Shown piece after piece: positions 1 to 64,000 of a DNA stretch of 64,000 nt. Under the pieces are notes generated by a model. It made no database searches, was not told where the DNA came from, and was given only the letters and a program-made list of their open reading frames with translations. A program made the position numbers and the translations under genes. Positions within the stretch are counted from its first letter, which is position 1; each line of letters starts with the position of its first letter. Source of the DNA: Terriglobales bacterium (lineage in GTDB: Bacteria > Acidobacteriota > Terriglobia > Terriglobales > Acidobacteriaceae). Location: assembly GCA_025936825.1 (NCBI GenBank), contig JAICSO010000002.1, positions 310,001 through 374,000 of the forward strand, given 5' to 3'.

Positions 1-293
1 TCTACCTGCGTAGCCAATTGTCGGAATCGCACGTCACCATCGAAGTGGAAGATGATGGCATTGGCATGGCATCCGCGCAGTTGCTGGAGCGCCCCGCGCC
101 GCTTGGCCAGGGCGGAATTGGCATGGCCAATGTCGCCGAACGTCTGAAAGTTCTGTACGGGGAGAACGCCCGCATGACGGTTGACAGCCGCGATGGCAAG
201 GGAACCCTCGTGCGGCTTCGCCTCCCTGTGCTCCCCGAGGACAGCGAGCACCCGGCGGTTCTTTACGAAGAGCGCTCCAGCACCCGCCGGTAA
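1..293 (+). CDS. Sensor histidine kinase, C-terminal ATP-binding part (5' truncated by window)
   Basis: Only the last ~97 codons are present. They carry the HATPase_c signature of a two-component sensor kinase: a DDGIGM box binding ATP, the second glycine box GQGGIGMANVAERL, and a closing GTLVRLRLP strand. The ERLKVLYG spelling after the second box resembles LytS/YehU-type kinases, but sensor and dimerisation regions lie outside the window, so the signal cannot be stated. The frame is open from base 3. The stop lies 31 nt inside the 3' end of the convergent bshA gene, so the two C-termini share bases on opposite strands. Confidence 0.85.
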   Translation, partial: YLRSQLSESHVTIEVEDDGIGMASAQLLERPAPLGQGGIGMANVAERLKVLYGENARMTVDSRDGKGTLVRLRLPVLPEDSEHPAVLYEERSSTRR

Positions 294-1429
294 AAAGCTT
301 CATATTGCGGAATGATGCTGTTGGCCGAAAAGTGATCCGCCGCCCATTTGCGGCACGCCCGTCCCATCGCCCGCAGTCGCGCTTCATCGCCTAAAATCTC
401 GATCGCGTACTTTGCCATGCTGTCGACGTCACCGACTTCGGCGAGGAAGCCGGTTGATCCATGCTCAATCACTTCCGGTATTCCGCCGACCCGCGTGGCC
501 ACGGGGACTACCTCGGATGCCATTGCTTCCAGCGCGGCCAAGCCGAAAGATTCCAATTGGCTTGGCAACAACAGAACATCGGCAATTGCCAGCTTTTCTC
601 CAATCTGCTCCTGTTTTCCCAGGAAGATCACATCATGGTGAATGCCTTTTTGCACTGCCAAACGCTCAGCCGGTGATCGCTCCGGTCCATCGCCCATCAA
701 TAGCAGCTTCGAAGGAATCTTCTTCCGCACGCGATCGAAAATTTCGATCACGTCGGTCACGCGCTTCACCGGACGAAAATTCGACACGTGCACGAGGATT
801 CGCTCTCCCTTGGGCGCATACTCCGCCCGATGGTGGGTGAGATCCTTTTCCTTCTCACGGCAATACAACTCGCAATTCACGAAGTTGTAAATGACCTGAA
901 TGTTGTTGGCGATTCCAAACTCGCGACAGGTCCGCTCGCGCAAATAGTTCGAGATGGCGGTCACCCCATCGCTTTGCTCAATGGAAAATCGCGTAACCGG
1001 CAGATAAGAAGGATCCTGTCCGACCAGCGTGATGTCGGTTCCATGCAGTGTGGTGACAAACGGCAAGCGCCGGTGCTTTGGCCCCCATGCCAGCATCTGC
1101 CGAGCAAGGAGTGCGCTCACCGAGTGCGGGATCGCATAATGCACATGAAGCAGGTCGAGATCGTATATCTCCGACACTTCCGCCATCCGCGTGGCCAGCG
1201 CCAGGTCATACGGCGGATACTCGAATAACGGATATCTCGAGACTTCAACTTCGTGATAGTGAATATTGGGTGCCGGGCGGTTCAGCCGGATGGGCTGCGC
1301 ATAAGAAATGAAGTGGACCTCATGCCCGCGTTGCGCGAGTTCCAATCCCAGTTCCGTGGCGACCACACCGCTGCCGCCATACGTGGGATAACAAGTAATT
1401 CCGAGCTTCAGCCTGCGCTCCTCCCCCAT
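263..1429 (-). CDS. bshA: N-acetyl-alpha-D-glucosaminyl L-malate synthase BshA
   Basis: A 388-residue GT-B fold glycosyltransferase (GT4). It would transfer GlcNAc from UDP-GlcNAc to L-malate, the first step of bacillithiol synthesis in the cytoplasm. The N-terminus (LGITCYPTYGGSGVVATELG) is the hallmark of BshA, followed by HVHYAIPHS and, in the donor-binding lobe, VSNFRPVKR and PSQLESFGLAALEAMA, where the EX7E-type motif sits. Length matches the family (about 375-390). No bshB or bshC is seen here; ChbG/HpnK at 2306-3154 is a deacetylase of another family and should not be taken for BshB. Identification rests on family motifs read by eye. Confidence 0.92.
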   Translation of the reverse strand: MGEERRLKLGITCYPTYGGSGVVATELGLELAQRGHEVHFISYAQPIRLNRPAPNIHYHEVEVSRYPLFEYPPYDLALATRMAEVSEIYDLDLLHVHYAIPHSVSALLARQMLAWGPKHRRLPFVTTLHGTDITLVGQDPSYLPVTRFSIEQSDGVTAISNYLRERTCREFGIANNIQVIYNFVNCELYCREKEKDLTHHRAEYAPKGERILVHVSNFRPVKRVTDVIEIFDRVRKKIPSKLLLMGDGPERSPAERLAVQKGIHHDVIFLGKQEQIGEKLAIADVLLLPSQLESFGLAALEAMASEVVPVATRVGGIPEVIEHGSTGFLAEVGDVDSMAKYAIEILGDEARLRAMGRACRKWAADHFSANSIIPQYEAFYRRVLERSS

Positions 1430-1480
1430 GCAGCATTCGATTGCCGTGACTGCTCAGGGATTCAAATTCTAGCGCAAGAA

Positions 1481-2161
1481 CTAGGACTGGTTGCCGTGGG
1501 TGGCAGCCTTGGCGAAGCCTTTGTCCATCTTGTCGAGGTATTCTTGCAGGCGCTTCTGGATCTGTTCTTCGAGGGCGATAAATTCAATTCCCATGCCCAC
1601 CGCCGGATCGCTCGTCTTGACGCGCCCTTTGGTCACGATCTTGTCGGAATCAATCCAGAACGTGATGATGACTTCGGTGCTGACTGATAGTGGTACGAGG
1701 GTCTCCACGTAGCAGCCACGCCCGCCAATATCCGTTGCGTAACACTGCATATGCGCACGCCGGGGATCGTCGAAACTGATTACGATAGGGAACTGCACTC
1801 GATGGCGCAAAAAGCGTCGTTTGTCAGAGCGGCGGGTTAGTTCAGGATTCTCTTGTCCCTTACGCGTGACTTCGTCCCAAGGGACCGACTGGTTCGGCAT
1901 AATGCGCACGCCGGCATCGAATCCTTTTGGCAGAGCCACAGCCTTTACCCACTTGATCTCGAAGCGGGCCTTCTTTTCGCCATACTGTACGCCAAGGATC
2001 TCTCCCATCTTCAGCGGGTGCTGAATGCGGGAAAGCAACGCCCCTTCGCTACTCAAATTCGAAGCGGTGGCGTTTTGGAAAAACGGCTTGCCGTCCGCGT
2101 CCATACCCCAGACGCGCACTGGAAGCTCCGCCGCGACCCGTGGCTGGCCTTTGGGCTCCAT
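1481..2161 (-). CDS. Tandem PilZ-domain protein
   Basis: A 226-residue soluble protein with two PilZ-like halves. The first (about residues 5-95) begins PRVAAELPVRVWG and has NLSSEGALLS, a degenerate form of the D/NxSxxG motif. The second (about 115-215) begins RRFLRHRVQFP with arginines in the RxxxR arrangement and continues DIGGRGCYVET. PilZ domains bind cyclic di-GMP through the RxxxR and D/NxSxxG motifs; only the second half looks close to consensus, so the first may be structural. No output domain is fused. It is transcribed alone, 50 bp upstream of bshA in the same direction. Confidence 0.8.
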   Translation of the reverse strand: MEPKGQPRVAAELPVRVWGMDADGKPFFQNATASNLSSEGALLSRIQHPLKMGEILGVQYGEKKARFEIKWVKAVALPKGFDAGVRIMPNQSVPWDEVTRKGQENPELTRRSDKRRFLRHRVQFPIVISFDDPRRAHMQCYATDIGGRGCYVETLVPLSVSTEVIITFWIDSDKIVTKGRVKTSDPAVGMGIEFIALEEQIQKRLQEYLDKMDKGFAKAATHGNQS

Positions 2162-2305
2162 GCTAGCCGGATCATACCTTTAGAGTTAGGAGCAGTGTTA
2201 CTGTCCAAGGTGAGTGTACTTCCGCGGCAGAACTGTCATAGCTCCGCAGGAGCGGCCTAACTTAGCCCAGGACGGCAGTCCTGGTAGGGACTACAACTCC
2301 CCACA
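2162..2305. other. Intergenic stretch with AGCTCCGCAGGAGC hairpin
   Basis: Contains AGCTCCGCAGGAGCG (near 2240-2254), a short self-complementary motif that recurs at about 36462, 36724 and (inverted) 59026 with variations. It is followed by a second short hairpin around 2268-2285 (CCAGGACGGCAGTCCTGG). The pair resembles the two-hairpin intergenic repeat described in the findings. No gene seen. Confidence 0.5.
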
Positions 2306-3154
2306 CTACAACTCCCTATACGAAATCAACTCCACCTGTTCTCGCCGCAACACTTCTTTGCTCGCGTCCGACATCAAAATCGCCAACTCTTTCTCTCGCG
2401 ATTCTCGCAATCGCGTCCTTACCGCGTCTAATTCTTGATCGTTGTATCCGGGATGGCTGACAAATTCCCATGTTCCCTCCGGTAATCTCTCGATCAACTC
2501 TCGAAATGCTTTTTCGTTCAACCCGCCAGTTGCTGCAACTCCGATACACCCATCCGGCGTAGCAATCCCCGCGTCCTCCAATTCACGCCGAAAATTCCGA
2601 CGGAAATTGCTCATCATTCGCAGCTGAAATTGCCGCTTCCATCTCGCAAACTTCGCGAACACTAGTGGCTCGAAAGGATTTCGGATCGCTCTCACCCCGC
2701 AGTTCTTCGCTGCGCGCAACATCCCCCGCAGTACCACCGGAAACATGTGCGTGTGTTTGTGAGAATCGAGATGCGATACCGCAACTCCCGCGGACCGCAG
2801 CTTTTGAATCTGCGCTGTGATCTCCGCTTCGATCTGACTCTCATCTAATCTGCCCGACGCCGCCATCGCCGCGAAGTTCATAAGGCTGACGCGAAACTGA
2901 GCCGGAGATCCAGGGGCTACGAGTGACGAAACTTGCGCGGCGTCGGCAGTTGGCTCGCCGTCTACCAGCACCACATGACATCCCACGCTCAGGTGGGGCA
3001 GATCCTTCGACAGGGTTGCCGCTTCAGTGAATCGTTTGCTGCCAGCCATCAGTGTCGTGGAGGTTACGATCCCGCTCTGATGGCTCTGCACAATCCCGCG
3101 GTTCACACCGGCAGTTAACCCGAAATCGTCGGCATTCACGATGAGCCGCCGCAC
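2306..3154 (-). CDS. ChbG/HpnK (YdjC-type) carbohydrate deacetylase
   Basis: A 282-residue member of the YdjC/ChbG/HpnK family of metal-dependent deacetylases that remove N-acetyl groups from sugars. The opening LIVNADDFGLTAGVNRGI carries the conserved Asp pair, and LDSHKHTHMFP in mid-protein supplies metal-binding histidines. The start is a GTG whose first base is the last base of the upstream TAG stop (TAGTG), so it is probably translationally coupled to the dehydratase gene. Family members act on chitin oligosaccharides or in hopanoid side-chain processing; the substrate here cannot be told, and no hopanoid genes are nearby. Pairing with a sugar-acid dehydratase suggests a sugar catabolic role (inference). 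Confidence 0.82.
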   Translation of the reverse strand: MRRLIVNADDFGLTAGVNRGIVQSHQSGIVTSTTLMAGSKRFTEAATLSKDLPHLSVGCHVVLVDGEPTADAAQVSSLVAPGSPAQFRVSLMNFAAMAASGRLDESQIEAEITAQIQKLRSAGVAVSHLDSHKHTHMFPVVLRGMLRAAKNCGVRAIRNPFEPLVFAKFARWKRQFQLRMMSNFRRNFRRELEDAGIATPDGCIGVAATGGLNEKAFRELIERLPEGTWEFVSHPGYNDQELDAVRTRLRESREKELAILMSDASKEVLRREQVELISYREL

Positions 3155-5217
3155 TAGTGTGCCTGCTCCGGCGGGATCGCCTTAGGGTCGAGTTGCAAAG
3201 TTTGCGCCCGATGACGATCTGGCTCTTCCTGACGACTGATGTCTGATGGCTGGCGGCCAGTTCCCAGCGCCTTCTTTCCTGCCCCAATGACTTCGAGAAT
3301 CGCCTCGGGATCGTACACTGCTCCTCCCCACGGGCCTCCGCTCACGTCTTGCAACGCCGCCCAGATTCGCGTGTCATTGGGCAGGGAAGGATCAGGCGCC
3401 AAATCTGGTCGTGGCCGGCGTTCACTCAAAATGCGATCACCTTGTTCGATACTTACCGCGGTGCCGCTTTCGCCGACTAGATTCACCGATCCCTCCAGCG
3501 TCTGCCGATTGATCGCGATCTCGATTACGTCACCGTCGCGAAGTTTTCCAATCGGTCCACCCGCCAGCGCCTCGGGAGAAATGTGTCCAATACAAGCGCC
3601 CGTTGACACGCCACTGAATCGTGCATCCGTAATCAGCGCCACATTTTTTCCGAACGGCAAATATCGCAGTGCGCCGGTGAGTTGAAACGTCTCTTCCATG
3701 CCCGAGCCCATGGGCCCGCGCCCTGCCAGCACAATCACGTCGCCTGCAGAAATCTTTCCCGACTTGATCGCGGCAATCGCGTCTGGTTCACTCAAGAAAA
3801 CTTTGGCCGGTCCTGTGATTCGATACACTCCATCCGATCCCACGACGGTCGGATCGATCGCTGTGCTCTTGATGACCGATCCTTCAGGCGCAAGGTTTCC
3901 ATGAGGGAAGCAGACGGTGGATGTCATCCCGCGCTGCTTGGCCGCATCTGGGATGAGGATCACGTCGTCGGGATTCACCCCGTCCTTTTCAGTCAGGCGC
4001 GCGCGCAGCACTTTCCGCCGCTCCGATTCCTCCCAGGCGTTTAGCCTTTCATCCAGACTCATACCGTCCGCCGTAAGTACGGATGTATTCAGCAGTCCCG
4101 CGCGCCGCAGATGCAGCATGACCTCCGGTACCGCTCCCGCCTGGAACACTTGCACCGTGGGATGATTGCGCGGCCCATTTGGCAGAACGTCCACCAGTCG
4201 CGGCACTCTCCGATTCACGTGCGCCCAATCCGCGGCCGTGGGCCGCTTCAGCCCAGCCGCATGCGCGATTGCCGGCAAATGCAGAATAAGATTTGTGGAT
4301 CCGCCAAACGCCGCATGGACCACCAAAGCGTTCTCGATGGCAGCATCCGACAAAATGTCGGAAACCGATATGCCGCGAGTTTCCAAATCCATTAGCGCTC
4401 GCGCCGAACGGCGCGCCATGTCTGTCCAGATCGGATGCCCCGAAGGCGCCAGCGCGGAGTGACCGATCGACAGCCCCACCGCTTCGCCAACAACTTGCGA
4501 CGTTGCCGCCGTGCCGAGGAATTGACATCCTCCGCCCGGGGTCGCACAGGCGCGGCATCCAATCTCGGACGCCTCGGCCACTGAGATCAGCCCGTGAGCG
4601 AATCGCGCGCCAATCGTCTGCGATCGCCCTGCATCTTCGCCCTGCTCCGGCATCAGCGTCACGCCGCCCGGAACCAGCACACACGGCAACTTGCCGCTTC
4701 CGGCGAGTGCCATCATCATTGCGGGCAGGCCCTTGTCGCATGTGGCGACTCCAAGCACTCCGCGGCGCGTCGGTAGCGAGCGAATCAGTCGCCTGAAAAC
4801 TGTAGCCGCGTCGTTGCGGTATGGCAGGCTGTCGAACATCGCCGTCGTGCCTTGCGAGCGGCCATCGCACGGATCGCTGCACGCCGCCGCAAACGGAATC
4901 GCCCCTGCTGCCTTGAACACCCGCGCAGCCGCTTCCAGGAGCAGCCCAATCTCCCAGTGCCCCGTGTGATATCCCAGCGCGATCGGCGTGCCGTCGCGAT
5001 CGCGAATGCCTCCATGGGTCGACAGCATCAGGAATTCTTTTCCGCCGAGTTCCGACGCCTTCCACCCCATGCCTGCGTTCTGGCTCCAGCCAAACAGGTT
5101 GCCGGACGGCTGCTTCACCAGCATCTCCGGCGTCAGCGGCAGGGAACCGGTTGGCCCAACGGCGCGGCTGCGCACGTCAAGCAATTCGGCATTATCGGAA
5201 TCGAAGGGATTGTTCAC
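3154..5217 (-). CDS. IlvD/Edd-family dehydratase, YjhG/YagF (D-xylonate dehydratase) type
   Basis: A 687-residue dehydratase of the IlvD/Edd superfamily, which removes water from sugar acids or dihydroxy acids using an Fe-S cluster. The segments [33 protein letters not shown] and ACSDPCDGR resemble E. coli YjhG/YagF more than IlvD. Cysteines in SDPCDGR, VATCDKG and [11 protein letters not shown] are candidate cluster ligands. The usual YjhG length is about 655, so there is a C-terminal extension of about 30 polar residues. Predicted product of D-xylonate dehydration is 2-dehydro-3-deoxy-D-pentonate. It overlaps the deacetylase gene by one base, suggesting an operon. Confidence 0.85.
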
Positions 5218-5269
5218 GAAGCATCAAGGATAGCAGCCGCGTAGTTTAGAATCAGGGAGTCCCTTCATT

Positions 5270-5346
5270 GGGCGGTTAGCTCAGCTGGTTAGAGCGCCTG
5301 CCTTACAAGCAGGAGGTCGCAGGTTCGAGTCCTGCACTGCCCACCA
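5270..5346 (+). tRNA. tRNA-Val (anticodon UAC)
   Basis: A full cloverleaf can be drawn. The acceptor stem GGGCGGT pairs with ACTGCCC (one G-U). The D arm has TTAGCTCAGCTGG, the anticodon stem CCTGC/GCAGG encloses the loop CTTACAA with anticodon TAC, and the T arm has GGTTCGAGTCC. The discriminator is A and the CCA end is encoded. It is the only feature between the dehydratase gene and the VOC gene. Confidence 0.97.
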
Positions 5347-5355
5347 GGATCTCCC

Positions 5356-5730
5356 TTAGGACTTCGGACTCTCCGTTATGTGCCAAAGAACGCCTGTAGG
5401 GTCGCTAAGGTAGAGCACCCGGATTCCCCACGGCTGCATTGCAGGCGCCTTGCACATGATCCCCGGATATTTTCTTGTGAACTCTCTTTGCTGGATGTAC
5501 TCCCACCACGCGTCCACATCTTCGACACCGAGGCTCATCATGAAATTTCCGGCATGTTCGGCCACGTAGAACTTCTGCAGCAGAAATCGAAAGGATCCCA
5601 TCTGCAACTCCGCGATCTCATCGTTGCTCCAGTTGATCGTGAATCCGAGATCAGAATAGAACTCTTTGGACAGCGCGGGGTCGCGTGCCGGGACAAACGC
5701 CTTTAGATCGGTTACGCCGCTTGGATGCAT
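5356..5730 (-). CDS. VOC-family (glyoxalase/bleomycin-resistance fold) protein
   Basis: A 124-residue single-module vicinal oxygen chelate protein. It shows the beta-alpha-beta-beta-beta pattern, with KAFVPARDPALSKEFYSDLGF at the N-terminus and RVLYLSDPTGVLWHITE at the C-terminus, where the family usually places a metal ligand (here H or E in WHITE). Proteins of this kind may be metalloenzymes, antibiotic-binding proteins or neither; the sequence alone does not decide. It ends 9 bp from the tRNA-Val gene on the other strand. Other VOC proteins lie at 51350-51739 and 60260-61183 but are not close copies. Confidence 0.75.
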   Translation of the reverse strand: MHPSGVTDLKAFVPARDPALSKEFYSDLGFTINWSNDEIAELQMGSFRFLLQKFYVAEHAGNFMMSLGVEDVDAWWEYIQQREFTRKYPGIMCKAPAMQPWGIRVLYLSDPTGVLWHITESPKS

Positions 5731-5868
5731 TGTTCTCCTGTAGTGAGTGTCCAGTGGTTTGCGTAGCAGAATGTTTCTTAGGATCAGAATCAGTGTACGT
5801 GATGACGTCTTAACATGGTGCAGTCGCCCTACAACACCCGTATCATATTCGGAACGAAGGATGGTTCG

Positions 5869-6243
5869 ATGGGCATTGCATATTTGGTAGTCGCAATTGT
5901 GCTCGCCGCGATGGTCTTATTCTCCGGCGCAGGAAAGCTTCGCAACGATGCGCACATAATCAAGGTGATCCACGAAACTGTGGGGGTGCCGATGAAATAC
6001 TTCCCGCTTTTGGCAGCTTGTGAAATCGCCGGCGCAGTTGGCCTGGTGCTGGGAATCTGGTGGCCCATCCTTGGAAGTGCGGCGGCGACAGGGCTCGTAA
6101 TCTACTTTGTAGGCGCCGTTGTGTCGCATGTGCGAGTAAATGACTTGAAGGGGATTGGACCGGCGGCCATGCTCTTGACCATGTCCGCAGCCGCTCTGAT
6201 CTTGCGGGTGCTCGCCCACCATATCTTTTCACCCGCGCTGTAG
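5869..6243 (+). CDS. DoxX-like small integral membrane protein
   Basis: A 124-residue protein with four predicted membrane helices: residues about 2-20 (AYLVVAIVLAAMVLFSGAGK), 43-62, 67-87 and 97-117. The FSGAGKLR motif after helix 1 and the overall layout fit the DoxX-like family. Members have been linked to redox or thiol stress, but no function can be assigned here. The start at 5869 is preferred over the upstream in-frame 5815 because GAAGGA sits about 7 nt before it and the helix begins at once. The oxidoreductase gene follows 27 bp downstream on the same strand. Confidence 0.7.
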   Translation: MGIAYLVVAIVLAAMVLFSGAGKLRNDAHIIKVIHETVGVPMKYFPLLAACEIAGAVGLVLGIWWPILGSAAATGLVIYFVGAVVSHVRVNDLKGIGPAAMLLTMSAAALILRVLAHHIFSPAL

Positions 6244-6270
6244 GTATTCTCGATCTCTTTCTCATTGCCT

Positions 6271-7374
6271 ATGCCTAGATTCCTGCACTTTTTTGCCCCG
6301 GCGCTGTTCGCGATTCTCTCTTACAACTCCGTCTTCGCACAGTCCGAATCCAAGCCTTTTCGCGTTGCCATCGCAGGCCTCACTCACGGCGACGTTGCCG
6401 GCTTTCTTTCTTCCGCTGCCAAGCGTAGCGACATTCAGATTGTCGGCATCGCCGAGCCCGACCAGCAGCTGGCCCACCGCTACGCCGATGAGTACAAGCT
6501 CGACTCGCATCTGCTCTACACCGATCTCGACCAGATGCTCGCCGCTATGAAGCCGCAAGCGGTTCTCGCGTACACCGATACGCGCGAACATCGCCGCGTA
6601 GTAGAAATTGCCGCTCGCCACCACATTCCCGTGATGATGGAGAAGCCGCTCGCCGTTTCTGTTGACGACGCTCTTGCGATCAAGCGTGCCGCCGACGCGG
6701 CGCACATTCCTGTCCTGGTGAATTACGAGACCACCTGGTATCCGAGCAACGCCGCCGTCTACAAGCTTGTTCAGGACGGCACTCTCGGAGACATCCGCAA
6801 AGTTGTGATTCACGACGGCCACAACGGCCCCAAAGAAATTGGCGTCCCACCCGAATTCCTCGATTGGCTCACCGACCCGGCCCGCAATGGCGCGGGCGCA
6901 CTCTTCGACTTCGGCTGTTACGGCGCCGATCTCATGACGTGGCTCATGCATGGTGAAGCCCCGACCACTGTCACCGCGGTCCTTCAGACGATTAAGCCCC
7001 AAATCTATTCCCGTGTGGACGACGAAGCCACGGTCATTCTGACTTATCCAAAAGCTCAAGCCATCCTGCAGGCGTCGTGGAATTGGCCATTCGGCCGGAA
7101 AGACATGGAAGTCTACGGAGAGACTGGGCAAGCGATTACAGTTAGCCGCGACGGCGTCCGCGTTCGCCGCAAGGATGAGAAGGAGGAGCACTCGCAGACC
7201 GCGCCTGCGCTGCCGCCGCCGTATGATGATTCGATCTCTTACCTGATCGCGGTAGTCTCCGGCAAAATCCAGCCCTCGGGGCTTTCGGCTCTCGATACCA
7301 ACATCACGGTCGTTCGCATTCTCGACGCGGGTCGCGAGTCCGCGAAATCAGGCAAAACAATCACGCTCCACTAG
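6271..7374 (+). CDS. Secreted Gfo/Idh/MocA-family oxidoreductase
   Basis: A 367-residue NAD(P)-dependent sugar oxidoreductase of the Gfo/Idh/MocA family. It has an N-terminal signal peptide (about residues 1-24, ending SVFAQS), then the dinucleotide-binding half with RVAIAGLTHGDVAGF, in which the usual GxGxxG is reduced to GLTHGD. The EKPLAVS motif near residue 127 carries the catalytic-region lysine of the family. The C-terminal half forms the substrate domain. Exported members suggest a periplasmic reaction on sugars with tightly bound cofactor, as in glucose-fructose oxidoreductase (family knowledge; export inferred). ATG 6271 is chosen over TTG 6265, two codons upstream. Confidence 0.8.
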   Translation: MPRFLHFFAPALFAILSYNSVFAQSESKPFRVAIAGLTHGDVAGFLSSAAKRSDIQIVGIAEPDQQLAHRYADEYKLDSHLLYTDLDQMLAAMKPQAVLAYTDTREHRRVVEIAARHHIPVMMEKPLAVSVDDALAIKRAADAAHIPVLVNYETTWYPSNAAVYKLVQDGTLGDIRKVVIHDGHNGPKEIGVPPEFLDWLTDPARNGAGALFDFGCYGADLMTWLMHGEAPTTVTAVLQTIKPQIYSRVDDEATVILTYPKAQAILQASWNWPFGRKDMEVYGETGQAITVSRDGVRVRRKDEKEEHSQTAPALPPPYDDSISYLIAVVSGKIQPSGLSALDTNITVVRILDAGRESAKSGKTITLH

Positions 7375-7442
7375 GCCCAAAACAGCACCACATCCCGAGA
7401 GGTTCGGAAGGTGGGTTTTGAATCAACGGACGCAGCCGCGCC

Positions 7443-9032
7443 TTATTTCGTTCCACCCGCGTTGGACTTCTCTCTGGTCTCCACCAGCTTCTGCGTGAGA
7501 TCCAGGCGCGTCTTCCATGGATCAGGTTCGGCAATAGGTCCGCCGGATTGAATGATCAAAATGTCATCCATCTTTGAATACTGCGGCCACTTCGGAAGTC
7601 CTGCCCCGTTTGGATTTCCGGTCTTCGCAAAATTCGCCCAGTATTCATTGGTTTTCTGGGCAATGGATTCATCCTCATCCGTGAGCTGCACGCCATACTT
7701 TGCTTTCACGGAGTCGAAGACAAACGGAATTTCCGTCGCATGCGGCGCACCCGGCCACTGCGAGCGCATTGACCCCGCTACGTACGCAAAGCGGAACTCC
7801 CACACTGGTACGCCTTGCGACGAGAGCGTCTGCGCCACGAAGCGCGCCGGTTCGATCATGAACTGATCGGCCGCCACCTTCATGCCCAGCATCATGAAAC
7901 TCTTGGAGCCAGCGGCGTCATAAGCGTTCTTGGCCGCATCGGTGTTGGCGCCGAAAGGCGCAAACAGTTCCTCCTGCGTACGCGCCCGTGTAAAGCCAAT
8001 ATCCATGCTGTTCGCACCCACGATCATTGGCAGATGTTGATACTTGCCTTCTTTGTAGAGATTCTCCACCGTGTCGGTGACAATCTTGCCGTCGATTATC
8101 GGCCCCGGATACGTGCTTGCCGCTGGTCCCATGCTGGCCATGTTCAAGCCATCTACGACGGTCTCGGCCGGCAAAGCCCGCAATTTCTTCAGCGCTTCTG
8201 CATCTTCGCCGGTGATCCCATTCTTTTTGGCAAACGCCATGCCGATCTCTTCTGCCGATGGGCGCCCGTCTCTGCCTTCATGCAGTCCGGTGCCGCTGAG
8301 CAGGTTGCGTCCGCCGCCCGACTCAACCACCGCGCGTTGGAACAATCCAACCGACAGGGGGGAAGTCATCAGCATGTGGACTGATCCGCCACCCGCAGAT
8401 TCTCCAAAGACCGTAACCTGGTGCGGGTCTCCTCCGAACGCCGCGATATTGCGTTTCACCCATTTCATCGCGGCAATCTGGTCCATGTAGCCGTAATTGC
8501 CAAGCAAGCCGTCTTTGCTTTCTTTTGTCAGCGCCGGATGGGCAAAAAATCCAAATCGGCCAACGCGATAGTTGAAGCTCACAAACGCGATTCCGCGTTT
8601 CGCGAATTGGCTGCCGTCATAGATCGCCGGAGAGCTGCCGCCATTGACGAATCCGCCGCCGTAAATCCACACCAGCACCGGCAACTTGCTCGTGTGGTGT
8701 TCGGGCAGCCAAACGTTCAGCACCAGGCAATCTTCCGCAGGAGTTGTGCCCAAGGGGGCAGCGTCGCTGGGGAAGGGCAGTTGCATGCAGTCGTGTCCGT
8801 ATGCGGTCGCTTCGCGCACTCCGGACCACTTGGCTGCTGGTTGCGGTGGACGCCAGCGCAAGTCGCCAACCGGCGGCGCAGCATAAGGAATTCCTTTGAA
8901 TGAAATCACTCCGTCCGCAACCGCTCCCTTCAGTTTTCCGGTATCGATTGTGACCGTCTCTTGTGCGGCTACGAAACTGCAGAGTAATAAGAGTTGAGAA
9001 GCGATGACTGCAGCAATAAGCGGCTTACGCAT
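7443..9032 (-). CDS. Secreted type-B carboxylesterase
   Basis: A 529-residue alpha/beta hydrolase of the carboxylesterase/cholinesterase family (CE10-like). A signal peptide (about residues 1-23, ending VAAQ) directs export. Family landmarks are FKGIPYAAPPVGDLRW near the start, EDCLVLNVWLPE, the oxyanion loop YGGGFVNGGS, and the nucleophile elbow FGESAGGGS near residue 220. The acid is probably within the GANSMDIGF region, and the histidine in WPGAPHATEIPFVF near residue 445. It hydrolyses carboxylic esters; the substrate is unknown. It is a single gene with an SD-like AGGAGG just upstream on the minus strand (near 9040). Confidence 0.9.
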   Translation of the reverse strand: MRKPLIAAVIASQLLLLCSFVAAQETVTIDTGKLKGAVADGVISFKGIPYAAPPVGDLRWRPPQPAAKWSGVREATAYGHDCMQLPFPSDAAPLGTTPAEDCLVLNVWLPEHHTSKLPVLVWIYGGGFVNGGSSPAIYDGSQFAKRGIAFVSFNYRVGRFGFFAHPALTKESKDGLLGNYGYMDQIAAMKWVKRNIAAFGGDPHQVTVFGESAGGGSVHMLMTSPLSVGLFQRAVVESGGGRNLLSGTGLHEGRDGRPSAEEIGMAFAKKNGITGEDAEALKKLRALPAETVVDGLNMASMGPAASTYPGPIIDGKIVTDTVENLYKEGKYQHLPMIVGANSMDIGFTRARTQEELFAPFGANTDAAKNAYDAAGSKSFMMLGMKVAADQFMIEPARFVAQTLSSQGVPVWEFRFAYVAGSMRSQWPGAPHATEIPFVFDSVKAKYGVQLTDEDESIAQKTNEYWANFAKTGNPNGAGLPKWPQYSKMDDILIIQSGGPIAEPDPWKTRLDLTQKLVETREKSNAGGTK

Positions 9033-9145
9033 TTGTTCCTCCTGGGCTCGAACGTTGCTCTACGTGGCCCACCCACATCAGCACGCAGAACGCGTTCAGT
9101 ATACGGAACAATGCCTCGCATCGCTTTCCGCGTCTATAGCAGATC

Positions 9146-9315
9146 TCACTGATAGCTGCTGCTGCAAGGCAAATAGGGCGTCGCCGCGCCAGAATCGAAC
9201 TGGTTGATGACCGACTCCTGCTTCAACACGAAGCTGCCGTTCTGGTTGACGTAGTATTTTCAGTCGTAAAGACCTACGCCGTATCCCAGGCTCTTTAAGA
9301 GACCTCCAGAAGGAT
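9146..9315 (-). pseudogene. Probable decayed gene fragment
   Basis: Within the ~500-bp gap between the esterase and rbsK, one minus-strand frame shows strongly coding-like codon choice (third positions almost all G or C) over about 50 codons. It reads SLGYGVGLYD, then a TGA, then KYYVNQNGSFVLKQESVINQ and DSGAATPYLP, ending at a TGA at 9146-9148. The internal TGA could be a mutated Trp codon. No start or family can be identified. A longer open frame in the same place (9096-9437) has poor composition and is not supported. The call depends on codon pattern and reading alone. Confidence 0.4.
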
Positions 9316-9533
9316 GCGCGCCCGTGCCTCACGCATGCGAATACAAATGCGCTCTTCTGCTGTCTCAAATGTCGAGCAAGTAGTTGCAAACGCGAGAGTG
9401 GCGCGATTGCTCGCAGCTTACCTGCAAAGGTTTGCACAATCCAGAAAGTTTCGCGATGAGACCTGAGAATTTCGGGCGCCGCTCGAACGATATGTTTTTA
9501 CAGATGAGTGCCGGGTTGGATTTTCCAATTTAG

Positions 9534-10454
9534 TTATTCCAGGAACGCTTCAACTTCTTCCAACGTCGGCATCGATGGCTGCGCACCGTGCCGCGAAACT
9601 GATATCGCCGCAACCGCGCATGCGAACCGCGCACTTTCCGACGGAGACTCACCTCGCAGCAGCCCGACAGCAAATGCCGCGTTAAATGCATCGCCCGCAG
9701 CCGTCGAATCCACAGCTTTGATGGGGAATGCCGGAATTACTTGCTGCGGCTTGTCTCTTTCCGCTATGAAGCAGCCGTGAGCACCGAGTTTCAGCAATAC
9801 GTGTTGTGGACCTGACGCCAGCAACTGCTCGGCAGCCGACGATGTGCTGGCAGGATCATCTCCTCGGACATCCGCTTTGACGAGAATTTCGGTTTCGCTT
9901 TCGTTGGGAGTCAACCAATTGACGTTCTTGAGCAGGGCGGCCGGCAAGTCTCGCGCCGGCGCCGGATCGAGCATGAGAGGAATCCCGTTCTTCGCAGCGA
10001 ACTCTCCCAGGTACTCCACCGTGTCCAGCGGAATTTCAAGCTGCGCCAGAATGAAACCAGCTTGCCGCAGAACCGGCGCCGCTTCCTCAAGTTGGTCCGG
10101 AGTTAAGAGCGCGTTTGCGCCGGGCACAACCACGATGTTGTTTTCTCCGCTGCTACCAATCGTGATCAGCGCCACGCCGGAAGATCCCGTCACGGTCTTG
10201 ACCGCGTCGGTCTTCACGCCACCGTCTTGCAGCGCCTGGCGCAGCTCGGATCCGAAGGAGTCGTCTCCGACGTTTCCCACCATGAATGTCGGATGCCCCA
10301 ACTTCGCAGCAGCGACCGCCTGGTTCGCGCCCTTACCACCGTAAAAGGTCTGGAAGTCCGACCCAATGATGGTCTCTCCCGGCCTGGGAATATGGTGCGC
10401 GCGCGCCACCAGGTCAAGATTGATGCTGCCGACGACGACAATAGGCTTGAGCAT
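9534..10454 (-). CDS. rbsK: Ribokinase
   Basis: A 306-residue PfkB-family kinase that phosphorylates D-ribose to ribose 5-phosphate. The family signature 1 is TFYGGKGANQAVAAAKLG (residues about 36-53). Signature 2, DSTAAGDAFNAAFAVGL near residue 250, contains the catalytic Asp and anion hole. VVVGSINLDLV at the N-terminus and PGETIIGSDF are typical of RbsK. It lies 9 bp downstream of a GRP-type sugar transporter gene on the same strand, so transport and phosphorylation of a pentose are probably coupled. A related sugar or nucleoside cannot be excluded from the sequence. Confidence 0.9.
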   Translation of the reverse strand: MLKPIVVVGSINLDLVARAHHIPRPGETIIGSDFQTFYGGKGANQAVAAAKLGHPTFMVGNVGDDSFGSELRQALQDGGVKTDAVKTVTGSSGVALITIGSSGENNIVVVPGANALLTPDQLEEAAPVLRQAGFILAQLEIPLDTVEYLGEFAAKNGIPLMLDPAPARDLPAALLKNVNWLTPNESETEILVKADVRGDDPASTSSAAEQLLASGPQHVLLKLGAHGCFIAERDKPQQVIPAFPIKAVDSTAAGDAFNAAFAVGLLRGESPSESARFACAVAAISVSRHGAQPSMPTLEEVEAFLE

Positions 10455-10463
10455 CGTGCGGTT

Positions 10464-11459
10464 CTACCTCCCAAACATTGGCGCAATGGCAATCAACCCG
10501 AGTCCCAGCAGAAAGAAGAAAAACATGGCCGGGATAAGCCTGCGCGAAGCAGCTGGCGCATCCTTGAATTCCTTCCATACAAAAACGCCCCACACCGCCG
10601 AGACCATGGTTGCGCCTTGTCCAATGGCATATGAGATCGCCGGACCCACGATTTGCGCATGTGACGCAACGAAATTGAATACCGCGCCGGTGCACCAGAT
10701 CGCGCCGCCCACAATCCCCCAAACGTGCCATGACGGCTTGGCCTCAGCATATTTGTTCATCGAGACCGGAGCCGTGGCCGTCGGCGGTTTCTTCATCAGT
10801 GCGTAGTTAAAAGGAATCGCGCACAGTGCCGTCCCCAGCGCAAAGAAGAAAGCAACTGAATACGGACCAAGCGAATTGTCGCCGGTAATTGCCTTCGTCA
10901 CCAGCGGGTAGAAGCTCCCCATGAGCACGCCGCAAGCAATGCTGATCCAGATCCCTCGTGAACTGAGTTCGTGCCGTTGTACTTCCCGTCGCCGATAGGC
11001 AAGCGCATCCAGAACGATTGCAATGATGACCAGCACGACGCCGGTAAAGATGAAAACAGGTTGTCCCTTTGGCGCGACAATGTAGTTCAGCAGCACGCCA
11101 ACGACGAGGGCCAGGCCAATCCCAACAGGGAAGGCTACTGCCATTCCGGCAATGTCGATCGCCGCGACCAGCAGCAAGTTCGCGACGTTGAATACCGCGC
11201 CTGCCGCCAACGCAAAAAGGATGTGCCGCGAATCAGCCTGATGGATGTTGTTGAGAAAGGAAAGCGGCCCGCCACCCACGCTGCCCAGTGTCAGCCCCCA
11301 AAGCAGGCTGCCAAGGATGATGCCGATTTCGTAGTCCCAATAAAACAACTGAAACGGATATCCCGGTGTGAGTTTCAGAGTGTTCGCCCAGGATCCCCAG
11401 CAGATCATGGAGATGATCATGAAGCTGAGCGCGGCAAAATAGGCTTCGGGTTGGTACAC
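10464..11459 (-). CDS. GRP/RbsU-type sugar uptake permease
   Basis: A 331-residue inner-membrane protein with about ten hydrophobic helices in the drug/metabolite transporter fold. The first helix SFMIISMICWGSWANTLK and the conserved WDYEIGIILGSLL segment resemble the glucose/ribose porter (GRP, RbsU) family. This family imports sugars by proton symport without phosphorylation, which fits the ribokinase gene following after 9 bp. The last helix is rich in Phe (MFFFFLLGLGLIAI). The start at 11459 gives a short cytoplasmic N-terminus before helix 1. Substrate assignment (ribose) rests on the neighbour. Confidence 0.78.
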   Translation of the reverse strand: MYQPEAYFAALSFMIISMICWGSWANTLKLTPGYPFQLFYWDYEIGIILGSLLWGLTLGSVGGGPLSFLNNIHQADSRHILFALAAGAVFNVANLLLVAAIDIAGMAVAFPVGIGLALVVGVLLNYIVAPKGQPVFIFTGVVLVIIAIVLDALAYRRREVQRHELSSRGIWISIACGVLMGSFYPLVTKAITGDNSLGPYSVAFFFALGTALCAIPFNYALMKKPPTATAPVSMNKYAEAKPSWHVWGIVGGAIWCTGAVFNFVASHAQIVGPAISYAIGQGATMVSAVWGVFVWKEFKDAPAASRRLIPAMFFFFLLGLGLIAIAPMFGR

Positions 11460-11553
11460 GAGTGAGTGTCGCCTCCAATGCGCGGCAATTATACGGAATC
11501 AGCAACTTACGTTGGAGATGCGACGCTTGGGATGGATGGACGCAAAAGTGAAC

Positions 11554-11576
11554 GGGCGCCGGCATGACCGGCGCCC
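11554..11576. repeat. Perfect GC-rich hairpin
   Basis: GGGCGCCGG (11554-11562) and CCGGCGCCC (11568-11576) form a 9-bp stem with loop CATGA. There is no clear U-run on either strand (GCTTCT on plus, GTTCACTTTT on minus), so a terminator role is possible but unproven. The rest of 11460-11761 holds no gene I can support. Confidence 0.5.
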
Positions 11577-11761
11577 GCTTCTCGCCGCAGAATCCAAAAA
11601 CAGGCAAGGGCAGAAGCCGAGGCTAGTGTCTCGCCAGTCTCTTTGTTCCGCTGAATCCTTCGATGACGCTGAGTTGCCAGTGTTGTTTGGCGGGACCAAG
11701 AAAGTCATAAAGATTCCATAAATGTCGTGCGCCGCTGTGCGCTAGCCTTGACATAACAATT

Positions 11762-12025
11762 ATGGAGCGAAAAAAAAGCGAATATGATACGATCTTCCTC
11801 GTGGCCCGTAAACCGGATCTTCGGAGCAGGCAAGAGGACATCCTCTCGCCGACCGACCTGAAGCAGATGCGCGAAGGGCTATCCCGGTTGAGCATTGAAG
11901 CTGTCCGGCACGCCTATCAGACCGCCTACGCCCGCTGTCGCATGGTCAACGATCGTGTGCCCAGCGCTCGCTCCATGCAGGAACTCGTGCAGGCCTGGAA
12001 ACAGCTTTGGACGTGGCGTCATTAG
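11762..12025 (+). CDS. Hypothetical small protein
   Basis: An 87-residue, charged, soluble protein with no family I recognise. The middle (SPTDLKQMREGLSRLS, residues about 33-48) and the end (SMQELVQAWKQLWTWRH) look like amphipathic helices. Reading frame and codon use are plausible for the neighbourhood, but no Shine-Dalgarno sequence precedes the ATG. TTGACA at 11748-11753 is close upstream without a well-spaced -10. A GTG at 11801 is an alternative start. Moderate confidence that it is a real gene. Confidence 0.45.
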   Translation: MERKKSEYDTIFLVARKPDLRSRQEDILSPTDLKQMREGLSRLSIEAVRHAYQTAYARCRMVNDRVPSARSMQELVQAWKQLWTWRH

Positions 12026-12077
12026 GTTCCAACCGAATGTTGAGGGCAGAAATGATTTGGCGCTTAGCATCTGACGG

Positions 12078-12094
12078 CTGACAAATTTTGTCAG
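12078..12094. promoter_or_regulatory. Perfect palindrome upstream of pilin gene
   Basis: CTGACAAA-T-TTTGTCAG is an inverted repeat with 8-bp arms and a one-base centre, about 120 bp upstream of the sigma54-type promoter of the pilin-like gene. Its size and position suit a dimeric regulator such as a sigma54 enhancer-binding protein. This is inference from position. Confidence 0.4.
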
Positions 12095-12210
12095 TTCAAT
12101 GCCGTGAAACCACCAAATAGCGCCTTCATTCTTTAGACTCCACGCCATTGTGCTACCGCATCACCTTGAAAAAGCTATCTCTTTGCCGTTTCGAGCGGCT
12201 CAGAGCCGCC

Positions 12211-12228
12211 TTGGCACCGAGAGTGCAA
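12211..12228 (+). promoter_or_regulatory. Sigma54-type -24/-12 promoter of the pilin-like gene
   Basis: TTGGCACCGAGAGTGCAA matches the RpoN consensus TGGCACGNNNNTTGCW. GG at 12213-12214 and GC at 12225-12226 have the invariant spacing; only two positions deviate. It would start transcription near 12238, about 40 nt before the pilin ATG. Pilin genes are often RpoN/PilR controlled in other bacteria, which supports the call. Confidence 0.65.
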
Positions 12229-12277
12229 CACAAAACCCTGATAACTGAAGAGTGCCAAGAACCTGTCGAGAAAGACA

Positions 12278-12811
12278 ATGCCCAAACAGTTGGGCTTTTC
12301 ACTAATCGAGCTACTGATCGTGGTCGCGATCATTTTGATCATCGCCGCGATTGCGATTCCTAGCTTGTTGCGCGCACGTATTGCCGCGAACGAGTCGTCA
12401 GGGGCTGCGTCGGTTCGCACTGTTGCCACCGCTGAGCTGACGTATCAGAGCTCATACCCTTTGAACGGCTTCGCTTCCAGCATGGCGGAGTTAGGTGGGG
12501 CGGACGTGAGCTGCAGTACGGGACCGAGTTCGGCGAACGCTTGCATTATCGACTATGCACTGCAATTGGCTGCGACTGGTGGAACCGCCAAGAGCGGGTA
12601 CTTTTTCGCGGTGGGCGCTTCAGCGGCAGCCGGATCAGGGCCCAATGACCAGTATTACGTGAATGCCTATCCGTCGAATGTCGACACAACGGGGGTAAAG
12701 GAATTCTGTGCCCTACAGGACAATGTGGTTCGTTTCGTTACACCGGGTGTTTCCGGTGGCAGTTTGAACTCAGTTGGGAGCTGTCAGAACGCCTTTCCGA
12801 TCGGTAACTAG
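12278..12811 (+). CDS. Type IV pilin-like prepilin (PilA-type)
   Basis: A 177-residue prepilin with a very short leader: MPKQLG then FSLIELLIVVAIILIIAAIA. Gly at -1, Phe at +1 (N-methylated by PilD-type peptidase) and Glu at +5 are the class III signal features. The N-terminal hydrophobic helix is followed by RARIAANESSGAASVRT and a globular domain with Cys residues near 80, 88, 144 and 168 that may form disulfides. Major pilins and minor pseudopilins share this layout. It is monocistronic: a sigma54-type promoter lies upstream and a strong intrinsic terminator 50 bp downstream, which favours a highly expressed major subunit. No assembly genes are in the window. Confidence 0.88.
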   Translation: MPKQLGFSLIELLIVVAIILIIAAIAIPSLLRARIAANESSGAASVRTVATAELTYQSSYPLNGFASSMAELGGADVSCSTGPSSANACIIDYALQLAATGGTAKSGYFFAVGASAAAGSGPNDQYYVNAYPSNVDTTGVKEFCALQDNVVRFVTPGVSGGSLNSVGSCQNAFPIGN

Positions 12812-12861
12812 TTGGGGTGAATTTCAGATTGGTAAAGTACCTGGGGGAGGGTACGAAGCCA

Positions 12862-12896
12862 AAACGCCGGATGCTTAGCATCCGGCGTTTCTTTTT
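12862..12896 (+). terminator. Intrinsic terminator of the pilin-like gene
   Basis: A perfect 13-bp stem, AAACGCCGGATGC / GCATCCGGCGTTT, with loop TTA, followed by CTTTTT. This is the strongest terminator in the window and lies about 50 bp after the pilin stop codon. Confidence 0.93.
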
Positions 12897-12965
12897 ACGA
12901 AACAACCGCAAAGCCTCGCCTTCGCTGGCAACGTGTATTCGGATTTCCTGTTACAACTATTTGCC

Positions 12966-13988
12966 ATGAAAGTTCTTTTCATTGGTGGCACTGGAATCAT
13001 CAGCACGGCGTGTACGGCCCTTGCCGTCGAACGTGGCATCGAGTTGACGCTCCTGACACGAGGAAAGCACGAGGCGAACATTCCACGCGCAGTCAGGATC
13101 CTGTCAGGAGACATAAACAATGCCAACCTGGCATCCAAACTGTCGCAAGAAAAATTCGACGCTGTCGTCGACTGGATTGCCTTCGCCCCCGCCGACATCG
13201 AGCGGGATATCAAATTGTTTCGCGGGCGCACCCGTCAATTCATCTTCATAAGCTCGGCGAGCGTCTACCAGAAGCCGGCATCGCACTACTTGATCACCGA
13301 ATCAACGCCGCTGGCGAATCGGTATTGGGACTACTCGCGCAATAAGATCGCTTGCGAGGAGCGCCTCATGCAGGCCTACCGCGACGAGTCGTTTCCGGTG
13401 ACAATCATCCGGCCCTCGCTCACCTATGGTGAAACCCTCGTTCCCCTGATCATGAATAGTTGGGCTGAGATGTCGTACACCGCAGTGGATCGCATGCTGC
13501 GTGACCAAGAGATGATAGTTCCCGGGGACGGGACATCCTTGTGGGTCCTTACTCATAACACCGACTTTGCGAAGGGGCTGGTGGGCCTCTTGGGCAACGA
13601 GCAGGCCATCGGGCATTCTTTCCACATTACTTCGGATGAGGTGCTCACCTGGAACCAGATTTTCGAAATTGTCGCTACCGCAGCCGGTGTGGAAGCAAAG
13701 CTCGTGCACATCCCGTCCGAGTTTATCGTTGCTTGTCTGCCCGAAAAGGAAGGTAGCCTCCTGGGGGACAAATCGCTCAGCGTTGTCTTCGATAACACCA
13801 AGGTCAAACGCTTCGTCCCCGACTACTGCGCCACGATGACTTTCGCCCAAGGCATTAGGAAGTCTTTGGCGTGGTTTGACTCGGATCCCGCTCGCAAGCG
13901 GATCGACCATCAGGCCAATGCCACCTGGGACAAGCTGAGTACGGCTTACAAGAAGGGAATGGCTGAGGCGGTCAAGAGTTTCAGATAA
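12966..13988 (+). CDS. NAD-dependent epimerase/dehydratase (extended SDR)
   Basis: A 340-residue extended short-chain dehydrogenase/reductase-like protein. The nucleotide-binding motif is VLFIGGTGIIS at the N-terminus. IFISSASVY near residue 95 and YSRNK near residue 124 fit the active-site Ser and YxxxK. TIIRPSLTYGE is the usual following strand. The substrate, probably a nucleotide sugar or related compound, is unknown. The start at 12966 is chosen because the dinucleotide fold begins at its second residue, whereas 12933 would add an unrelated 11-residue extension. It follows the pilin terminator and is probably transcribed separately. Confidence 0.8.
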   Translation: MKVLFIGGTGIISTACTALAVERGIELTLLTRGKHEANIPRAVRILSGDINNANLASKLSQEKFDAVVDWIAFAPADIERDIKLFRGRTRQFIFISSASVYQKPASHYLITESTPLANRYWDYSRNKIACEERLMQAYRDESFPVTIIRPSLTYGETLVPLIMNSWAEMSYTAVDRMLRDQEMIVPGDGTSLWVLTHNTDFAKGLVGLLGNEQAIGHSFHITSDEVLTWNQIFEIVATAAGVEAKLVHIPSEFIVACLPEKEGSLLGDKSLSVVFDNTKVKRFVPDYCATMTFAQGIRKSLAWFDSDPARKRIDHQANATWDKLSTAYKKGMAEAVKSFR

Positions 13989-14022
13989 GCGAAGCTAAGA
14001 CAGGAAAGCCCAGCTTCTGGCC

Positions 14023-14433
14023 CTAACTCAACAGGCCCAGGATCTTCGCAGTTCTCTCCAGCAGCTGTTTCAGCCTAGGTGTCAGGCTGATGAACTCGAT
14101 TCCATGGTGAAACCCGCTGCGGTGCCGAACGATTCCACGAAGGTCTAGTGTTTGGGAGTTATAAGGCAGGTTTAGGTTCATGGAGATGGCCGCGCCCTTA
14201 TCCAGTTGGCGAGTCAAAACCAGGCATAGCCCGTTTGGGCTGAAATCGGATGCTTCGCCGCTAAACTCAACGTACTGGTTCCCCTCGAACACACTGACTT
14301 GAACGGGAATCGTTACCCGGTGGCGCTCCATTCCGCGCTGAAATTTCTTTTTCGGCTCTTTGACCATTTCATCCCACGCGAGGGGGAAGGACTTGCTTAG
14401 GTTCATTCTTCGCGTCTGGTGGTCGCGAGTCAA
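14023..14433 (-). CDS. PilZ-domain protein
   Basis: A protein of 127-136 residues made up mainly of one PilZ domain. RHRVTIPVQVSVF gives the arginine motif and ASDFSPNGLCLVL the D/NxSxxG motif, so cyclic di-GMP binding is plausible. FHHGIEFISLTPR near the end is typical of the last strand. Two starts are possible: ATG at 14406, or TTG at 14433, whose TTGA overlaps the stop of the 21-codon ORF at 14430-14495. It is divergent from the AraC gene. Confidence 0.8.
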   Translation of the reverse strand: MTRDHQTRRMNLSKSFPLAWDEMVKEPKKKFQRGMERHRVTIPVQVSVFEGNQYVEFSGEASDFSPNGLCLVLTRQLDKGAAISMNLNLPYNSQTLDLRGIVRHRSGFHHGIEFISLTPRLKQLLERTAKILGLLS

Positions 14434-14495
14434 TCCAACAAACGCAAATCACCAACTTTGAACGGTAACTTTAGTGATACTGGTTCGTAGCCCAT
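14430..14495 (-). CDS. Possible 21-residue leader ORF upstream of the PilZ gene
   Basis: AAGGAGGATCG directly precedes an ATG at 14495, the best ribosome site in this intergenic region. The ORF encodes 21 residues (MGYEPVSLKLPFKVGDLRLL then D) and its TGA overlaps a TTG start of the PilZ gene (TTGA). It could be a coupled leader peptide, or a former N-terminus now out of frame. Unverified. Confidence 0.4.
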   Translation of the reverse strand: MGYEPVSLKLPFKVGDLRLLD

Positions 14496-14557
14496 CGATC
14501 CTCCTTTCAGGAAAGATTTCGGTTTTATGCAGATCGGGGCATTTTCCAGGGCCTTGT

Positions 14558-14585
14558 AGAAGTATGTACTTTCCACGATACTTCT
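14558..14585. promoter_or_regulatory. Inverted repeat in the PilZ/AraC divergent region
   Basis: AGAAGTAT (14558-14565) and ATACTTCT (14578-14585) are perfect inverted arms separated by 12 bp, about 100 bp upstream of the AraC-family start. It is a candidate operator; no direct evidence. Confidence 0.35.
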
Positions 14586-14686
14586 TCTTCGCTTAGACTT
14601 GCGGCAGCGGGTTGAATTGCTCGATCTTCTTTCAAAATTTAGGTCCGCAGAAACTCAAACGGTTAGCTTACACAGGGGGTAAGCCG

Positions 14687-15682
14687 ATGCTTGAGGTACA
14701 TCCGCATCTCCATGGGCTGGTGTTAAAGACACAAGACGCCGACGAGGCTGCCCAGCTTTTGGGAAACACTGCCGTTCCATATCGTTTTCAACCGATTTCT
14801 TCGTCTCCACCGTTCTCTACCGAAATTATGGTGCTAAAGGGAAGGAGAGTTATCCTTTCGACCGCCACGTCCACTGGTGAACTCTGGCTTCGATCGGAGA
14901 TGCCCGACGACGGCTTTGGCCTTGTTCTCGATCTCGGGAAAGGAATTGGCACGCATACCTCGCTTGGCCAGAGGGTTGATGTATCACCGGATTTTTCCTT
15001 TATCCAAAATCCTGCAGCCGTCGTCGAAGTAATCTCCCGCGATAAATACCGTGTGCTTTTTCTTCGAATCGCCGGCAATGCCCTAAAAAGCGAGTTAGAA
15101 GCACGACTGGCGCGCGAAGTCTATTCTCCCTTAGTTTTCCAGTCGGCTTTCAGAATGAGTACCTCTGCCGGAGACAAGCTGCGGGGGAGTTGCCGGAGCC
15201 TGCGACGGGTCCTCAGCACTACAACCAAGACGGAGATCACCAACTCCGACGCAGTTTCACACCTTGAATCCGAAATTATCAGCTTGCTTCTCGAGTCGCA
15301 GCCGCACAATTATTCGCGTGAACTGACCCGCTTTGGCAATGCGGGCAAGTGGCAGCTTCGTGCTGCCGAGGAGTACATGCGAAGTTCCGCCCACCTGCCG
15401 CTGTCACTGGGCGACATTTGCGCCGCTGCCGGTGTGAACGCGCGCACCTTGCAGCATACATTTCGTTGTCATCGTGGTTGCAGCCCAATGACTTTCCTGC
15501 GCAGAATCCGTCTGCAGGCGGCGCATGATGAACTGTCGCGTCCGATGAGCGAGACCACCGTAGCCGGGCAAGCTGCAAAATGGGGCTTCTTCCATTTCGG
15601 GCGTTTTTCACGCATCTATCAATCTGAATTTGGTGAGTTGCCCTCGCAAACCCTGCAACGCTCTCGCCGCAAAATGCAATAG
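14687..15682 (+). CDS. AraC-family transcriptional regulator
   Basis: A 331-residue regulator. The last ~100 residues carry two helix-turn-helix units of the AraC/XylS domain: LSLGDICAAAGVNARTLQHT followed by FRCHRGCSPMTFLRRIRLQA and WGFFHFGRFSRIYQSEFGEL. The N-terminal ~200 residues would bind an effector but match no family I can name; the arrangement recalls AraC-like proteins with an AraC-binding-like domain. The start at 14687 is chosen for the AGGGGGT Shine-Dalgarno sequence 6 nt upstream; a longer frame from 14612 lacks one. Its target is unknown; the secreted protein gene downstream is a candidate only by position. Confidence 0.88.
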   Translation: MLEVHPHLHGLVLKTQDADEAAQLLGNTAVPYRFQPISSSPPFSTEIMVLKGRRVILSTATSTGELWLRSEMPDDGFGLVLDLGKGIGTHTSLGQRVDVSPDFSFIQNPAAVVEVISRDKYRVLFLRIAGNALKSELEARLAREVYSPLVFQSAFRMSTSAGDKLRGSCRSLRRVLSTTTKTEITNSDAVSHLESEIISLLLESQPHNYSRELTRFGNAGKWQLRAAEEYMRSSAHLPLSLGDICAAAGVNARTLQHTFRCHRGCSPMTFLRRIRLQAAHDELSRPMSETTVAGQAAKWGFFHFGRFSRIYQSEFGELPSQTLQRSRRKMQ

Positions 15683-15871
15683 GTAGCCCCTTGACCGCTC
15701 AACGGGCCGTCACCGCCCCAAAGGTGGCACGTTGGTAATCAGGGTATGCATCCGGGCGCGCGCAATCTGGATACAATTACGGTGTTCGGTCAGTCGAAAA
15801 TTTCTCGTTGCCTGAACGCTGACCGCGTAGCTCGATCTACAAATCAGCACGACGCAGAACAGGAGATCACT

Positions 15872-16417
15872 ATGTCTCATCGGCTCAGTCTTGCAATTCT
15901 CGCCGTGGCCGTTCTATTACCCGCCATGCTGGTGGCGCAACGTGACGAAGGCCAGTATGTCATTCTCAGCGCACAATACGGTACCGCCGAGCACCACGTG
16001 GACGTGACCGATCGTCTACGCGAACTGGCTCGGTCCGATCGCCCTTTTCGCATGGGAAACAGCACGTTTGGCGTCGATCCCGACCATGGGCGAGTCAAAG
16101 CCCTGCGAATCTATGCGCGTGGGCAAAATGGTGAAGAGCGCATGTTTGAGTTTCGTGAAGGCAGCACCGTCGATGGCTCGCAATTCCGCGGCTGGCGGCG
16201 AGGCGATTGGGGTCGGGGTGGATGGAGCGGAAACTGGGGAGGCAGAGGCGCTGCTCAACCGGAAATGACGGCTGCTCTAGATAATCTTCGTCAGGCGCAG
16301 CAGCACCTTCAGGCGGCCAACAATAACAAGGGTGGGCATCGAGAACGGGCGATGCAGCTCATCGATCAGGCCATTTCGGAAGTACAGCAAGGAATGGAAT
16401 TCGCCGAGCGCCACTAG
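15872..16417 (+). CDS. Secreted Gly/Arg-rich protein
   Basis: A 181-residue exported protein. A signal peptide spans residues 1-23 (ending MLVAQ). A domain of about 70 residues (VDVTDRLRELARSDRPFRMG to MFEFREGSTV) follows, with a strand pattern I recall from uncharacterised acidobacterial proteins. A low-complexity Gly/Arg/Trp linker (GWRRGDWGRGGWSGNWGGRG) then leads to a helical C-terminus (LDNLRQAQQHLQAANNN onward, ending EVQQGMEFAERH). AGGAGA lies 5 nt before the ATG. Function unknown; the charged linker and helical hairpin suggest envelope or extracellular binding. Confidence 0.75.
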   Translation: MSHRLSLAILAVAVLLPAMLVAQRDEGQYVILSAQYGTAEHHVDVTDRLRELARSDRPFRMGNSTFGVDPDHGRVKALRIYARGQNGEERMFEFREGSTVDGSQFRGWRRGDWGRGGWSGNWGGRGAAQPEMTAALDNLRQAQQHLQAANNNKGGHRERAMQLIDQAISEVQQGMEFAERH

Positions 16418-16484
16418 CTTTTGCGAGGGCTGGTTGCAAAGTGCTGCCGGCCCTTTTTGCCTGCTCTGCCTCGAAGAGGTTTGA

Positions 16485-17768
16485 TCAGTGCAGGATCTGC
16501 CGTATCGTGTCCCATACAAACGGCACCGAAAGAATTGTCATGACCACGGTCAGTGCCCAGGCCACGATGTTGAAAAACCGCGAGTTCGTGTATTCACCCA
16601 TCAATTCTTTTTTGTTAACCAGGATGAGCATAAACACCAGGACTGGTGCGATGGCGACCCCGTTGAATGCCTGCGAATAGAGCTGAATTTTGACGAGAGG
16701 CAGGTTGGGCAGCAGGATAAGCCCTCCTCCTGCCGCGATCAGAACCGTATATAACCAATAAAAAACCGGCGCCTCACGGAAACTGCGTCCCACGCCCGAT
16801 TCGAATCCCAAGCCCTCGCAAACGGTATATGCGGTCGAAAGTGGCAGGATCGACGCCGCAAACAGCGAGGCATTGAATAGCCCAACCGCAAACAGAATGT
16901 ATGCGTAATCACCTGCCAACGGCCGCAAGGCCTCTGCCGCATCCTTCGCGTAATTGATCTCGTGAAACCCGTGCACATACAAAGTCGCTGCGCAGGCAGC
17001 TACGATGAACCAGGCCACAATATCTGTGAAAATACAGCCGAAAATCACGTCAAGCTTCGACGCTCGGTACTGCCGCTTGGTGACTCCTTTTTCGACAATC
17101 GAAGACTGCAGATAGAACTGCATCCAAGGCGCGATCGTGGTACCGATCACCCCGATAGTTCCAAACAGATACTCGTGCTCGAACAATTCTTTGCCCGGCG
17201 GCTTTACTGTGGCAACCAACGCCTTCATCCATTCCGCCACCGCGCTACCCTGGGAAGCCGAATTCATCGCAATAAATCCCGAGAAAACGTACGTGATGTA
17301 GATGAAGGAGGCAACCAGGAAAATCTTCTCAACGCCCTTGTACTGCCCTTTCACCACCATCAGCCAGACAATTACTGCACAGACGGGGACGGTGTAGTAC
17401 CTCGAAAGCCCAAACAGTTCGAGGCTGCCCGCAATTCCAGCAAACTCCCCCAGGATGTTGCCGAAATTGATCAGCAGGATCACCACCATCATGATGAAAG
17501 TGATCCGCAATCCAAACTCCTCGCGAATGAGGTCGCTGAAACCCTTGCCGGTGACAGCCCCCATGCGTGCGGAGATTTCCTGCACCACGATCAAAGCAAT
17601 AGTTACTGGAATCATCGTCCACAGCAGCCGGTACCCAAACTGCGCCCCGGCCTGCGAGTACACCACGATCCCGTTGGCGTCGTTGTCGACATTGGCGGTG
17701 ATAAACCCCGGCCCAATCACGGCAAAGAACAGCAGGATACGGGTTCGCCAGCGTCTCCAAAATCTCAT
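16485..17768 (-). CDS. Nramp-family (SLC11-like) divalent metal transporter with altered metal motifs
   Basis: A 427-residue membrane protein with about eleven helices of the Nramp/LeuT fold. TM1 reads GPGFITANVDNDANGIVVYS (residues 19-38), so the canonical DPGN of Mn2+/Fe2+ transporters is replaced by DNDAN. TM6 reads GTTIAPWMQFYLQS, with APW at residues 213-215 where canonical members have MPH; the metal-binding Met is lost. Related Nramp-like magnesium transporters are known to lack that Met (established knowledge), so the substrate may be Mg2+ or another hard cation (inference). ATG 17768 is preferred to 17813 as it starts just before TM1. A soluble MgtE-N/CBS protein is encoded upstream on the same strand. 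Confidence 0.85.
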   Translation of the reverse strand: MRFWRRWRTRILLFFAVIGPGFITANVDNDANGIVVYSQAGAQFGYRLLWTMIPVTIALIVVQEISARMGAVTGKGFSDLIREEFGLRITFIMMVVILLINFGNILGEFAGIAGSLELFGLSRYYTVPVCAVIVWLMVVKGQYKGVEKIFLVASFIYITYVFSGFIAMNSASQGSAVAEWMKALVATVKPPGKELFEHEYLFGTIGVIGTTIAPWMQFYLQSSIVEKGVTKRQYRASKLDVIFGCIFTDIVAWFIVAACAATLYVHGFHEINYAKDAAEALRPLAGDYAYILFAVGLFNASLFAASILPLSTAYTVCEGLGFESGVGRSFREAPVFYWLYTVLIAAGGGLILLPNLPLVKIQLYSQAFNGVAIAPVLVFMLILVNKKELMGEYTNSRFFNIVAWALTVVMTILSVPFVWDTIRQILH

Positions 17769-17967
17769 GGCAACAATGTCTTTGTGGATTGAACAGCGCC
17801 TAACAGCGGTCATTCAGAATAAATGGGAAGCAGGGCAAATGAACAGGTGAAAACGTTAATTCTTCTTGAACCCGGTTCTTGAAACTGAGTTCGAACACTT
17901 GCGGCTGCCAACACGGTTTCACAAAGTGTTTCGAAACGCGGTTGTGAACGGAGCCGCTGCAACAGAC

Positions 17968-18032
17968 GTGATACCAGCCGTGCAGCGACGGTATGTGCAA
18001 CAGAGGTGATACTAGCCGCGCAGCGGCGGTAT
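17968..18032. repeat. Imperfect direct repeat, two 27-bp units
   Basis: GTGATACCAGCCGTGCAGCG... (17968-17994) and GTGATACTAGCCGCGCAGCG... (18006-18032) are near-identical, offset by 38 bp, and each can fold on itself around the GCNGC core. They lie in the ~370-bp gap between the MgtE-N gene and the transporter gene, which otherwise holds no gene I can support. A further hairpin, GTCCGCTTCAGCGGAC, lies near 18079-18094. Confidence 0.6.
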
Positions 18033-18137
18033 AAGGAAGCCCGGCACGGCAGTGTCGGGGAGGCTAGTAGCAACAAGGAGAGTCCGCTTCAGCGGACGAC
18101 ACCAATAAAGGGCGGCTTGGCACCCAAAGTAGGCAAC

Positions 18138-19376
18138 CTACAGCTTCGCCCTCAGCAAACTGATCACGTCGTCCGACGTAATTACGCCAGTCAGTCTTCT
18201 CTGATCATCAACGACGGGCAGCGTCAGCAGATTATATTTATCAAACAATTCCGCCACTTCCTTCTCTCGTGCCCCGGCGTGGCAAGAAATGAGAGGCTCT
18301 TGCGTCAATGAACTCAGCTTCTCGTCCGCTTTCGACAATACCAGCTTCGCCAACGGAACCGCCCCTTTTAGGGTGTTGTCTTTGTCCACGAGATAAATCG
18401 TGCTGACCGTCTCGACGCCACCCTCAAACCTTCGCAGGGTTTCGATGGCATCATTTACCGTGGCATCCGGATCAAGCGACAGGAACTCGGTATTCATACG
18501 CCCGGCAGCGGTGGTCTCACCGAACTCGAGCAGTTCGGCTACTTCCTCGCGCTCCTCGGGCGCCATTTCCTGCAGAATTTGGCTGGTGCGTTCCTCCGTC
18601 AGGTCCGCCAGCAGATCGGCGGCGGCATCCGGATTCATCTCCTCGACGATCTCTGCTGCGCGCTCCGAGTCCAGCGACTCGACAATCGCCTTCTGAACCC
18701 GGGGATGCACTTCTTCCAGCGCCTCGGCCGCGACCTCCTCGTCGAGAGTCTCAAAAACGGCCTCGCGCTCATCTGGCGCCAGTTCTTCGACAATATCCGC
18801 AATATCTGCCGGATGCAGCCGCGCCAGTCGGTCATGCGAAATCTTCAGCTTCACCCGCCGAGCCGGATCGGTCTCGATCAGGTCGACAAACTCCCAGGGG
18901 ATTAGCCGCGGCGGTATCCGTTGCAGCATCACCCGAAGCGCCGTCATCGGAACCACGCCCTTGAGCAGGCGCCGAATGGCTCCGCGCAGGCCGACGTCAA
19001 CCGAGCCTACCTTCAGTTGAATGCGCCCGGCAGCGCTCTCCGGAAGCAGATCGACATCATTGACCCGCACCACCTTGCGCCCGTAGACGTCAATAATCTG
19101 CTGGTCGAGCAGGTCCCGCTCCAGCAGGAACAAGCCATCAGCCTGAGGCGCTGCCCACTCCGCGGCCTTTGATGCTGCCCTGATTCCGCCATTGACGGAC
19201 ACAACTGCCGAGAAGGGAAGCAGGCGGTCGCCGCCTTTCGTTCGCACAATCAGATTCGAAACCCGCGCCCGGTCGTCAGCGGGGGTGAGTACCACCTCGC
19301 GCACACGACCGCACACTTGCCCGGAAGCCTCGATCACCGGGCGCCCCAACAGTTCGGTTAGTGCGAGCGTGGGCAT
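18138..19376 (-). CDS. PRC-barrel / MgtE-N / CBS-pair protein without membrane domain
   Basis: A 412-residue soluble protein. Residues about 5-140 form PRC-barrel-like repeats (GRPVIEASGQVCGRVREVVL; LLDQQIIDVYGRKVVRVNDV). Residues about 185-310 match the MgtE N-terminal superhelical domain (LHPADIADIVEELAPDER and further E-rich helices). Residues about 315-412 are a CBS pair ending DDQRRLTGVITSDDVISLL. In MgtE these cytosolic parts sense Mg2+ and gate the pore; here the pore domain is absent. The neighbouring Nramp-like transporter on the same strand may be the partner (inference). The start is MPTLALTELLG at 19376; the frame continues open far upstream only as antisense of the hydrolase gene. 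Confidence 0.83.
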   Translation of the reverse strand: MPTLALTELLGRPVIEASGQVCGRVREVVLTPADDRARVSNLIVRTKGGDRLLPFSAVVSVNGGIRAASKAAEWAAPQADGLFLLERDLLDQQIIDVYGRKVVRVNDVDLLPESAAGRIQLKVGSVDVGLRGAIRRLLKGVVPMTALRVMLQRIPPRLIPWEFVDLIETDPARRVKLKISHDRLARLHPADIADIVEELAPDEREAVFETLDEEVAAEALEEVHPRVQKAIVESLDSERAAEIVEEMNPDAAADLLADLTEERTSQILQEMAPEEREEVAELLEFGETTAAGRMNTEFLSLDPDATVNDAIETLRRFEGGVETVSTIYLVDKDNTLKGAVPLAKLVLSKADEKLSSLTQEPLISCHAGAREKEVAELFDKYNLLTLPVVDDQRRLTGVITSDDVISLLRAKL

Positions 19377-19486
19377 ATTTTTCAGAATGTGCCGACAGGA
19401 AATTGTTGTCAATAACAGAAAGAGAGAACACCGAACAAAAGTGATTGGGGACCTGATGCATGGTTCCCCACGGGGAGAGTGGAATC

Positions 19487-20521
19487 TCAAGTCCTGCTCA
19501 GGTACCGGCCCATCCATTGCAGGATCAAAGTCCGCATTACGGGTAGCTCGACATGTTTGCAGTCGAACAATTCGATCCGGCAGTCTTGCGCATTTCCGTG
19601 CTCCCGGTAAAGCGGCATCAGGTAATCGCGGATCTTTTCCACCCCAGCCGGTGGCGTCAGTACATCCAGACGCCCGTTTACGCTCAGATGCGCTCTGGGG
19701 ACGATGAGTTCGTTGATCTGCGCTGTCTGAAAGTGCTTCAGTAGCGACGGAACGTAGTAATAGATCCCGTGCTCCTTCAGCGAATGCGCCTTGATGAGCT
19801 CTTCGTAGTCCGTCAGGCAGCACACGTCCATGCAGAGCTTCACTCGCTTGTCCAGGGCCGCCAGCCACCACGCCTTCGTAGCTCCCATCGACATTCCGAA
19901 TACCGCTAGCCGCTTCGGATCGACTTCTGCCCGCCCAGCCAGGTAGTCCAAGGCCCGCAGTTCGTCGAACAGCATCATTCCGTACAGTACCTGCCCGCGC
20001 CACAACATCAACTTGAAAGCATCTTCTTCGCCGGTGTGACCGTCCGCCTCGCGCTGCCGTTCGCCGAAGCACCAGCTGTCGATCGCCAGCGTGACGATTC
20101 CTTTTTCCGCACAGACCGGCGCGTATGCCGGTTGCTGCTCCACGCCGCGCAACAGTTGCTCTTTCCCAAGCCCATACATCCCGGCATGCCAATGGATGTA
20201 CAGCATTCCCGGTGCGCGCTCCTCACGCTTATCAGGGATGAGCAGCAGCGCCGGCACGGGTTCCTGACCATTTAGATCGAGCACGAGCCGCTCCAGCGTG
20301 TACCCATCATGCTTCTCTGTCGACACGAACTTCGGGGGCCCGGGACGATGCTCCCACGGCAAGTCCCCCAGCAGCGACCACAATTCCTTCCGCCGCTTGA
20401 TCTGAAATGCTGCGAAATTCTCCGACGATTTCATGTCCTTGCTTTCACCGAATGCCGTCACTCCCGACAGCGCCGCTGATACTGCGGCCGAACTCCGTAT
20501 GAAATCCCGTCTCGTGCTCAT
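19487..20521 (-). CDS. Tat-exported alpha/beta hydrolase (acetyl-esterase/dienelactone-hydrolase type)
   Basis: A 344-residue hydrolase with a twin-arginine signal (STRRDFIRSSAAVSAALSG). The alpha/beta fold core shows MLYIHWHAGMYGLG after strand 3 and the nucleophile elbow VFGMSMGATKAWW (GMSMG) near residue 205. An Asp probably lies in the HLSVNGRLDVLTPPAG segment and the His in CKHVELPVMR near the C-terminus. Similar exported esterases deacetylate plant polysaccharides, so an esterase role is plausible; substrate unknown. It lies 209 bp downstream of the GH89 gene in the same direction, perhaps in one glycan-processing group. Confidence 0.82.
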   Translation of the reverse strand: MSTRRDFIRSSAAVSAALSGVTAFGESKDMKSSENFAAFQIKRRKELWSLLGDLPWEHRPGPPKFVSTEKHDGYTLERLVLDLNGQEPVPALLLIPDKREERAPGMLYIHWHAGMYGLGKEQLLRGVEQQPAYAPVCAEKGIVTLAIDSWCFGERQREADGHTGEEDAFKLMLWRGQVLYGMMLFDELRALDYLAGRAEVDPKRLAVFGMSMGATKAWWLAALDKRVKLCMDVCCLTDYEELIKAHSLKEHGIYYYVPSLLKHFQTAQINELIVPRAHLSVNGRLDVLTPPAGVEKIRDYLMPLYREHGNAQDCRIELFDCKHVELPVMRTLILQWMGRYLSRT

Positions 20522-20730
20522 TGTCGACCCCTGATCTCAATTCAGTCTTTGCGTACTCTGCGACCTTCGCGGTTCGAGGTGCGGAAAAAGACTTGAACCG
20601 CAAAGGACGCCAAGATGGCAAAGAAGACTTATCAATCCGCTGCAGAATTCCTTTGTGTCTTCCACGGTGGACCTCAGTGTCCTCTGTGGGAAGATTTTGA
20701 AACCTCTACCACCGAGGCGAACTCAAGCGG
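20522..20730. repeat. Intergenic repeat-bearing spacer
   Basis: Contains degenerate copies of the AACCGCAAAGGACGCCAAG / CACAGAGGACACAGAGG-type intergenic repeat (near 20593-20626) and an oppositely oriented CCTCTGTGGGAAG (near 20682). Related copies occur at 45783, 49350-49563, 51790, 56714 and 58231. No gene seen. Confidence 0.55.
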
Positions 20731-22941
20731 TTAACGGCAGCATCGGAACTCGGCTGTCCTAACGTTTCGAGAAAGGACGTCATGAGATCCGGCTGCACCG
20801 AGCGCCTTGACCGCCGCCTCCACAGGATCGCCGGACGCCACTGCCGGATACGCCTTGCGTTCCTCCGTCCATTTCTTCTCAAATGCGAAGTAGTCCGGCT
20901 CAACCAGCGGCTTGCCGCTCAACGATTCCCGTAACTCTGCGACAAACATCTCCCACCGCCGCAGATAAAAATCCCGCAACAACCCCGACCATTCTTTATG
21001 CGCGTACTCGTGCAACTCGGTCTTCGGATCGTCCGGCCCCCAATACGTGATCTGCGTCCGCGCATTGCGCTCGCACAAATCCTTTTCGGCGACGTCGTGC
21101 CCCATCGCTCTGGCCTCCGTCAGCCACGTCCCTAGCAGGAACTCGCGTCGCGTGCTCAGCAGATCGTCTTCCGTCCGAATCAGCCCAAGAAACTGATTCG
21201 CCGCCCGCTCAAACCCAGTCCTGTCATGATTGTTATAAGCCTCGATCATTTCGTGATATGCGGGCATCCCGTGGTTCGCCAGCACCTGACGCACTAGATC
21301 GACCGCGTCGTATTGATAGGCATCGTTGGCGCCGAGTCGATCCCTCGCCTTCAGGAACTCACGCGCCGCATCCTCCAGCTTCGCCGGATCGTACTTAACC
21401 TCCGCCGCTCCCCAAGTCGACACATTCTTCAGCGACAGGGAAGGCCGCGCACAGAAAATCGCCTCTGCCCGATTGCCGGATTTGTACACCGTCTCCAGCA
21501 GCAGTTGCCACGCCCGCTCAACCTCCGGCATGCTTTGCCCGTACCGATATTGCGCGTACTGCTTGATCCAATCGTCTAGTTTGACTGGCTCGCTCCCCCA
21601 CGCAACATCGAAGAGCAGGTCATACACCACCGGATTGTTATCAATCCCCTCCATCAGCGCGCCCACGCCCACCATGCTGGAACCATAGGGGCCGCTCTTC
21701 GCGCGCGCCGGTTCCGATGCCACTCGCGGCAGCGCGCCAAAGATCCCCGTGTTCTCGCCAAAGTTGTTAATGATCCCCCAAATCCACGGCGTCCCGCCAA
21801 AGCCCGCACGCTTTTCCCAGTCATCGCTCTCCATGTTGATGATCAGCGTGTGCGGTTTCAGCAGCCCGTCTAGCAGTTGTTGTTTGGGATTTCCTTGCCA
21901 GCCCTGCAGCACCCAGACTGAATCCGGGTTGGCCTTCAGCATCGCGTCCTGCACTCCACGTCCCAACGAAGCCAGGTCCAGTCCCGCGGTGACGCCGCCT
22001 TCATGAAACAGATCGCCGCCGTAAAACCGCACCGACCCATATAGCTTGTTGATCTCTTCGTAATAAATCGCCGCCATCCGCGCGAACAGGGGATCAGATG
22101 ACAATAAAATTTTCGGCCGCCGAAATCCCACCCACCTCCCTTGCTCGATGATCTGCGCCTGCGGGAACTTCTGCGACAGCGACGCCGGCACCATTCCGTA
22201 GAAGCCCTGCATGACCGGCTCGATACCCAGTTCCCGCATGCGCACCAGAATCTTCTTCTCCAGCGCGACGCGGTCATTGATCATCCGCTGCGTCACCGGG
22301 CCGCCCCATCCTTCCAGGTTGCCCATCAGCCACCACGCCGTGTAAGCCGGTCCCGGAATGAAGTCGAGAATCTCGGCATCGCTGTATCCCATTCTGCGCA
22401 GCGTATTCTGCCAGACCGCTTCTGTTCCACTGGTCGCCAGCGCCAAATTGACGCCGTTCAGCGCCATCCAGTCGAGCTCGCGCTGCCACCGATTCCAGTC
22501 GGCAAACGCCAGCGTGTAATTGAGAGTGCAGTAATTCAGCAGGTAGCGATATTGGAACGGGGAAACCTTCCGCACCGGAAGGCGCAGCATGGGCAGCGAC
22601 CTCGCGGGTGCAAGGTTGTTACCTACATGAGACAGTGAACGATGGCAGAAATACTTCAAGTAATAGTTGAGACCGGCTGCCGCGCTGGGCACATCCGACG
22701 CGCGAATGATCAGCCTGCCTTTTCGCGTGCTCAGTTCAAAAACATCCTTGCCGTCCACTTTAGGAAGCGGCTCCAGCACAAGGTCCTTTGCCAGCCACGG
22801 AACCACTCGTTGCGCCAAGTCGGCAACCGGCTTGAGGTTGACCGCAGCGCGAGGAGCATCATTGACCGCGCCGCGTGCGATTGTCGGCACGATTAAGAGA
22901 AGGGGAAGAATCGGCAAAACACGTTTGGGGAATGTTCGCAT
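20731..22941 (-). CDS. Alpha-N-acetylglucosaminidase (GH89)
   Basis: A 736-residue secreted glycosidase of family GH89 (NAGLU), which removes terminal alpha-linked GlcNAc from glycans. A signal peptide (about 1-25) is followed by the N-terminal domain, then the TIM barrel: RYLLNYCTLNYTLAFADWNR, DWMALNGVNLALA, YGGDLFHEGG with a candidate catalytic Glu, FGGTPWIWGIINNFG, and GVGALMEGIDNNPVVYDLL, whose Glu matches the second catalytic position of the family. A helical C-terminal domain follows. The start at 22941 is chosen because MRTFPKRVLPILPLLL is a good signal peptide; the frame extends open to 23031. The esterase gene lies downstream on the same strand. Confidence 0.9.
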   Translation of the reverse strand: MRTFPKRVLPILPLLLIVPTIARGAVNDAPRAAVNLKPVADLAQRVVPWLAKDLVLEPLPKVDGKDVFELSTRKGRLIIRASDVPSAAAGLNYYLKYFCHRSLSHVGNNLAPARSLPMLRLPVRKVSPFQYRYLLNYCTLNYTLAFADWNRWQRELDWMALNGVNLALATSGTEAVWQNTLRRMGYSDAEILDFIPGPAYTAWWLMGNLEGWGGPVTQRMINDRVALEKKILVRMRELGIEPVMQGFYGMVPASLSQKFPQAQIIEQGRWVGFRRPKILLSSDPLFARMAAIYYEEINKLYGSVRFYGGDLFHEGGVTAGLDLASLGRGVQDAMLKANPDSVWVLQGWQGNPKQQLLDGLLKPHTLIINMESDDWEKRAGFGGTPWIWGIINNFGENTGIFGALPRVASEPARAKSGPYGSSMVGVGALMEGIDNNPVVYDLLFDVAWGSEPVKLDDWIKQYAQYRYGQSMPEVERAWQLLLETVYKSGNRAEAIFCARPSLSLKNVSTWGAAEVKYDPAKLEDAAREFLKARDRLGANDAYQYDAVDLVRQVLANHGMPAYHEMIEAYNNHDRTGFERAANQFLGLIRTEDDLLSTRREFLLGTWLTEARAMGHDVAEKDLCERNARTQITYWGPDDPKTELHEYAHKEWSGLLRDFYLRRWEMFVAELRESLSGKPLVEPDYFAFEKKWTEERKAYPAVASGDPVEAAVKALGAAGSHDVLSRNVRTAEFRCCR

Positions 22942-23076
22942 GGCTCGTGTGTTGAGCCATCCATGGTAGTCCAAGACGAGGCAATGAAGGAGCCTCATGC
23001 ACCGAGGAGAGCCGAGTGCCGCAACTGGCATTTCAGACGACCTTCGCGAGCTACGTTAGAATGCACTTATCGCACC

Positions 23077-23165
23077 GCCCGGGTGGCGAAACTGGCAGAC
23101 GCACGGGACTTAAAATCCCGAGTCCCGAAAGGGACGTACCGGTTCAATTCCGGTCCCGGGCACCA
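23077..23165 (+). tRNA. tRNA-Leu (anticodon UAA)
   Basis: An 89-nt class II tRNA. Acceptor GCCCGGG pairs with CCCGGGC, the D arm is GTGGCGAAACTGGCAGAC, and the anticodon stem GGGA/TCCC encloses a loop with anticodon TAA. A variable arm (GTCCCGAAAGGGAC) and T arm GGTTCAATTCC follow. The CCA end is encoded. Its 3' half is duplicated 134 bp downstream. Confidence 0.96.
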
Positions 23166-23241
23166 CCTTACTGCGTTGAGATCCCTCGGACTGCGCTCGG
23201 GATTTCGCCAGCGGGGCTCAGACGCCCCGCTAAACGGCTCA

Positions 23242-23302
23242 ACTTAAAATCCCGAGTCCCGAAAGGGACGTACCGGTTCAATTCCGGTCCCGGGGCACCA
23301 CT
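23242..23302 (+). repeat. Duplicated 3' half of tRNA-Leu
   Basis: From the anticodon loop through the T arm, 53 bases (23242-23294) repeat 23108-23160 exactly. After one inserted G, the acceptor 3' end and CCAC continue. The 5' half of the tRNA is absent, so this is not a functional gene. A direct repeat of a tRNA 3' end is how integrase attachment sites look after insertion; here only ~80 bp separates the copies, so it may equally be a local duplication. Confidence 0.85.
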
Positions 23303-23497
23303 TAAGTTCTGCCCTCTTCATCACTTCAGTTTGGCCTCGCAGCTTGCGCCGCGGCAGTTACAGACACATTTGTGCCACTTTTGCTTTGTTAAGACTTGAG
23401 GACGGGCAACAATGGAATCGCGCGACGCACATATCGGCGATTGTGGAGCGTGCTGGCGTTAACTTGCCGGCCAGCCGCAAGCTCCCCAGGTGCAGGA

Positions 23498-24211
23498 TTA
23501 CACGCGTAGCAGCTTTTTCTGAGCGAGTTCTTCGACGCGATTCAAAACTTCATCTTCGCTCAGCGCGGTCGAATCCAGGACCACCGCGTCCTTCGCAGGT
23601 TCGAGAGGCGAGTTGGCCCGGGTGCGATCCCGCCGGTCGCGCTCGCGCAACTCCGCAGCCATAGATTCAGCAGACAGCGTGCGCGAATACTGCTTCAGTC
23701 GCCGTTGCTCGCGAATCACCGGATCTGCGTCCAAAAAAACCTTCACATCTGCATCCGGGAACACCTTGGTCCCAATATCGCGGCCTTCCATCACCACGCC
23801 GCCATCTACGCCGAGCTCCCTTTGCCGTGCCACCATCCACTCGCGTACTTTCGGATGTACCGACACCCGCGACGCGCCTTCCGATACGTCCGTCTCCCGC
23901 ACTCGCTGGGTTACGTCGCGACCATCCAGCAGCACGCGATTGCCGCCGATGGTCGGTTCCAGCATGATTTTTGTCTTGTGCGCGAGATTATCCAGCGCCG
24001 TTTCATCGTCAAAAGAAATGTCATTCTCGATGGCTTTAAGAGCCAGCGCGCGGTACATCGCCCCGCTCTCCAGGTTCACATATCCCAATTTCCGCGCCAG
24101 TCTGGAAGCGATCGTGCTTTTGCCCGCGCCAGCCGGACCGTCAATGGCAATGATGAGTTTCCGCGAAGAAGGTTCGTTCATCTCCGAGTGCGATTTTACA
24201 GGAGCGAGCAT
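23498..24211 (-). CDS. cmk: Cytidylate kinase
   Basis: A 227- to 237-residue nucleoside monophosphate kinase that phosphorylates CMP and dCMP. The P-loop is AIDGPAGAGKSTIASRLA, followed by LGYVNLESGAMYRALAL (CMP-binding helix), VLLDGRDVTQRVR, the long NMP-binding insert typical of bacterial Cmk, VVMEGRDIGTKVFPDADVK, and the LID region RRLKQYSRTL / RRDRTRANSPL. Length matches the family (about 225). Two starts are possible: 24211, or ATG 24181 (MNEPSSRK), which is closer to typical Cmk N-termini. It is apparently monocistronic. Confidence 0.95.
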   Translation of the reverse strand: MLAPVKSHSEMNEPSSRKLIIAIDGPAGAGKSTIASRLARKLGYVNLESGAMYRALALKAIENDISFDDETALDNLAHKTKIMLEPTIGGNRVLLDGRDVTQRVRETDVSEGASRVSVHPKVREWMVARQRELGVDGGVVMEGRDIGTKVFPDADVKVFLDADPVIREQRRLKQYSRTLSAESMAAELRERDRRDRTRANSPLEPAKDAVVLDSTALSEDEVLNRVEELAQKKLLRV

Positions 24212-24372
24212 TCTTGCGGCGTGAAACGAACCAGTCGGCTTTCACCCCTGGCTTGCTGATTGGCCGTCACAGCCGCTCTCAGCGCTGGCTTACCGCAACT
24301 GGCGGTCGCAACTGACGGAGGCGGATTCTCACGGTATAGCTCCGCAGGGATTTTTCGGAGCAACCCTCGGAC

Positions 24373-25449
24373 TTATTTTCCCGAGCGAAACACTTCGCGT
24401 AATTCTTCCGGCGGCACAACCTCAAGCTGCTCGAACGTGCAATCCTTAGGTCTTTTGTCCTCCCGCCATCGCCGAAACTGGGCCATATGCCGGAAGCGGT
24501 CGCCCTGCATGTGGTCATACGCAACTTCGACGACCAACTCCGGGCGCAGCGGCTCCCACGACAAGTCTTTCCCCTGGCTCCAACGGCTCTGTCCACCAGG
24601 CATACGGCTCTCCGCAGCGCCTTCGTCAGCCCATCCTTTCCACGGATGCTTCGCCAGCGCGTCTTTCCGGTAGGGTTTCAGGAATCTCGCCAGTTCGCGT
24701 CGTTTCGCGGCGGAGAAACTTGCGCATACTCCCACATGTTGCAGGACGCCTTTGTCATCGTAGAGACCCAGCAGCAACGATCCCACCGCTGGTTCCTCGT
24801 CTTTGCGATGCCACCTGAACCCCGCCACCACGCAGTCGCAATCGCGCTCGTGCTTCACCTTCAGCATCACGCGCTTTCCTGGCTCATAGGTCCCGTCAAC
24901 CGGCTTGGCAACCACCCCATCCAATCCTGCCCCTTCGAATCGCCGAAACCAATCGGCGGCAACCTGGCGATCGCGAGTCGCTGGCGTCAGATGAATCGGC
25001 GCCCTCACGGAGGCCAACAGTTTCTCCAGTTCGTCTCGCCGCTTCTCAAACGCAACCTCGCGCAAATCTCGATTCCCGTTACAAAGCAAATCGAATGCGA
25101 CGAATGAGGCCGGCGTCTCGGCTGCCAATTTTTTCACTCGCGATGCCGCCGGATGCAGTCGCAATTGCAGCGCATCGAAGTCCAGCGAATCCCCGCGCAC
25201 GATCACAATCTCGCCATCCAGCACGCATCGACGGGGAAGTGCCTCCAGAAGCGGCTTTTCGATGTCGGGAAAATAGCGGTTCAAAGGCTTCTCGTCCCGG
25301 CTCTGGATCAGGATCTCCTCACCATCCCGAAATACGATTGCCCTGAACCCATCCCACTTCGGCTCGAAAATCCAATCATCTCCGCCAGGAATTGCCTCCA
25401 CTCGCTTTGCAAGCATCGGCCCCACCGTCGGCATAACAGGCAAGTGCAT
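24373..25449 (-). CDS. ATP-dependent DNA ligase, LigC type
   Basis: A 358-residue stand-alone ATP-dependent ligase with the nucleotidyltransferase and OB domains only. Motif I is FEPKWDGFR, with Lys31 as the likely AMP-accepting residue. DGEIVI gives motif III, FVAFDLL motif IIIa, LDGVVAKPVD motif IV and VMLKVKHE motif V. It lacks polymerase and nuclease domains, so it is LigC-like rather than LigD. In mycobacteria LigC works as a backup repair ligase. No ku or polymerase partner is seen nearby. Confidence 0.88.
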   Translation of the reverse strand: MHLPVMPTVGPMLAKRVEAIPGGDDWIFEPKWDGFRAIVFRDGEEILIQSRDEKPLNRYFPDIEKPLLEALPRRCVLDGEIVIVRGDSLDFDALQLRLHPAASRVKKLAAETPASFVAFDLLCNGNRDLREVAFEKRRDELEKLLASVRAPIHLTPATRDRQVAADWFRRFEGAGLDGVVAKPVDGTYEPGKRVMLKVKHERDCDCVVAGFRWHRKDEEPAVGSLLLGLYDDKGVLQHVGVCASFSAAKRRELARFLKPYRKDALAKHPWKGWADEGAAESRMPGGQSRWSQGKDLSWEPLRPELVVEVAYDHMQGDRFRHMAQFRRWREDKRPKDCTFEQLEVVPPEELREVFRSGK

Positions 25450-25581
25450 GGCGATAGAGCTTAGAAGCCCACCTCTTATGACCTGTTGTTTACAAAAAGT
25501 CGATCGAAAATGGGTATTATCTGGAATCTACAACCTATGTAGCTGTAACCGGCATCAGTTCTGACATATCCGGAGGCCAGT

Positions 25582-25941
25582 ATGATTCGCAAGTTAACCC
25601 CGGGGATATTCCTAGCTGCTTTGTTTCTGAGTGGCTGCGGCAGCAACTCACCGATCAGCGTGAGTCCTGCTTCAGCGGATGCCCAAAACTTTCCCAACGG
25701 CATCGTTCAGTTCAAAGCCACTGGAGTAGCGTCGCCGACTTGGTGCATCGGGTCCGCAAACGGTCTCTGTAACGGCAACATCGCGTCAATCGCCACCATC
25801 GACATCAACGGACAAGCCCAATGCCTTGCGGGACACAGCGGTACGGTAACCATTCTCGCTGGTCGTGGAGTGCACGTGATGAACCCCGATGGCGGTGCGC
25901 AGTTGTCGCACTTCGGCTCCGCCCAGCTGACTTGCCCGTAA
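25582..25941 (+). CDS. Small secreted lipoprotein
   Basis: A 119-residue lipoprotein with a type II signal: hydrophobic LTPGIFLAALFLSGC, where LSGC is the lipobox and Cys18 the lipidated residue. The mature part is Ser/Ala/Gly-rich and beta-like with three further Cys residues, resembling short Ig-like lipoproteins common in acidobacteria. GGAGG lies 6 nt before the ATG. Function unknown. Confidence 0.75.
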   Translation: MIRKLTPGIFLAALFLSGCGSNSPISVSPASADAQNFPNGIVQFKATGVASPTWCIGSANGLCNGNIASIATIDINGQAQCLAGHSGTVTILAGRGVHVMNPDGGAQLSHFGSAQLTCP

Positions 25942-26054
25942 GCCATACGGGACCTTAAACTTTTCTGGCTCGCAGCGCAGCGGAATTCCTGGGAGCGTAT
26001 TGCCACCCCATACCTGCCGAACAGCTACTAACCTCGAACATCTTGGAGGACTCT

Positions 26055-27101
26055 GTGGTCAGGATATTAATTTCTCTGCTAGCGGTTTTGTGCTTCGCTT
26101 CTACGTGTCTCGGGGATGAGGTCACTCTCAAGAACGGTGATCGACTCACCGGAACCATCGCCCAGTCCGACGGCAAAACCTTGACCCTGCACACCGACTA
26201 CGCAGGCGACCTGTCGATCAAGTGGGATGCCGTTCAGGGGATCGATTCCAAGGAAACAGTCCACCTGCAACTCAAAGACGGGAGAAACGTTGCCGGGCCA
26301 GCGAGCGCCGCGGACGGCAAGCTGCAGGTTTCTACAACCAGCGGGAACGTTGAGGCACCCATCTCCGACGTGAAGACCCTGCGGAGCGATAAAGAAGAAT
26401 CGGCATACCAAAAGACTCTCCACCCCGGCATTTTTCGGGAATGGAAGAGCGGCTTGAATCTTGGCTTTGCTCTAACTCGCGGCAACAGCGAAACCAAGAA
26501 CCTATCGATCGGATTTGTCGCCACCCGTCAGACCCTTCATGACAAATTGGGCGCATACTCCAACATTGTGTACGCGACCAACGACGCAGTCGGAGCGGTG
26601 CCTTCCACTACGGCCAACACTGCCGGCGGCGGTTTCCGCTACGACCACGACATTAGAAAACGTCTCTTCGCATTCCTCGCAGCCGACTTCTTCTCAGATG
26701 CCCTGCAGGGCTTGAACATTCGCGCCGCGGAAGGCGGCGGTCTCGGTTTTCACGCCATTAAAAACGACAGCACCACGCTCGACTTCCTGGGTGGCCTGAA
26801 CTATACGCATGAGTCTTACACCACCTTAACGCGCAATTTTGCAGCCCTGACGATCGGTGAAGACCTGATCCATAAGATTGGAAAATCGACCGTTCTTACC
26901 CAGGATCTCAACTTCTTTCCGGACCTGAACAATACCGATGAGTATCGCGCCACATTTGACTTCGGCACCGTGACCAAGCTGACGCACCGCCTCGGATGGC
27001 AGAATAGTTTTTCCGATATCTACGTCACCAATCCGCCGGCAGGGAAGCGTCAGAACGATTTGGTCCTGACTACCGGATTGAATATCTCGTTCGGAGAGTA
27101 G
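26055..27101 (+). CDS. DUF481-family outer-membrane beta-barrel protein
   Basis: A 348-residue exported protein. The signal peptide ends FASTCLGDE. Residues about 20-120 contain two copies of a short beta module (VTLKNGDRLTGTIAQSDGKT; VHLQLKDGRNVAGPASAADG). From about 140 on, alternating strands (SGLNLGFALTRGNSETKNLS; GGGFRYDHDIRKRLFAFLAA) match the DUF481 (YdiY-like) salt-induced barrel family, ending with an aromatic-poor LNISFGE. GTG 26055 is chosen because TTGGAGGA sits 5-12 nt before it; TTG 26043 would lie inside that ribosome site. Confidence 0.82.
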   Translation: MVRILISLLAVLCFASTCLGDEVTLKNGDRLTGTIAQSDGKTLTLHTDYAGDLSIKWDAVQGIDSKETVHLQLKDGRNVAGPASAADGKLQVSTTSGNVEAPISDVKTLRSDKEESAYQKTLHPGIFREWKSGLNLGFALTRGNSETKNLSIGFVATRQTLHDKLGAYSNIVYATNDAVGAVPSTTANTAGGGFRYDHDIRKRLFAFLAADFFSDALQGLNIRAAEGGGLGFHAIKNDSTTLDFLGGLNYTHESYTTLTRNFAALTIGEDLIHKIGKSTVLTQDLNFFPDLNNTDEYRATFDFGTVTKLTHRLGWQNSFSDIYVTNPPAGKRQNDLVLTTGLNISFGE

Positions 27102-27159
27102 AGGCTGACTTCTTGCTCAAACTCTACTCTCAAGATGCTTTTCTCTTTTTTTAGAGATG

Positions 27160-27210
27160 TCATTCCGAGGAGTGAAGCGAAGCGAAACGACGAGGAACCT
27201 GCTTTTCGCA
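27160..27210 (+). repeat. TCATTCCGA...GAGGAACCTGCTTT repeat
   Basis: A member of the intergenic family that begins GTCATTCCGA and ends GAGGAACCTGCTTTTCG, with a purine-rich middle in this copy. Other copies lie at 36295, 36572, 51987 and (inverted) 54933. Confidence 0.7.
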
Positions 27211-27274
27211 TGCGTAATCAACAGAGCGAAACGTTAGCGGGACGCTACTAATGCTATTCGTAAGCAAGGTCTGA

Positions 27275-28267
27275 CTAACTGCTGGTTTTCAGCCAGCGGT
27301 ATCCCGCCTTCAATTCGCAGCGATAGACGCGCGTCTCGTCAGCATTGGCGCGCGTCTGGCAGTCGGCCCAACTCAACTTAAGCGCAGGCCCCAGCGGGAA
27401 AACAATATTCTGGCCGTTTACTTCCGCCTGCAGGCTCACCCCCTCCGCCGAGTGCGGCAGTGTGAAGTTGAGCGCTTCGCCAAAAATCACAGGATATGAA
27501 GTTCGCACCACATCCCCTTGCATCGGGTGAATGACTTCCGCTTCGACTAGAAACGTTGCCGTGTCCGACCAGACAAGGGCAGAAACCGACATCGTTCGCC
27601 CTGGATGCTCGATATCGGTGGTATCGATCTTCGTGAACGGACACGGCCCGGCTATGCACGATGCGCGTGCATTTCGAAACTCATTTCCCGCACCCGCGTC
27701 CAGTGTGGCACTTCCGGTGGACGCCTTCCATCTCCCGTCCGGCGAGCAGGGCGGGCGTCCATTGCAGGGGACGTTGCCTACGTTCTCCACCTCAAACGAC
27801 CGGACCGCGCTGCCGACGGTTGCCGATGTCCCCGACTTGATCGAGTAGCGCACTGTCACGTTGCCAATCGTTTGTTTCGTGCCGCCCGTCTCAACGGGTT
27901 TCATTGGTTTGCTCGACACCAGCTTGGCAATCGTAACGTCTCCGCCGGGCTGGGCTGTCATCGTGGTTGGTTCGTAATCAGCATGACTGAATGTCAAGGT
28001 GATGATGGGATGCACCCGCAGCAGGCGCTTGCGGAATTTGAAAGCAAAATAACCGTTTGTGTCCGACTTCGTGCGGGTAACCAGGATCCCATCCGACGCG
28101 GTGATATCCACGCCTGCGATCGGCAACTCTTTCCGCGGGTCATCGTTCTGCATGATCACTGCACCGATGACCTGAATCGTCGCCCGCCGCAGGTGGCGCA
28201 CGTAGAGCGCCGACGCCACCACCGCCGCAATCAGGATTCCAAGCAGAAACTTTTTCCCTGGACTCAT
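27275..28267 (-). CDS. Membrane-anchored protein with carboxypeptidase-regulatory-like domain
   Basis: A 330-residue protein with one N-terminal membrane helix (KKFLLGILIAAVVASALYV, residues about 5-23). A beta-sandwich region follows (IQVIGAVIMQNDDPRKELPI to SDTNGYFAFKFRKRL), which has the pattern of a carboxypeptidase-regulatory-like or transthyretin-like domain. The rest is beta-rich with Cys pairs and no recognised family. The start at 28267 has GAGG just upstream; the frame is open to 28315. It is divergent from the glycosyltransferase gene at 28361, with a ~90-bp shared promoter region. Function unknown. Confidence 0.65.
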   Translation of the reverse strand: MSPGKKFLLGILIAAVVASALYVRHLRRATIQVIGAVIMQNDDPRKELPIAGVDITASDGILVTRTKSDTNGYFAFKFRKRLLRVHPIITLTFSHADYEPTTMTAQPGGDVTIAKLVSSKPMKPVETGGTKQTIGNVTVRYSIKSGTSATVGSAVRSFEVENVGNVPCNGRPPCSPDGRWKASTGSATLDAGAGNEFRNARASCIAGPCPFTKIDTTDIEHPGRTMSVSALVWSDTATFLVEAEVIHPMQGDVVRTSYPVIFGEALNFTLPHSAEGVSLQAEVNGQNIVFPLGPALKLSWADCQTRANADETRVYRCELKAGYRWLKTSS

Positions 28268-28360
28268 AGCCTCACTATACAATTGTGCAACTTTCCCCAG
28301 GGCAATACCGTACAAATCTTCAAAGGCGTATGCCGTTGAGCCTTCGCGCAGGAGTGTAGC

Positions 28361-30283
28361 TTGCAGGAACCCAAGCCCAATTCAAAGATGGCTTTGGCAG
28401 CAGCCGCGTTGCTGCTCGCATTCATAGCAGTCCTCGCGGGCGGAGCTGTCCGTCGCGAGTCCATCACCATTGACGAAACTGCTCACACCGGTGCCGGAGT
28501 CAGCTACTGGCAGAAACTCGACCTCCGCATGAATGAGGAGCATCCGCCGCTCTCGAAATTGATCGCCACACTCCCTCTGGCATTGCGCGGAGCAAATGCC
28601 GACTACACACACGCGTCCTGGACATTCAGCGGCAACGGCCCTTTCAATCAGTACCTCGGTGAATGGTCATTCGGATACTGGTTCCTGATGCGCTGGAACG
28701 ATCCGTGCACGGTGATTTGGTGGGCCCGGGTCCCCATGCTGTTCATGACCCTGCTTCTCGGCTATGTAATCTACGCGCTGGGGACGCGCCTGGGTGGATC
28801 GTGGGGCGGCTTGCTATGCCTCGTGTTCTACGCGACCACTCCCGCCTTCCTGGCATTTGGTCCGCTTGTGATCACAGATATCGTGATTGTGCTGTTCTGG
28901 ATTCTTACCATTTGGCAGATGCGGAACTTATGGCGATCGCCGACCCGCGGCACCGTTATCAAATTTGGCCTCGCCTTTGCCGGCGCTCTGCTCTCGAAAT
29001 TCTCCGCAGGACTGCTCTTCTTCGTCTTCCCCGCGGTGGTCTTGAGCCTGCGCTTACGGGAGGTGCCAGAGCAGCCTTCAGAACGCTTGGCATTACGCCA
29101 GTGGCGCCGTAAAGCCTGGTGGAACATGCTGAAGGGGACCGCCTGGGCTGCCGTGTTCGTGTATGCGGTCTATTTTGTGTTCTCGTGGCATCAGCCCACT
29201 GACACGTTGGACGCGATCCATTTTCCTGCGTCTCCCTTGCTACGCCGCATCTCGATGCCGCTCTGGGTGTATTTGAAAGGACTTGCTGGATTCGCTATGA
29301 GCGCGGGCAGCCGTCCCACATACATTCTCGGCCGCTCCTATCCGCACGGCGTCTGGTTTTATTTCCCAACCATTTTTGCTCTCAAGTCACAGCTGGCATT
29401 CCTGCTGGCCCTACCCCTTGCCGTCGGCATTGCGTTGTTTCTTAAAACGAAACCTGCGCGTGCAAGCGAGGAGCCCGTTGTCCCTGCGAGCTTGGCCCTC
29501 AACTGGCGTTGCGTGTGGATCTCACTCGTGGTGTATGTCGCCGTCAGCATGGTAAATCGACTCGACATCAGCATTCGCCATTTCCTGATTGCGGTCGCCC
29601 TCATCATTCTGCTTCTGGCGCCGCTCCCGCGAATGCTGCTGAGGCTTAAGTTAAGGTTCCCTCGCTTTGCTACCACTGCGGCTACTCTGACCGCGGCGCT
29701 GGCGATCGTTGCGATTATCTCGGCAGTTCGCGTTTACCCCTACTACTTCCCCTACTTGAATTCGCTTTCCATGGGCAAGCCCGGCTATCAACTGGTGAAC
29801 GATTCCAACCTTGACTGGAACCAGGGGCTTCCCGACGTCGAGGCATTCGCAAGCCAGCGCGGTCTGCAGGATTTCCTTCTAGACGCCTACGCCTTCGCCG
29901 GTCCGGGCAGCTACATCACTCATGGCCAGCCTTGGAATTGTCAGAAGGCAACATCGGCCGATGCCGGTCATGTGGCGATCGTCTCCGGCAACAATCTTGC
30001 CGACACCCGCAATTGCATTTGGTTGATGAACTACCCGCACCAACCGCTGGCTGGAGGCAGCATGTACGCGGTTCAACTGCCTGCAGTCCTGCCGCCCGCA
30101 GGCGCTCCCGGCGGTCCGCCGATGCCTAAGGATTACCACTTTCTTGGCGGTCCGCTACAGGACGAAGACGCGCGAGATATCTTCGGAGCCTGCATTAATG
30201 ATCCCGCACAACTCGAACCGACTCTCCAGCACATGATGGCCATGGCAAAGCAGATGCAAGAGCAGAAGCAGCGTAAGCAATAG
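28361..30283 (+). CDS. GT39/ArnT-like multi-spanning glycosyltransferase
   Basis: A 640-residue inner-membrane protein with about 12 hydrophobic helices. The ITIDETAHTGAGVSYW segment after TM1 places an acidic pair (D/E) in the first periplasmic loop, as in the dolichyl-phosphate-mannose protein mannosyltransferase (GT39) and ArnT families that use lipid-linked sugars. A C-terminal periplasmic tail carries FLGGPLQDEDARDIFGACIN. TTG 28361 is chosen because AGGAG lies 7 nt upstream; ATG 28388 has no ribosome site. The Tat-exported glucoamylase-like gene begins at or soon after its stop, suggesting a joint operon. Confidence 0.78.
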   Translation: MQEPKPNSKMALAAAALLLAFIAVLAGGAVRRESITIDETAHTGAGVSYWQKLDLRMNEEHPPLSKLIATLPLALRGANADYTHASWTFSGNGPFNQYLGEWSFGYWFLMRWNDPCTVIWWARVPMLFMTLLLGYVIYALGTRLGGSWGGLLCLVFYATTPAFLAFGPLVITDIVIVLFWILTIWQMRNLWRSPTRGTVIKFGLAFAGALLSKFSAGLLFFVFPAVVLSLRLREVPEQPSERLALRQWRRKAWWNMLKGTAWAAVFVYAVYFVFSWHQPTDTLDAIHFPASPLLRRISMPLWVYLKGLAGFAMSAGSRPTYILGRSYPHGVWFYFPTIFALKSQLAFLLALPLAVGIALFLKTKPARASEEPVVPASLALNWRCVWISLVVYVAVSMVNRLDISIRHFLIAVALIILLLAPLPRMLLRLKLRFPRFATTAATLTAALAIVAIISAVRVYPYYFPYLNSLSMGKPGYQLVNDSNLDWNQGLPDVEAFASQRGLQDFLLDAYAFAGPGSYITHGQPWNCQKATSADAGHVAIVSGNNLADTRNCIWLMNYPHQPLAGGSMYAVQLPAVLPPAGAPGGPPMPKDYHFLGGPLQDEDARDIFGACINDPAQLEPTLQHMMAMAKQMQEQKQRKQ

Positions 30284-30325
30284 TTGCTGGTACGCTTCTA
30301 CCCGGAATTCCGATACCATCGTCGA

Positions 30326-31648
30326 GTGACCAATGCGCGCCTGCGCCTGACCCGGCGCACTCTGCTCAAAGGCCTGATGGGGGCCGCTGCTGCCTCACCC
30401 CTTGCGCATCCTCTCGGCGCAATGGCCGCCGCTACATCGAAACCCTCTTCTCCATTCTCGCCGGAAGACGATCAACTTCTCGACGACATCGAGCGAGCCA
30501 GCTGTTGCTTCTTTTGGGAGCAGGCGAATCCCGAGAACGGCCTTGTCAAGGACCGATGTAATGCACGCTTGGCTACTACGGACAACTCCAGCGTTGCCAG
30601 CATTGCTGCCACCGGTTTTGGCCTCTCCGCGCTCTGCATCGCTGATCGCCGCGGTTTTCTGTCGCGCTCGGAAGCCCGGGAGCGTGTTATCACCACTCTG
30701 CAGTTCATGGCGTCCAAACTCCCTAACCACCGCGGTTTCTTTTATCACTGGGCCGACATCAACACGGGTGAGCGCGTCTGGGACTCCGAAGTCTCGTCCA
30801 TCGACACTGCAATCCTGCTCTGCGGGATCCTTACCTGCCGCACTCATTTCCGCGACACCGATATCACGCTACTCGCCCACCAGATCACCAATCGCGTGGA
30901 GTGGACCTGGCTCTCCGAAGACACTTCGCTTCTCCCGCACGGCTGGCTGCCCGAAATGGGTTTTCTCCCCTACCGCTGGGACTACTACAACGAAATGATG
31001 ATGATGTACCTGCTTGGGCTCGGCTCGCCTAGCTACCCCCTGCGTCCCGAAGCCTGGGACGCCTGGAAGCGCACCATTTTCGAATATGACGGGATGCGAT
31101 ATATAGGCTCTTTCGCGCCGTTATTCGTTCACCAGTATTCGCAGGCCTGGTTCGACTTCCGCGGCAAACGCGATAAATACGCCAACTACTTCGAGAACTC
31201 AAAAACTGCCACCGAAGTGCATCGCCAGTTCTGCATCGAACTCGGCAAGCAATTTCCCGACTACAACGGTGATCTCTGGGGCATTACCGCTTCCGATTCG
31301 CAAAAGGGATATGTAGTTTGGGGTGGCCCGCCCGCGGTCGGGCCCATCGACGGCACCATCGTTCCTGCTGCAGCGGGAGGTTCGCTGCCTTTTCTGCCGC
31401 AGGAATGCATGAAGGTTCTACGCACCATTCATGATCGCTATCCACGCGCTCTCACCACTTACGGCTTCGCTGACGCATTCAATCCTCTGCACAACTGGTA
31501 CGACTCGGATGTTGTTGGGATTGATACCGGCATTATTCTCCTGATGGCCGAGAACGCGCGCACCGGCTACATCTGGGACGTCTTCATGCAGAACCCCGAA
31601 GCCCAGCGCGGCATGCAGTTGGCCGGCTTCAGACCGGAAGGGAAGTAA
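30326..31648 (+). CDS. Tat-exported putative glucoamylase-family protein
   Basis: A 440-residue protein with a twin-arginine signal (LTRRTLLKGLMGAAAASPLA) and an (alpha/alpha)-barrel catalytic region of the putative glucoamylase family (PF10091 type). Key stretches are CCFFWEQANPENGLVKDR, TGFGLSALCIADRRGFLSR, GFFYHWADINTGERVWDSEV, LPYRWDYYNEMMMMYLLGLG and YGFADAFNP, with conserved aromatic and acidic residues. Members act on beta-glucans or cyclic glucans rather than starch; substrate unknown here. GTG 30326 starts just before the Tat motif; TTG 30284, which abuts the previous stop, would add 14 residues. Confidence 0.82.
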   Translation: MTNARLRLTRRTLLKGLMGAAAASPLAHPLGAMAAATSKPSSPFSPEDDQLLDDIERASCCFFWEQANPENGLVKDRCNARLATTDNSSVASIAATGFGLSALCIADRRGFLSRSEARERVITTLQFMASKLPNHRGFFYHWADINTGERVWDSEVSSIDTAILLCGILTCRTHFRDTDITLLAHQITNRVEWTWLSEDTSLLPHGWLPEMGFLPYRWDYYNEMMMMYLLGLGSPSYPLRPEAWDAWKRTIFEYDGMRYIGSFAPLFVHQYSQAWFDFRGKRDKYANYFENSKTATEVHRQFCIELGKQFPDYNGDLWGITASDSQKGYVVWGGPPAVGPIDGTIVPAAAGGSLPFLPQECMKVLRTIHDRYPRALTTYGFADAFNPLHNWYDSDVVGIDTGIILLMAENARTGYIWDVFMQNPEAQRGMQLAGFRPEGK

Positions 31649-31690
31649 CGTGACGACCCACTCTCGACACGTGTGAACATGTCCTCAGTT

Positions 31691-32740
31691 TCACGCAGCC
31701 TCATCTACAACGCTGCGGTCCTTTTCAGTTGCGCTGTCAAGCGGTCGCCCGATTTTGCGAGCGAATGTTGACGCAGCAGATGTCGCCCAATCTCCGACTA
31801 GCGCGGAAGTCCAGAAAATGCGGCCAGCCGTAATCGGCCCGAGAATCTCTTTATGTCCAACTGCCGCAAGGCCCATCGAGGCCATACAGCCGCATTGTGA
31901 GCAGTCAGGGTTTCCGCCAAACTGGCAGGGCTCCACCTTCCTCCGCAAATCAGCCGATAAAGCTAGTGTGGTCTTGGCAAAAATGCATTGCGCCGGCGAG
32001 GTGGGAGGCGAGAGAAACTCCCGGATCAGTGCGGGGTTCATGTCGAGTTTGTTGTCTTCTCGCGCGATCCGAAGCAGAGTATGTACTACGAATTTGCGTT
32101 CCTCAGAATCCAGGCACTCGATATTGTGCGCGCCTTTCTGTGGCGTGAAGATGCTCATCCATATTTTCTGGATATTTGGATTTGCCGACCAGAACTCAAC
32201 AAACTCAGGAATGTAGCGCGTGCGCCGCACCATTGCGCTGGTGATCGTGCAATGCACCGTGATGTGCTGGCCTTCAATGTTCTTTAGAATTCGTTCATAA
32301 GTTGCTGGCCTGCGCCGAATGTCGTGCTCGGGCTGTAGTCCATCGATTGAAACGACCAGCTGAAAGTTTGGCAACTGGGCCCACTCGAGAGGTATGGGAC
32401 GGAATGCGCTCGTGACTACCTGGACGTGAGTACGCTTCACCAACTCAGGGAGAAGGACCTGCAACTCTCGAAAGCGCACCAGCGGATCGCCGCCCACAAG
32501 AGAAACGTGGAGCGGCTTATGTTCTTCAACCAGATCGCGAATCCTGCTGATCAGTTCTTGTCCCTTGAAATCCGACAGGCTGCGCAAATTTGTGGTTCCG
32601 AGATGCGCATCGTCATATGCATAGCACCCAGGGCAGCGCAACGGGCATTCGCGGGTGATCTCGATCGAGAGAGAAGGCTGACGTCCGCGTAACGTTCGCT
32701 GCCAGGTGTTCAAAATTGCTTTAACCGGTATCCGTCCCAT
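31691..32740 (-). CDS. Radical SAM protein with C-terminal cysteine cluster
   Basis: A 349-residue radical S-adenosylmethionine enzyme. The core motif ECPLRCPGCYAY (CxxxCxxC) binds the [4Fe-4S] cluster, HVSLVGGDPLVRF is the GGE-like motif (here GGD), and VVSIDGLQPEHDIRR is a downstream strand of the barrel. Near the C-terminus, EPCQFGGNPDCSQCGC provides extra Cys residues as in SPASM-type proteins, so an auxiliary cluster is likely. The overall look recalls HpnH-like and peptide-modifying enzymes, but no partner is present. The start at 32740 (MGRIPVKA) is preferred to 32776. Confidence 0.8.
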   Translation of the reverse strand: MGRIPVKAILNTWQRTLRGRQPSLSIEITRECPLRCPGCYAYDDAHLGTTNLRSLSDFKGQELISRIRDLVEEHKPLHVSLVGGDPLVRFRELQVLLPELVKRTHVQVVTSAFRPIPLEWAQLPNFQLVVSIDGLQPEHDIRRRPATYERILKNIEGQHITVHCTITSAMVRRTRYIPEFVEFWSANPNIQKIWMSIFTPQKGAHNIECLDSEERKFVVHTLLRIAREDNKLDMNPALIREFLSPPTSPAQCIFAKTTLALSADLRRKVEPCQFGGNPDCSQCGCMASMGLAAVGHKEILGPITAGRIFWTSALVGDWATSAASTFARKIGRPLDSATEKDRSVVDEAA

Positions 32741-32787
32741 TACGGTTTGGATGCCCCAAAAAGCGCCGAGACCCACGCCTTATGTAA

Positions 32788-32799
32788 AACACTTGTGTT
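32788..32799. promoter_or_regulatory. Palindrome upstream of radical SAM gene
   Basis: AACAC-TT-GTGTT is a short perfect inverted repeat about 50 bp upstream of the start of the radical SAM gene. Candidate operator, by position only. The remainder of 32800-33068 contains no gene I can support. Confidence 0.3.
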
Positions 32800-33068
32800 A
32801 ATCGTCGATGTTTTTACAACCGATGATGATGCGGAGTGCGGTTTTAGTCGTGCCGAGCGATGTTCTCGTTCTCGGCAATCTCATTCGAGTTTTGACGACG
32901 TCATTCCGAAAGCAAGGTCGAGGAATCCTAATTTTCAGTAGGGGAGTATTAGCTGCGATGGTGAGTTCGCGGGGAGAGCAAGAACTATTAACAGCAGATC
33001 CTCAACCGTGAAGGGGTCCGCACCCCGACGCCTTCTTCGCTTAGAACGACGATTCTAGAGAACTCTGC

Positions 33069-34109
33069 TTACCGCAACTCTTCCATCACCTGCTCCAGCA
33101 CTTCGCGTCCTGGACGCACCACCGACTGCGGCAAGGTGGCCAGAGGTTCGTCCGTCAGATTCAGCATGTCAAGGAAGGTGGGAGCGTCAGGGTTCACGTA
33201 CAGCACGCCGGTGAGAATCTCGCCATCTCGCTTGGCTTCGTTCATGCGGGTAACGGCACGCACCTTGTCCGTCGGATCATAATCCTCTTCCAACTTCCGC
33301 AATCGCAGCCGCGAACCGTCATGCATTGCCACTTCCAGCGTGGTGCCGGGATCGTAATCGACATGAATATCCTCGAAGCCCGGGATAAAGCTGATTTCCT
33401 GCAGCGGCTCATCATGGTCCTGCATGAACTTGTAGGATTTGGTCGAACCCTCGTGATCATTGAAGGTCACGCAAGGCGAAATGACGTCGAGCATCACGGT
33501 GCCGCGATGCGCAATGGCTGCTTTCAGCATGGCGCTGAGTTGTCGCTTGTCACCGGAGAATGATCGACCGACAAACGTTGCACCCAGCGAAACCGCGAGT
33601 TCGCATGTATCGATCGGCGGCAATTCGTTGATCACGCCCGTCTTCAGCTTCGAACCAACGTCGGCCGTGGCGGAAAATTGGCCTTTGGTCAGGCCGTACA
33701 CGCCATTATCTTCAATGATGTAGATGATCGGCAGATTGCGCCGCATCAGGTGCACGAATTGCCCGATGCCGATGGACGCCGTGTCACCGTCGCCGCTGAC
33801 ACCTAGCGCCATCAAGCTCTGATTGGCCAGCACGGTGCCGGTTGCGACCGAGGGCATTCTCCCGTGAACGGCGTTGAACGAGTGCGCGCGGTTCAGAAAG
33901 TAAGCCGGGCTTTTTGACGAGCAACCAATGCCGCTCAGCTTGGCTACCCGCTCCGGCTGAACCCCCATTTCATAAAGCGCATCGATGATTCGCTCGGAGA
34001 TTGCATTGTGGCCGCAACCGGCGCATAGGGTGGTCTTGCCGCCACGATAATCGAGCACCGACAGGCCAAGGCGATTGGTTTTTGGTGGTGGTGTCGTTGT
34101 GGTCGCCAT
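33069..34109 (-). CDS. korB: 2-oxoacid:ferredoxin oxidoreductase, beta subunit
   Basis: A 346-residue thiamine-diphosphate-binding subunit. CAGCGHNAISERIIDAL near residue 27 provides Cys residues for a cluster and the TPP-binding start. LGVSGDGDTASIGIGQ near residue 105 is the GDG motif that begins the TPP site, and IYIIEDNGVYGLTKGQ follows. This subunit pairs with the KorA protein encoded just upstream to oxidise a 2-oxoacid, most likely 2-oxoglutarate, with reduction of ferredoxin. It overlaps the korA stop by one base (TAATG), indicating translational coupling. Confidence 0.9.
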   Translation of the reverse strand: MATTTTPPPKTNRLGLSVLDYRGGKTTLCAGCGHNAISERIIDALYEMGVQPERVAKLSGIGCSSKSPAYFLNRAHSFNAVHGRMPSVATGTVLANQSLMALGVSGDGDTASIGIGQFVHLMRRNLPIIYIIEDNGVYGLTKGQFSATADVGSKLKTGVINELPPIDTCELAVSLGATFVGRSFSGDKRQLSAMLKAAIAHRGTVMLDVISPCVTFNDHEGSTKSYKFMQDHDEPLQEISFIPGFEDIHVDYDPGTTLEVAMHDGSRLRLRKLEEDYDPTDKVRAVTRMNEAKRDGEILTGVLYVNPDAPTFLDMLNLTDEPLATLPQSVVRPGREVLEQVMEELR

Positions 34110-35947
34110 TACTTGGCCTCCTTGGCAGCGATGTCTTCCGTTACCGAGCGCGCATCGATCGGCAGGCCGTCGAGCCGCGCCACGCTACGCAGCCGCGGAG
34201 CCAGTTCGCTCTCCAGATCTAACTTCAAGAGGCTGAACAACTGCGCATCACGGTTTTGCTCGATCACATACACGCGCCGGTGTGCGCGAACAAAGTCCGC
34301 CACCTCTGGCGCAAATGGATACGCGCGAATTCGCATGTAGTCCGGCGTCAGCTTGTGCTCATCGCGCAGCTGATCGAGAGACTCGGTAAGCGCCCAGTGC
34401 GACGTTCCGAAGGCGAGGATTCCGATCTCCGACTTGCCGGAACCATGAACCACTGGTGTCGGGACCGCTGTGCGTGCCGTGTCGAGCTTGCGACTGAGCC
34501 GGCGCATGTTGTTCTCGTAATCTTCAGGACGCTCGCTGTAATGCGCCTGCTCATTGTGGCCGCTGCCGCGCGTGAAGTATGCCGCTTTCGGATGTTCGGT
34601 TCCCGGCAGCGTGCGGTAGGGAATACCATCACCGTCAACATCCTTGTAACGGCCGAATCCACCAAGCTTGTCAAGATCTTCTTTCGTCAGCACCTTCCCG
34701 CGCTCAATCGGCTTTTCGGGATACGGAAATGGATCCGACATCCAGTTATTCATGCCAAGGTCGAGGTCGGACATCACGAACACCAGAGTCTGGAATTTCT
34801 CTGCCAGGTTGAACGCTTCCATGCCCATCTCGAAGCACTCATACGGTGAGGCAGGGAAGAGCATGATGTGCTTGGTGTCACCGTGCGAGAGGAAGGCTGT
34901 GGACAGCAGATCGCCTTGTGAGGTGCGGGTCGGTAGTCCTGTTGACGGCCCTACGCGCTGCACATCCCAGATCACTCCAGGAAGTTCCGCGTAGTACGCG
35001 AGCCCCGCAAACTCGCCCATGAGCGAGATGCCGGGCCCTGAGGTTGTCGTCATTGCGCGCGCCCCGGCCCAGCCAGCGCCCAGAACCATTCCGATCGCAG
35101 CAAGTTCGTCCTCAGCTTGGACCACGGCGAACGTCGCCTTTCCATCAGGCGTAATGCGGAAACGCTTCAGGTACTCGATCACTCCCTCGGCAAGCGACGA
35201 CGACGGCGTAATGGGATACCAGCTCATCACCGTAACTCCGCCGAATACGCAGCCCAGCGCTGACGCGGTATTGCCGTCGATGATGATCTTGCCCTGGGTC
35301 TTGTTCATGCGCTCGACGCGGAAGGGATCACGCTTCTTCAGGTTTGCGGCCGCGTAATCGTATCCGGCCTGTGCCGCCGCAAAGTTCAGGTTTGCCGCCT
35401 TCACCTTCTTGGCAAACTGTTTGCGTAGCGCTTTCTCAACCTCGCCCATCTCGATTTCGAGCAGCTTGGCCAGAACGCCGACGTAAATCATGTTCTTGAC
35501 CAGCTTGCGCAGCTTGGCCTCGGGGCAGACGGTCGCGACAATCTTGTCGTAAGGTACGGAATAAAAAATCAGATCCTGCCGCAACGAATCGAGCCGCAAC
35601 GGCTCGTCATAGAGCACTGCTGCACCGGGCGCGAGCGAAAGCACGTCGGCTGACGCCGTCTCCGCGTTCATCGCTACCAGGAAATCAATTTCCTTCTTGC
35701 GGGCGACGTAGCCATCTTTGTTGGCGCGAATGGTGTACCAGGTGGGAAGCCCGGCAATATTTGATGGAAACAGGTTCTTGCCGGAGACGGGAATGCCCAT
35801 CTGAAAAATGCTGCGGAGCAAAACTGTGTTGGAACTTTGCGAGCCGCTGCCGTTGACGGTCGCGACCTGGATGCTCATGTTATTGACAACGGGCGCCACC
35901 GAGTCGCGTCCGGCGGACTCATGCAGCCCAACGTCGGTTGTAGCCAT
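34109..35947 (-). CDS. korA: 2-oxoacid:ferredoxin oxidoreductase, fused gamma-alpha subunit
   Basis: A 612-residue protein with the gamma domain (about residues 20-190: VNGSGSQSSNTVLLRSIFQM) fused ahead of the alpha domain (about 200-600). The alpha part has MSWYPITPSSSLAEGV, AEDELAAIGMVLGAGWAGAR and TTTSGPGISLMGEF, the pyrimidine-binding and CoA-side motifs typical of KorA. With KorB it forms an (alpha-gamma/beta) oxidoreductase feeding the reductive or oxidative TCA cycle. Start MATTDVGLHES at 35947 is chosen; the frame extends to 36031 without support. Fused gamma-alpha forms are common in aerobes. Confidence 0.9.
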   Translation of the reverse strand: MATTDVGLHESAGRDSVAPVVNNMSIQVATVNGSGSQSSNTVLLRSIFQMGIPVSGKNLFPSNIAGLPTWYTIRANKDGYVARKKEIDFLVAMNAETASADVLSLAPGAAVLYDEPLRLDSLRQDLIFYSVPYDKIVATVCPEAKLRKLVKNMIYVGVLAKLLEIEMGEVEKALRKQFAKKVKAANLNFAAAQAGYDYAAANLKKRDPFRVERMNKTQGKIIIDGNTASALGCVFGGVTVMSWYPITPSSSLAEGVIEYLKRFRITPDGKATFAVVQAEDELAAIGMVLGAGWAGARAMTTTSGPGISLMGEFAGLAYYAELPGVIWDVQRVGPSTGLPTRTSQGDLLSTAFLSHGDTKHIMLFPASPYECFEMGMEAFNLAEKFQTLVFVMSDLDLGMNNWMSDPFPYPEKPIERGKVLTKEDLDKLGGFGRYKDVDGDGIPYRTLPGTEHPKAAYFTRGSGHNEQAHYSERPEDYENNMRRLSRKLDTARTAVPTPVVHGSGKSEIGILAFGTSHWALTESLDQLRDEHKLTPDYMRIRAYPFAPEVADFVRAHRRVYVIEQNRDAQLFSLLKLDLESELAPRLRSVARLDGLPIDARSVTEDIAAKEAK

Positions 35948-36031
35948 TAAATTAGGAAGTCCTTCCTGCCATAACGATCTTGCACAGGCGAAACATGCCC
36001 TACGCGGATTTCGTGAGGGAATTACTCTCAA

Positions 36032-36745
36032 TTATACGGCAGCAGTTCGAGGATGGTAACGTTCGCAAGGGTGCCGGGATAACGGAGTAGGAACTAGGAA
36101 GCAGCTCACAACAACCCTCAGCCCTCAGCCGACAGCCGTCAGGAAAACCTTCAGGGCGGGGTTTGTTCCGCTTGGAAGGAAATGACCCCTGCTGTGTCGT
36201 GTGCGAACGCCTTCGGAAGCCCAGCATCAGCCGATCGGGCCACATTCTCAAAATTAATGCCATTCCGAAAATCAATGTCATGCCAGAAATTAATGTCATT
36301 CCGACCGAAGCCGGGCGATTCGCTTGCGAACGCCCGGCTGCGTGGAGGAACCTGCTTTTCGTTGGCACGAGGAAATTGGCCGCTTAGCGCACATCCTGCC
36401 GTGCAGGGGCCTAAGAATAAAGTCCGGGGCGTAAGCCCCGGGTAGAAGTGGCAAAAGAGCAAGCTCCGCAGGAGCGAAAGAAGAGTTCTTACACAAAATT
36501 GTGCTTTGAAGAGGCTCGGCTTCAGCCAAGCCGACGACAAAAGCTAGTGAAGATAGAAGCTATTGAAGATTGTCATTCCGAGTCGACGCAGCCGCGCGTG
36601 CGCAGCAATGACGGGACGAACCTGCTTTCAGCTAGAACCTAGTTTGAGAGACGATCCCAACCGCGAAGCGGCGGCACATAAATAGCCCAGGGCGTAAGCC
36701 CTGAGTAGACGTACGAACAGAGCGAGTCCCGCAGGGACGGCACAA
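36032..36745. repeat. Repeat-rich intergenic region
   Basis: About 700 bp without a supportable gene. It holds three tandem 18-bp units of the form AAATTAATGTCATTCCGA (36251-36304), then a TCATTCCGA hairpin repeat (36295-36361). A two-hairpin element follows (GGGGCGTAAGCCCC near 36423-36438 and AGCTCCGCAGGAGC near 36462), then a second TCATTCCGA copy (36572-36630). A second two-hairpin element ends it (CAGGGCGTAAGCCCTG near 36689 and TCCCGCAGGGAC near 36726). Open frames crossing this stretch follow repeat sequence, not coding bias. Confidence 0.75.
36295..36361 (+). repeat. TCATTCCGA hairpin element, copy with GCCGGGCG stem
   Basis: Conserved ends GTCATTCCGACCGA and GTGGAGGAACCTGCTTTTCG enclose a hairpin. 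GCCGGGCG (36310-36317) pairs with CGCCCGGC (36331-36338), and TTCGC pairs with GCGAA around a TT loop. The inverted copy at 54933-54999 keeps the ends and the TTCGC core but has a different, still paired, outer stem. Confidence 0.8.
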
Positions 36746-37027
36746 TCAGTGTGAAGCCATGGGCAGGCTGGCATTCGCAGGCGTCTCGCGAGGAGGAATG
36801 CTGGAATTTGCTCGACGTACTAACATAACAGCCCAAAAGATGCCGTATGCTACGAAGGCGAGGCCGACTAGCGCATCACCTATCCACGAAAATAGTTCGG
36901 GTCGTCCGGACAGGTATTTGAATACGGCGCTGCCGCTCATAAAGCCGCCAAAGGCAGAGAAGAACACGGCACTATACGCGAGTCGTCGTGGAGAAAGCCG
37001 ATTCATCGATTCCAGATTAATGCGCAT
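36746..37027 (-). CDS. Small two-helix membrane protein downstream of accA
   Basis: A 93-residue protein with two hydrophobic segments (AYSAVFFSAFGGFMSGSAVF, residues about 17-36, and WIGDALVGLAFVAYGIFWAV, about 48-67) and a polar tail. No family recognised. Its ATG follows the accA stop directly (TAGATG), so it is probably translated from the accA message. Codon use is ordinary. Function unknown. Confidence 0.6.
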   Translation of the reverse strand: MRINLESMNRLSPRRLAYSAVFFSAFGGFMSGSAVFKYLSGRPELFSWIGDALVGLAFVAYGIFWAVMLVRRANSSIPPRETPANASLPMASH

Positions 37028-38014
37028 CTACCCTTCCGTGAAGAACTGCGCCATGGTGCGGAATTTCTCGTAGCGCGCGGCGATCAGGGCGTCCGCCGAC
37101 ATTGACTTTAACTCGGAGAGATTTTTCTGCAGGGCTTCATCCACCAGCTTCACCGCCGCATCGTGGTCAGTGTGTGCCCCGCCATCGGGTTCCGTAACTA
37201 TTTCATCGACGCAGCCTAATTCCTTCAGATCTGGAGCCGTAATCCGCATGGCCTCAGCGGCCAACTCCCTCTTGGAAGCATCGCGCCACATGATCGACGC
37301 GCAACCTTCGGGCGAGATCACGGAATAAATCGCGTTCTCCATCATGAGTACCCGGTTGGAAACCGCGATCGCCAGCGCGCCGCCGCTCCCGCCTTCGCCG
37401 GTGATGGTTGTGATAATAGGCACCCGCATGCGCGCCATCTCGCGCAAATTGAGCGCAATCGCTTCCGCCTGTCCGCGTTCCTCCGCACCCAGACCCGGAT
37501 ATGCCCCTGGGGTGTCTACGAACGTCAGAATCGGCCGCCTAAATTTCTCCGCGACTTTCATCGCCCGCAGCGCTTTGCGGTACCCGTCGGGATTTGGCAT
37601 GCCAAAGTTGCGATAGACCTTTTGTTTCGTGTCGCGCCCTTTTTGCGTGCCCACGATCAGGACTTCTTCGCCATGAAAGCGGGCCATCCCGCACACCATC
37701 GCAGGGTCATCAGAGAAGCGTCGGTCGCCATGAATTTCGCTGAAGTCGGTGAAGATCTTCTCCACGTAATCGAGAAGGTAGGGCCGCTGCGGATGCCGGG
37801 CCAGTTCGGTCTTGATCCAAGCAGCACGATGCGATATCTCACCTCTCAGCGCGTGTACGCGCTGGCGCAGGTCGTCAATCTCTTTACGAATGTCGTCGCC
37901 CTGGCCGTCGAGCGACTCCAGTTGCCCCAATTGCTGCTCGATCTTCTCCAGCTCGAGCGCCGCCGGCGAATCGTCTCCATTCCCGTTGCGCGTGGCGCGC
38001 CGGGTTTCCACCAT
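37028..38014 (-). CDS. accA: Acetyl-CoA carboxylase carboxyltransferase subunit alpha
   Basis: A 328-residue subunit that, with AccD, transfers the carboxyl group from carboxybiotin to acetyl-CoA to form malonyl-CoA for fatty acid synthesis. Signature stretches are [79 protein letters not shown] and [15 protein letters not shown]. The start at 38014 places [11 protein letters not shown] at the usual distance from the N-terminus; the frame is open to 38158, but those bases are made of an intergenic repeat. dnaE lies upstream on the same strand. accD is not in the window. Confidence 0.95.
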
Positions 38015-38099
38015 TGAGAGCAAGAGTTGAGCGCCAGTCAGAACTGCGCCAATGTCCGCGGACTTCATGGGCTGTATTTTCGCCGTAGCGATTGCAATC

Positions 38100-38212
38100 C
38101 TCTCGGAATCAGGTGATCGGATGATCGGGTCATCTGGCGATTTACCAAACATCGGCACAAAGTACTAAGCGATTAGATCGCCCGATCACCCGATGGCCAG
38201 ATCACCCGATTA
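38100..38212. repeat. GATCACCCGAT-type inverted repeats between dnaE and accA
   Basis: GGTGATCGGATGATCGGGTC (near 38111-38130) and CGATCACCCGATGGCCAG (near 38182-38199) are inverted relatives separated by about 50 bp. A further relative (ATCGGGTGATCGGGCGACC) lies at 56618-56636, again just upstream of a minus-strand gene. The accA frame upstream of 38068 runs through this element. Confidence 0.6.
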
Positions 38213-41200
38213 ATTTATGACTCTCACTGCGCCGCGCCCGCACAGCTCCTCGACTTTGGAGATGAAGGCGCGGTCTGGCAGGACATTATAGCCTTCCGCC
38301 TCCATTACCACCATGAAATCTCCCGCGCGTTCCACGTCAAATAATACTTTGGCCTCGCCTTTCCGTTGAGAGAAAAGGAGATGCAGTTCGTCGATGGTCC
38401 CAGCAGAAGCATTCTCCAGCGGCACACGAATGCGCAACGACTTGGGCAGCGGAACCTTTACTTCTTCGAGCGAATTGATGTCGTTGACCGTGAGCTTGGG
38501 ATTTGCGCCTTCTTCAATTCGCACGCCACCGCGAATGAGCACCGGAACTTCGGCCAGCGATTTCAATTTCTCTTGAAGCTTCTTGTACGCCTCGGGGAAC
38601 ACCAGCATGTCCATCGATCCCGACATATCTTCAAGTGTGGCCTGAGCGTAGAAATCGCCCTTCTTCGACTTGAGCACGCGTAGGTTGACGATCATGCCCG
38701 CCGTGGTCAGGTTCTCATCCTTGCCGGTGGACTGCTTCATCGCACAGAGTTCTTCGACCCTCAGCCCGCGCAGGTCCTCCAGTTTCTCGCGGTATTTATC
38801 CAGCGGATGTCCAGTGATGAAGAAGCCTAATATTTCTTTTTCCGCAGCCAGGCGCGTGTGCTCATCCCAGTCAGGAGTGTCAGGAAGCTTGACCTCAGGC
38901 GCTTGCGCCTCTTCCTGCTGAAACACGCCGAACAGCCCGTGCTGTCCCGATTCTTTATCGCGTTGTTCCTTCTGCGCATGCTCGATTGCCTTGTCGAGGA
39001 CAGCCATAAGCTGCGCGCGCCTGCCGAGTGAATCCATCGCGCCGCTCTTGATCAGCGACTCCAGCACTCGTTTATTCAGCAGCCGTAGGTCAACCTTCTC
39101 GCAGAATTCGTAAATGGACTTGAAGATAGATTGTGTGGCGCGGGCCTGTGTGGGGCGGGTGCCCTCGCCCGCCAAGTCTTTCCTTGCCGCAACAATCGAT
39201 TCAATCGCATTGTGTCCGACGTTCTTCACCGCCGCCAACCCGAACCGGATCGCCTGTCCGTGCGGTGTGAAGTTCGCATCGCTGACGTTGATGTCTGGCG
39301 GTTCGACAGCGATCCCCATTTCACGGCATTCGTTGATGTACTTCACGACATCATCCGTGCTGCCCGTAACCGAGGTCAGCAGCGCCGCCATGAACTCCAC
39401 CGGATAGTGCGTCTTCAAATACGCCGTGTGATACGCGAGCAGGGCATAGGCCGCCGAGTGCGACTTGTTGAATCCGTATCCCGCAAACTGCGCCATCAGA
39501 TCGAAGATTCTCTCTATCTTTTTCTGCGGATATCCGCGTTGCACCGCGCCCTGGGTGAAGCGCTCGCGCTGCTGCGCCATCTCCTCGGCTTTCTTTTTAC
39601 CCATCGCGCGCCGCAGCAGATCGGCTTCGCCGAGTGAGTAGCCGGCGAGTTTGTTCGCGATCTGCATCACCTGTTCCTGATAGACGATGACTCCCAGCGT
39701 CTCCTGCAGCACCTGCTGCAATTCCGGCAACTCGTACTCGATCTTCTTCCGCCCATGCTTGCGATCGATGAAGTCGTCGATCATGCCGCCCTGGATCGGC
39801 CCGGGCCGGTAGAGCGCATTGAGGGCCGTGAGGTCTTCGATCGAATTCGGCTTGTAGCGCCGCAGCACGTCGCGCATTCCGTGCGATTCAAACTGGAACA
39901 CGCCCGACGTCAATCCGCTATGAAAGACCTTCTCGTATGTAGTCTCATCGTGCAGCGGAAGCGCTTCGAGCTTCAGTTCCTCGCCGCGCGTCTGCTTGAT
40001 CAGCTTGAGCGTGTCATCCAGAATCGTGAGCGTGGTCAGCCCGAGGAAGTCCATCTTCAGCAGGCCCATCTTCTCAATGGCGACCATGTCGAAGGCGGTG
40101 ACGATTTCGTCGTTCTTCGTCCGATAGAGCGGAACCAGTTCGTTGAGCGGCCTTGGCGAAATCACGACTCCGGCGGCATGCACTCCCGCATTGCGCACCA
40201 GGCCTTCCAGCTTCATCGCCGTGTCGATCAACTGCTTGACTTGCGCATCGTTCTCGTACGCCTGCTGCAGCGAAGGCGACTCTTTGATCGCGGTCTCCAG
40301 CTTGATGTTCAGCGTGGTCGGCACCATCTTCGCGATGCGGTCCACGTCGTTGTAGGGAACATCCATCGCGCGTCCCACGTCTTTGATCGCTGCTTTTGCC
40401 GCCATCGTGCCAAAGGTGATGATCTGCGCTACATTCTCGCGCCCGTACTTCCGCGTGACGTAGTCAATGACCTCGCCGCGGCGGTTCATGCAGAAGTCGA
40501 TGTCGATATCCGGCATCGAAATGCGTTCCGGGTTCAGGAAGCGCTCAAAGAGAAGTTCATGCTCCAGCGGATCGATGTCGGTGATTCCGAGCGCATAGGA
40601 AACCAGCGAGCCTGCCGCCGATCCACGGCCTGGGCCAACAGGGATGTCATGGTCTTTTGCATAGCGGATGAAATCCCAGACAATAAGAAAATACCCGGAA
40701 AACTTCATCTGCTGGATGATGGCGATTTCACGTGATAGCCGCTGCTCGTAATCGCCGATTCCGTGCTTCAGTTTCCCGCTTGCCGACAGTTCGCGCAGTG
40801 CTTCCAAACGCTTCGCGAATCCCTCGCGCGTGACGTGCTCGAAATAGCTGTCCAGCGTGTAGCCATCAGGGACATCGAACCGGGGAAACGGATTGCTCAC
40901 CTTCTCCAGCTTCACGTGGCAGCGTTCGGCGATCGAAAGTGTGCGCGAGAGCACCTCCGGCGCATCCTTGAACACCTGGTACATCTCGTCGCCGCTCTTG
41001 ACGTAGAACTCGGTGCCCTGGAACTTCATCCGGTTCTGGTCTTGCAGGCTCTTGCCGGTCTGAATGCAGACCATCACGTCTTGCGCGTGCGCATCGTCCT
41101 CGCAGAGGTAGTGACTATCGTTCGTCGCGACAAGTGGAAGACCAAGCTCTTTCTCTAGCCGGAACAGTCCCGGATGGATCCGGTGTTCCATCTCCAGTCC

Positions 41201-41740
41201 CTGGTCTTGAATTTCGAGGAAGAAATTCTGCTTTCCGAAGATGTCGCCATACGTCGCCGCTGCCTGCCGCGCGGCCTCGTACTTTTCTTCCATCAGGAAC
41301 TCGGCAACTTCACCCTTCAGACATCCCGACAGAGCGATCAGTCCCTTGGAATGTTCGGCAAGAAATGATTTGCTCACTCGCGGCTTGTAGTAGAAACCAT
41401 GCAGTGAAGCTTCCGACGTAATCTTTACCAGATTGCGATAACCTTCTTCGTTTTCCGCCAGCACCAGCAGGTGATTGTAGGTATCGCCCTCCGGTGGCGT
41501 GCGCGCAATGCGGTGATCTTCTTTCTTGCAGACGTAGAGCTCGCAGCCGATGATCGGCTTGATTTCCGCAGCTTTCGCAGCGTTCACAAAGTGTACCGAG
41601 CCAAAAATATTGCCGTGGTCGGTCATGGCCACGGCCGGCATATTCAGCTGTTTGGCCCGCTGGCAGAGTTTCTCGACGTCACACGCGCCGTCGAGCATGG
41701 AGTAGTCGGTATGAAGATGCAGGTGAACGAATTGGGACAT
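38210..41740 (-). CDS. dnaE: DNA polymerase III subunit alpha
   Basis: The 1176-residue replicative polymerase. The N-terminal PHP domain begins VHLHLHTDYSMLDGA; the polymerase core includes GPGRGSAAGSLVSYALGITD and the catalytic PDIDIDF near residue 410, then FGTMAAKAAIKDVGRAM and YQEQVMQIANKLAGYSLGEA. GYGFNKSHSAAYALLAYHTA is the finger/thumb hallmark. A helix-hairpin-helix region and an OB fold follow. Length is typical of DnaE1. Around residues 856-870 there is an unusual Gly/Arg/Thr/Gln-rich insert (AGEGTRPTQARATQ) whose DNA is a GC-rich inverted repeat (see findings). Confidence 0.97.
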   Translation of the reverse strand: MSQFVHLHLHTDYSMLDGACDVEKLCQRAKQLNMPAVAMTDHGNIFGSVHFVNAAKAAEIKPIIGCELYVCKKEDHRIARTPPEGDTYNHLLVLAENEEGYRNLVKITSEASLHGFYYKPRVSKSFLAEHSKGLIALSGCLKGEVAEFLMEEKYEAARQAAATYGDIFGKQNFFLEIQDQGLEMEHRIHPGLFRLEKELGLPLVATNDSHYLCEDDAHAQDVMVCIQTGKSLQDQNRMKFQGTEFYVKSGDEMYQVFKDAPEVLSRTLSIAERCHVKLEKVSNPFPRFDVPDGYTLDSYFEHVTREGFAKRLEALRELSASGKLKHGIGDYEQRLSREIAIIQQMKFSGYFLIVWDFIRYAKDHDIPVGPGRGSAAGSLVSYALGITDIDPLEHELLFERFLNPERISMPDIDIDFCMNRRGEVIDYVTRKYGRENVAQIITFGTMAAKAAIKDVGRAMDVPYNDVDRIAKMVPTTLNIKLETAIKESPSLQQAYENDAQVKQLIDTAMKLEGLVRNAGVHAAGVVISPRPLNELVPLYRTKNDEIVTAFDMVAIEKMGLLKMDFLGLTTLTILDDTLKLIKQTRGEELKLEALPLHDETTYEKVFHSGLTSGVFQFESHGMRDVLRRYKPNSIEDLTALNALYRPGPIQGGMIDDFIDRKHGRKKIEYELPELQQVLQETLGVIVYQEQVMQIANKLAGYSLGEADLLRRAMGKKKAEEMAQQRERFTQGAVQRGYPQKKIERIFDLMAQFAGYGFNKSHSAAYALLAYHTAYLKTHYPVEFMAALLTSVTGSTDDVVKYINECREMGIAVEPPDINVSDANFTPHGQAIRFGLAAVKNVGHNAIESIVAARKDLAGEGTRPTQARATQSIFKSIYEFCEKVDLRLLNKRVLESLIKSGAMDSLGRRAQLMAVLDKAIEHAQKEQRDKESGQHGLFGVFQQEEAQAPEVKLPDTPDWDEHTRLAAEKEILGFFITGHPLDKYREKLEDLRGLRVEELCAMKQSTGKDENLTTAGMIVNLRVLKSKKGDFYAQATLEDMSGSMDMLVFPEAYKKLQEKLKSLAEVPVLIRGGVRIEEGANPKLTVNDINSLEEVKVPLPKSLRIRVPLENASAGTIDELHLLFSQRKGEAKVLFDVERAGDFMVVMEAEGYNVLPDRAFISKVEELCGRGAVRVIN
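39136..39173 (-). repeat. GC-rich inverted repeat embedded in dnaE
   Basis: GGCGGGTGCCCTCGCCCGCC (39154-39173) is an imperfect palindrome resembling intergenic hairpins such as GGCGGGCGAGGACGCCCGCC at about 61267-61286. It adds roughly 15 codons in frame to dnaE at a place where family members are normally shorter. Confidence 0.5.
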
Positions 41741-41909
41741 GCGCCAATTAGGCTTTAGCCTTCAGGTTCCGGGCTTGGGCCGTTGAGTCTCCTGGTCAAT
41801 TAAACTCGCGTACATTGATTTTAATTGGCTGGAGACGAGCCGCGAAAGCGCGATTACGTTGCGGCTGTGTGGATAACCAGTCCCAAATTGTCGGTTTTGC
41901 GCAACTCTC

Positions 41910-42788
41910 TTATTTCCGCACCCGCGCCGGCCCTATTTGCCTCGTCAGGACGCCAGCATCCACGGTCTCACCCGATCGCGCAACAGTCTGAAAGTACAGA
42001 TTGTCTCCATCGATTTCCACCAGCATGAACGTGCGGTCCCGATCGTAGCTGGTCTGCATTTGTTCGCTGCGATGGAAATCGTGGTGCTCGAGCTTTCCCG
42101 AGTCGCCTTGAATAAAGTAGTAAATGCCGTTCTGCGGCTTGATCCGTTCATAGGCGTGTTCGTGGCCAGAGAAAATCGCATTCACGCCATAGGCTTTCAG
42201 CAGCGGCGTAAGCTGGTTCCGCAAATCCAAGTCCGGGCCGTGCATCTTGCCATCGCTATACAGCGGATGATGAAAATAGCAAATCTTCCATCCCGCATTC
42301 GATGACCGCAAATTCTGTTCCAGCCACGTCAGTTGTCTTGTGTCCATGTAAGTGCTGTCCAGCGCGTAGAACTGAACGTCGCCGCGTTTGAACGTGTAGT
42401 AGCGCTCGCCATTCATGTTGAACGGCTTGTACAGTCGTTCGATATTCGGATCGTCATGGTTACCGAGCGACGCATAGAACTTCACTCCTGCATCGAGCAA
42501 CGACTTGTACGGTTCTTCGAATTTGCGCTTGAAATCGCTCGCACTGTGACCTCCGTAAATGTTGTCGCCAAGCATGATTACGAAATCGAACTTCACGTCC
42601 TGCCGATATCGTTCGAGTTCTTGCGCCACTTCGAACTGTTCTTTATTTCCCGTGCCGCTGTCTCCGATCACCGCAAACCGCACCGATCCCGCATGCAACG
42701 GCAGTTTGACCGCGACCTGTTGCGCACCAGCAGAGATAGAACTTACGCAAACGCTAAGGAAGAAGAGGACGGAGTAGAACGAGCGCAT
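41910..42788 (-). CDS. Secreted metallophosphoesterase (purple-acid-phosphatase-like)
   Basis: A 292-residue calcineurin-like phosphoesterase with a signal peptide (about 1-22). Metal-binding motifs are FAVIGDSGTGN (GDxG), VIMLGDNIYGGHS (GDN), YASLGNHDD (GNHD), YFHHPLY and FSGHEHAYER (GHxH). All ligands are present, so it should be active on phosphate esters outside the cytoplasm. ATG 42788 forms a one-base TGATG overlap with the preceding gene and is preferred to GTG one codon upstream. It is the last gene of a coupled trio with a secreted protein and a phospholipase D-like protein. Confidence 0.88.
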   Translation of the reverse strand: MRSFYSVLFFLSVCVSSISAGAQQVAVKLPLHAGSVRFAVIGDSGTGNKEQFEVAQELERYRQDVKFDFVIMLGDNIYGGHSASDFKRKFEEPYKSLLDAGVKFYASLGNHDDPNIERLYKPFNMNGERYYTFKRGDVQFYALDSTYMDTRQLTWLEQNLRSSNAGWKICYFHHPLYSDGKMHGPDLDLRNQLTPLLKAYGVNAIFSGHEHAYERIKPQNGIYYFIQGDSGKLEHHDFHRSEQMQTSYDRDRTFMLVEIDGDNLYFQTVARSGETVDAGVLTRQIGPARVRK

Positions 42789-43369
42789 CACTTTACTGAC
42801 TCTGGCAGGGCGTTCGGAATATAGTCGATGACCACATTGCCTTCGGTATCACGTATCACCAATTCGCGGTCGAGCAGTCGATACTCAAGCCCATCCGGCA
42901 GGTTGGGCAAATTCAGCAGCAATGTCGGCGGGGTAGACTGCAGCGGCTGATTTGGCGGATAGCTTTGATTGATCTGCAACTCCATCTTCACTGGTTCCGC
43001 GTGCGCCAGGCTGGCACGTATCTGCTTGCCATGCGCTCCCGCAAACGATGCTGCAATCTGCTGCCGGAAATAGGCCGCAATCTGAGGCGTGAAAATCTCT
43101 CCTTGTTTTGCGCCCGCTCGCGCCACGCGAATCTTGTTTCCCATCTCCTGCTGCCTCGACACAATGTCTGCGGGATTATTGGTTGGCTTCGGTGGCGCGC
43201 CAACATGCTGCTGCCTGAAGTCGAGATACTGCTTCACCTTGGCTTCAAAGTCCGCCACGATCGTGGCGGCCGGCGTTCCTGCCGTGGCGGGCTTCTGCGC
43301 AAACGCACCGGTTCCCGTGAGCGCAAGCGCAAAACTGCAAACGACGATTTCTGCCCACATTCTCAGCAT
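42788..43369 (-). CDS. Secreted hypothetical protein in PLD/phosphoesterase operon
   Basis: A 193-residue exported protein with a signal peptide ending GAFAQ. The mature part has a helical N-terminal half (VADFEAKVKQYLDFRQQHVG; FRQQIAASFAGAHGKQIRAS) and a C-terminal half rich in Pro and Leu (PPNQPLQSTPPTLLLNLPNL) ending in a beta-like RELVIRDTEGNVVIDYIP. No family recognised. Its ATG overlaps the upstream stop (TAATG) and its TGA overlaps the downstream ATG (TGATG), so all three genes are coupled. Confidence 0.75.
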   Translation of the reverse strand: MLRMWAEIVVCSFALALTGTGAFAQKPATAGTPAATIVADFEAKVKQYLDFRQQHVGAPPKPTNNPADIVSRQQEMGNKIRVARAGAKQGEIFTPQIAAYFRQQIAASFAGAHGKQIRASLAHAEPVKMELQINQSYPPNQPLQSTPPTLLLNLPNLPDGLEYRLLDRELVIRDTEGNVVIDYIPNALPESVK

Positions 43370-44445
43370 TACGCCACCGTTTTCGCCGCTTCGGCAGCAG
43401 CGCTCTCCGCGGCTTCCTTCACAACATCCTCGACCAGTTCTTTGACAGTTTCGTGAATCTGTTTCTTGTTCAGGTCCACATTCGCCTTCTTGCTAATGAC
43501 CTTCGCCACCTTCTTCGCCACGGGGGTCAGCGGAATCCGCTTCACGACCTTGCGCGCTACCTTCTTGACAGCTTTCTTCGGCACCTCCTCGCGCTTTTCC
43601 TGTTCTTTCTCCGGGGCGGACGCCATCCAGTCTTCTTCGAACACGCGGCAGAGGTCCTTGACAATTGACGCGTCCCGGAAAATGACGCCGATCTCCCGCC
43701 GCGCATCCAGTTCCAGTTGCCTCAGACTCTGGCTTCCAAGAAAAGCTTGCGATCGATCTCGAATTATGGTCCGCGTGTGCAGGCGAAATCGCTTCAGTTC
43801 GTGCGACGGCAGCCGGTTGCCGTTCACGCAACCTAAAACTCGTATGTCCACTCCTGCCCGCTTGCGTTCTTCCAGCAGCCGGAGGACCGGTTTGTCGCTG
43901 ATCTTTGGATCGTAGATCAGCAGCTCTTTCTTTGCCCCTTTGATGAACCGCGCCAGCTCTTTCCGCGCGTTCGCCGGACTAACTACGAAGCCGTGGTGGC
44001 TCGGCGTGTATTCCTGTCGTTTCGTGTCGGCCTCAAACAGCCGCACCGCTTCGGCCACCAGCTTAGGGTTTCGCGTCATGATGCCGAAACTCCGGCTTCG
44101 ATCAATGTCCAGATGCGTGAAGTTGAACCCTAGAACGTAAAGTTCCTTGCGATCCACGATCATCATCTTGCCGTGATAACGGACCAGGTCTCCAGCAGTC
44201 CGAGCCACCGTGACGCCGCTTGCCAGGAAGTGCATTTCCAGCTTGCGCAACTTGTCTTCGCCACCGCGGTTGGTGAAGGCAATTAGCGCGTGGACAAAAA
44301 GTCCGCGCTCTACCGCGTCGATCAGCGCCCGCTCGATCTCGTCGCGATCGAAGCGGAAGATCATGATCTCCACACTTTTCTTGGCTTTTCGTATTCCTTT
44401 GACCAGGCGGTCCACCCCGTCGCCCGGCTGGATGATCAGTTTCAT
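43369..44445 (-). CDS. Phospholipase D-like (HKD) protein with Lys/Ala-rich tail
   Basis: A 358-residue PLD-superfamily protein. The first catalytic motif is intact: YHGKMMIVDRKELYVLG (HxKxxxxD). The second reads LHTRTIIRDRSQAFLGSQS, with Arg in place of the usual Lys (HxRxxxxD). The last ~75 residues are a basic, low-complexity region with KKAVKKVARKVVKR repeats and an acidic Ala-rich end, which recalls DNA- or polymer-binding tails. No signal peptide is evident although the two coupled downstream proteins are exported. It could act on phospholipid, nucleic acid or another phosphodiester; the sequence does not decide. Confidence 0.82.
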   Translation of the reverse strand: MKLIIQPGDGVDRLVKGIRKAKKSVEIMIFRFDRDEIERALIDAVERGLFVHALIAFTNRGGEDKLRKLEMHFLASGVTVARTAGDLVRYHGKMMIVDRKELYVLGFNFTHLDIDRSRSFGIMTRNPKLVAEAVRLFEADTKRQEYTPSHHGFVVSPANARKELARFIKGAKKELLIYDPKISDKPVLRLLEERKRAGVDIRVLGCVNGNRLPSHELKRFRLHTRTIIRDRSQAFLGSQSLRQLELDARREIGVIFRDASIVKDLCRVFEEDWMASAPEKEQEKREEVPKKAVKKVARKVVKRIPLTPVAKKVAKVISKKANVDLNKKQIHETVKELVEDVVKEAAESAAAEAAKTVA

Positions 44446-44494
44446 TCAGTCGCAATTCTCCCGCAGCTTAGATGCAGAGCTGCCGTCCTCGGTC

Positions 44495-44519
44495 GTGTGG
44501 GTCGGACATTCTTGTCCGA
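44495..44519 (+). repeat. 25-bp repeat GTGTGGGTCGGACATTCTTG...
   Basis: Identical over 25 bp to 50995-51019; its core TCGGACATTCTTGTCCGA can form a hairpin (TCGGACA/TGTCCGA). Part of the motif (TCCGACCCACAC) recurs inverted at about 58390. Confidence 0.8.
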
Positions 44520-44735
44520 CAGACCTCATACGCGACTCTAACCGGTGGAATCACCCAGCGTGGAAGCACGGTCATACAACCTCTGGCGCCAAACCCGCAA
44601 CTCTGCTTTGACCTGCAACCGTGCAGGCTAGGAGGCAGAATGGTGGCAGGTAGACGGGGGGATTCGCAGATCTTTGGAAATTGTTATCTCCAGCGAAAAA
44701 GCTCTGCCCGCACCTATGGGACGACCCTCACAACC

Positions 44736-45728
44736 ATGGGACCTGCCCCTCGCGCCGCCCAATCTGCCGCGGTCGCCTTATTCATTTTGTTCGCCGCAAT
44801 GCTCTCCACAGCCCAGAAGCCCATCCTCTGGAGCGACCCTGGCGACATCCGTTCGAAGAATCTCTTCTGGGGAGCCGGCGGCGAAGATCATCAGCCCAAG
44901 CTTCCTGTCGAGTTCGAGAGAGAGGATCTCCACGGCACCAGCCCAAAATTTGATGTCCATGACGCGGCAGGGAAGAAGTGGGGAGCAAAAACGGGCCTCG
45001 AGCCGCGCCCCGAAACGGCGGCGTCCCGTTTGCTCTGGGCTGTCGGATACGTCGCGAACGAAGATTACTATTATCCGCAGCTGCAGGTGCAGAACCTGCC
45101 CCCAACCCTGCGCCGCGGACAGCAATACCTGCGTCCCGGAGGCGCGGTCGTCAATGTGCGATTGCAGCGCCATCCCGATCACTTAAAGCGAGTAGGGAAC
45201 TGGAACTGGCGGCACAATCCGTTTTACGGCACGCGCGAGTTTAACGGCTTACGCGTAATGATGGGCCTGATCGCCAATTGGGACCTCAAGGACGACAACA
45301 ACGCGATCTTCGAAAATGACAAAGAACCTGGACCTCAGGTTTACTCCGTCAGCGACGTAGGCACCTCAATGGGAACACCCGGCAAGAGTTATAACGATCG
45401 CGTGTCAAAAGGAAACCTCGCCGTCTACAACCACACCAAGCTCATCGCGCATGCTCACAAAGACTACATCGACCTGAACTTTCCCAAGTGCCCGCCGTTC
45501 ACCGAACTCTTCGAATTTGAATGGGGGTTCTATTTCCGCCAGGTCCACATGCGCTGGATTGGCAAGCACATTCCTCGTGCCGACGCGAAGTGGATTGGCT
45601 CGCTACTCGCGCAACTCACGCAAGATCAGATTCGTGACGCCTTCCGCGCCGCCGGGTATTCAGAGTTGGAGATCACGGCCTACACGGACGCCCTCCTCTC
45701 CCGCATTCACGAACTGAACTCGCTATAG
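44736..45728 (+). CDS. Secreted protein with protein-kinase-like motif set
   Basis: A 330-residue exported protein (signal peptide about residues 1-27, ending LSTAQ). I know no named family, but motifs in order resemble a kinase fold: WGAK (Lys85) like the beta3 Lys, PETAASRLLWAVGY (Glu93) like helix C, NWDLKDDNN (181-189; Asp183, Asn188) like an HxDxKxxN catalytic loop, and SDVG (Asp207) like DFG. The C-terminal third is helical and aromatic-rich. This would make it a periplasmic or secreted kinase-like protein; it is inference from motif spacing. The start is chosen for its signal peptide; the frame is open to 44472. It is divergent from the PLD operon. Confidence 0.6.
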   Translation: MGPAPRAAQSAAVALFILFAAMLSTAQKPILWSDPGDIRSKNLFWGAGGEDHQPKLPVEFEREDLHGTSPKFDVHDAAGKKWGAKTGLEPRPETAASRLLWAVGYVANEDYYYPQLQVQNLPPTLRRGQQYLRPGGAVVNVRLQRHPDHLKRVGNWNWRHNPFYGTREFNGLRVMMGLIANWDLKDDNNAIFENDKEPGPQVYSVSDVGTSMGTPGKSYNDRVSKGNLAVYNHTKLIAHAHKDYIDLNFPKCPPFTELFEFEWGFYFRQVHMRWIGKHIPRADAKWIGSLLAQLTQDQIRDAFRAAGYSELEITAYTDALLSRIHELNSL

Positions 45729-45856
45729 CGACAGCGTACATTTCTGGCGATCATCTTTACTTGAATTATATGTCCGCGCGTTTATCGTACTTTCCTCTGT
45801 GGCGTTCCTCTGTGCACCTCTGCGTCCTCTAAGGATCTTCGCCTTCGCGTTAACTG
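45729..45856. repeat. Spacer with CTCTGTGGCGTTCCTCTGTG repeat
   Basis: CCTCTGTGGCGTTCCTCTGTG (45794-45814) followed by CACCTCTGCGTCCTC is a partial copy of the CACAGAGG family; the same 21 bp open the compound element at 49480. No gene. Confidence 0.7.
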
Positions 45857-47695
45857 TCACGAAGCCTTCGTCAGCTCTTCTTCCTTAAACTGGATGTTGT
45901 GCAACTCAGCATACAATCCATTCAATTTCATCAACTCTTCGTGTTTCCCGCGCTCCACAACCGCTCCATCTTTCACGACAAAAATCACATCCGCCCGCTG
46001 AATCGTCGAAAGCCGGTGCGCAATCACCACCACCGTTCGGCCTTCCATTAGCCGGTCCATCGCCTCAAACACCAGCTTTTCAGACGCCGAGTCGAGCCCC
46101 GATGTCGGCTCATCCAGAATCAGAATTGGCGTATTGCGAATGACAGCGCGCGCGATCGCAATCCGCTGCCGCTGACCTCCCGACAGAGTCATCCCGCGCT
46201 CGCCAAGCACCGTGTCATATCCTTCCGGCAGCTTTTCAATAAACTCGCTTGCATTCGCCAACTCCGCCGCGCGCACGATTTCCTGTCGCGAACATCCCGG
46301 GCGCCCGTACGCAATGTTCTGCCACACCGGCGCGCGAAACAGTATCGTCTCCTGCAGCACAAAACTCATTTGTTGCCGTAGCGACCGCTGCTGAAATTGC
46401 CGTACATCGCTCCCATCAATGGTGATGGCTCCCTCTTCAGGGTCGTAAAACCGCGGAATCAGGCTGATGATGCTGGTTTTTCCCGCCCCCGTCGGACCGA
46501 CAATCGCCGAAACCTGCCCCGCCTTCATCTCCAGGCTCACGTTCTTCAGCACCGGCGACCCTTCCGCATAAGAGAACGACACATTGTCAAACTCGATATC
46601 GCCTTTAAACCGCGGGGCCTTACGCGCCCGTGCAAGGTCGCGGACCTCAACATCGGTTTGGAGAATCTCCTGAATGCGTTCATAGCCGACCGCCGCCTTC
46701 GAGTACGTGTCGGTCATTTTCGAAATTTCCTGCATCGGCTTGTACATCTTGCCGAGATAGAGAATGAACACAACCAACTCGCCCGCGGAGAGCACGTTTC
46801 CCATCACCAGCCGCGAACCGAACCACAGCACCAACCCCGTGCCAATCGCTACCACGATATCGACCAGGGGCGTCAACTTCGCCTTCAGGCTGCGGGCGTG
46901 AAGCGAGATTTCGACCGCTTCCAGGCTTTCTTTTTCCAACCGGTGCACTTCGAAATCCTCGCGCGCGAACGCCTTCACCACGCGAATCGACGACAGAACT
47001 TCTTCAACAACCGAGGTGATCTCTCCTTCTTTCTTTCGCACTTGGCGCGAGGCCTTCTTGATCTTCCGCGTGTAGATGTACACCATCGCGAACAGCGCCG
47101 GCACCACCGACAACGCGATCAGCGTGAACTTCCAGTTCAGCCAGAACATCACCGCGATCATGCCAATCAAGGTCATCGCATTGATCAGCACGCCAAGCAG
47201 CCCGTTCATAATGAACGACTGGATCGAATCGATATCAGCCGTCACGCGGCTGATCAGGTCGCCGGTTCGCTTCTGATCGTGAAAGGCCAACGATAGCCGT
47301 TGGATGTGCGCGTAGATCGCCAGCCGAAGGTCGTAACTGACCCACTGCGCGACGCTGGTGGTCAGATACTTCTCGCCAAAAGTGCAGACCGCGTCGAGCA
47401 CGGCAATGCCCAGCACCGCGACGCAGGCAAATTCCAGCACGGCGATCTTGTCGGTCCCAACCAGGCGATGAATCAGGTTCATCGCCCACGCATGGCTTTG
47501 CCGCGATCGCAGAACATCATCGAGAACGATTTTGAGGGGCCACGGTTGCAGAAGATTTGCGGCTGTTTCGCCAGCAATCGCGATAAAGCCGAGCGTCAGC
47601 GCCGCCCAATGCGGCCGCAGAAGCGCTCCTATCGTCAGCCGTTTAGGGATCTTGCGCCGCGGGGGATTCAGAACGGATTTTGTTGCCGATGCCAT
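45857..47695 (-). CDS. ABC exporter, fused permease and ATPase (MsbA-type)
   Basis: A 612-residue half-transporter. Residues about 25-330 form six membrane helices of the type I exporter fold. The ATPase domain (about 350-600) has Walker A GPTGAGKTSIISLIP, Q-loop FVLQETILF, signature TLSGGQRQRIAIARAV, Walker B ILILDEPTSGLDSASE and switch VIAHRLSTI. It works as a homodimer exporting lipids, drugs or peptides; the substrate cannot be told. It stands apart from its neighbours by orientation or spacing. Confidence 0.92.
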   Translation of the reverse strand: MASATKSVLNPPRRKIPKRLTIGALLRPHWAALTLGFIAIAGETAANLLQPWPLKIVLDDVLRSRQSHAWAMNLIHRLVGTDKIAVLEFACVAVLGIAVLDAVCTFGEKYLTTSVAQWVSYDLRLAIYAHIQRLSLAFHDQKRTGDLISRVTADIDSIQSFIMNGLLGVLINAMTLIGMIAVMFWLNWKFTLIALSVVPALFAMVYIYTRKIKKASRQVRKKEGEITSVVEEVLSSIRVVKAFAREDFEVHRLEKESLEAVEISLHARSLKAKLTPLVDIVVAIGTGLVLWFGSRLVMGNVLSAGELVVFILYLGKMYKPMQEISKMTDTYSKAAVGYERIQEILQTDVEVRDLARARKAPRFKGDIEFDNVSFSYAEGSPVLKNVSLEMKAGQVSAIVGPTGAGKTSIISLIPRFYDPEEGAITIDGSDVRQFQQRSLRQQMSFVLQETILFRAPVWQNIAYGRPGCSRQEIVRAAELANASEFIEKLPEGYDTVLGERGMTLSGGQRQRIAIARAVIRNTPILILDEPTSGLDSASEKLVFEAMDRLMEGRTVVVIAHRLSTIQRADVIFVVKDGAVVERGKHEELMKLNGLYAELHNIQFKEEELTKAS

Positions 47696-47773
47696 GGCCA
47701 GTCAGAGATGGATGGCAGAGCCGCTGGATGGAGTTGCCAGAGGAAGCGTTCGGAAGGTCTGTAGAGCAGAAAT

Positions 47774-48400
47774 CTATTTCTTTAAGATCGGGTTATATCC
47801 ATCTGCCACCAGTTTGGCGCGCGTGGCCTCAGCATCCTTGATGTCGGCAAATGGACCGACCTGCACACGGAATAGCTTGTCCGCCCCTGGAGATGCGACG
47901 AACGCTTGGTATTGATGTCCCTTCAGCGCTTCCACCAGCGCGTCGGCATCTTCCTGCTTGCTGACGGCGGCCACCTGCACTGTATAACCCAGCCCCGGCG
48001 GAGTTCCTTGCGCGGTCCCGCCGGTCTGGCCAGCCTGCTGCTGCGCATTCGGATCCGGTGTGGTCGCGGGGGACGTTTGCGCCGACGGATTCGCTCCTGA
48101 GCTTCCATTGTCCGCAGGAGCGGAAGTCGCCGCTGCCGGCGTTTGTGCCTGCGGTGCCGGGGCCTGCGTCGTCTGGTTGTTCGCTGCAGATGGCCGCGCG
48201 CCGTTCGGCGTAGCCAGCAACTCCGGTGCGGAGCGCACCGAATTCTTGCCCATGGTGAATCCCATGCCGAAGAATAAGGCGCAGAGCAGCACTAGCCCGA
48301 AGAACAGTACCAGCATCTTGCCTGTTCCCAGGGTTATCTCGGTATCGGTTTCCTGCTGCATTTGCGGCGCGCTCACTGGGGTCATAGGCATTCCAGACAT
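47774..48400 (-). CDS. SPOR-domain membrane protein
   Basis: A 208-residue protein with a short cytoplasmic N-terminus, one helix (KMLVLFFGLVLLCALFFGMG, residues about 29-48), a Pro/Ala/Gln/Thr-rich linker of about 80 residues, and a C-terminal SPOR domain (GYTVQVAAVSKQEDADALVE; FRVQVGPFADIKDAEATRAK). SPOR domains bind denuded peptidoglycan at division sites. The start at 48400 (MSGMPMTP) is chosen; the upstream frame to 48439 is less likely. It may act in cell division or envelope remodelling. Confidence 0.82.
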   Translation of the reverse strand: MSGMPMTPVSAPQMQQETDTEITLGTGKMLVLFFGLVLLCALFFGMGFTMGKNSVRSAPELLATPNGARPSAANNQTTQAPAPQAQTPAAATSAPADNGSSGANPSAQTSPATTPDPNAQQQAGQTGGTAQGTPPGLGYTVQVAAVSKQEDADALVEALKGHQYQAFVASPGADKLFRVQVGPFADIKDAEATRAKLVADGYNPILKK

Positions 48401-48497
48401 TGAGGGGTTTGCAATGCATCGCTGCGGGTTTCGAATCATTCAATGACCCGATGATTCAATTTCCCGCTCAGTACCAAATCCCCCAACTCTTCCAACC

Positions 48498-49280
48498 CTA
48501 TTTTGCGACCGGAGTCTCGCCTTTCGCTAGTAACTTCTGGAGTCCGGCGAAGAGGTCCACAGGTACAGGGAAAATCACGGTCGTATTCTTTTCCACGCCG
48601 ATTTCGGTCAAGGTCTGAAGGTAACGTAACTGCACGCTGACCGGTTCGGTCGCCAGCAGGTGGGCCGCATCCACCAAGCGCTGGGCGGCCGCAAACTCGC
48701 CCTCCGAATGAATGATCTTCGACCGCTTCTCGCGTTCTGCCTCCGCCTGCTTGGCCATCGCGCGGACCATCGTCTCGTTCAGATCGACCTGCTTGACCTC
48801 GACGTTCACAACCTTCACGCCCCAAGGTGCAGTGTGCTGGTCAAGAATCGTCTGGAGCCGCGTATTGATCTTCTCGCGATGCGCCAGCAGTTCGTCCAGA
48901 TCAAGTTCACCCAGCACCGACCGCAACGTCGTCTGCGCAAATTGCGACGTCTGGTAGATGTAGTTCGAAACCTCGACCACCGCCTTGTTCGGATCAATCA
49001 CACGCAAAAAAATGACGGCGTTCACCTTCAGCGTGACATTATCTCTAGTGATAATGTCCTGCGCCGGAACTTCGAGCGCCTCCTGCCGCAGCGACACGCG
49101 CACGATGCGATCCACCGGCGCGAACACCAGAATCACTCCTGGCCCTTTTGCGGATGCCAGCAAATGCCCCAGGCGGAAGATTACGCCCCGCTCATACTCG
49201 GCCAGAATCTTGATCGAACTGAGCAGGTAAATAACGATGATGACGATTACAACCGTTCCGAATCCGAAACCAAATTCCAT
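48498..49280 (-). CDS. Slipin/stomatin-like SPFH protein
   Basis: A 260-residue membrane-associated protein with one N-terminal helix (FGTVVIVIIVIYLLSSIKIL) and an SPFH/band 7 domain (YERGVIFRLGHLLASAKGPG; VPAQDIITRDNVTLKVNAVI; QTTLRSVLGELDLDELLAHR). A helical C-terminal region follows. Slipins form oligomeric scaffolds and are usually encoded beside NfeD proteases, as here: the NfeD-type gene lies upstream on the same strand, separated by about 320 bp of repeats. Confidence 0.92.
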   Translation of the reverse strand: MEFGFGFGTVVIVIIVIYLLSSIKILAEYERGVIFRLGHLLASAKGPGVILVFAPVDRIVRVSLRQEALEVPAQDIITRDNVTLKVNAVIFLRVIDPNKAVVEVSNYIYQTSQFAQTTLRSVLGELDLDELLAHREKINTRLQTILDQHTAPWGVKVVNVEVKQVDLNETMVRAMAKQAEAEREKRSKIIHSEGEFAAAQRLVDAAHLLATEPVSVQLRYLQTLTEIGVEKNTTVIFPVPVDLFAGLQKLLAKGETPVAK

Positions 49281-49597
49281 GAAATCTCCCCTTTCTAATT
49301 GCGAGGTGATTGTACTGCAACCGCCAAAGGCCCCACCAAAAAACCCAAATCCTCACCACAGAGAACACAGAGTCACGCAGAGGAAAAACGCAGAGGAGAA
49401 GCCTAACAAGCACTGCACCACCAACAGCTAGAAGAGAAAATCAGTCGTAGAGCACCTGCAATTACAATCAAGCTGCTTACCTCTGTGGCGTTCCTCTGTG
49501 TGCCGGAGCCTGCCCTGAGCGACTGAGCGCAGCGAAGAAGTCGAATGGGTGTTCTCTGTGGTAAGGTTCTCGGTTTTGCTTCGCTGGGTCTTCGCAA
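49281..49597. repeat. Repeat-filled spacer between nfeD-type and slipin genes
   Basis: Contains CACAGAGAACACAGAGTCACG (near 49359) and AACGCAGAGGAG, direct repeats of the CACAGAGG family, then the 84-bp compound element at 49480-49563. Both arms could also pair across the spacer. No gene supported. Confidence 0.7.
49480..49563 (+). repeat. 84-bp compound repeat, copy A
   Basis: Outer ends CCTCTGTGGCGTTCCTCTGTG and TGTTCTCTGTGGTAA belong to the CACAGAGG family. The centre (GGAGCCTGCCCTGAGCGACT ... GAAGTCGAATGGG) is a second motif. The inverted copy at 58231-58315 differs at only about four positions. Confidence 0.85.
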
Positions 49598-50920
49598 TTA
49601 CACCGAAGTCTTCTCTTGAATCCCAGCTTGCGCCGGCGTCACCTCTAACTGCAGTCCATCCACTTTCCTGACCACGACACTCTGTCCGATTGCCACTTCG
49701 CTGGTCGCAGTCGCATCCCAGAGTTCGCCGTGCACAAACACTTTCCCGGAAGGCGCCAGCGCAGTCTGTGCCGTTCCAGTCTCGCCCACCAGGCCTTCGA
49801 TTCCCGTGACAACTTTGTTTCGTCTCGCGCGGAGCGCAATCGTCATCAGAAATACGGTGATAATTCCCATTGGCACACTCACCGCCAGTGCCGTCCACAG
49901 CTTCACTCGCAGTTCAGGGATCGGCGAATCCACCAGCAGCAATCCGCCCAGCACCAGCGTGGCGATCCCGCCGATCGCCATGACTCCATGCGTAGCGAAC
50001 TTCGCCTCCAGCGCAAACAGGATGAACGATGAGAAGATCAGCACCACCGCAAAAAACCGGATCGGCAGCAAGTGCAGCGCGAAAATCGCTAACAGGATAA
50101 AGACGATCCCCACCGTCCCCGGCCAAACCGCTCCCGGATGATTGAACTCCGTGTAGAGCGCGAGCGCACCAATCGCCAGCAGGATGAACGCGATGTCGGG
50201 CTCCATCAGGAACGACAGGATCTGCTGCTTCAGCGTCGGCTCAAGCGTCACTTCCTTCTGTCCAACCAGATTCAGCGTAACCGTCTTCCCATCAAACCGC
50301 TTGATCGGATGCGCCGAAATCTGCTTGAACAAGTCCTGCTCGTCTGTCGCAACATAATCGATCAACTTCTGCGACAGCGCCTCACTCTCGGTGAACGACT
50401 TCGATTGCCGCACCGCGCTCTCGGCAACATCCACGTTGTGCCCGCGCTTTCCCGCAATCGATCGCAGCATCGCGGCCGCGTCGTTCAACACCTTGTCTCC
50501 CATCGGCCCTTTAATCTCGCCGCCAAACGGCCCAACCGGATGCGCCGCTCCAGTGTGCGTTCCGGGGGCCATTGCCGCGATATCTGCGCTTTCCAGGATG
50601 AAGAATCCCGCCGACGCCGCCCGGCTTCCGCTCGGCGTCACATAAATAATGACCGGCACTGGCGAGGCAATAACCTTCTGCATGATCTCGTTCATCGACC
50701 CCATCACTCCACCTGGTGTGTCGAGTTCGATGAGAACGGCGTCGGCTTTTTGCGTGGCCGCTTGGTCGAGCGCCCGCTCGATTCGCTCGGCAGTTGCCGC
50801 CTGAATGGTGTCGTCGACAACGATCTTTAGCACTTCAGCGCGCAAGGGAAGGGCATTGGCCGCGACGAACAGGGAAGTTAGAAGGCCAATGAGAAGAAGG
50901 TTCCGCACTCGCATAGTCAC
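49598..50920 (-). CDS. NfeD-family membrane serine protease (ClpP-class)
   Basis: A 440-residue protein: signal peptide (about 1-28), a periplasmic ClpP-fold protease domain (VLIELDTPGGVMGSMNEIMQ; TPSGSRAASAGFFILESADI, with the putative catalytic Ser in the RAASAG loop and Lys further on), four membrane helices (about 235-345), and a C-terminal OB-fold NfeD domain (GLVGETGTAQTALAPSGKVF). Long NfeD proteins cleave slipin/stomatin partners in archaea (known for the family), and a slipin gene follows here. Confidence 0.9.
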   Translation of the reverse strand: MTMRVRNLLLIGLLTSLFVAANALPLRAEVLKIVVDDTIQAATAERIERALDQAATQKADAVLIELDTPGGVMGSMNEIMQKVIASPVPVIIYVTPSGSRAASAGFFILESADIAAMAPGTHTGAAHPVGPFGGEIKGPMGDKVLNDAAAMLRSIAGKRGHNVDVAESAVRQSKSFTESEALSQKLIDYVATDEQDLFKQISAHPIKRFDGKTVTLNLVGQKEVTLEPTLKQQILSFLMEPDIAFILLAIGALALYTEFNHPGAVWPGTVGIVFILLAIFALHLLPIRFFAVVLIFSSFILFALEAKFATHGVMAIGGIATLVLGGLLLVDSPIPELRVKLWTALAVSVPMGIITVFLMTIALRARRNKVVTGIEGLVGETGTAQTALAPSGKVFVHGELWDATATSEVAIGQSVVVRKVDGLQLEVTPAQAGIQEKTSV

Positions 50921-51179
50921 ACTCCTGGAACGGAGCTGCTGCCTTTATTGTCGCGCAAATTGGACATGTCGGTCGGATTTCTTGTGTGGGTCCCGTGTGG
51001 GTCGGACATTCTTGTCCGAGGGCTTCGTGCCTGTGGCGCGGGCCTGCCCTGAGCGACCTCGAAAGCACTCTTGCCGCGCGATTCCCGTTCGTGTAGCGCT
51101 GGGGCCGTCGCCCCCGGCTCTTGCATTTGCCACGGGAGGGCACGACTTCAGTCGCGCCGCATGAGCACCAACTTAGAGG

Positions 51180-51217
51180 GTAGGCATGATGTTTCGCTTG
51201 CGAAACATCATGCCTAC
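51180..51217. repeat. Perfect 18-bp-stem hairpin
   Basis: GTAGGCATGATGTTTCGC (51180-51197) and GCGAAACATCATGCCTAC (51200-51217) are exact complements around a TT loop. The core TTCGC-TT-GCGAA is shared with hairpins at 36319, 52011 and 54963. Confidence 0.95.
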
Positions 51218-51240
51218 GTAAAGATCTGCGGCGGTCAAAC

Positions 51241-51275
51241 GTGCAGCCCTGTTCGCGTTGCGAACAGGGCTGCAC
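51241..51275. repeat. Perfect 16-bp-stem hairpin
   Basis: GTGCAGCCCTGTTCGC (51241-51256) and GCGAACAGGGCTGCAC (51260-51275) pair exactly around GTT. It lies 24 bp after the previous hairpin and is unrelated to it except for the TTCGC...GCGAA tip. Confidence 0.95.
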
Positions 51276-51298
51276 ATAACTCAAGCAAATGCCTTAAC

Positions 51299-51319
51299 GG
51301 CACGGCTGAACGCCGTGCC
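51299..51319. repeat. GGCACGGC hairpin
   Basis: GGCACGGC / GCCGTGCC with loop TGAAC, followed by CTCCC. Related hairpins: GGGCACGGCTTCAGCTGTGCC near 51946-51966 and GGCACGGCTGGAAGCCGTGCC at 55019-55039, followed by CTCGCG. Confidence 0.85.
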
Positions 51320-51349
51320 CTCCCAAACAACTCCCGTTCAAACGCGACC

Positions 51350-51739
51350 TCACAGCGGCTTCCCAATTTCCCAATGATGTCCATAGGGATCGACCACGCG
51401 TCCCACGCGCCAGCCGTACTCTTTGTCTTCGACGGGAAGGATTTCTTTCGCGCCCGCGGCAATGGCCGTCTGAAACGCCGCGTCCGGATTCTCGACCACC
51501 AGCACCATGCGAGTGGTTGATCCGCCCATCGACTCCGGGCTGAAGTTAAGGTTCTCGGGAGACTCATCTGCGACCCAGAACTCGGATTCGCCCACGCCCA
51601 ATTGTGCGACGACGTTTCCATCGGGGCTTTCGATGAGGAATAACTCTTTCGCTCCAAACGCGGTTTTGTAGAATTCGACCGCCTGTTTGCCTCGCCTCAC
51701 CGACAGCATGGGCGCAAGCTTGGGTGCTGCGTTGGTCAT
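51350..51739 (-). CDS. VOC-family protein (PhnB-like)
   Basis: A 129-residue vicinal oxygen chelate protein. VRRGKQAVEFYKTAFGAKEL is the first helix and strand, ESEFWVADESPENLNFSPES the middle hairpin, and VGRVVDPYGHHWEIGKPL the C-terminal strand with His and Glu typical of PhnB-like members. The metal site is incomplete in the first half, so it may bind rather than catalyse. SD-like GGGAGATTCC precedes the ATG. Function unknown. Confidence 0.82.
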   Translation of the reverse strand: MTNAAPKLAPMLSVRRGKQAVEFYKTAFGAKELFLIESPDGNVVAQLGVGESEFWVADESPENLNFSPESMGGSTTRMVLVVENPDAAFQTAIAAGAKEILPVEDKEYGWRVGRVVDPYGHHWEIGKPL

Positions 51740-52141
51740 AAGGAATCTCCCGCTGGATGTGATTGTGCCAGTGTAGCTCGCACAACCCGCATTTCACCGC
51801 AGAGATCGCAGAGTACGCGGAGAAAACTTGAGAGCAGGCTGCTTCTCTGCGATCTCAGCGTTCGCTGCGATTCAAGCTCGTCACAGAAGGCGTCGTTTTG
51901 GCGGATGTTTGCGCACAGGTGGGACACTGCGCAGGTTTGTATCAGGGCACGGCTTCAGCTGTGCCGTACGGCGCACCCTTTTCCCTGTTATTCCGAGCGA
52001 AGGGCCATGATTCGCTTGCGAATCATGGCGCGAATCGAGGGGCTAACCCAAAGACGAAAAATCTCGGCGGCATTTCCCCGTTCGGGAGGTAAGCTGACTT
52101 CGGTCATCACTTTTTTCGCATCCCTGCATCGATTGTTTGAA
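51740..52141. repeat. Intergenic repeats upstream of the sulfite reductase leader
   Basis: Contains a CACAGAGG-type relative (CACCGCAGAGATCGCAGAG, 51795-51813), a GCACGGCTTCAGCTGTGCC hairpin (near 51948), and a hairpin element with TTATTCCGA at one end (51987 on) whose stem GCCATGATTCGC/GCGAATCATGGC spans 52004-52029. No gene supported. Confidence 0.65.
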
Positions 52142-52170
52142 TTGCAACATCCAATCGGGCAAGCGATACT
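52142..52170 (+). promoter_or_regulatory. Candidate promoter of the Cys leader/sulfite reductase transcript
   Basis: TTGCAA (52142-52147) and GATACT (52165-52170) are separated by 17 bp and resemble -35 and -10 hexamers. Transcription would start within a few bases of the leader ORF ATG at 52174, giving an almost leaderless message. No Shine-Dalgarno sequence precedes that ATG, which agrees. Confidence 0.5.
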
Positions 52171-52173
52171 AAT

Positions 52174-52257
52174 ATGGCAATGCTCAAGACCTGTACCCAG
52201 AAGCTGATGGCGTGTTGTTGTTGCGCCTGTTGTGTGCCTTCTGGGGATGGTGAATGA
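52174..52257 (+). CDS. Cysteine-rich leader peptide upstream of sulfite reductase
   Basis: A 27-codon ORF. After MAMLKTCTQKLMA come CCCCACC (residues 14-20, codons 52213-52233), then VPSGDGE and a TGA at 52255-52257. Seven of 27 residues are Cys, six in a run of seven, which is far from chance composition. It lies just upstream of a rho-independent terminator and then of a siroheme reductase gene of sulfur assimilation. Polycysteine leader ORFs acting as cysteine-responsive attenuators are known in mycobacteria; here the role is inferred from content and layout. The stop codon lies within a sequence able to form an alternative hairpin. An ATG two codons downstream (52180) is an alternative start. 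Confidence 0.7.
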   Translation: MAMLKTCTQKLMACCCCACCVPSGDGE

Positions 52258-52299
52258 GCTAAATCGCACTAATATCAAGAGTTAAGCTCATCGCCCACC
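52249..52299 (+). promoter_or_regulatory. Putative antiterminator hairpin of the Cys attenuator
   Basis: ATGAGCT (52254-52260, containing the leader stop codon) pairs perfectly with AGCTCAT (52285-52291), and GGTG (52249-52252) can pair with CACC (52296-52299). The latter bases also form the left arm of the terminator, so the two structures compete. A ribosome stalled at the Cys codons leaves this pairing free; one reaching the stop codon covers it. Confidence 0.55.
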
Positions 52300-52331
52300 G
52301 CCAGAAGCTGGCCGGTGGGTTTTGTGTTTTT
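52294..52331 (+). terminator. Intrinsic terminator between leader peptide and sulfite reductase gene
   Basis: CCCACCGCCAG (52294-52304), loop AAG, CTGGCCGGTGGG (52308-52319) with one bulged C, followed by TTTTGTGTTTTT. It sits 124 bp before the reductase start and 36 bp after the leader stop, the position expected of an attenuator. Confidence 0.8.
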
Positions 52332-52454
52332 GGGAGCGACGAGCAATGAGCAGTGAGCTGTGAGCCAGCAAAACCGAGGTTGCTCACAGGTCATCGCTCG
52401 CCGCTCACAGCTAAGGCCAAACGACCAAGGACGAACGACGAATAGCCGAATTTT

Positions 52455-54737
52455 ATGAAAGCTTCAAACTCCAGCTGGAAAGAGCAACTCACGGGGCGCA
52501 TGCCGGAAGCGCTGGCCCGCGAGATCGACAACTTCGAAACCGAGATCGCGTTGCGCAAGCAGGGCAAGCTCGACGAGAAGCTTTTCGCCGAGACTCGTCT
52601 GCGCCGCGGCGCTTACGGACAGCGCTACGACAACGGTCAGCGCAGCGATGGCCAAAAAGTCCAGAAGCTGAATTTTCCCTCGGCCGATCTCACTAAAGGT
52701 CCGAACACCATGTGGGATGCGCCGGGGATGCAGCGGATCAAGATTCCGGGCGGCGGGCTGAATGCCGCGCAGATCGAGACGCTGGCGGAGCTGGCGGAAG
52801 AGTACTCGGACGGCATCGCGCACATCACCACGCGGCAGGATTTCCAGCTGCATTACGTCCACATTGACGACACGCCCAGCGTGATGCGGCGGCTCGCCGC
52901 CGTGGGGATTACGACGCGCGAGGCTTGCGGCAACTCGGTGCGCAACGTGACGGCGTGCCCGTACGCTGGCGTTTGCCAGGACGAGAGCTTTGACGTCACG
53001 CCCTATTCGAAGGCACTGATGCGGTTCATGCTGGGACATCCGGACTGCCAGAGTTTTGGACGCAAGTTCAAGCCGGCGTTCAGCGGATGCGCGCAGCATG
53101 CGTGCGGGCTGACCAGCTTGCACGATCTGGGAGTGATCGCGAAGAAGCGCGTGAATGAAGCCACGGGCAGGGAAGAGGTTGGCTTCGAAGTGTACGTAGG
53201 CGGCGGGCTCGGAGCGGTGCCGTATCAGGCAAAACTGTTTGAGTCGTTCATCCCCGCGGAGGAGTTGTTGCCGCTGGCGCAGGCGATCTCGCGAGTGTTT
53301 GCGCGGTTAGGCGAAAAGAAGAACCGCAGCCGTGCGCGACTGAAGTTCCTGGTGCAGGACCTCGGGATTGAAAAGTTCCGCGCGTTGGTGCTCGAGGAGC
53401 GAAAGATTCTGCCGCATGATCCGCGGTGGACGGAATTGATCGAAGAGGAATTGAAGACGGTTGAGTCGGCGAAGAATCCCGGCGGGGAACTGCCGGAACT
53501 GGTGTCGATCACGACGGCCTCGCCCGATGCGGAGCCGTTCGCGAAGTGGTTGAGGTCGAACATCCGCCCACAGCGGCAGGCGGGATATGTGACGGTCACG
53601 GTTGTCCTGCCATTGGGCGACATTACGGCAAATCAGTTGCGATCGCTGGCGGACGTCGTGCGACGATTCACGAAGGAGACAATCCGCACGACGGTGGAGC
53701 AGAATTTTGTGATCCGCTGGGTGAGCAAGAAGGATCTGCCGGAACTGTATCGCGCGCTGGATGCGGTGAAGCTGGCTGCGCCCGGCGCAGGGGCGTTGGT
53801 GGACATCGTTTCGTGCCCGGGCACGGATACCTGCAAGCTGGGGATCTCGTCATCGCGAGGATTGGCGGGCGAGTTGCGCAAGCGAGTAAGCGAGGCCAGC
53901 TATCAGGCGGACGAGGCCGTTCGCAATCTGCACATCAAGGTTAGCGGCTGCTTCAACAGTTGCGGACAGCACCACGTCGCCGATATGGGCTTCTATGGCG
54001 TGAGCCGCAAGGTGGCGGGCTATGCAGTGCCGCACTTCCAGGTCGTCCTTGGTGGGGAGTGGGAGCATAACGCCGGGTCGTATGGGACGCCGATTCTGGC
54101 GGTGCCGTCGAAGAACATTCCGCAGGTTGTCAAGCGCCTTACCGACAGCTATGTCGCAGGACGAGAGCCGGGTGAGGCATTCAAGTCGTACATCAAACGA
54201 ACCGGTAAAGCGCAACTTAAAGTATTACTTGAAGATTTAACCAAGCTTCCCGCAGGCGACCGCTCCTACTTCTCCGATTGGGGCGACCCCCGCACCTACA
54301 CCCTCGGGGACATGGGGGATGGGGAGTGCGCGGGCGAGGTGGTTTCGCCTGTCGACTTTGGATTGGCCGCGGCGGAGAGGGAATTGTTCGACGCACAGTT
54401 GGCGCTGGAAAAGGGCGAGGCGCAGAAGGCCAGCGTGGGCGCGTACAGGGCTATGCTGAATGCGGCGCGGGCGCTCGTGCTGGCAGAAAATCCCGATATC
54501 AAGGAAAACGCGGACCAGATTGTGGCGGAGTTCCGCACGCGGTATTACGACACGCAGAAGTTTTGGGACCCGTTTGCGGGAGGGAAGTTCGGGAACTACT
54601 TGTTCGACGCGCACGCGAAGGCTGGACAGGCATACAGCGAGGAGTCCAGTCGGTATCTGATCGAAGAGGCACAGTTGTTCATTGACGCCGCGCATAGTTG
54701 CAATAACAAGCTGAGTATAACGGCGATAGGAGCGTAG
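52455..54737 (+). CDS. Siroheme nitrite/sulfite reductase with C-terminal HEPN-like extension
   Basis: A 760-residue protein. Residues ~30-590 form the duplicated nitrite/sulfite reductase fold: HITTRQDFQLHYV, ACGNSVRNVTACPY and the siroheme/[4Fe-4S] ligands Cys454, Cys460 (CPGTDTC), Cys499 and Cys503 (GCFNSC). It reduces sulfite to sulfide or nitrite to ammonia with ferredoxin or a similar donor; the upstream Cys-rich leader favours sulfite. Beyond ~630 an extra helical domain (AERELFDAQLALEKGEAQKA, GAYRAMLNAARALVLAENPD, EEAQLFIDAAHSCNN) resembles HEPN domains, though no RxxxxH RNase motif is visible. Normal homologues are about 500-600 residues. Confidence 0.9.
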   Translation: MKASNSSWKEQLTGRMPEALAREIDNFETEIALRKQGKLDEKLFAETRLRRGAYGQRYDNGQRSDGQKVQKLNFPSADLTKGPNTMWDAPGMQRIKIPGGGLNAAQIETLAELAEEYSDGIAHITTRQDFQLHYVHIDDTPSVMRRLAAVGITTREACGNSVRNVTACPYAGVCQDESFDVTPYSKALMRFMLGHPDCQSFGRKFKPAFSGCAQHACGLTSLHDLGVIAKKRVNEATGREEVGFEVYVGGGLGAVPYQAKLFESFIPAEELLPLAQAISRVFARLGEKKNRSRARLKFLVQDLGIEKFRALVLEERKILPHDPRWTELIEEELKTVESAKNPGGELPELVSITTASPDAEPFAKWLRSNIRPQRQAGYVTVTVVLPLGDITANQLRSLADVVRRFTKETIRTTVEQNFVIRWVSKKDLPELYRALDAVKLAAPGAGALVDIVSCPGTDTCKLGISSSRGLAGELRKRVSEASYQADEAVRNLHIKVSGCFNSCGQHHVADMGFYGVSRKVAGYAVPHFQVVLGGEWEHNAGSYGTPILAVPSKNIPQVVKRLTDSYVAGREPGEAFKSYIKRTGKAQLKVLLEDLTKLPAGDRSYFSDWGDPRTYTLGDMGDGECAGEVVSPVDFGLAAAERELFDAQLALEKGEAQKASVGAYRAMLNAARALVLAENPDIKENADQIVAEFRTRYYDTQKFWDPFAGGKFGNYLFDAHAKAGQAYSEESSRYLIEEAQLFIDAAHSCNNKLSITAIGA

Positions 54738-54774
54738 GGGGCGGCGTTTCAGGATTGCGCACCCTAAACCATGA

Positions 54775-54825
54775 GTCATCCCGAAGTCCCGCGCTTTCAC
54801 GAGCGGGACGAGGGATCTGGCGTGT
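54775..54825 (-). repeat. ~50-bp GAGATCCCTC element
   Basis: Minus-strand sequence CCAGATCCCTCGTCCCGCTCG...GACTTCGGGATGAC. Same family as 54861, 56019, 57758 (inside miaB), 63112 and 63412. Confidence 0.8.
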
Positions 54826-54860
54826 AGTACCGCATGGTTCAGAAATGAGCAGAGATGATC

Positions 54861-54913
54861 CGCGCGAGATCCCTCCGTCGGCTGGTGAGAACGCGGGCGT
54901 TCGGGATGACGCA
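54861..54913 (+). repeat. ~50-bp GAGATCCCTC element
   Basis: CGCGCGAGATCCCTCCGTCG then GCTGGTGAGAACGCGGGCGT and TCGGGATGACGC. This copy is the closest relative of the one inside miaB. Confidence 0.85.
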
Positions 54914-54932
54914 AATTGAAGAGAGACGGGAT

Positions 54933-54999
54933 CAAAGCAGGTTCCTCCACTCGGACAACCGATTCGCAAGCGAACCGATTGTCCTCGGTCGGAATGACA
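54933..54999 (-). repeat. TCATTCCGA hairpin element, copy with GGACAA stem
   Basis: Ends match the 36295 copy (GTCATTCCGACCGA and GTGGAGGAACCTGCTTTG). The stem uses GGACAA/TTGTCC outside and TTCGC/GCGAA inside, so the outer pairing is preserved with different bases. Confidence 0.8.
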
Positions 55000-55069
55000 A
55001 GATCGAAAGATGGAGTTCGGCACGGCTGGAAGCCGTGCCCTCGCGCGATAGACGATCGGATTCGTTGAG

Positions 55070-55705
55070 GTGGTTTTGACAAATACAAAGGGCGTTCTGG
55101 ATTACGAGGTGGGACGGGTGGCGATCGAGCTACAGCACATCAATGTGAAGCTGATGGTGAAGGATCCGGAGAATGTTGATCTGGAGGCCGTGGTGCCGGT
55201 GTTCCACACGTGGATTCAGGGGCAGATCTTCGATGAGCTGCTGCTCGATGTAGCCGACTATAGCCACGTGCCTGACGGGCCGGGGATCGTTCTGATCGGG
55301 CATGAGGCTGACTATGCGCTCGACAACACCGATGGCCGCCTCGGCGTGCGTTATAACCGCAAGGCGCCATGGCCGGGTAGGAATCGGGAGCGGCTCGCGC
55401 AGGCGACGCGGGCTGCGCTCAGCGCATTCGAGCGGCTGGAGCAAGACTTCAACTTTCACTTTAACAATCGGGAAATTGAGATTGTCATTAACGATCGTCT
55501 GCTGGCGCCCAATAACCAAGCCGCCCGCAAGGCGGCAGAACCGGAGTTGAGGGCCTTCCTGGATCAACTCTTTTCCGGTGAGAAGTATTCGCTCGCGTAT
55601 CCTTCGGAACCGCGGAGGCTGTTTGGTGTGACCGTAATCGCCGCAAGGGAATTCTCAACTCAGGAACTGCTGGCGAACCTTAGCATTCCCGTCGATGCCG
55701 CGTAA
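55070..55705 (+). CDS. Conserved-looking hypothetical protein
   Basis: A 211-residue soluble protein, acidic and without membrane segments. It has VPVFHTWIQGQIFDELLLDVADYSHVPDGPGIVLIGHEADYALD as its most distinctive region (residues about 42-85), then RYNRKAPWPGRNRERLAQAT and a helical part. The alternating hydrophobic pattern suggests an alpha/beta fold. I recall no family name. The start is uncertain: GTG 55070 and TTG 55076 are close, and a TTGACA overlaps the latter. It lies after the sulfite reductase gene but about 330 bp of repeats separates them. Confidence 0.6.
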   Translation: MVLTNTKGVLDYEVGRVAIELQHINVKLMVKDPENVDLEAVVPVFHTWIQGQIFDELLLDVADYSHVPDGPGIVLIGHEADYALDNTDGRLGVRYNRKAPWPGRNRERLAQATRAALSAFERLEQDFNFHFNNREIEIVINDRLLAPNNQAARKAAEPELRAFLDQLFSGEKYSLAYPSEPRRLFGVTVIAAREFSTQELLANLSIPVDAA

Positions 55706-55732
55706 CGATGACGAGCATGGACCGCGTGCCAC

Positions 55733-55904
55733 GAATTGATAGAACCGCTCTCAACGCAAGAACTCTGGATCCGGCCACACTCTTACGGCAACAGTGTCGG
55801 CAACCTTGTCCTCCATCTTGCTGACTCGTGCCGGTCATGCCAAGGAACACTTGGGCCAGATCATCTATTTGCAAAGGGAATTGCTGGGCCGAAGAGGGCA
55901 ATAA
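55733..55904 (+). pseudogene. DinB-family gene remnant with internal deletion
   Basis: Two fragments of a DinB-like (DUF1572-type) protein are read in different frames. The first, LIEPLSTQELWIRPHSYGNS then VGNLVLHLA, matches the N-terminal helix with its histidine. The second, LLTRAGHAKEHLGQIIYLQR ending in LLGRRGQ and TAA, matches the C-terminal helix. The central ~100 codons are missing and the frame shifts at the join near 55818. No start codon is clear. A decayed gene. Confidence 0.7.
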
Positions 55905-56018
55905 AGAGGGGGCCTGGGCGGGCAAATGCAAAGATAAAGATAACCGGGATATTCGCAATGTCTGATAACAGATATTATGTTAAGTCTCGCGCGTCCCGTT
56001 GGATGAGCGCTATCAATT

Positions 56019-56073
56019 GCGTCATCCCGAACGCCCGCGCTTTCACCAGAGGGCGGAGGGATCTCGCGTGCAG
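56019..56073 (-). repeat. ~50-bp GAGATCCCTC element
   Basis: Minus-strand CACGCGAGATCCCTCCGCCC ... GCGGGCGTTCGGGATGACGC, in the gap between the DinB remnant and the bifunctional-nuclease gene. Confidence 0.8.
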
Positions 56074-56117
56074 CCTGACCGCTTCCGATCTGCGAAGACG
56101 GTTGCGCCTCCAGCGGA

Positions 56118-56603
56118 CTACATCTTGTAGTTGCCGAGGTCTTCGTCGCCAAGGCCTTCGAGCCACTTGCGGAGATCTTCGTTGGTGGCCGGGTCGGCGG
56201 CGGTTTGGGCCTTCTTGGAGGTCTTGAGGACCTCTTCATCCACGAAGATCGGGCAGTCGACGCGCAAGGCCAAAGCAAGAGCATCCGAAGGGCGGGAGTC
56301 CACGCTGATGATGCGGCCGTCACGTTCCATCCAGATGACGGCGTAGAAGGTGTCGTCCTTGAGTTCGGTCACGACAACTTTGTGGACGTGGGCGTCGAGT
56401 CCCGAGAGAACGTTCTTAATGAGGTCGTGGGTCATGGGACGAGGGGTCGACACCTTCTCGATCTCCATTTGTATGGCGCTGGCTTCGAACACCCCCACCC
56501 AGATGGGCAGCACGGTGTCGCTGTTCGCGTCTTTCAGGATCACAATGGGAGTGTTGTTGACGGGATCCACCAGCAGGCCACGAATTCTCATCTCGACTTC
56601 CAT
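56118..56603 (-). CDS. Bifunctional nuclease (BFN/DUF151) domain protein
   Basis: A 161-residue protein covering a full BFN domain: MRIRGLLVDPVNNTPIVILK, LPIWVGVFEASAIQMEIEKV, RPMTHDLIKNVLSGL, DTFYAVIWMERDGRIISVDS and RPSDALALALRVDCPIFVDE. Plant BFN proteins have RNase/DNase activity; bacterial members are poorly characterised. The C-terminal ~30 residues are an acidic tail. It lies 145 bp downstream of miaB on the same strand. Confidence 0.9.
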   Translation of the reverse strand: MEVEMRIRGLLVDPVNNTPIVILKDANSDTVLPIWVGVFEASAIQMEIEKVSTPRPMTHDLIKNVLSGLDAHVHKVVVTELKDDTFYAVIWMERDGRIISVDSRPSDALALALRVDCPIFVDEEVLKTSKKAQTAADPATNEDLRKWLEGLGDEDLGNYKM

Positions 56604-56748
56604 TGGGACTCCTTACATCGGGTGATCGGGCGACCTGGTCATCCGGGTGATCTCCGATGACGAGTTCCCCATTCACCTTCGTGTTACTTCGTGTCCTTAG
56701 TGTTAAGAGAATCCACCACAAAGGACACCAAGGTACACGAAGGAAAAC

Positions 56749-58182
56749 TTAAATCACCAGTTCTCCCACCAGGCTGTTCGGGAACGCGGTGGTGACACGC
56801 ACGGGCACGTAGCTGCCGAGTTCCAGGTTGCGATCTGACGTGAAGTTCAGCGTCTTGTTTTGTGTTGTGCGTCCCACCCATTGGGCGCGCGCTTCGTTAC
56901 GGGCTTCAACCATCACTTCAAGGTTTTCGCCAAGGTGTTTTCGGTTCCGCTTTTGCTGGATCACTCGCTGGTGCTCCAGCAATGCGTTCAGGCGGCGAGA
57001 CTTCTCGACGTCGGGAATCGCATCGTCCAGACCGATGGCCGGAGTATTCGGTCGCGGAGAATATTTGAAAGCAAACACGCCGTCGTATTGGACTTCATCG
57101 AGCAGCGACAGGGTTTCCTCGAAATCGTGCTCGGTTTCACCGGGGAAGCCGACGATGACGTCGCAGGTGATCGAGATATCGCGCTTGGCGGCTTTCATCC
57201 AGGAGATGCGTTCGAGGTACTGATCGCGAGTGTAGAGACGCTGCATGGCGTCCAGCACGCGACTGGAACCGCTCTGAACAGGCAAGTGGACGTGATCGCA
57301 GAGGGCTTCATTGCTATCGATAGCGTCGACAATATACTTGCCGAAGTCGCGCGGATGCGAGGTGGTGAACCGAACGCGGCGAATGCCGGGAACTCGCCCG
57401 ACTGCATCGAGCAATTCGGCGAAGCTCTTCTTCCCTGCCGGATCCTTGTACGAATTCACGTTCTGGCCGAGCAACTGAATTTCCGTGTAGCCGAGATCTG
57501 CCATACGGTGGGCTTCGGCGAGAACGGAATCGGAAGTCCGGCTGCGTTCTTTGCCGCGCGTGAATGGAACCACGCAGTAGGAGCAGAATTTGTCGCAGCC
57601 CTCGATGATCGTGATGTATCCGCGATGGGGGTTGGTGCGCGCGGTGAACTCGGTTTCAAAACACTTGTCGGTCTGGCGGTCGTCGAGGCCGGTGATGCGG
57701 ACCAAGCTTTGAGCTGCGAGCTGTGAGCGGCGAGTGGGCGTGGGCTGATAAAAAAGTTCATCCCGAAGGCCAGCGTTTTCACCAGCCGGCCGAGGGATCT
57801 CGCGCGCAGCATCACTGACGCCGGTTTCCAGTTGTGCCAACATCTCAGGCAATTTGGTGTACGACGCTGACCCGCAAACCAACGAAACGTGCGGGGCGCG
57901 CTCGAAGATCTTGTGGCCTTCCTGTTGGGCGACACACCCGAGAACACCAAACTTCTTGCCTTCTTTTTGTAGCTTCTTGTAGTCGGCGAGGCGGTGAAAG
58001 ACCTTTTGCTCCGCTTTGTCCCGGATGGAGCAGGTGTTGTAGAGCACCAGGCCGGCTTCTTCGACGGTCTCGACCTGGCGGTAGCCCTCGGAAATGAGAG
58101 TGCCGACAACCTTCTCAGAATCGTGTGCGTTCATCTGGCAACCGAAGGTTTCCAAGTAGAACGTCTTCCCGGTTGCGGCCAT
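56749..58182 (-). CDS. miaB: tRNA-2-methylthio-N6-isopentenyladenosine synthase MiaB, with in-frame repeat insertion
   Basis: A 477-residue radical SAM methylthiotransferase for A37 of tRNAs reading UNN codons. The N-terminal MTTase domain has Cys15, Cys51 and Cys83 for the auxiliary cluster; the radical SAM motif is CDKFCSYC (Cys196, 200, 203); a TRAM domain ends the protein. Between the two domains, residues about 123-160 (SDAAREIPRPAGENAGLRDE, then FYQPTPTRRSQLAAQS) have no counterpart in the family. Their DNA is a copy of the ~50-bp intergenic element followed by a GAGCTGTGAGCGGCGAGT repeat. All cluster ligands remain, so it may still be functional. Confidence 0.94.
   Translation of the reverse strand: MAATGKTFYLETFGCQMNAHDSEKVVGTLISEGYRQVETVEEAGLVLYNTCSIRDKAEQKVFHRLADYKKLQKEGKKFGVLGCVAQQEGHKIFERAPHVSLVCGSASYTKLPEMLAQLETGVSDAAREIPRPAGENAGLRDELFYQPTPTRRSQLAAQSLVRITGLDDRQTDKCFETEFTARTNPHRGYITIIEGCDKFCSYCVVPFTRGKERSRTSDSVLAEAHRMADLGYTEIQLLGQNVNSYKDPAGKKSFAELLDAVGRVPGIRRVRFTTSHPRDFGKYIVDAIDSNEALCDHVHLPVQSGSSRVLDAMQRLYTRDQYLERISWMKAAKRDISITCDVIVGFPGETEHDFEETLSLLDEVQYDGVFAFKYSPRPNTPAIGLDDAIPDVEKSRRLNALLEHQRVIQQKRNRKHLGENLEVMVEARNEARAQWVGRTTQNKTLNFTSDRNLELGSYVPVRVTTAFPNSLVGELVI
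57722..57807 (-). repeat. Intergenic repeat element inside miaB
   Basis: 57758-57807 is the ~50-bp element (minus strand CGAGATCCCTCGGCCGGCTG ... CTTCGGGATGA). Adjacent 57712-57735 has GAGCTGCGAGCTGTGAGCGG, a motif also found at 52354 (GAGCTGTGAGCC) and 52400. The reading frame of miaB is kept. Confidence 0.85.
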
Positions 58183-58230
58183 TGGTCAAGTATAGCGCAG
58201 GGCTTCAAAGCGGCCAGACAATCAAAACTT

Positions 58231-58315
58231 TTACCACAGAGGACACCCATTCGACTTCTTCGCTGCGCTCAGTCGCTTAGGGCAGGCTCCGGTGCACAGA
58301 GGAACGCCACAGAGG
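58231..58315 (-). repeat. 84-bp compound repeat, copy B
   Basis: The inverted partner of 49480-49563 with about four substitutions. The next ~80 bp contain CAGCCTGCGCTGAGCGAAGTC and TCCGACCCACAC, fragments of the same central motif and of the 25-bp repeat. Confidence 0.85.
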
Positions 58316-58412
58316 AAAACGATCTGTGAAATCCGAGATGACCGCAAGCAGGTCGGACACAGCCTGCGCTGAGCGAAGTCGAAGCGAATCTCCGACCCAC
58401 ACAACCACGGAG

Positions 58413-58928
58413 TCATCTGGTTTCGATGGTCTTCCCTTCTTCGACAAATTTTTGCATCCAGCCGAGGACGCGCATCCAGCCGTCGCCGTGGCCCTTGCAG
58501 GCTTCAATGTTGCCGGCAAATCCGGAGTGGCGAATGCGGACTCGAGTACCGGTCCCAACTTTGGCGGGGCCGCGACTATGTAATCCGTGTACCTCCTCGG
58601 GCTCGAGTTCCCAACGCACCACAGTCTCAGGCAGCTGCTTATAACTGGGGTTCCAGGTATGAACCAGCAAGCGCGGTGGATCGACTTCAAGATACTTGCC
58701 GCCGACACTGAACTCTTTTCCGTCGTCGCCGATGCCACTGCTGCGCCACTCGCCGCCGACGCGAACCTCAGCTTCAGCCTTGGTGACGCGATAGAGACCT
58801 TTCTGTCCCCACCACTGCGCGGTTTGAGACGGATCGCTGATCGCTTGGAAGACGCGGGTCGGTGGAGCGGCAATAAAGATTTCTACTTCTACGGTATCGT
58901 TGCCCTGAGTAATTTGCGCAGTAGCCAT
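58413..58928 (-). CDS. SRPBCC/AHSA1-type protein, paralogue 1
   Basis: A 171-residue START/SRPBCC-fold protein of the activator-of-Hsp90-ATPase (AHSA1-like) group. EIFIAAPPTRVFQAISDPSQ opens the fold, then QTAQWWGQKG, VGGEWRSSG, LLVHTWNPSY, VVRWELEPEE and HSGFAGNIEA, with a C-terminal helix GWMRVLGWMQKFVEEG. The fold forms a hydrophobic ligand pocket; substrate unknown. It is the last and most distant of three paralogues; a 230-bp repeat-bearing gap separates it from the next. Confidence 0.85.
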   Translation of the reverse strand: MATAQITQGNDTVEVEIFIAAPPTRVFQAISDPSQTAQWWGQKGLYRVTKAEAEVRVGGEWRSSGIGDDGKEFSVGGKYLEVDPPRLLVHTWNPSYKQLPETVVRWELEPEEVHGLHSRGPAKVGTGTRVRIRHSGFAGNIEACKGHGDGWMRVLGWMQKFVEEGKTIETR

Positions 58929-59019
58929 TGGGAATCCTTATTTGTTTCGGTTCTTCGCTACGGGACTTGAGCATTCTTTGTCCAGCGCCAAAGAGGCTGT
59001 GTGAGAGAGATCTTCTTTC

Positions 59020-59090
59020 GCTCCTACGGAGCTTGCTCTCTCCTGCTTCTACCCGGGGCTCACGCCCCGGGCTCCATTCTTGCGCCGCTC
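59020..59090 (-). repeat. Two-hairpin intergenic element (inverted copy)
   Basis: GCTCCTACGGAGCTTGCTCT and CCCGGGGCTCACGCCCCGGG give two adjacent hairpins. In inverted order they match the pairs near 36421-36476 and 36688-36743. Confidence 0.75.
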
Positions 59091-59155
59091 CGCCGCTTAC
59101 ATCAGAACTTTCTATGCGCGTGCACGCTTCTACCAACGTCTTAGGGTATCGACCT

Positions 59156-59674
59156 TCACGACCTCATTTGCCAGGTTTCGCCGGCTTCGACGTAAGCCTT
59201 GAGCCAATTCATGCCGGCTTCCCAGCCTTTGTGGTGGCTTGCGGCCTGATCGGGATGTCCAGCGAAGCCGGAATGCTTGACGCGCACCAGCGTGCCGGTG
59301 CCAATGCGATGGGTTCCGCCCGAATGGAGCTCGCGAACATCCTTAGGCTCGAGCTCCCATCGGACGATGGTGTTGAACGGGCCAACGAAATCCGCCTGGC
59401 GCGTGTGGACCAGCAATCGAGGAGGCTCGACCTGGAGATACTCGCCTTCCATGTGAAACGGCTGCCCAGCCGGGCCGACGCCTTCATGCGACCACTTGCC
59501 GCCCGGGCGCAGATCCGAGGTTGAGCTGGTGACATGAAACGCGCCCTTCATGCCCCACCATTGGGCGCGCTGGTTGACATCAGCGATGGCTTCGAAGACG
59601 CGGGCCGGCGGAGCGGCGATGAAGATCTCCGCCAGGATCGCGTCTTGATCGGGAGTTAAGTATGCGGTTGCCAT
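59156..59674 (-). CDS. SRPBCC/AHSA1-type protein, paralogue 2
   Basis: A 172-residue SRPBCC-fold protein. It shares EIFIAAPPARVFEAIADVNQ, QRAQWWGMKG, RPGGKWSHEG, LLVHTRQADF, IVRWELEPKD and HSGFAGHPDQ with its neighbours. Its ATG directly follows the stop of paralogue 3 (TAAATG), so the two are coupled. Such tandem SRPBCC genes under ArsR control are common in bacteria; ligand unknown. Confidence 0.87.
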   Translation of the reverse strand: MATAYLTPDQDAILAEIFIAAPPARVFEAIADVNQRAQWWGMKGAFHVTSSTSDLRPGGKWSHEGVGPAGQPFHMEGEYLQVEPPRLLVHTRQADFVGPFNTIVRWELEPKDVRELHSGGTHRIGTGTLVRVKHSGFAGHPDQAASHHKGWEAGMNWLKAYVEAGETWQMRS

Positions 59675-60169
59675 TTAGTTCCTCGATGCAATGGTTTCGC
59701 CGCGCTCGACGTAAGCTTGCAGCCAGACCAATGCCAGATTCCAGCCGTGAGTGTGAGCTTTCGTCGCATCAGCATTGCCGGCAAATCCGGTGTGCGTGAG
59801 CTTCAGCGCGGTGCCACCGTTATGAGGTTCGAGTTCCCAGAGAACCTTGGTGGCGTGTGGCAGCCAACTGGAAATCCAGGTGTAAGCGAGTCGCCGAGGT
59901 GGAGCGATTTCGAGAAACTCGCCTTGGACCTTGATCTCGCCGCTCTTGGCCGAGTGTCCGGTGGTATACCACTTGCCGCCAGGGCGCACGTCCATGGTGA
60001 AGCTGAGCATGGCATATTGGCCTTTTTCTCCCCACCATTGGGCAGCTTGAGCGGGATCAGTCAGCGCTGCAAAGATGCGCTCGCGCGGTGCGGCAATGAA
60101 GATTTCGCAAGTTACGGCATCGTGGTCGGCGCTGGCGTGCGAGACAGGAGCTGTAGTAAGTATTGGCAT
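59675..60169 (-). CDS. SRPBCC/AHSA1-type protein, paralogue 3
   Basis: A 164-residue SRPBCC-fold protein with CEIFIAAPRERIFAALTDPA, QAAQWWGEKG, RPGGKWYTTG, LAYTWISSWL, VLWELEPHNG and HTGFAGNADA. It differs from paralogues 1 and 2 in the N-terminus and in a shorter loop. First of the three in transcription order, about 90 bp after the VOC gene, and coupled to paralogue 2. Confidence 0.87.
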   Translation of the reverse strand: MPILTTAPVSHASADHDAVTCEIFIAAPRERIFAALTDPAQAAQWWGEKGQYAMLSFTMDVRPGGKWYTTGHSAKSGEIKVQGEFLEIAPPRRLAYTWISSWLPHATKVLWELEPHNGGTALKLTHTGFAGNADATKAHTHGWNLALVWLQAYVERGETIASRN

Positions 60170-60259
60170 CAGTCCTCCGGCGTAAGAAAGTTGCTAGTTA
60201 TCAATTGCTAGTTCCCAGTGGCCATAGATCAGAACTGAGAACTAGCAACTAGCTACTGA

Positions 60260-60616
60260 CTACTTCTTTTTTGGTTGCCACAGGGCGAAATGCGCGCCGG
60301 TGGGATCGGTGATGACGCTAAACTCACCATAGTTTGGAATTTCGGTGACGTCTTTCATCACGGCGCCGCCCAGCGATGCGGCCTTCTTGGTGGCGGAGCG
60401 GATGTCGTCAACGAGAACGTAGGAAAGCCAGAACGACGGCGCGCCGGGGACAGGGTTCTTCATCATGCCGCCGCCGACGCCTTCGCCCACGCCGATCATG
60501 GTGTACTCGCCACCAGGCATGTCCTCGAGTTTCCAGTCGAACAGCTTGCCGTAGAAATCTTTGGCTTTTTTGACATCAGTCGTATTGAGTTCAACGTGAC
60601 AGAACGGATTGGGCAT
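60260..60616 (-). CDS. VOC-family protein
   Basis: A 118-residue VOC protein: PFCHVELNTTDVKKAKDFYG, GGEYTMIGVGEGVGGGMMKN, FWLSYVLVDDIRSATKKAAS and SVITDPTGAHFALWQPKKK. Ligands of the usual glyoxalase site (His near 7, Glu/His near the end) are partly present. AAGGAG lies 6-11 nt before the ATG. It follows the broken VOC gene closely; the two are read in one open frame only because of the frameshift. Confidence 0.83.
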   Translation of the reverse strand: MPNPFCHVELNTTDVKKAKDFYGKLFDWKLEDMPGGEYTMIGVGEGVGGGMMKNPVPGAPSFWLSYVLVDDIRSATKKAASLGGAVMKDVTEIPNYGEFSVITDPTGAHFALWQPKKK

Positions 60617-60651
60617 ATGAATCTCCTTCAATACTGAAATATGAATTGCGG

Positions 60652-61183
60652 TTATCCCTTGTTGTTGGTCTGAAACATCCAGCGGACGCCGAACTTGTCG
60701 TTCAGCGCGCCATACGTTCCGAAGAATAACTCTTTCAATGGATCGGTGACTTGCGCTCCATCGGAGAGTTTGTCGAATAAAGTTTTCAGTTCCTGATAAG
60801 TTCCGCCACTCAGGTACATGCAAACCGTGTTGGCCGGGTTTAGGGGTGCGGTTCGGCATCAGCCAGTCGGAGGCGGAGATCTGGAGATCGCCGCGTCTGA
60901 GATGCGCGTTGAGAACCTTCTCCTGCTGGGCGGCAGGCATGTGGTCTTTCATGGGAGAGTCTTTCACCTTCAGGACGGTCAATTCCCCACCGAAGGTGGA
61001 CTTGTAAAACTCCATTGCGCCCTGGCAGGTGCCCTCGAACAAAAGATAGGGAGTCAGGGTGGTAGTCATGGGTCCTCCTTTTTTATCTGGTGCGAGTTCA
61101 TCCGAGATTGCGGATGCGGGTACGGCTGCGACTGCGGTGGCGGATACTGCCGCTGTTACAAACTCACGACGCGAGAGTTCCAT
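60652..61183 (-). pseudogene. Frameshifted PhnB-like VOC gene with Tat leader
   Basis: Residues MTTTLTPYLLFEGTCQGAME to DWLMPNRTPKPG match a PhnB-like VOC protein. After PKPG the frame is lost. Removing one C from the CCCGGCC stretch near 60838 restores MYLSGGTYQELKTLFDKLSD, LKELFFGTYGALNDKFGVRW and a stop at 60652-60654, the expected end. So this is a single-base insertion: a mutation or a sequencing error. Upstream, MELSRREFVTAAVSATAVAA is a Tat signal in frame at 61183 with its own GGAGG; a second GGAGGACCC precedes the ATG at 61069, so two starts are possible. Confidence 0.75.
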
Positions 61184-61304
61184 CGCACCCTCCTTGAGTA
61201 CGGAAATGATTTCGGCAAATGTTGGGTTGTACAGTTTCATATTCGGACTACCTTCCCGAATCGAAGGGCGGGCGAGGACGCCCGCCGCTCCACAATCGGG
61301 TTGT

Positions 61305-61817
61305 TTAGCTCTTCTTTTGCAGGTCGAAGGTGCGGACAATTTCATTGCCCTTGCCGGTAGCGAAGTGCCACTCCTCAGTGTGATGGTTCGGATCGACGAA
61401 GGTGAATACGACGCGCTGCATGTGTCCAGGCTGCGCGGCGGTAATGTTTGTACCGTCGACGAAATCGAACGTCAGCGTTTTGCCGTCGGGCGAGGTGCGG
61501 GCTTTCATGCGAGGCTGATTACCGGCTTCGCAGTAATGGGTCATTAGAAGGCGGTCGCCATCCAGGTTGAACATGGTCATCATGTCGTCCGCCTTGCCGT
61601 GCATTTTGCTGATGATCTCGCTCATCACGGCTGAGCCGCCGGCGGTTGTCTTGAACGAGACATGCACGGGTTCGTTCATCTCGCCCTTCCCTTCCCAATT
61701 ACCGCTGAGGGCTTTGATCGAGTCGAACGATTGCTGTGAACTGGACTGCGCGTACGCGGCCAGAGCGCTGAGAAGTACAACCAACGAAATTGCGATACCA
61801 GAGCGGTTCATTTTCAT
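61305..61817 (-). CDS. Secreted lipocalin-like protein
   Basis: A 170-residue exported protein with signal peptide (about 1-23, ending AAYAQ). FDSIKALSGNWEGKGEMNEP and HVSFKTTAGGSAVMSEIIS give the start of a beta-barrel of the DUF1579/lipocalin type; DGDRLLMTHYCEAGNQPRMK and GKTLTFDFVDGTN follow. It probably binds a small ligand, but none is known. ATGA overlaps the arsR stop, so it is co-translated with arsR. Confidence 0.75.
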   Translation of the reverse strand: MKMNRSGIAISLVVLLSALAAYAQSSSQQSFDSIKALSGNWEGKGEMNEPVHVSFKTTAGGSAVMSEIISKMHGKADDMMTMFNLDGDRLLMTHYCEAGNQPRMKARTSPDGKTLTFDFVDGTNITAAQPGHMQRVVFTFVDPNHHTEEWHFATGKGNEIVRTFDLQKKS

Positions 61818-62236
61818 CTCTCCTTTTTCGATTCTTTCGGCTCTTTTTGGTGCGCTTGTGCTGTGGTTTCCTTGGCATATTCCGCCTCCACGAACGCCTT
61901 CAGGTTGTTGAGGCTGGCGGTCCAGAACTCGCGGTACTGCTGGAGCCAGGTGTCGACTTCCCGAAGCGGCTCGGGATTGAGCTGATAGAGGCGATGGCGT
62001 CCTGCCCTGCGCTCTTCAACAAGATGAGCGCGGCGAAGAATGCTGAGGTGCTTGGAGATCGCCGGCCGGGAGACGGTGAAGGCGCGGGCAATGTCTCCTG
62101 CGGGACGAGTGCCGGCGCGCAGCAGATCAAGAACAGCGCGGCGCGTAGGGTCGGCCAAGGCGTTGAAGGCGGCGTCGCGAACGCCACCTGCAGCCTGAGC
62201 CGTCCTTGCTTGATATGTAACCGATCGGTAACGCAT
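61814..62236 (-). CDS. ArsR-family transcriptional regulator
   Basis: A 140-residue winged-helix repressor. AAFNALADPTRRAVLDLLRA is the typical start, followed by the DNA-binding helix-turn-helix PAGDIARAFTVSRPAISKHL, the wing LVEERRAGRHRLYQLNPEPL, and a helical dimer region. No Cys metal site is visible, so it belongs to the non-metal SRPBCC-associated branch. It heads a minus-strand series with a lipocalin-like gene, two VOC genes (one broken) and three SRPBCC genes. A TTGACA-17-TATGGT promoter places the start codon within a few bases of the transcript start, so it is probably leaderless. Confidence 0.9.
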   Translation of the reverse strand: MRYRSVTYQARTAQAAGGVRDAAFNALADPTRRAVLDLLRAGTRPAGDIARAFTVSRPAISKHLSILRRAHLVEERRAGRHRLYQLNPEPLREVDTWLQQYREFWTASLNNLKAFVEAEYAKETTAQAHQKEPKESKKER

Positions 62237-62259
62237 AATGCGTAACCATACAGTTACAC
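62214..62259. promoter_or_regulatory. GTAAC-rich operator-like cluster at arsR start
   Basis: Four GTAAC or GTTAC boxes fall within 46 bp (TGTAACC, GGTAACG, CGTAACC, AGTTACA). They include a near-perfect inverted repeat GGTAACGCAT-A-ATGCGTAACC and the palindrome ACCGATCGGT. It overlaps the -10 and the start codon, so it is probably where ArsR represses its own operon. Confidence 0.55.
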
Positions 62260-62273
62260 ATTTCGGATGTCAA
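62245..62273 (-). promoter_or_regulatory. arsR promoter
   Basis: On the minus strand, TTGACA (62273-62268), a 17-bp spacer and TATGGT (62250-62245). The arsR ATG is only 8 nt after the -10. Confidence 0.75.
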
Positions 62274-62286
62274 GAGCTTTTTTGAA

Positions 62287-62393
62287 AAGTGGCTAGTGAT
62301 TAGTGGCTAGTGGCTAGTTGACGCAACTTCCGCAGATTCCAGCTGAGGGGGGAAAGAAACTTGGCGACACTAGCCACTAGTCACTAGCCACTT
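62287..62393. repeat. 26-bp inverted repeat around a 55-bp spacer
   Basis: AAGTGGCTAGTGATTAGTGG... (62287-62312) and its inverted partner ending CACTAGCCACTT (62368-62393) match at 25 of 26 positions. The units are built from TAGTGGC-like tandem motifs. A weaker relative (GCTAGTTCCCAGTGG and ACTAGCAACTAGC) is at 60207-60255. Confidence 0.85.
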
Positions 62394-62398
62394 CTTCC

Positions 62399-62983
62399 CT
62401 ACCGGTTGGAGGCAGTGCGGAACACCAAGTCCCACAGCGGCAGGAAGATGTTGAACTTGGCATCAGGGCGAGTGTGGTGGGAGAGGTGATAACGGCGCGT
62501 GCTCTCCAGGCCGAGAGGCAAGGATTCGCCGAGATGAATGCGCCAGTGGAGTTCCTCGGTCAGCAGGAAATAGGCAGTAAAGGCGACGAGCACACCGGGG
62601 GCCGACTGAAAGCCGAAGAACAGGTCCGCGAGGATCACAGGCACGCCGTTGGTCGCAAATAACAGAGCGACAAAGATGGGTGCGCTGCCCAGGTTGACGT
62701 TCTCCGCCTCGTTGAAAGCGCCGACGGTGCTGTGATGTTCGAGATGTTTGCGGGCGAGCTTCGTGCCCGGCAGGTGCAACAGATAGCGATGATAAGCGTA
62801 CTCGAAATAGTTGGCCCAGATAAAACCGGCGACAAAGCTGATGGCCAGGTTCAGCGGACGGGCTGGAAACACAGCGTAAAGCGCGATCGCGGGGAGAACG
62901 CCGCAGGCGACAGCGGTCACGAAGTTGTCACGCTTGATGACACGCCCGCGGACGATGGAAGCCGCTTGAAGACCCGCGTCCAC
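62399..62983 (-). CDS. Sterol desaturase/fatty acid hydroxylase family protein
   Basis: A 194-residue membrane protein with His-rich di-iron motifs: YAYHRYLLHLPG, KHLEHHSTVG, ELHWRIHLG and RRYHLSHH. Four hydrophobic segments alternate with them. The family hydroxylates or desaturates lipids and related substrates at the membrane; substrate unknown. The iron ligands appear complete. No coupled neighbour; it ends just beside the 26-bp inverted repeat. Confidence 0.85.
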   Translation of the reverse strand: MDAGLQAASIVRGRVIKRDNFVTAVACGVLPAIALYAVFPARPLNLAISFVAGFIWANYFEYAYHRYLLHLPGTKLARKHLEHHSTVGAFNEAENVNLGSAPIFVALLFATNGVPVILADLFFGFQSAPGVLVAFTAYFLLTEELHWRIHLGESLPLGLESTRRYHLSHHTRPDAKFNIFLPLWDLVFRTASNR

Positions 62984-63111
62984 AGCTCGCGTCAGCGTAG
63001 GATAATCCTCCAGTCCTTCTACATAGGATGCTGGAAGCGGGTTATCGGGTTATCGAAAATTCGTTTGTCGTACGCCCAGAATGAGCCGTTGGAGCCCGCA
63101 ACGTGCAGATA

Positions 63112-63161
63112 CACGCGAGATCCCTCGCCTCACTGGCGAAAACGCGACGCTTCGATGACGC
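63112..63161 (+). repeat. ~50-bp GAGATCCCTC element (diverged)
   Basis: ACGCGAGATCCCTCGCCTCA ... GCGAAAACGCGACGCTTCGA then TGACGC. It lies 24 bp upstream of a small ORF start. Confidence 0.7.
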
Positions 63162-63184
63162 CAGGAGCGGGACAAGGAGGCTTT

Positions 63185-63367
63185 GTGGAGTTTGTCATGT
63201 TTGAGGATGTGCACGGAAAAGAGGTCTACGTGAACCCGAAGCGGGTAATCTGGGTGCGGGAGTACGGCGATCAGAATACGGAAATCAGCTGCGGCGCCGA
63301 GGACAAGTTCACGGTGCGCTTATCGCCGGCGCAGGCGGTGGCGGCGCTGGGAGTGCAGGTACGGTAG
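63185..63367 (+). CDS. Small hypothetical protein
   Basis: A 60-residue soluble protein (VEFVMFEDVHGKEVYVNPKR ... FTVRLSPAQAVAALGVQVR), with a beta-rich N-terminal two-thirds and a helical end. AAGGAGG lies 4 nt before the GTG at 63185, which decides the start; ATG 63197 is too far from it. It resembles small proteins with a short KxVxVNPxxV strand pattern in other bacteria, but I name no family. Confidence 0.65.
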   Translation: MEFVMFEDVHGKEVYVNPKRVIWVREYGDQNTEISCGAEDKFTVRLSPAQAVAALGVQVR

Positions 63368-63411
63368 GATCCAATGCTCGCTTATTGGATAGATGGCGCA
63401 GGCATCCATGC

Positions 63412-63466
63412 TGCACGCCAGATCCCTCCGCCCGCTGGTGAGTGCGCGGGCGTTCAGGATGACGCA
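63412..63466 (+). repeat. ~50-bp GAGATCCCTC element
   Basis: CACGCCAGATCCCTCCGCCC, then GCTGGTGAGTGCGCGGGCGT and TCAGGATGACGC. Located between the small ORF and the partial peptidase. The rest of 63368-63580 shows no gene. Confidence 0.8.
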
Positions 63467-63580
63467 GTTCATACCTTCGCAATTTTCAGCTCCGACGTTC
63501 GGGATGCGCAGTTCCTCCCGGGGTAAGCCTTTCTCATACACTTGCCTGCAACTCTGATCGCCCTCTCGTGCAACCGCTCC

Positions 63581-64000
63581 TTACTTATCAGCTGCTGAGA
63601 ACCAGCGGTCGAACCATTGCAGGGTGCGCAGAGTGTAGTCGCGGGCATCGGCGGGCTTGTTATACAGGTGGCCTTCGCCGGGATAGACGACTAGTTGCGT
63701 CGGCACCTTCATCGTTTCGAGGGCGTGATACCACTCGACGGATTGCTCCATCGGCACTTCCCCGTCGCTGTCGCCGACAAGAATTAAGGTTGGCGTTTTC
63801 ACTCGTTTTACGAAATGCAACGGATCGGATTTTTCGTATACGGCGGGATCGTCATAGACGGAAGCGCCGAAGAACGGGATCATCCATTCATCGATGTCGT
63901 TTAGGCCGTAATAGCTCTTCCAATCGGAGAGGCCAGCGCCCGCGACAGCAGCGGCGAAGCGAGTAGTTTGCGTTTCTGCCCACATGGTCATGTATCCGCC
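63581..64000 (-). CDS. Prolyl-oligopeptidase-family serine peptidase, C-terminal part (truncated by window)
   Basis: Only the last ~140 codons are present; the frame runs off the window end. GGYMTMWAETQT is the tail of the nucleophile elbow (GxSxGGYM), VKTPTLILVGDSDGEVPMEQ carries the catalytic Asp and VVYPGEGHLYNKPADARDYT the catalytic His. These fit the S9 (prolyl oligopeptidase/acylaminoacyl peptidase) alpha/beta hydrolase domain. The N-terminal propeller, expected upstream, is beyond the window. Confidence 0.88.
   Translation of the reverse strand, partial: GGYMTMWAETQTTRFAAAVAGAGLSDWKSYYGLNDIDEWMIPFFGASVYDDPAVYEKSDPLHFVKRVKTPTLILVGDSDGEVPMEQSVEWYHALETMKVPTQLVVYPGEGHLYNKPADARDYTLRTLQWFDRWFSAADK

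Follow-up and report, generated by a model that had tools for sequence, protein, structure and literature searches.

Leaderless short open reading frames (ORFs) with runs of cysteine codons have been reported as cysteine-responsive in mycobacteria (Canestrari 2020, as cited in accessible passages of PMC13236596, PMC9094748 and PMC9031893), and the first-pass annotation of the present locus was right to call cysteine attenuators of this kind known there. The excerpted text of a comparative study notes Cys leader peptides without conserved terminators in Actinobacteria and reports no conserved terminator hairpins for the mycobacterial Cys leaders (Seliverstov 2005, PMC1262725). In Rhodobacterales, the uORFC-8-2 motif before cysS is predicted, according to the available portion of its description, to be a Cys attenuator with an intrinsic terminator (PMC8632094). 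Leaderless genes are predicted at a mean of 13.3% in three genomes of Acidobacteria (PMC3160421, in excerpt). The literature searched, with most subscription journals outside its coverage, yielded no cysteine attenuator in Acidobacteriota.

Here we analysed a 64-kb stretch of acidobacterial DNA (64,000 nucleotides; the window), in which a cysteine-rich leader ORF and a terminator precede a reductase gene. We consider it very probable that this element acts as a transcription attenuator that responds to cysteine and stands before a gene for assimilatory sulfite reductase. This is the model that the first-pass annotation had put forward, and conservation, reading frame, promoter position, alternative pairing and gene context support it at the level of sequence.

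Leader, terminator and alternative pairings in the window

The features of the locus are as follows.

52142–52147, forward strand: putative −35-like box TTGCAA
52165–52170, forward strand: putative −10-like box GATACT, after a 17-nt spacer
52174–52257, forward strand: leader ORF as first annotated, 27 codons, MAMLKTCTQKLMACCCCACCVPSGDGE
52180–52257, forward strand: Cys leader ORF from the preferred start ATG 52180, 25 codons, predicted (nearly) leaderless, MLKTCTQKLMACCCCACCVPSGDGE
52196–52203, forward strand: region 1 core, 5′ arm of the protector hairpin, CCCAGAAG
52213–52233, forward strand: control codons, Cys ×4, Ala, Cys ×2 (CCCCACC)
52237–52261, forward strand: region 2, partner of region 1 or region 3, including the stop codon
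52255–52257, forward strand: leader stop codon, within ATGAGCT (52254–52260)
52285–52291, forward strand: AGCTCAT, pairing with ATGAGCT at 52254–52260
52285–52307, forward strand: region 3, from AGCTCAT through the terminator left arm CCCACCGCCAG
52294–52331, forward strand: intrinsic terminator, CCCACCGCCAG / CTGGCCGGTGGG and a U-rich tail
52296–52299, forward strand: CACC in the terminator left arm
52455–54737, forward strand: siroheme NIR_SIR reductase resembling NirA, 760 aa

The positions originally assigned to the ORF, its Cys codons and stop, AGCTCAT, CACC and the terminator all agree with the sequence. The Cys run and the stop of the annotated ORF stand, and only its start at 52174 gives way to a likelier one. 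The top-scoring promoter match 5′ of the leader is TTGCAA-N17-GATACT, ending at 52170, and the leader frame holds two ATGs near its start, at 52174 and 52180, which lie 3 and 9 nt past the −10-like box; the former is probably too close to the box to be transcribed. In three relatives (L065, L066 and L067) the ATG at 52180 is kept and, by eye, there is no ATG at the position of 52174; in L065 and L067 an in-frame TAG directly precedes the retained ATG (by eye). The GATACT box is retained in L064–L067. We prefer ATG 52180 because of its 9-nt distance from the −10 box and its retention in L065, L066 and L067, and the leader of the window probably starts there with little or no 5′ UTR.

The terminator hairpin with its flanks has a folding energy of −25.3 kcal/mol, and the segment 52170–52340 folds better than its shuffled versions (z = −2.57; 3/200 equally good). 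The antiterminator proposed at first, ATGAGCT with AGCTCAT and the adjoining GGTG with CACC, is present but incomplete, as the pairing extends to CTTCTGG (52238–52244) with CCAGAAG (52301–52307), a part that had been missed. The whole pairing of region 2 with region 3 (2:3; 52237–52261 with 52285–52307) amounts to −24.4 kcal/mol, or −30.8 kcal/mol with wider segments. A third arm, CCCAGAAG at 52196–52203, pairs with CTTCTGGG at 52238–52245 to give, when the RNA is folded unbound, a protector hairpin (1:2), so that the protector/antiterminator/terminator layout is seen in both sequence and folding.

From the ORF, its frame and conservation, the alternative pairings and the gene context, we infer the following course of transcription start, stalling, termination and cysteine response. 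The transcript would begin no more than a few bases from AUG 52180, the 5′ AUG on which a ribosome would then initiate. With plentiful Cys-tRNA, the ribosome would reach the stop at 52255–52257 and cover region 2, region 3 would enter the terminator stem, and transcription would stop near 52331. With scarce Cys-tRNA, the ribosome would stall on the first Cys codons after 52213 and leave region 2 free to pair with region 3 (52285–52307), and RNA polymerase would enter the reductase gene. If no ribosome were loaded, region 1 would capture region 2 and the terminator would form. The leader and terminator thus appear designed such that sulfite reductase would be switched on only under cysteine shortage.

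The product of the regulated gene contains two NIR_SIR and two NIR_SIR_ferr stretches. It scores below every NCBIfam cut-off, with the NirA model scoring best, and its best solved structure is 1zj8, whose entry name is probable ferredoxin-dependent nitrite reductase NirA; in M. tuberculosis this protein functions as a sulfite reductase. The gene context points to an assimilatory sulfite reductase. The protein continues for ~160 residues past the reductase matches (~54255–54737; the PRK13504 match ends at residue 586), and 3′ of the gene, on the same strand, lies a 211-aa ORF (55070–55705) with no Pfam or NCBIfam match. The gap of about 120 nt between the terminator end and the reductase start holds inverted copies of a GAGCAGTGAGCTGTGAGC-like sequence (52333–52412), and other hairpin-like repeats occupy the equivalent gap in L062, L066 and L067 (by eye), as if the gap were a repeat insertion site. 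Elsewhere in the window, four Acido-Lenti-1 RNAs were found (2240–2285, 18014–18059, 36659–36705 and 59052–59097).

Leaders ahead of related reductase genes

Following the suggestion that came with the annotation, we searched for Cys-run ORFs upstream of siroheme reductase genes in Acidobacteriota. The best 80 of 119 reductase relatives were taken from named genome contigs, and 77 loci, in which the match begins at least 150 bases into the locus, were tested for an ORF no longer than 60 codons that contains CC and, within six codons, three or more Cys, and that has a U-tailed hairpin within 110 nt downstream. According to the record titles, 47 loci were labelled Acidobacteriota and 30 carried other labels. 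Among these best relatives, a Cys-run ORF was present in 28/47 Acidobacteriota-labelled loci and was accompanied by a terminator in 26/47, with 0/47 in both the reverse-strand and the gene-body controls; the corresponding numbers for the other labels were 4/30 and 2/30, with controls at 0/30. The two positives with other labels (L135 and L141), in records labelled Proteobacteria and Chloroflexi, reflect either binning errors or spread to other phyla. The remaining 21/47 Acidobacteriota-labelled loci gave no ORF with terminator by this test, including L068, which is 75% identical to the window protein; L065 and L071 fail the test yet have a Cys-rich ORF. An initial upstream scan had given 41/90 forward versus 8/90 reverse, numbers that include duplicates and the misoriented minus-strand loci L003, L004, L007 and L011, all four of which are left out of the 47 and 30 loci; their contigs match those of L063, L062, L066 and L070 in length.

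To compare the RNA pairings, 112 candidate loci were reduced to 59 with ORF and terminator, 54 leaders, and finally 39 leaders under 80% identical, after L194, L195, L198, L202 and L205, which repeat other loci, and one of the two L141 ORFs had been dropped. Region 2 was defined as the segment that follows the Cys run and extends 9 nt beyond the stop; region 3 was set to end at the terminator apex. In contrasts that the relatedness of the leaders counteracts and that a common base composition, partly controlled by shuffles, could favour, a leader's own partner paired better than foreign ones for both 2:3 (−21.7 versus −17.5 kcal/mol, 39 leaders) and 1:2 (−23.4 versus −19.8 kcal/mol, n = 38, leaving out L112), each with 0/5000 permutations. 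When region 2 was mononucleotide-shuffled, the true 2:3 pairing had a median z of −2.0 and was better by at least 1 SD in 34/39 leaders and by at least 2 SD in 20/39. The median leader's own region 3 was equalled or beaten by 15% of all region 3s, and the 1:2 pairing was more than 2 SD better than shuffled in only 12/39.

Folding with a ribosome mask, a check that had been proposed for the footprint, gave a mean terminator pair probability in the window leader of 0.23 with the ribosome masking the first Cys codon, 0.78 at the last Cys, 0.92 at the stop and 0.88 without a ribosome. The window leader shifts clearly upon a first-Cys stall and not upon a last-Cys stall, but the shift from first Cys to stop exceeded 0.3 at equilibrium in only 4/38 leaders and did not do so in the other 34; in 30/38, a ribosome on the first Cys codon left the terminator probability at 0.80 or above. 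Among E. coli attenuators, those of thr, leu, trp and his gave 0.95–0.97 at the first control codon and shifted by at most 0.12. Because these known attenuators also barely shift, the equilibrium measure does not discriminate, and we did not rely on it to judge the switch. In 35/38 leaders, region 2 occupies more than 0.3 of the left arm as long as the right arm has yet to be made; the value is 0.81 in the window leader and 0.46–0.62 in the four E. coli attenuators, for which any upstream partner was counted, so that the two rest on slightly different partner definitions. Since equilibrium shifts are small, yet region 2 takes the left arm early, the decision between the structures is probably kinetic in this folding model.

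The nearly leaderless character ascribed to the ORF fits 26/38 scanned leaders, in all of which the transcription starts are predicted ones: 23/38 have an in-frame ATG 6–14 nt past the best −10 match and 3 more have a GTG. The other 12/38, several peroxiredoxin leaders among them, do not fit this arrangement. Upstream of the Cys runs, the top promoter score averaged 9.8 versus 7.9 (SD 0.84) in shuffles, and TTGACA with a spacer of 16–18 was seen in many relatives.

These leaders could instead act on translation, in that a Cys stall would free a ribosome-binding site or otherwise drive translation of the reductase while the hairpin would be incidental. Mycobacterial leaderless poly-Cys ORFs are described as acting on translation in passages of a review and a 2026 paper, and the gene begins only ~20 nt past the terminator in several relatives, where a hairpin could affect translation. 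We regard this reading as unlikely, because a U-tailed hairpin follows 26 of the 28 Acidobacteriota-labelled Cys-run ORFs, the left arm of the hairpin is the very partner of region 2, and the window hairpin ends well short of the reductase start.

Leaders ahead of other sulfur genes and a peroxiredoxin

The attenuator reading was examined further with a pattern that has no ORF criterion, TGTTGYTGY-N35-65-CCCACC-N6-36-GGTGGGTTTT. It was found in 39/299 genomes of the class, whereas the reversed pattern was found in 0/299, and at 37/39 pattern loci what follows is a sulfur gene or one for a 1-Cys peroxiredoxin. The genes behind the pattern were distributed as follows.

nirA-type reductase: 11 loci
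second NIR/SIR family: 4 loci
TauE/SafE (TSUP) permease: 3 loci, one then cysH, one then cysD-cysN
siroheme synthase: 1 locus
rhodanese: 1 locus
1-Cys peroxiredoxin: 17 loci
short-chain dehydrogenase: 1 locus, 231 nt away
nothing near: 1 locus

Pfam searches covered a single representative of each of TSUP, siroheme synthase (only the NAD-binding domain was matched), rhodanese, the second NIR/SIR and the short-chain dehydrogenase, as well as on the reductase and peroxiredoxin of the window's genome; the remaining loci were assigned by eye from translations. L201/L202 and L204/L205 are near-identical, and the window's own reductase leader, with a gap of 72, is missed by the pattern. In a 297-genome sample of the phylum, the pattern occurred in 8 genomes, all in the window's family, and in none of another class; because the pattern is tuned to CCCACC...GGTGGG terminators, this is an absence of that form only. 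One locus, L230 (G405), combines a Cys leader of the peroxiredoxin type with a terminator, yet the 3.5 kb downstream lack a peroxiredoxin gene; it is possibly an orphan left by gene loss.

Three other leaders were seen in the window's genome. The first, MRAFCMPCCCCCTRAPVCG, precedes the 1-Cys peroxiredoxin and has TTGACG-N17-TATCCT-N6-ATG and a terminator. The second, MNASRKSCCQCCFCCCPCLHTGMRKLLT, precedes siroheme synthase (Sirohm_synth_M), a tetrapyrrole methylase and cysH, the only PAPS_reduct match in the genome; it has TTGACA-N18-TACGAT-N11-ATG, a terminator by eye and a fold z of −3.67, and three same-genus relatives (L335–L337) have matching leaders with terminators by eye. The third, MIHCGLHLLCCCLCAGCAD, precedes cysK (TIGR01136 above cut-off) and has a likely terminator and a weak fold z of −1.34; it is perhaps not leaderless, because an SD-like GAGGAG is present. 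The best same-genus matches to cysK are three, at 44–45% identity, and cysK probably belongs to the leader-controlled set, as far as its sequence tells. The GTG-start ORF VLTFHDYCCCCCR before sat-APS kinase (L045, minus strand 1536–1495), seven nt past a GATACT box, was not counted, as no terminator was seen there and the ORF was absent from 6 same-genus loci; a possible hairpin CTACCT...AGGTA at this locus could hide the Shine-Dalgarno site, which would mean translational control. Altogether 75 distinct TGY4 places were taken up in this genome, 31 of them in open frames of up to 110 codons, and at three places that were read (L047, L143 and L036) no attenuator was visible. Leaders of the same design seem to precede sulfite reductases, siroheme synthase-cysH, TSUP permease with cysH or cysDN, rhodanese and 1-Cys peroxiredoxin in the class.

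A close homologue of the peroxiredoxin (E 1e-60) was present in 92/200 class genomes. Of 94 listed places, 83 were scanned, the rest being ten already pattern-positive and G323, and 21/83 upstream regions contained a Cys-run ORF, compared with 2 on the reverse strand. Tallied by genome, a leader with a terminator-like end, judged by a loose text test or, for the ten pattern-positive places, by folding, was present in 26/33 genomes of the window's own family and in 0/58 examined genomes outside it, three of which had a Cys-rich ORF alone. L294 meets the text test and was judged negative by eye, and G128 and G335 have a second peroxiredoxin copy without the leader. One tentative and rather doubtful interpretation is that Cys-tRNA charging, read through leaderless poly-Cys attenuators, may serve as a general thiol-status sensor in this family, covering sulfate assimilation and the 1-Cys peroxiredoxin. 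If so, oxidative loss of cysteine would lead via ribosome stalling to peroxide removal without a redox-sensing transcription factor, and the peroxiredoxin branch suggests such a ribosome-based readout of thiol stress.

The frequency of peroxiredoxin leaders could also be taken to mean that the signal is not Cys-tRNA: ribosome stalling, or an effect in trans, would come from the Cys-rich peptide as it emerges, either by itself or under the influence of metal or oxidation, since Cys runs could bind metal or become oxidised. This appears marginally less likely than the translational reading, as the leaders listed have the Cys run alone in common, their N-termini being diverse and their C-termini following the RNA pairing, and the run varies in length and spacing (CCC, CCCCCC, CCQCCFCCCPC). 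That the UGUUGU repeats are a protein-binding RNA site with an incidental ORF is very improbable even though TGT is the commoner of the two Cys codons (122 TGT and 57 TGC, n = 179), because runs mixing in TGC are used in peroxiredoxin leaders as well and, in 19/19 testable loci, the first ATG opens an uninterrupted frame that includes the Cys run. These are the 19 of 37 distinct pattern loci, some of them mutually related, that score 9.5 or more for the promoter and have an ATG 4–16 nt past the −10 box.

Comparison with known attenuators

No Rfam family attains its gathering score at the window locus. The candidate attenuator shares with uORFC-8-2 a predicted ribosome-mediated response to Cys that ends in an intrinsic terminator, but the motif, in the available description, has two tandem Cys codons and two stems and is found before cysS only, in alphaproteobacteria. 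The present leaders have longer Cys runs, a start near the promoter, and sulfate-assimilation and peroxiredoxin genes behind them; we rejected an identification with uORFC-8-2, since gene and layout differ. The Cys leader peptides of P. acnes and B. longum likewise have Cys codon runs before cys or cbs genes, but the excerpted source reports other attenuator elements missing there (PMC1262725).

What connects the mycobacterial elements with the present ones is a short ORF before operons in which Cys codons directly follow one another, and which is leaderless there and may be nearly so here. In mycobacteria, control is translational according to the accessible text of the citing papers, whereas here a protector/antiterminator/terminator follows, in another phylum and ahead of another gene set.

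The E. coli thr, leu, trp and his leaders have 5′ UTRs with Shine-Dalgarno sites. Their attenuators respond to other amino acids but share with the present element the 1:2, 2:3 and 3:4 layout and a left arm held early by upstream RNA. With a predicted leaderless ORF joined to termination control, one has to ask how RNA polymerase and a ribosome that loads at the 5′ end would stay synchronised. As judged from sequence, the element would work like a classical amino-acid attenuator, and its terminator would set it apart from the mycobacterial type; what appears new is the joining of a probably leaderless Cys ORF to a classical terminator, together with the regulon.
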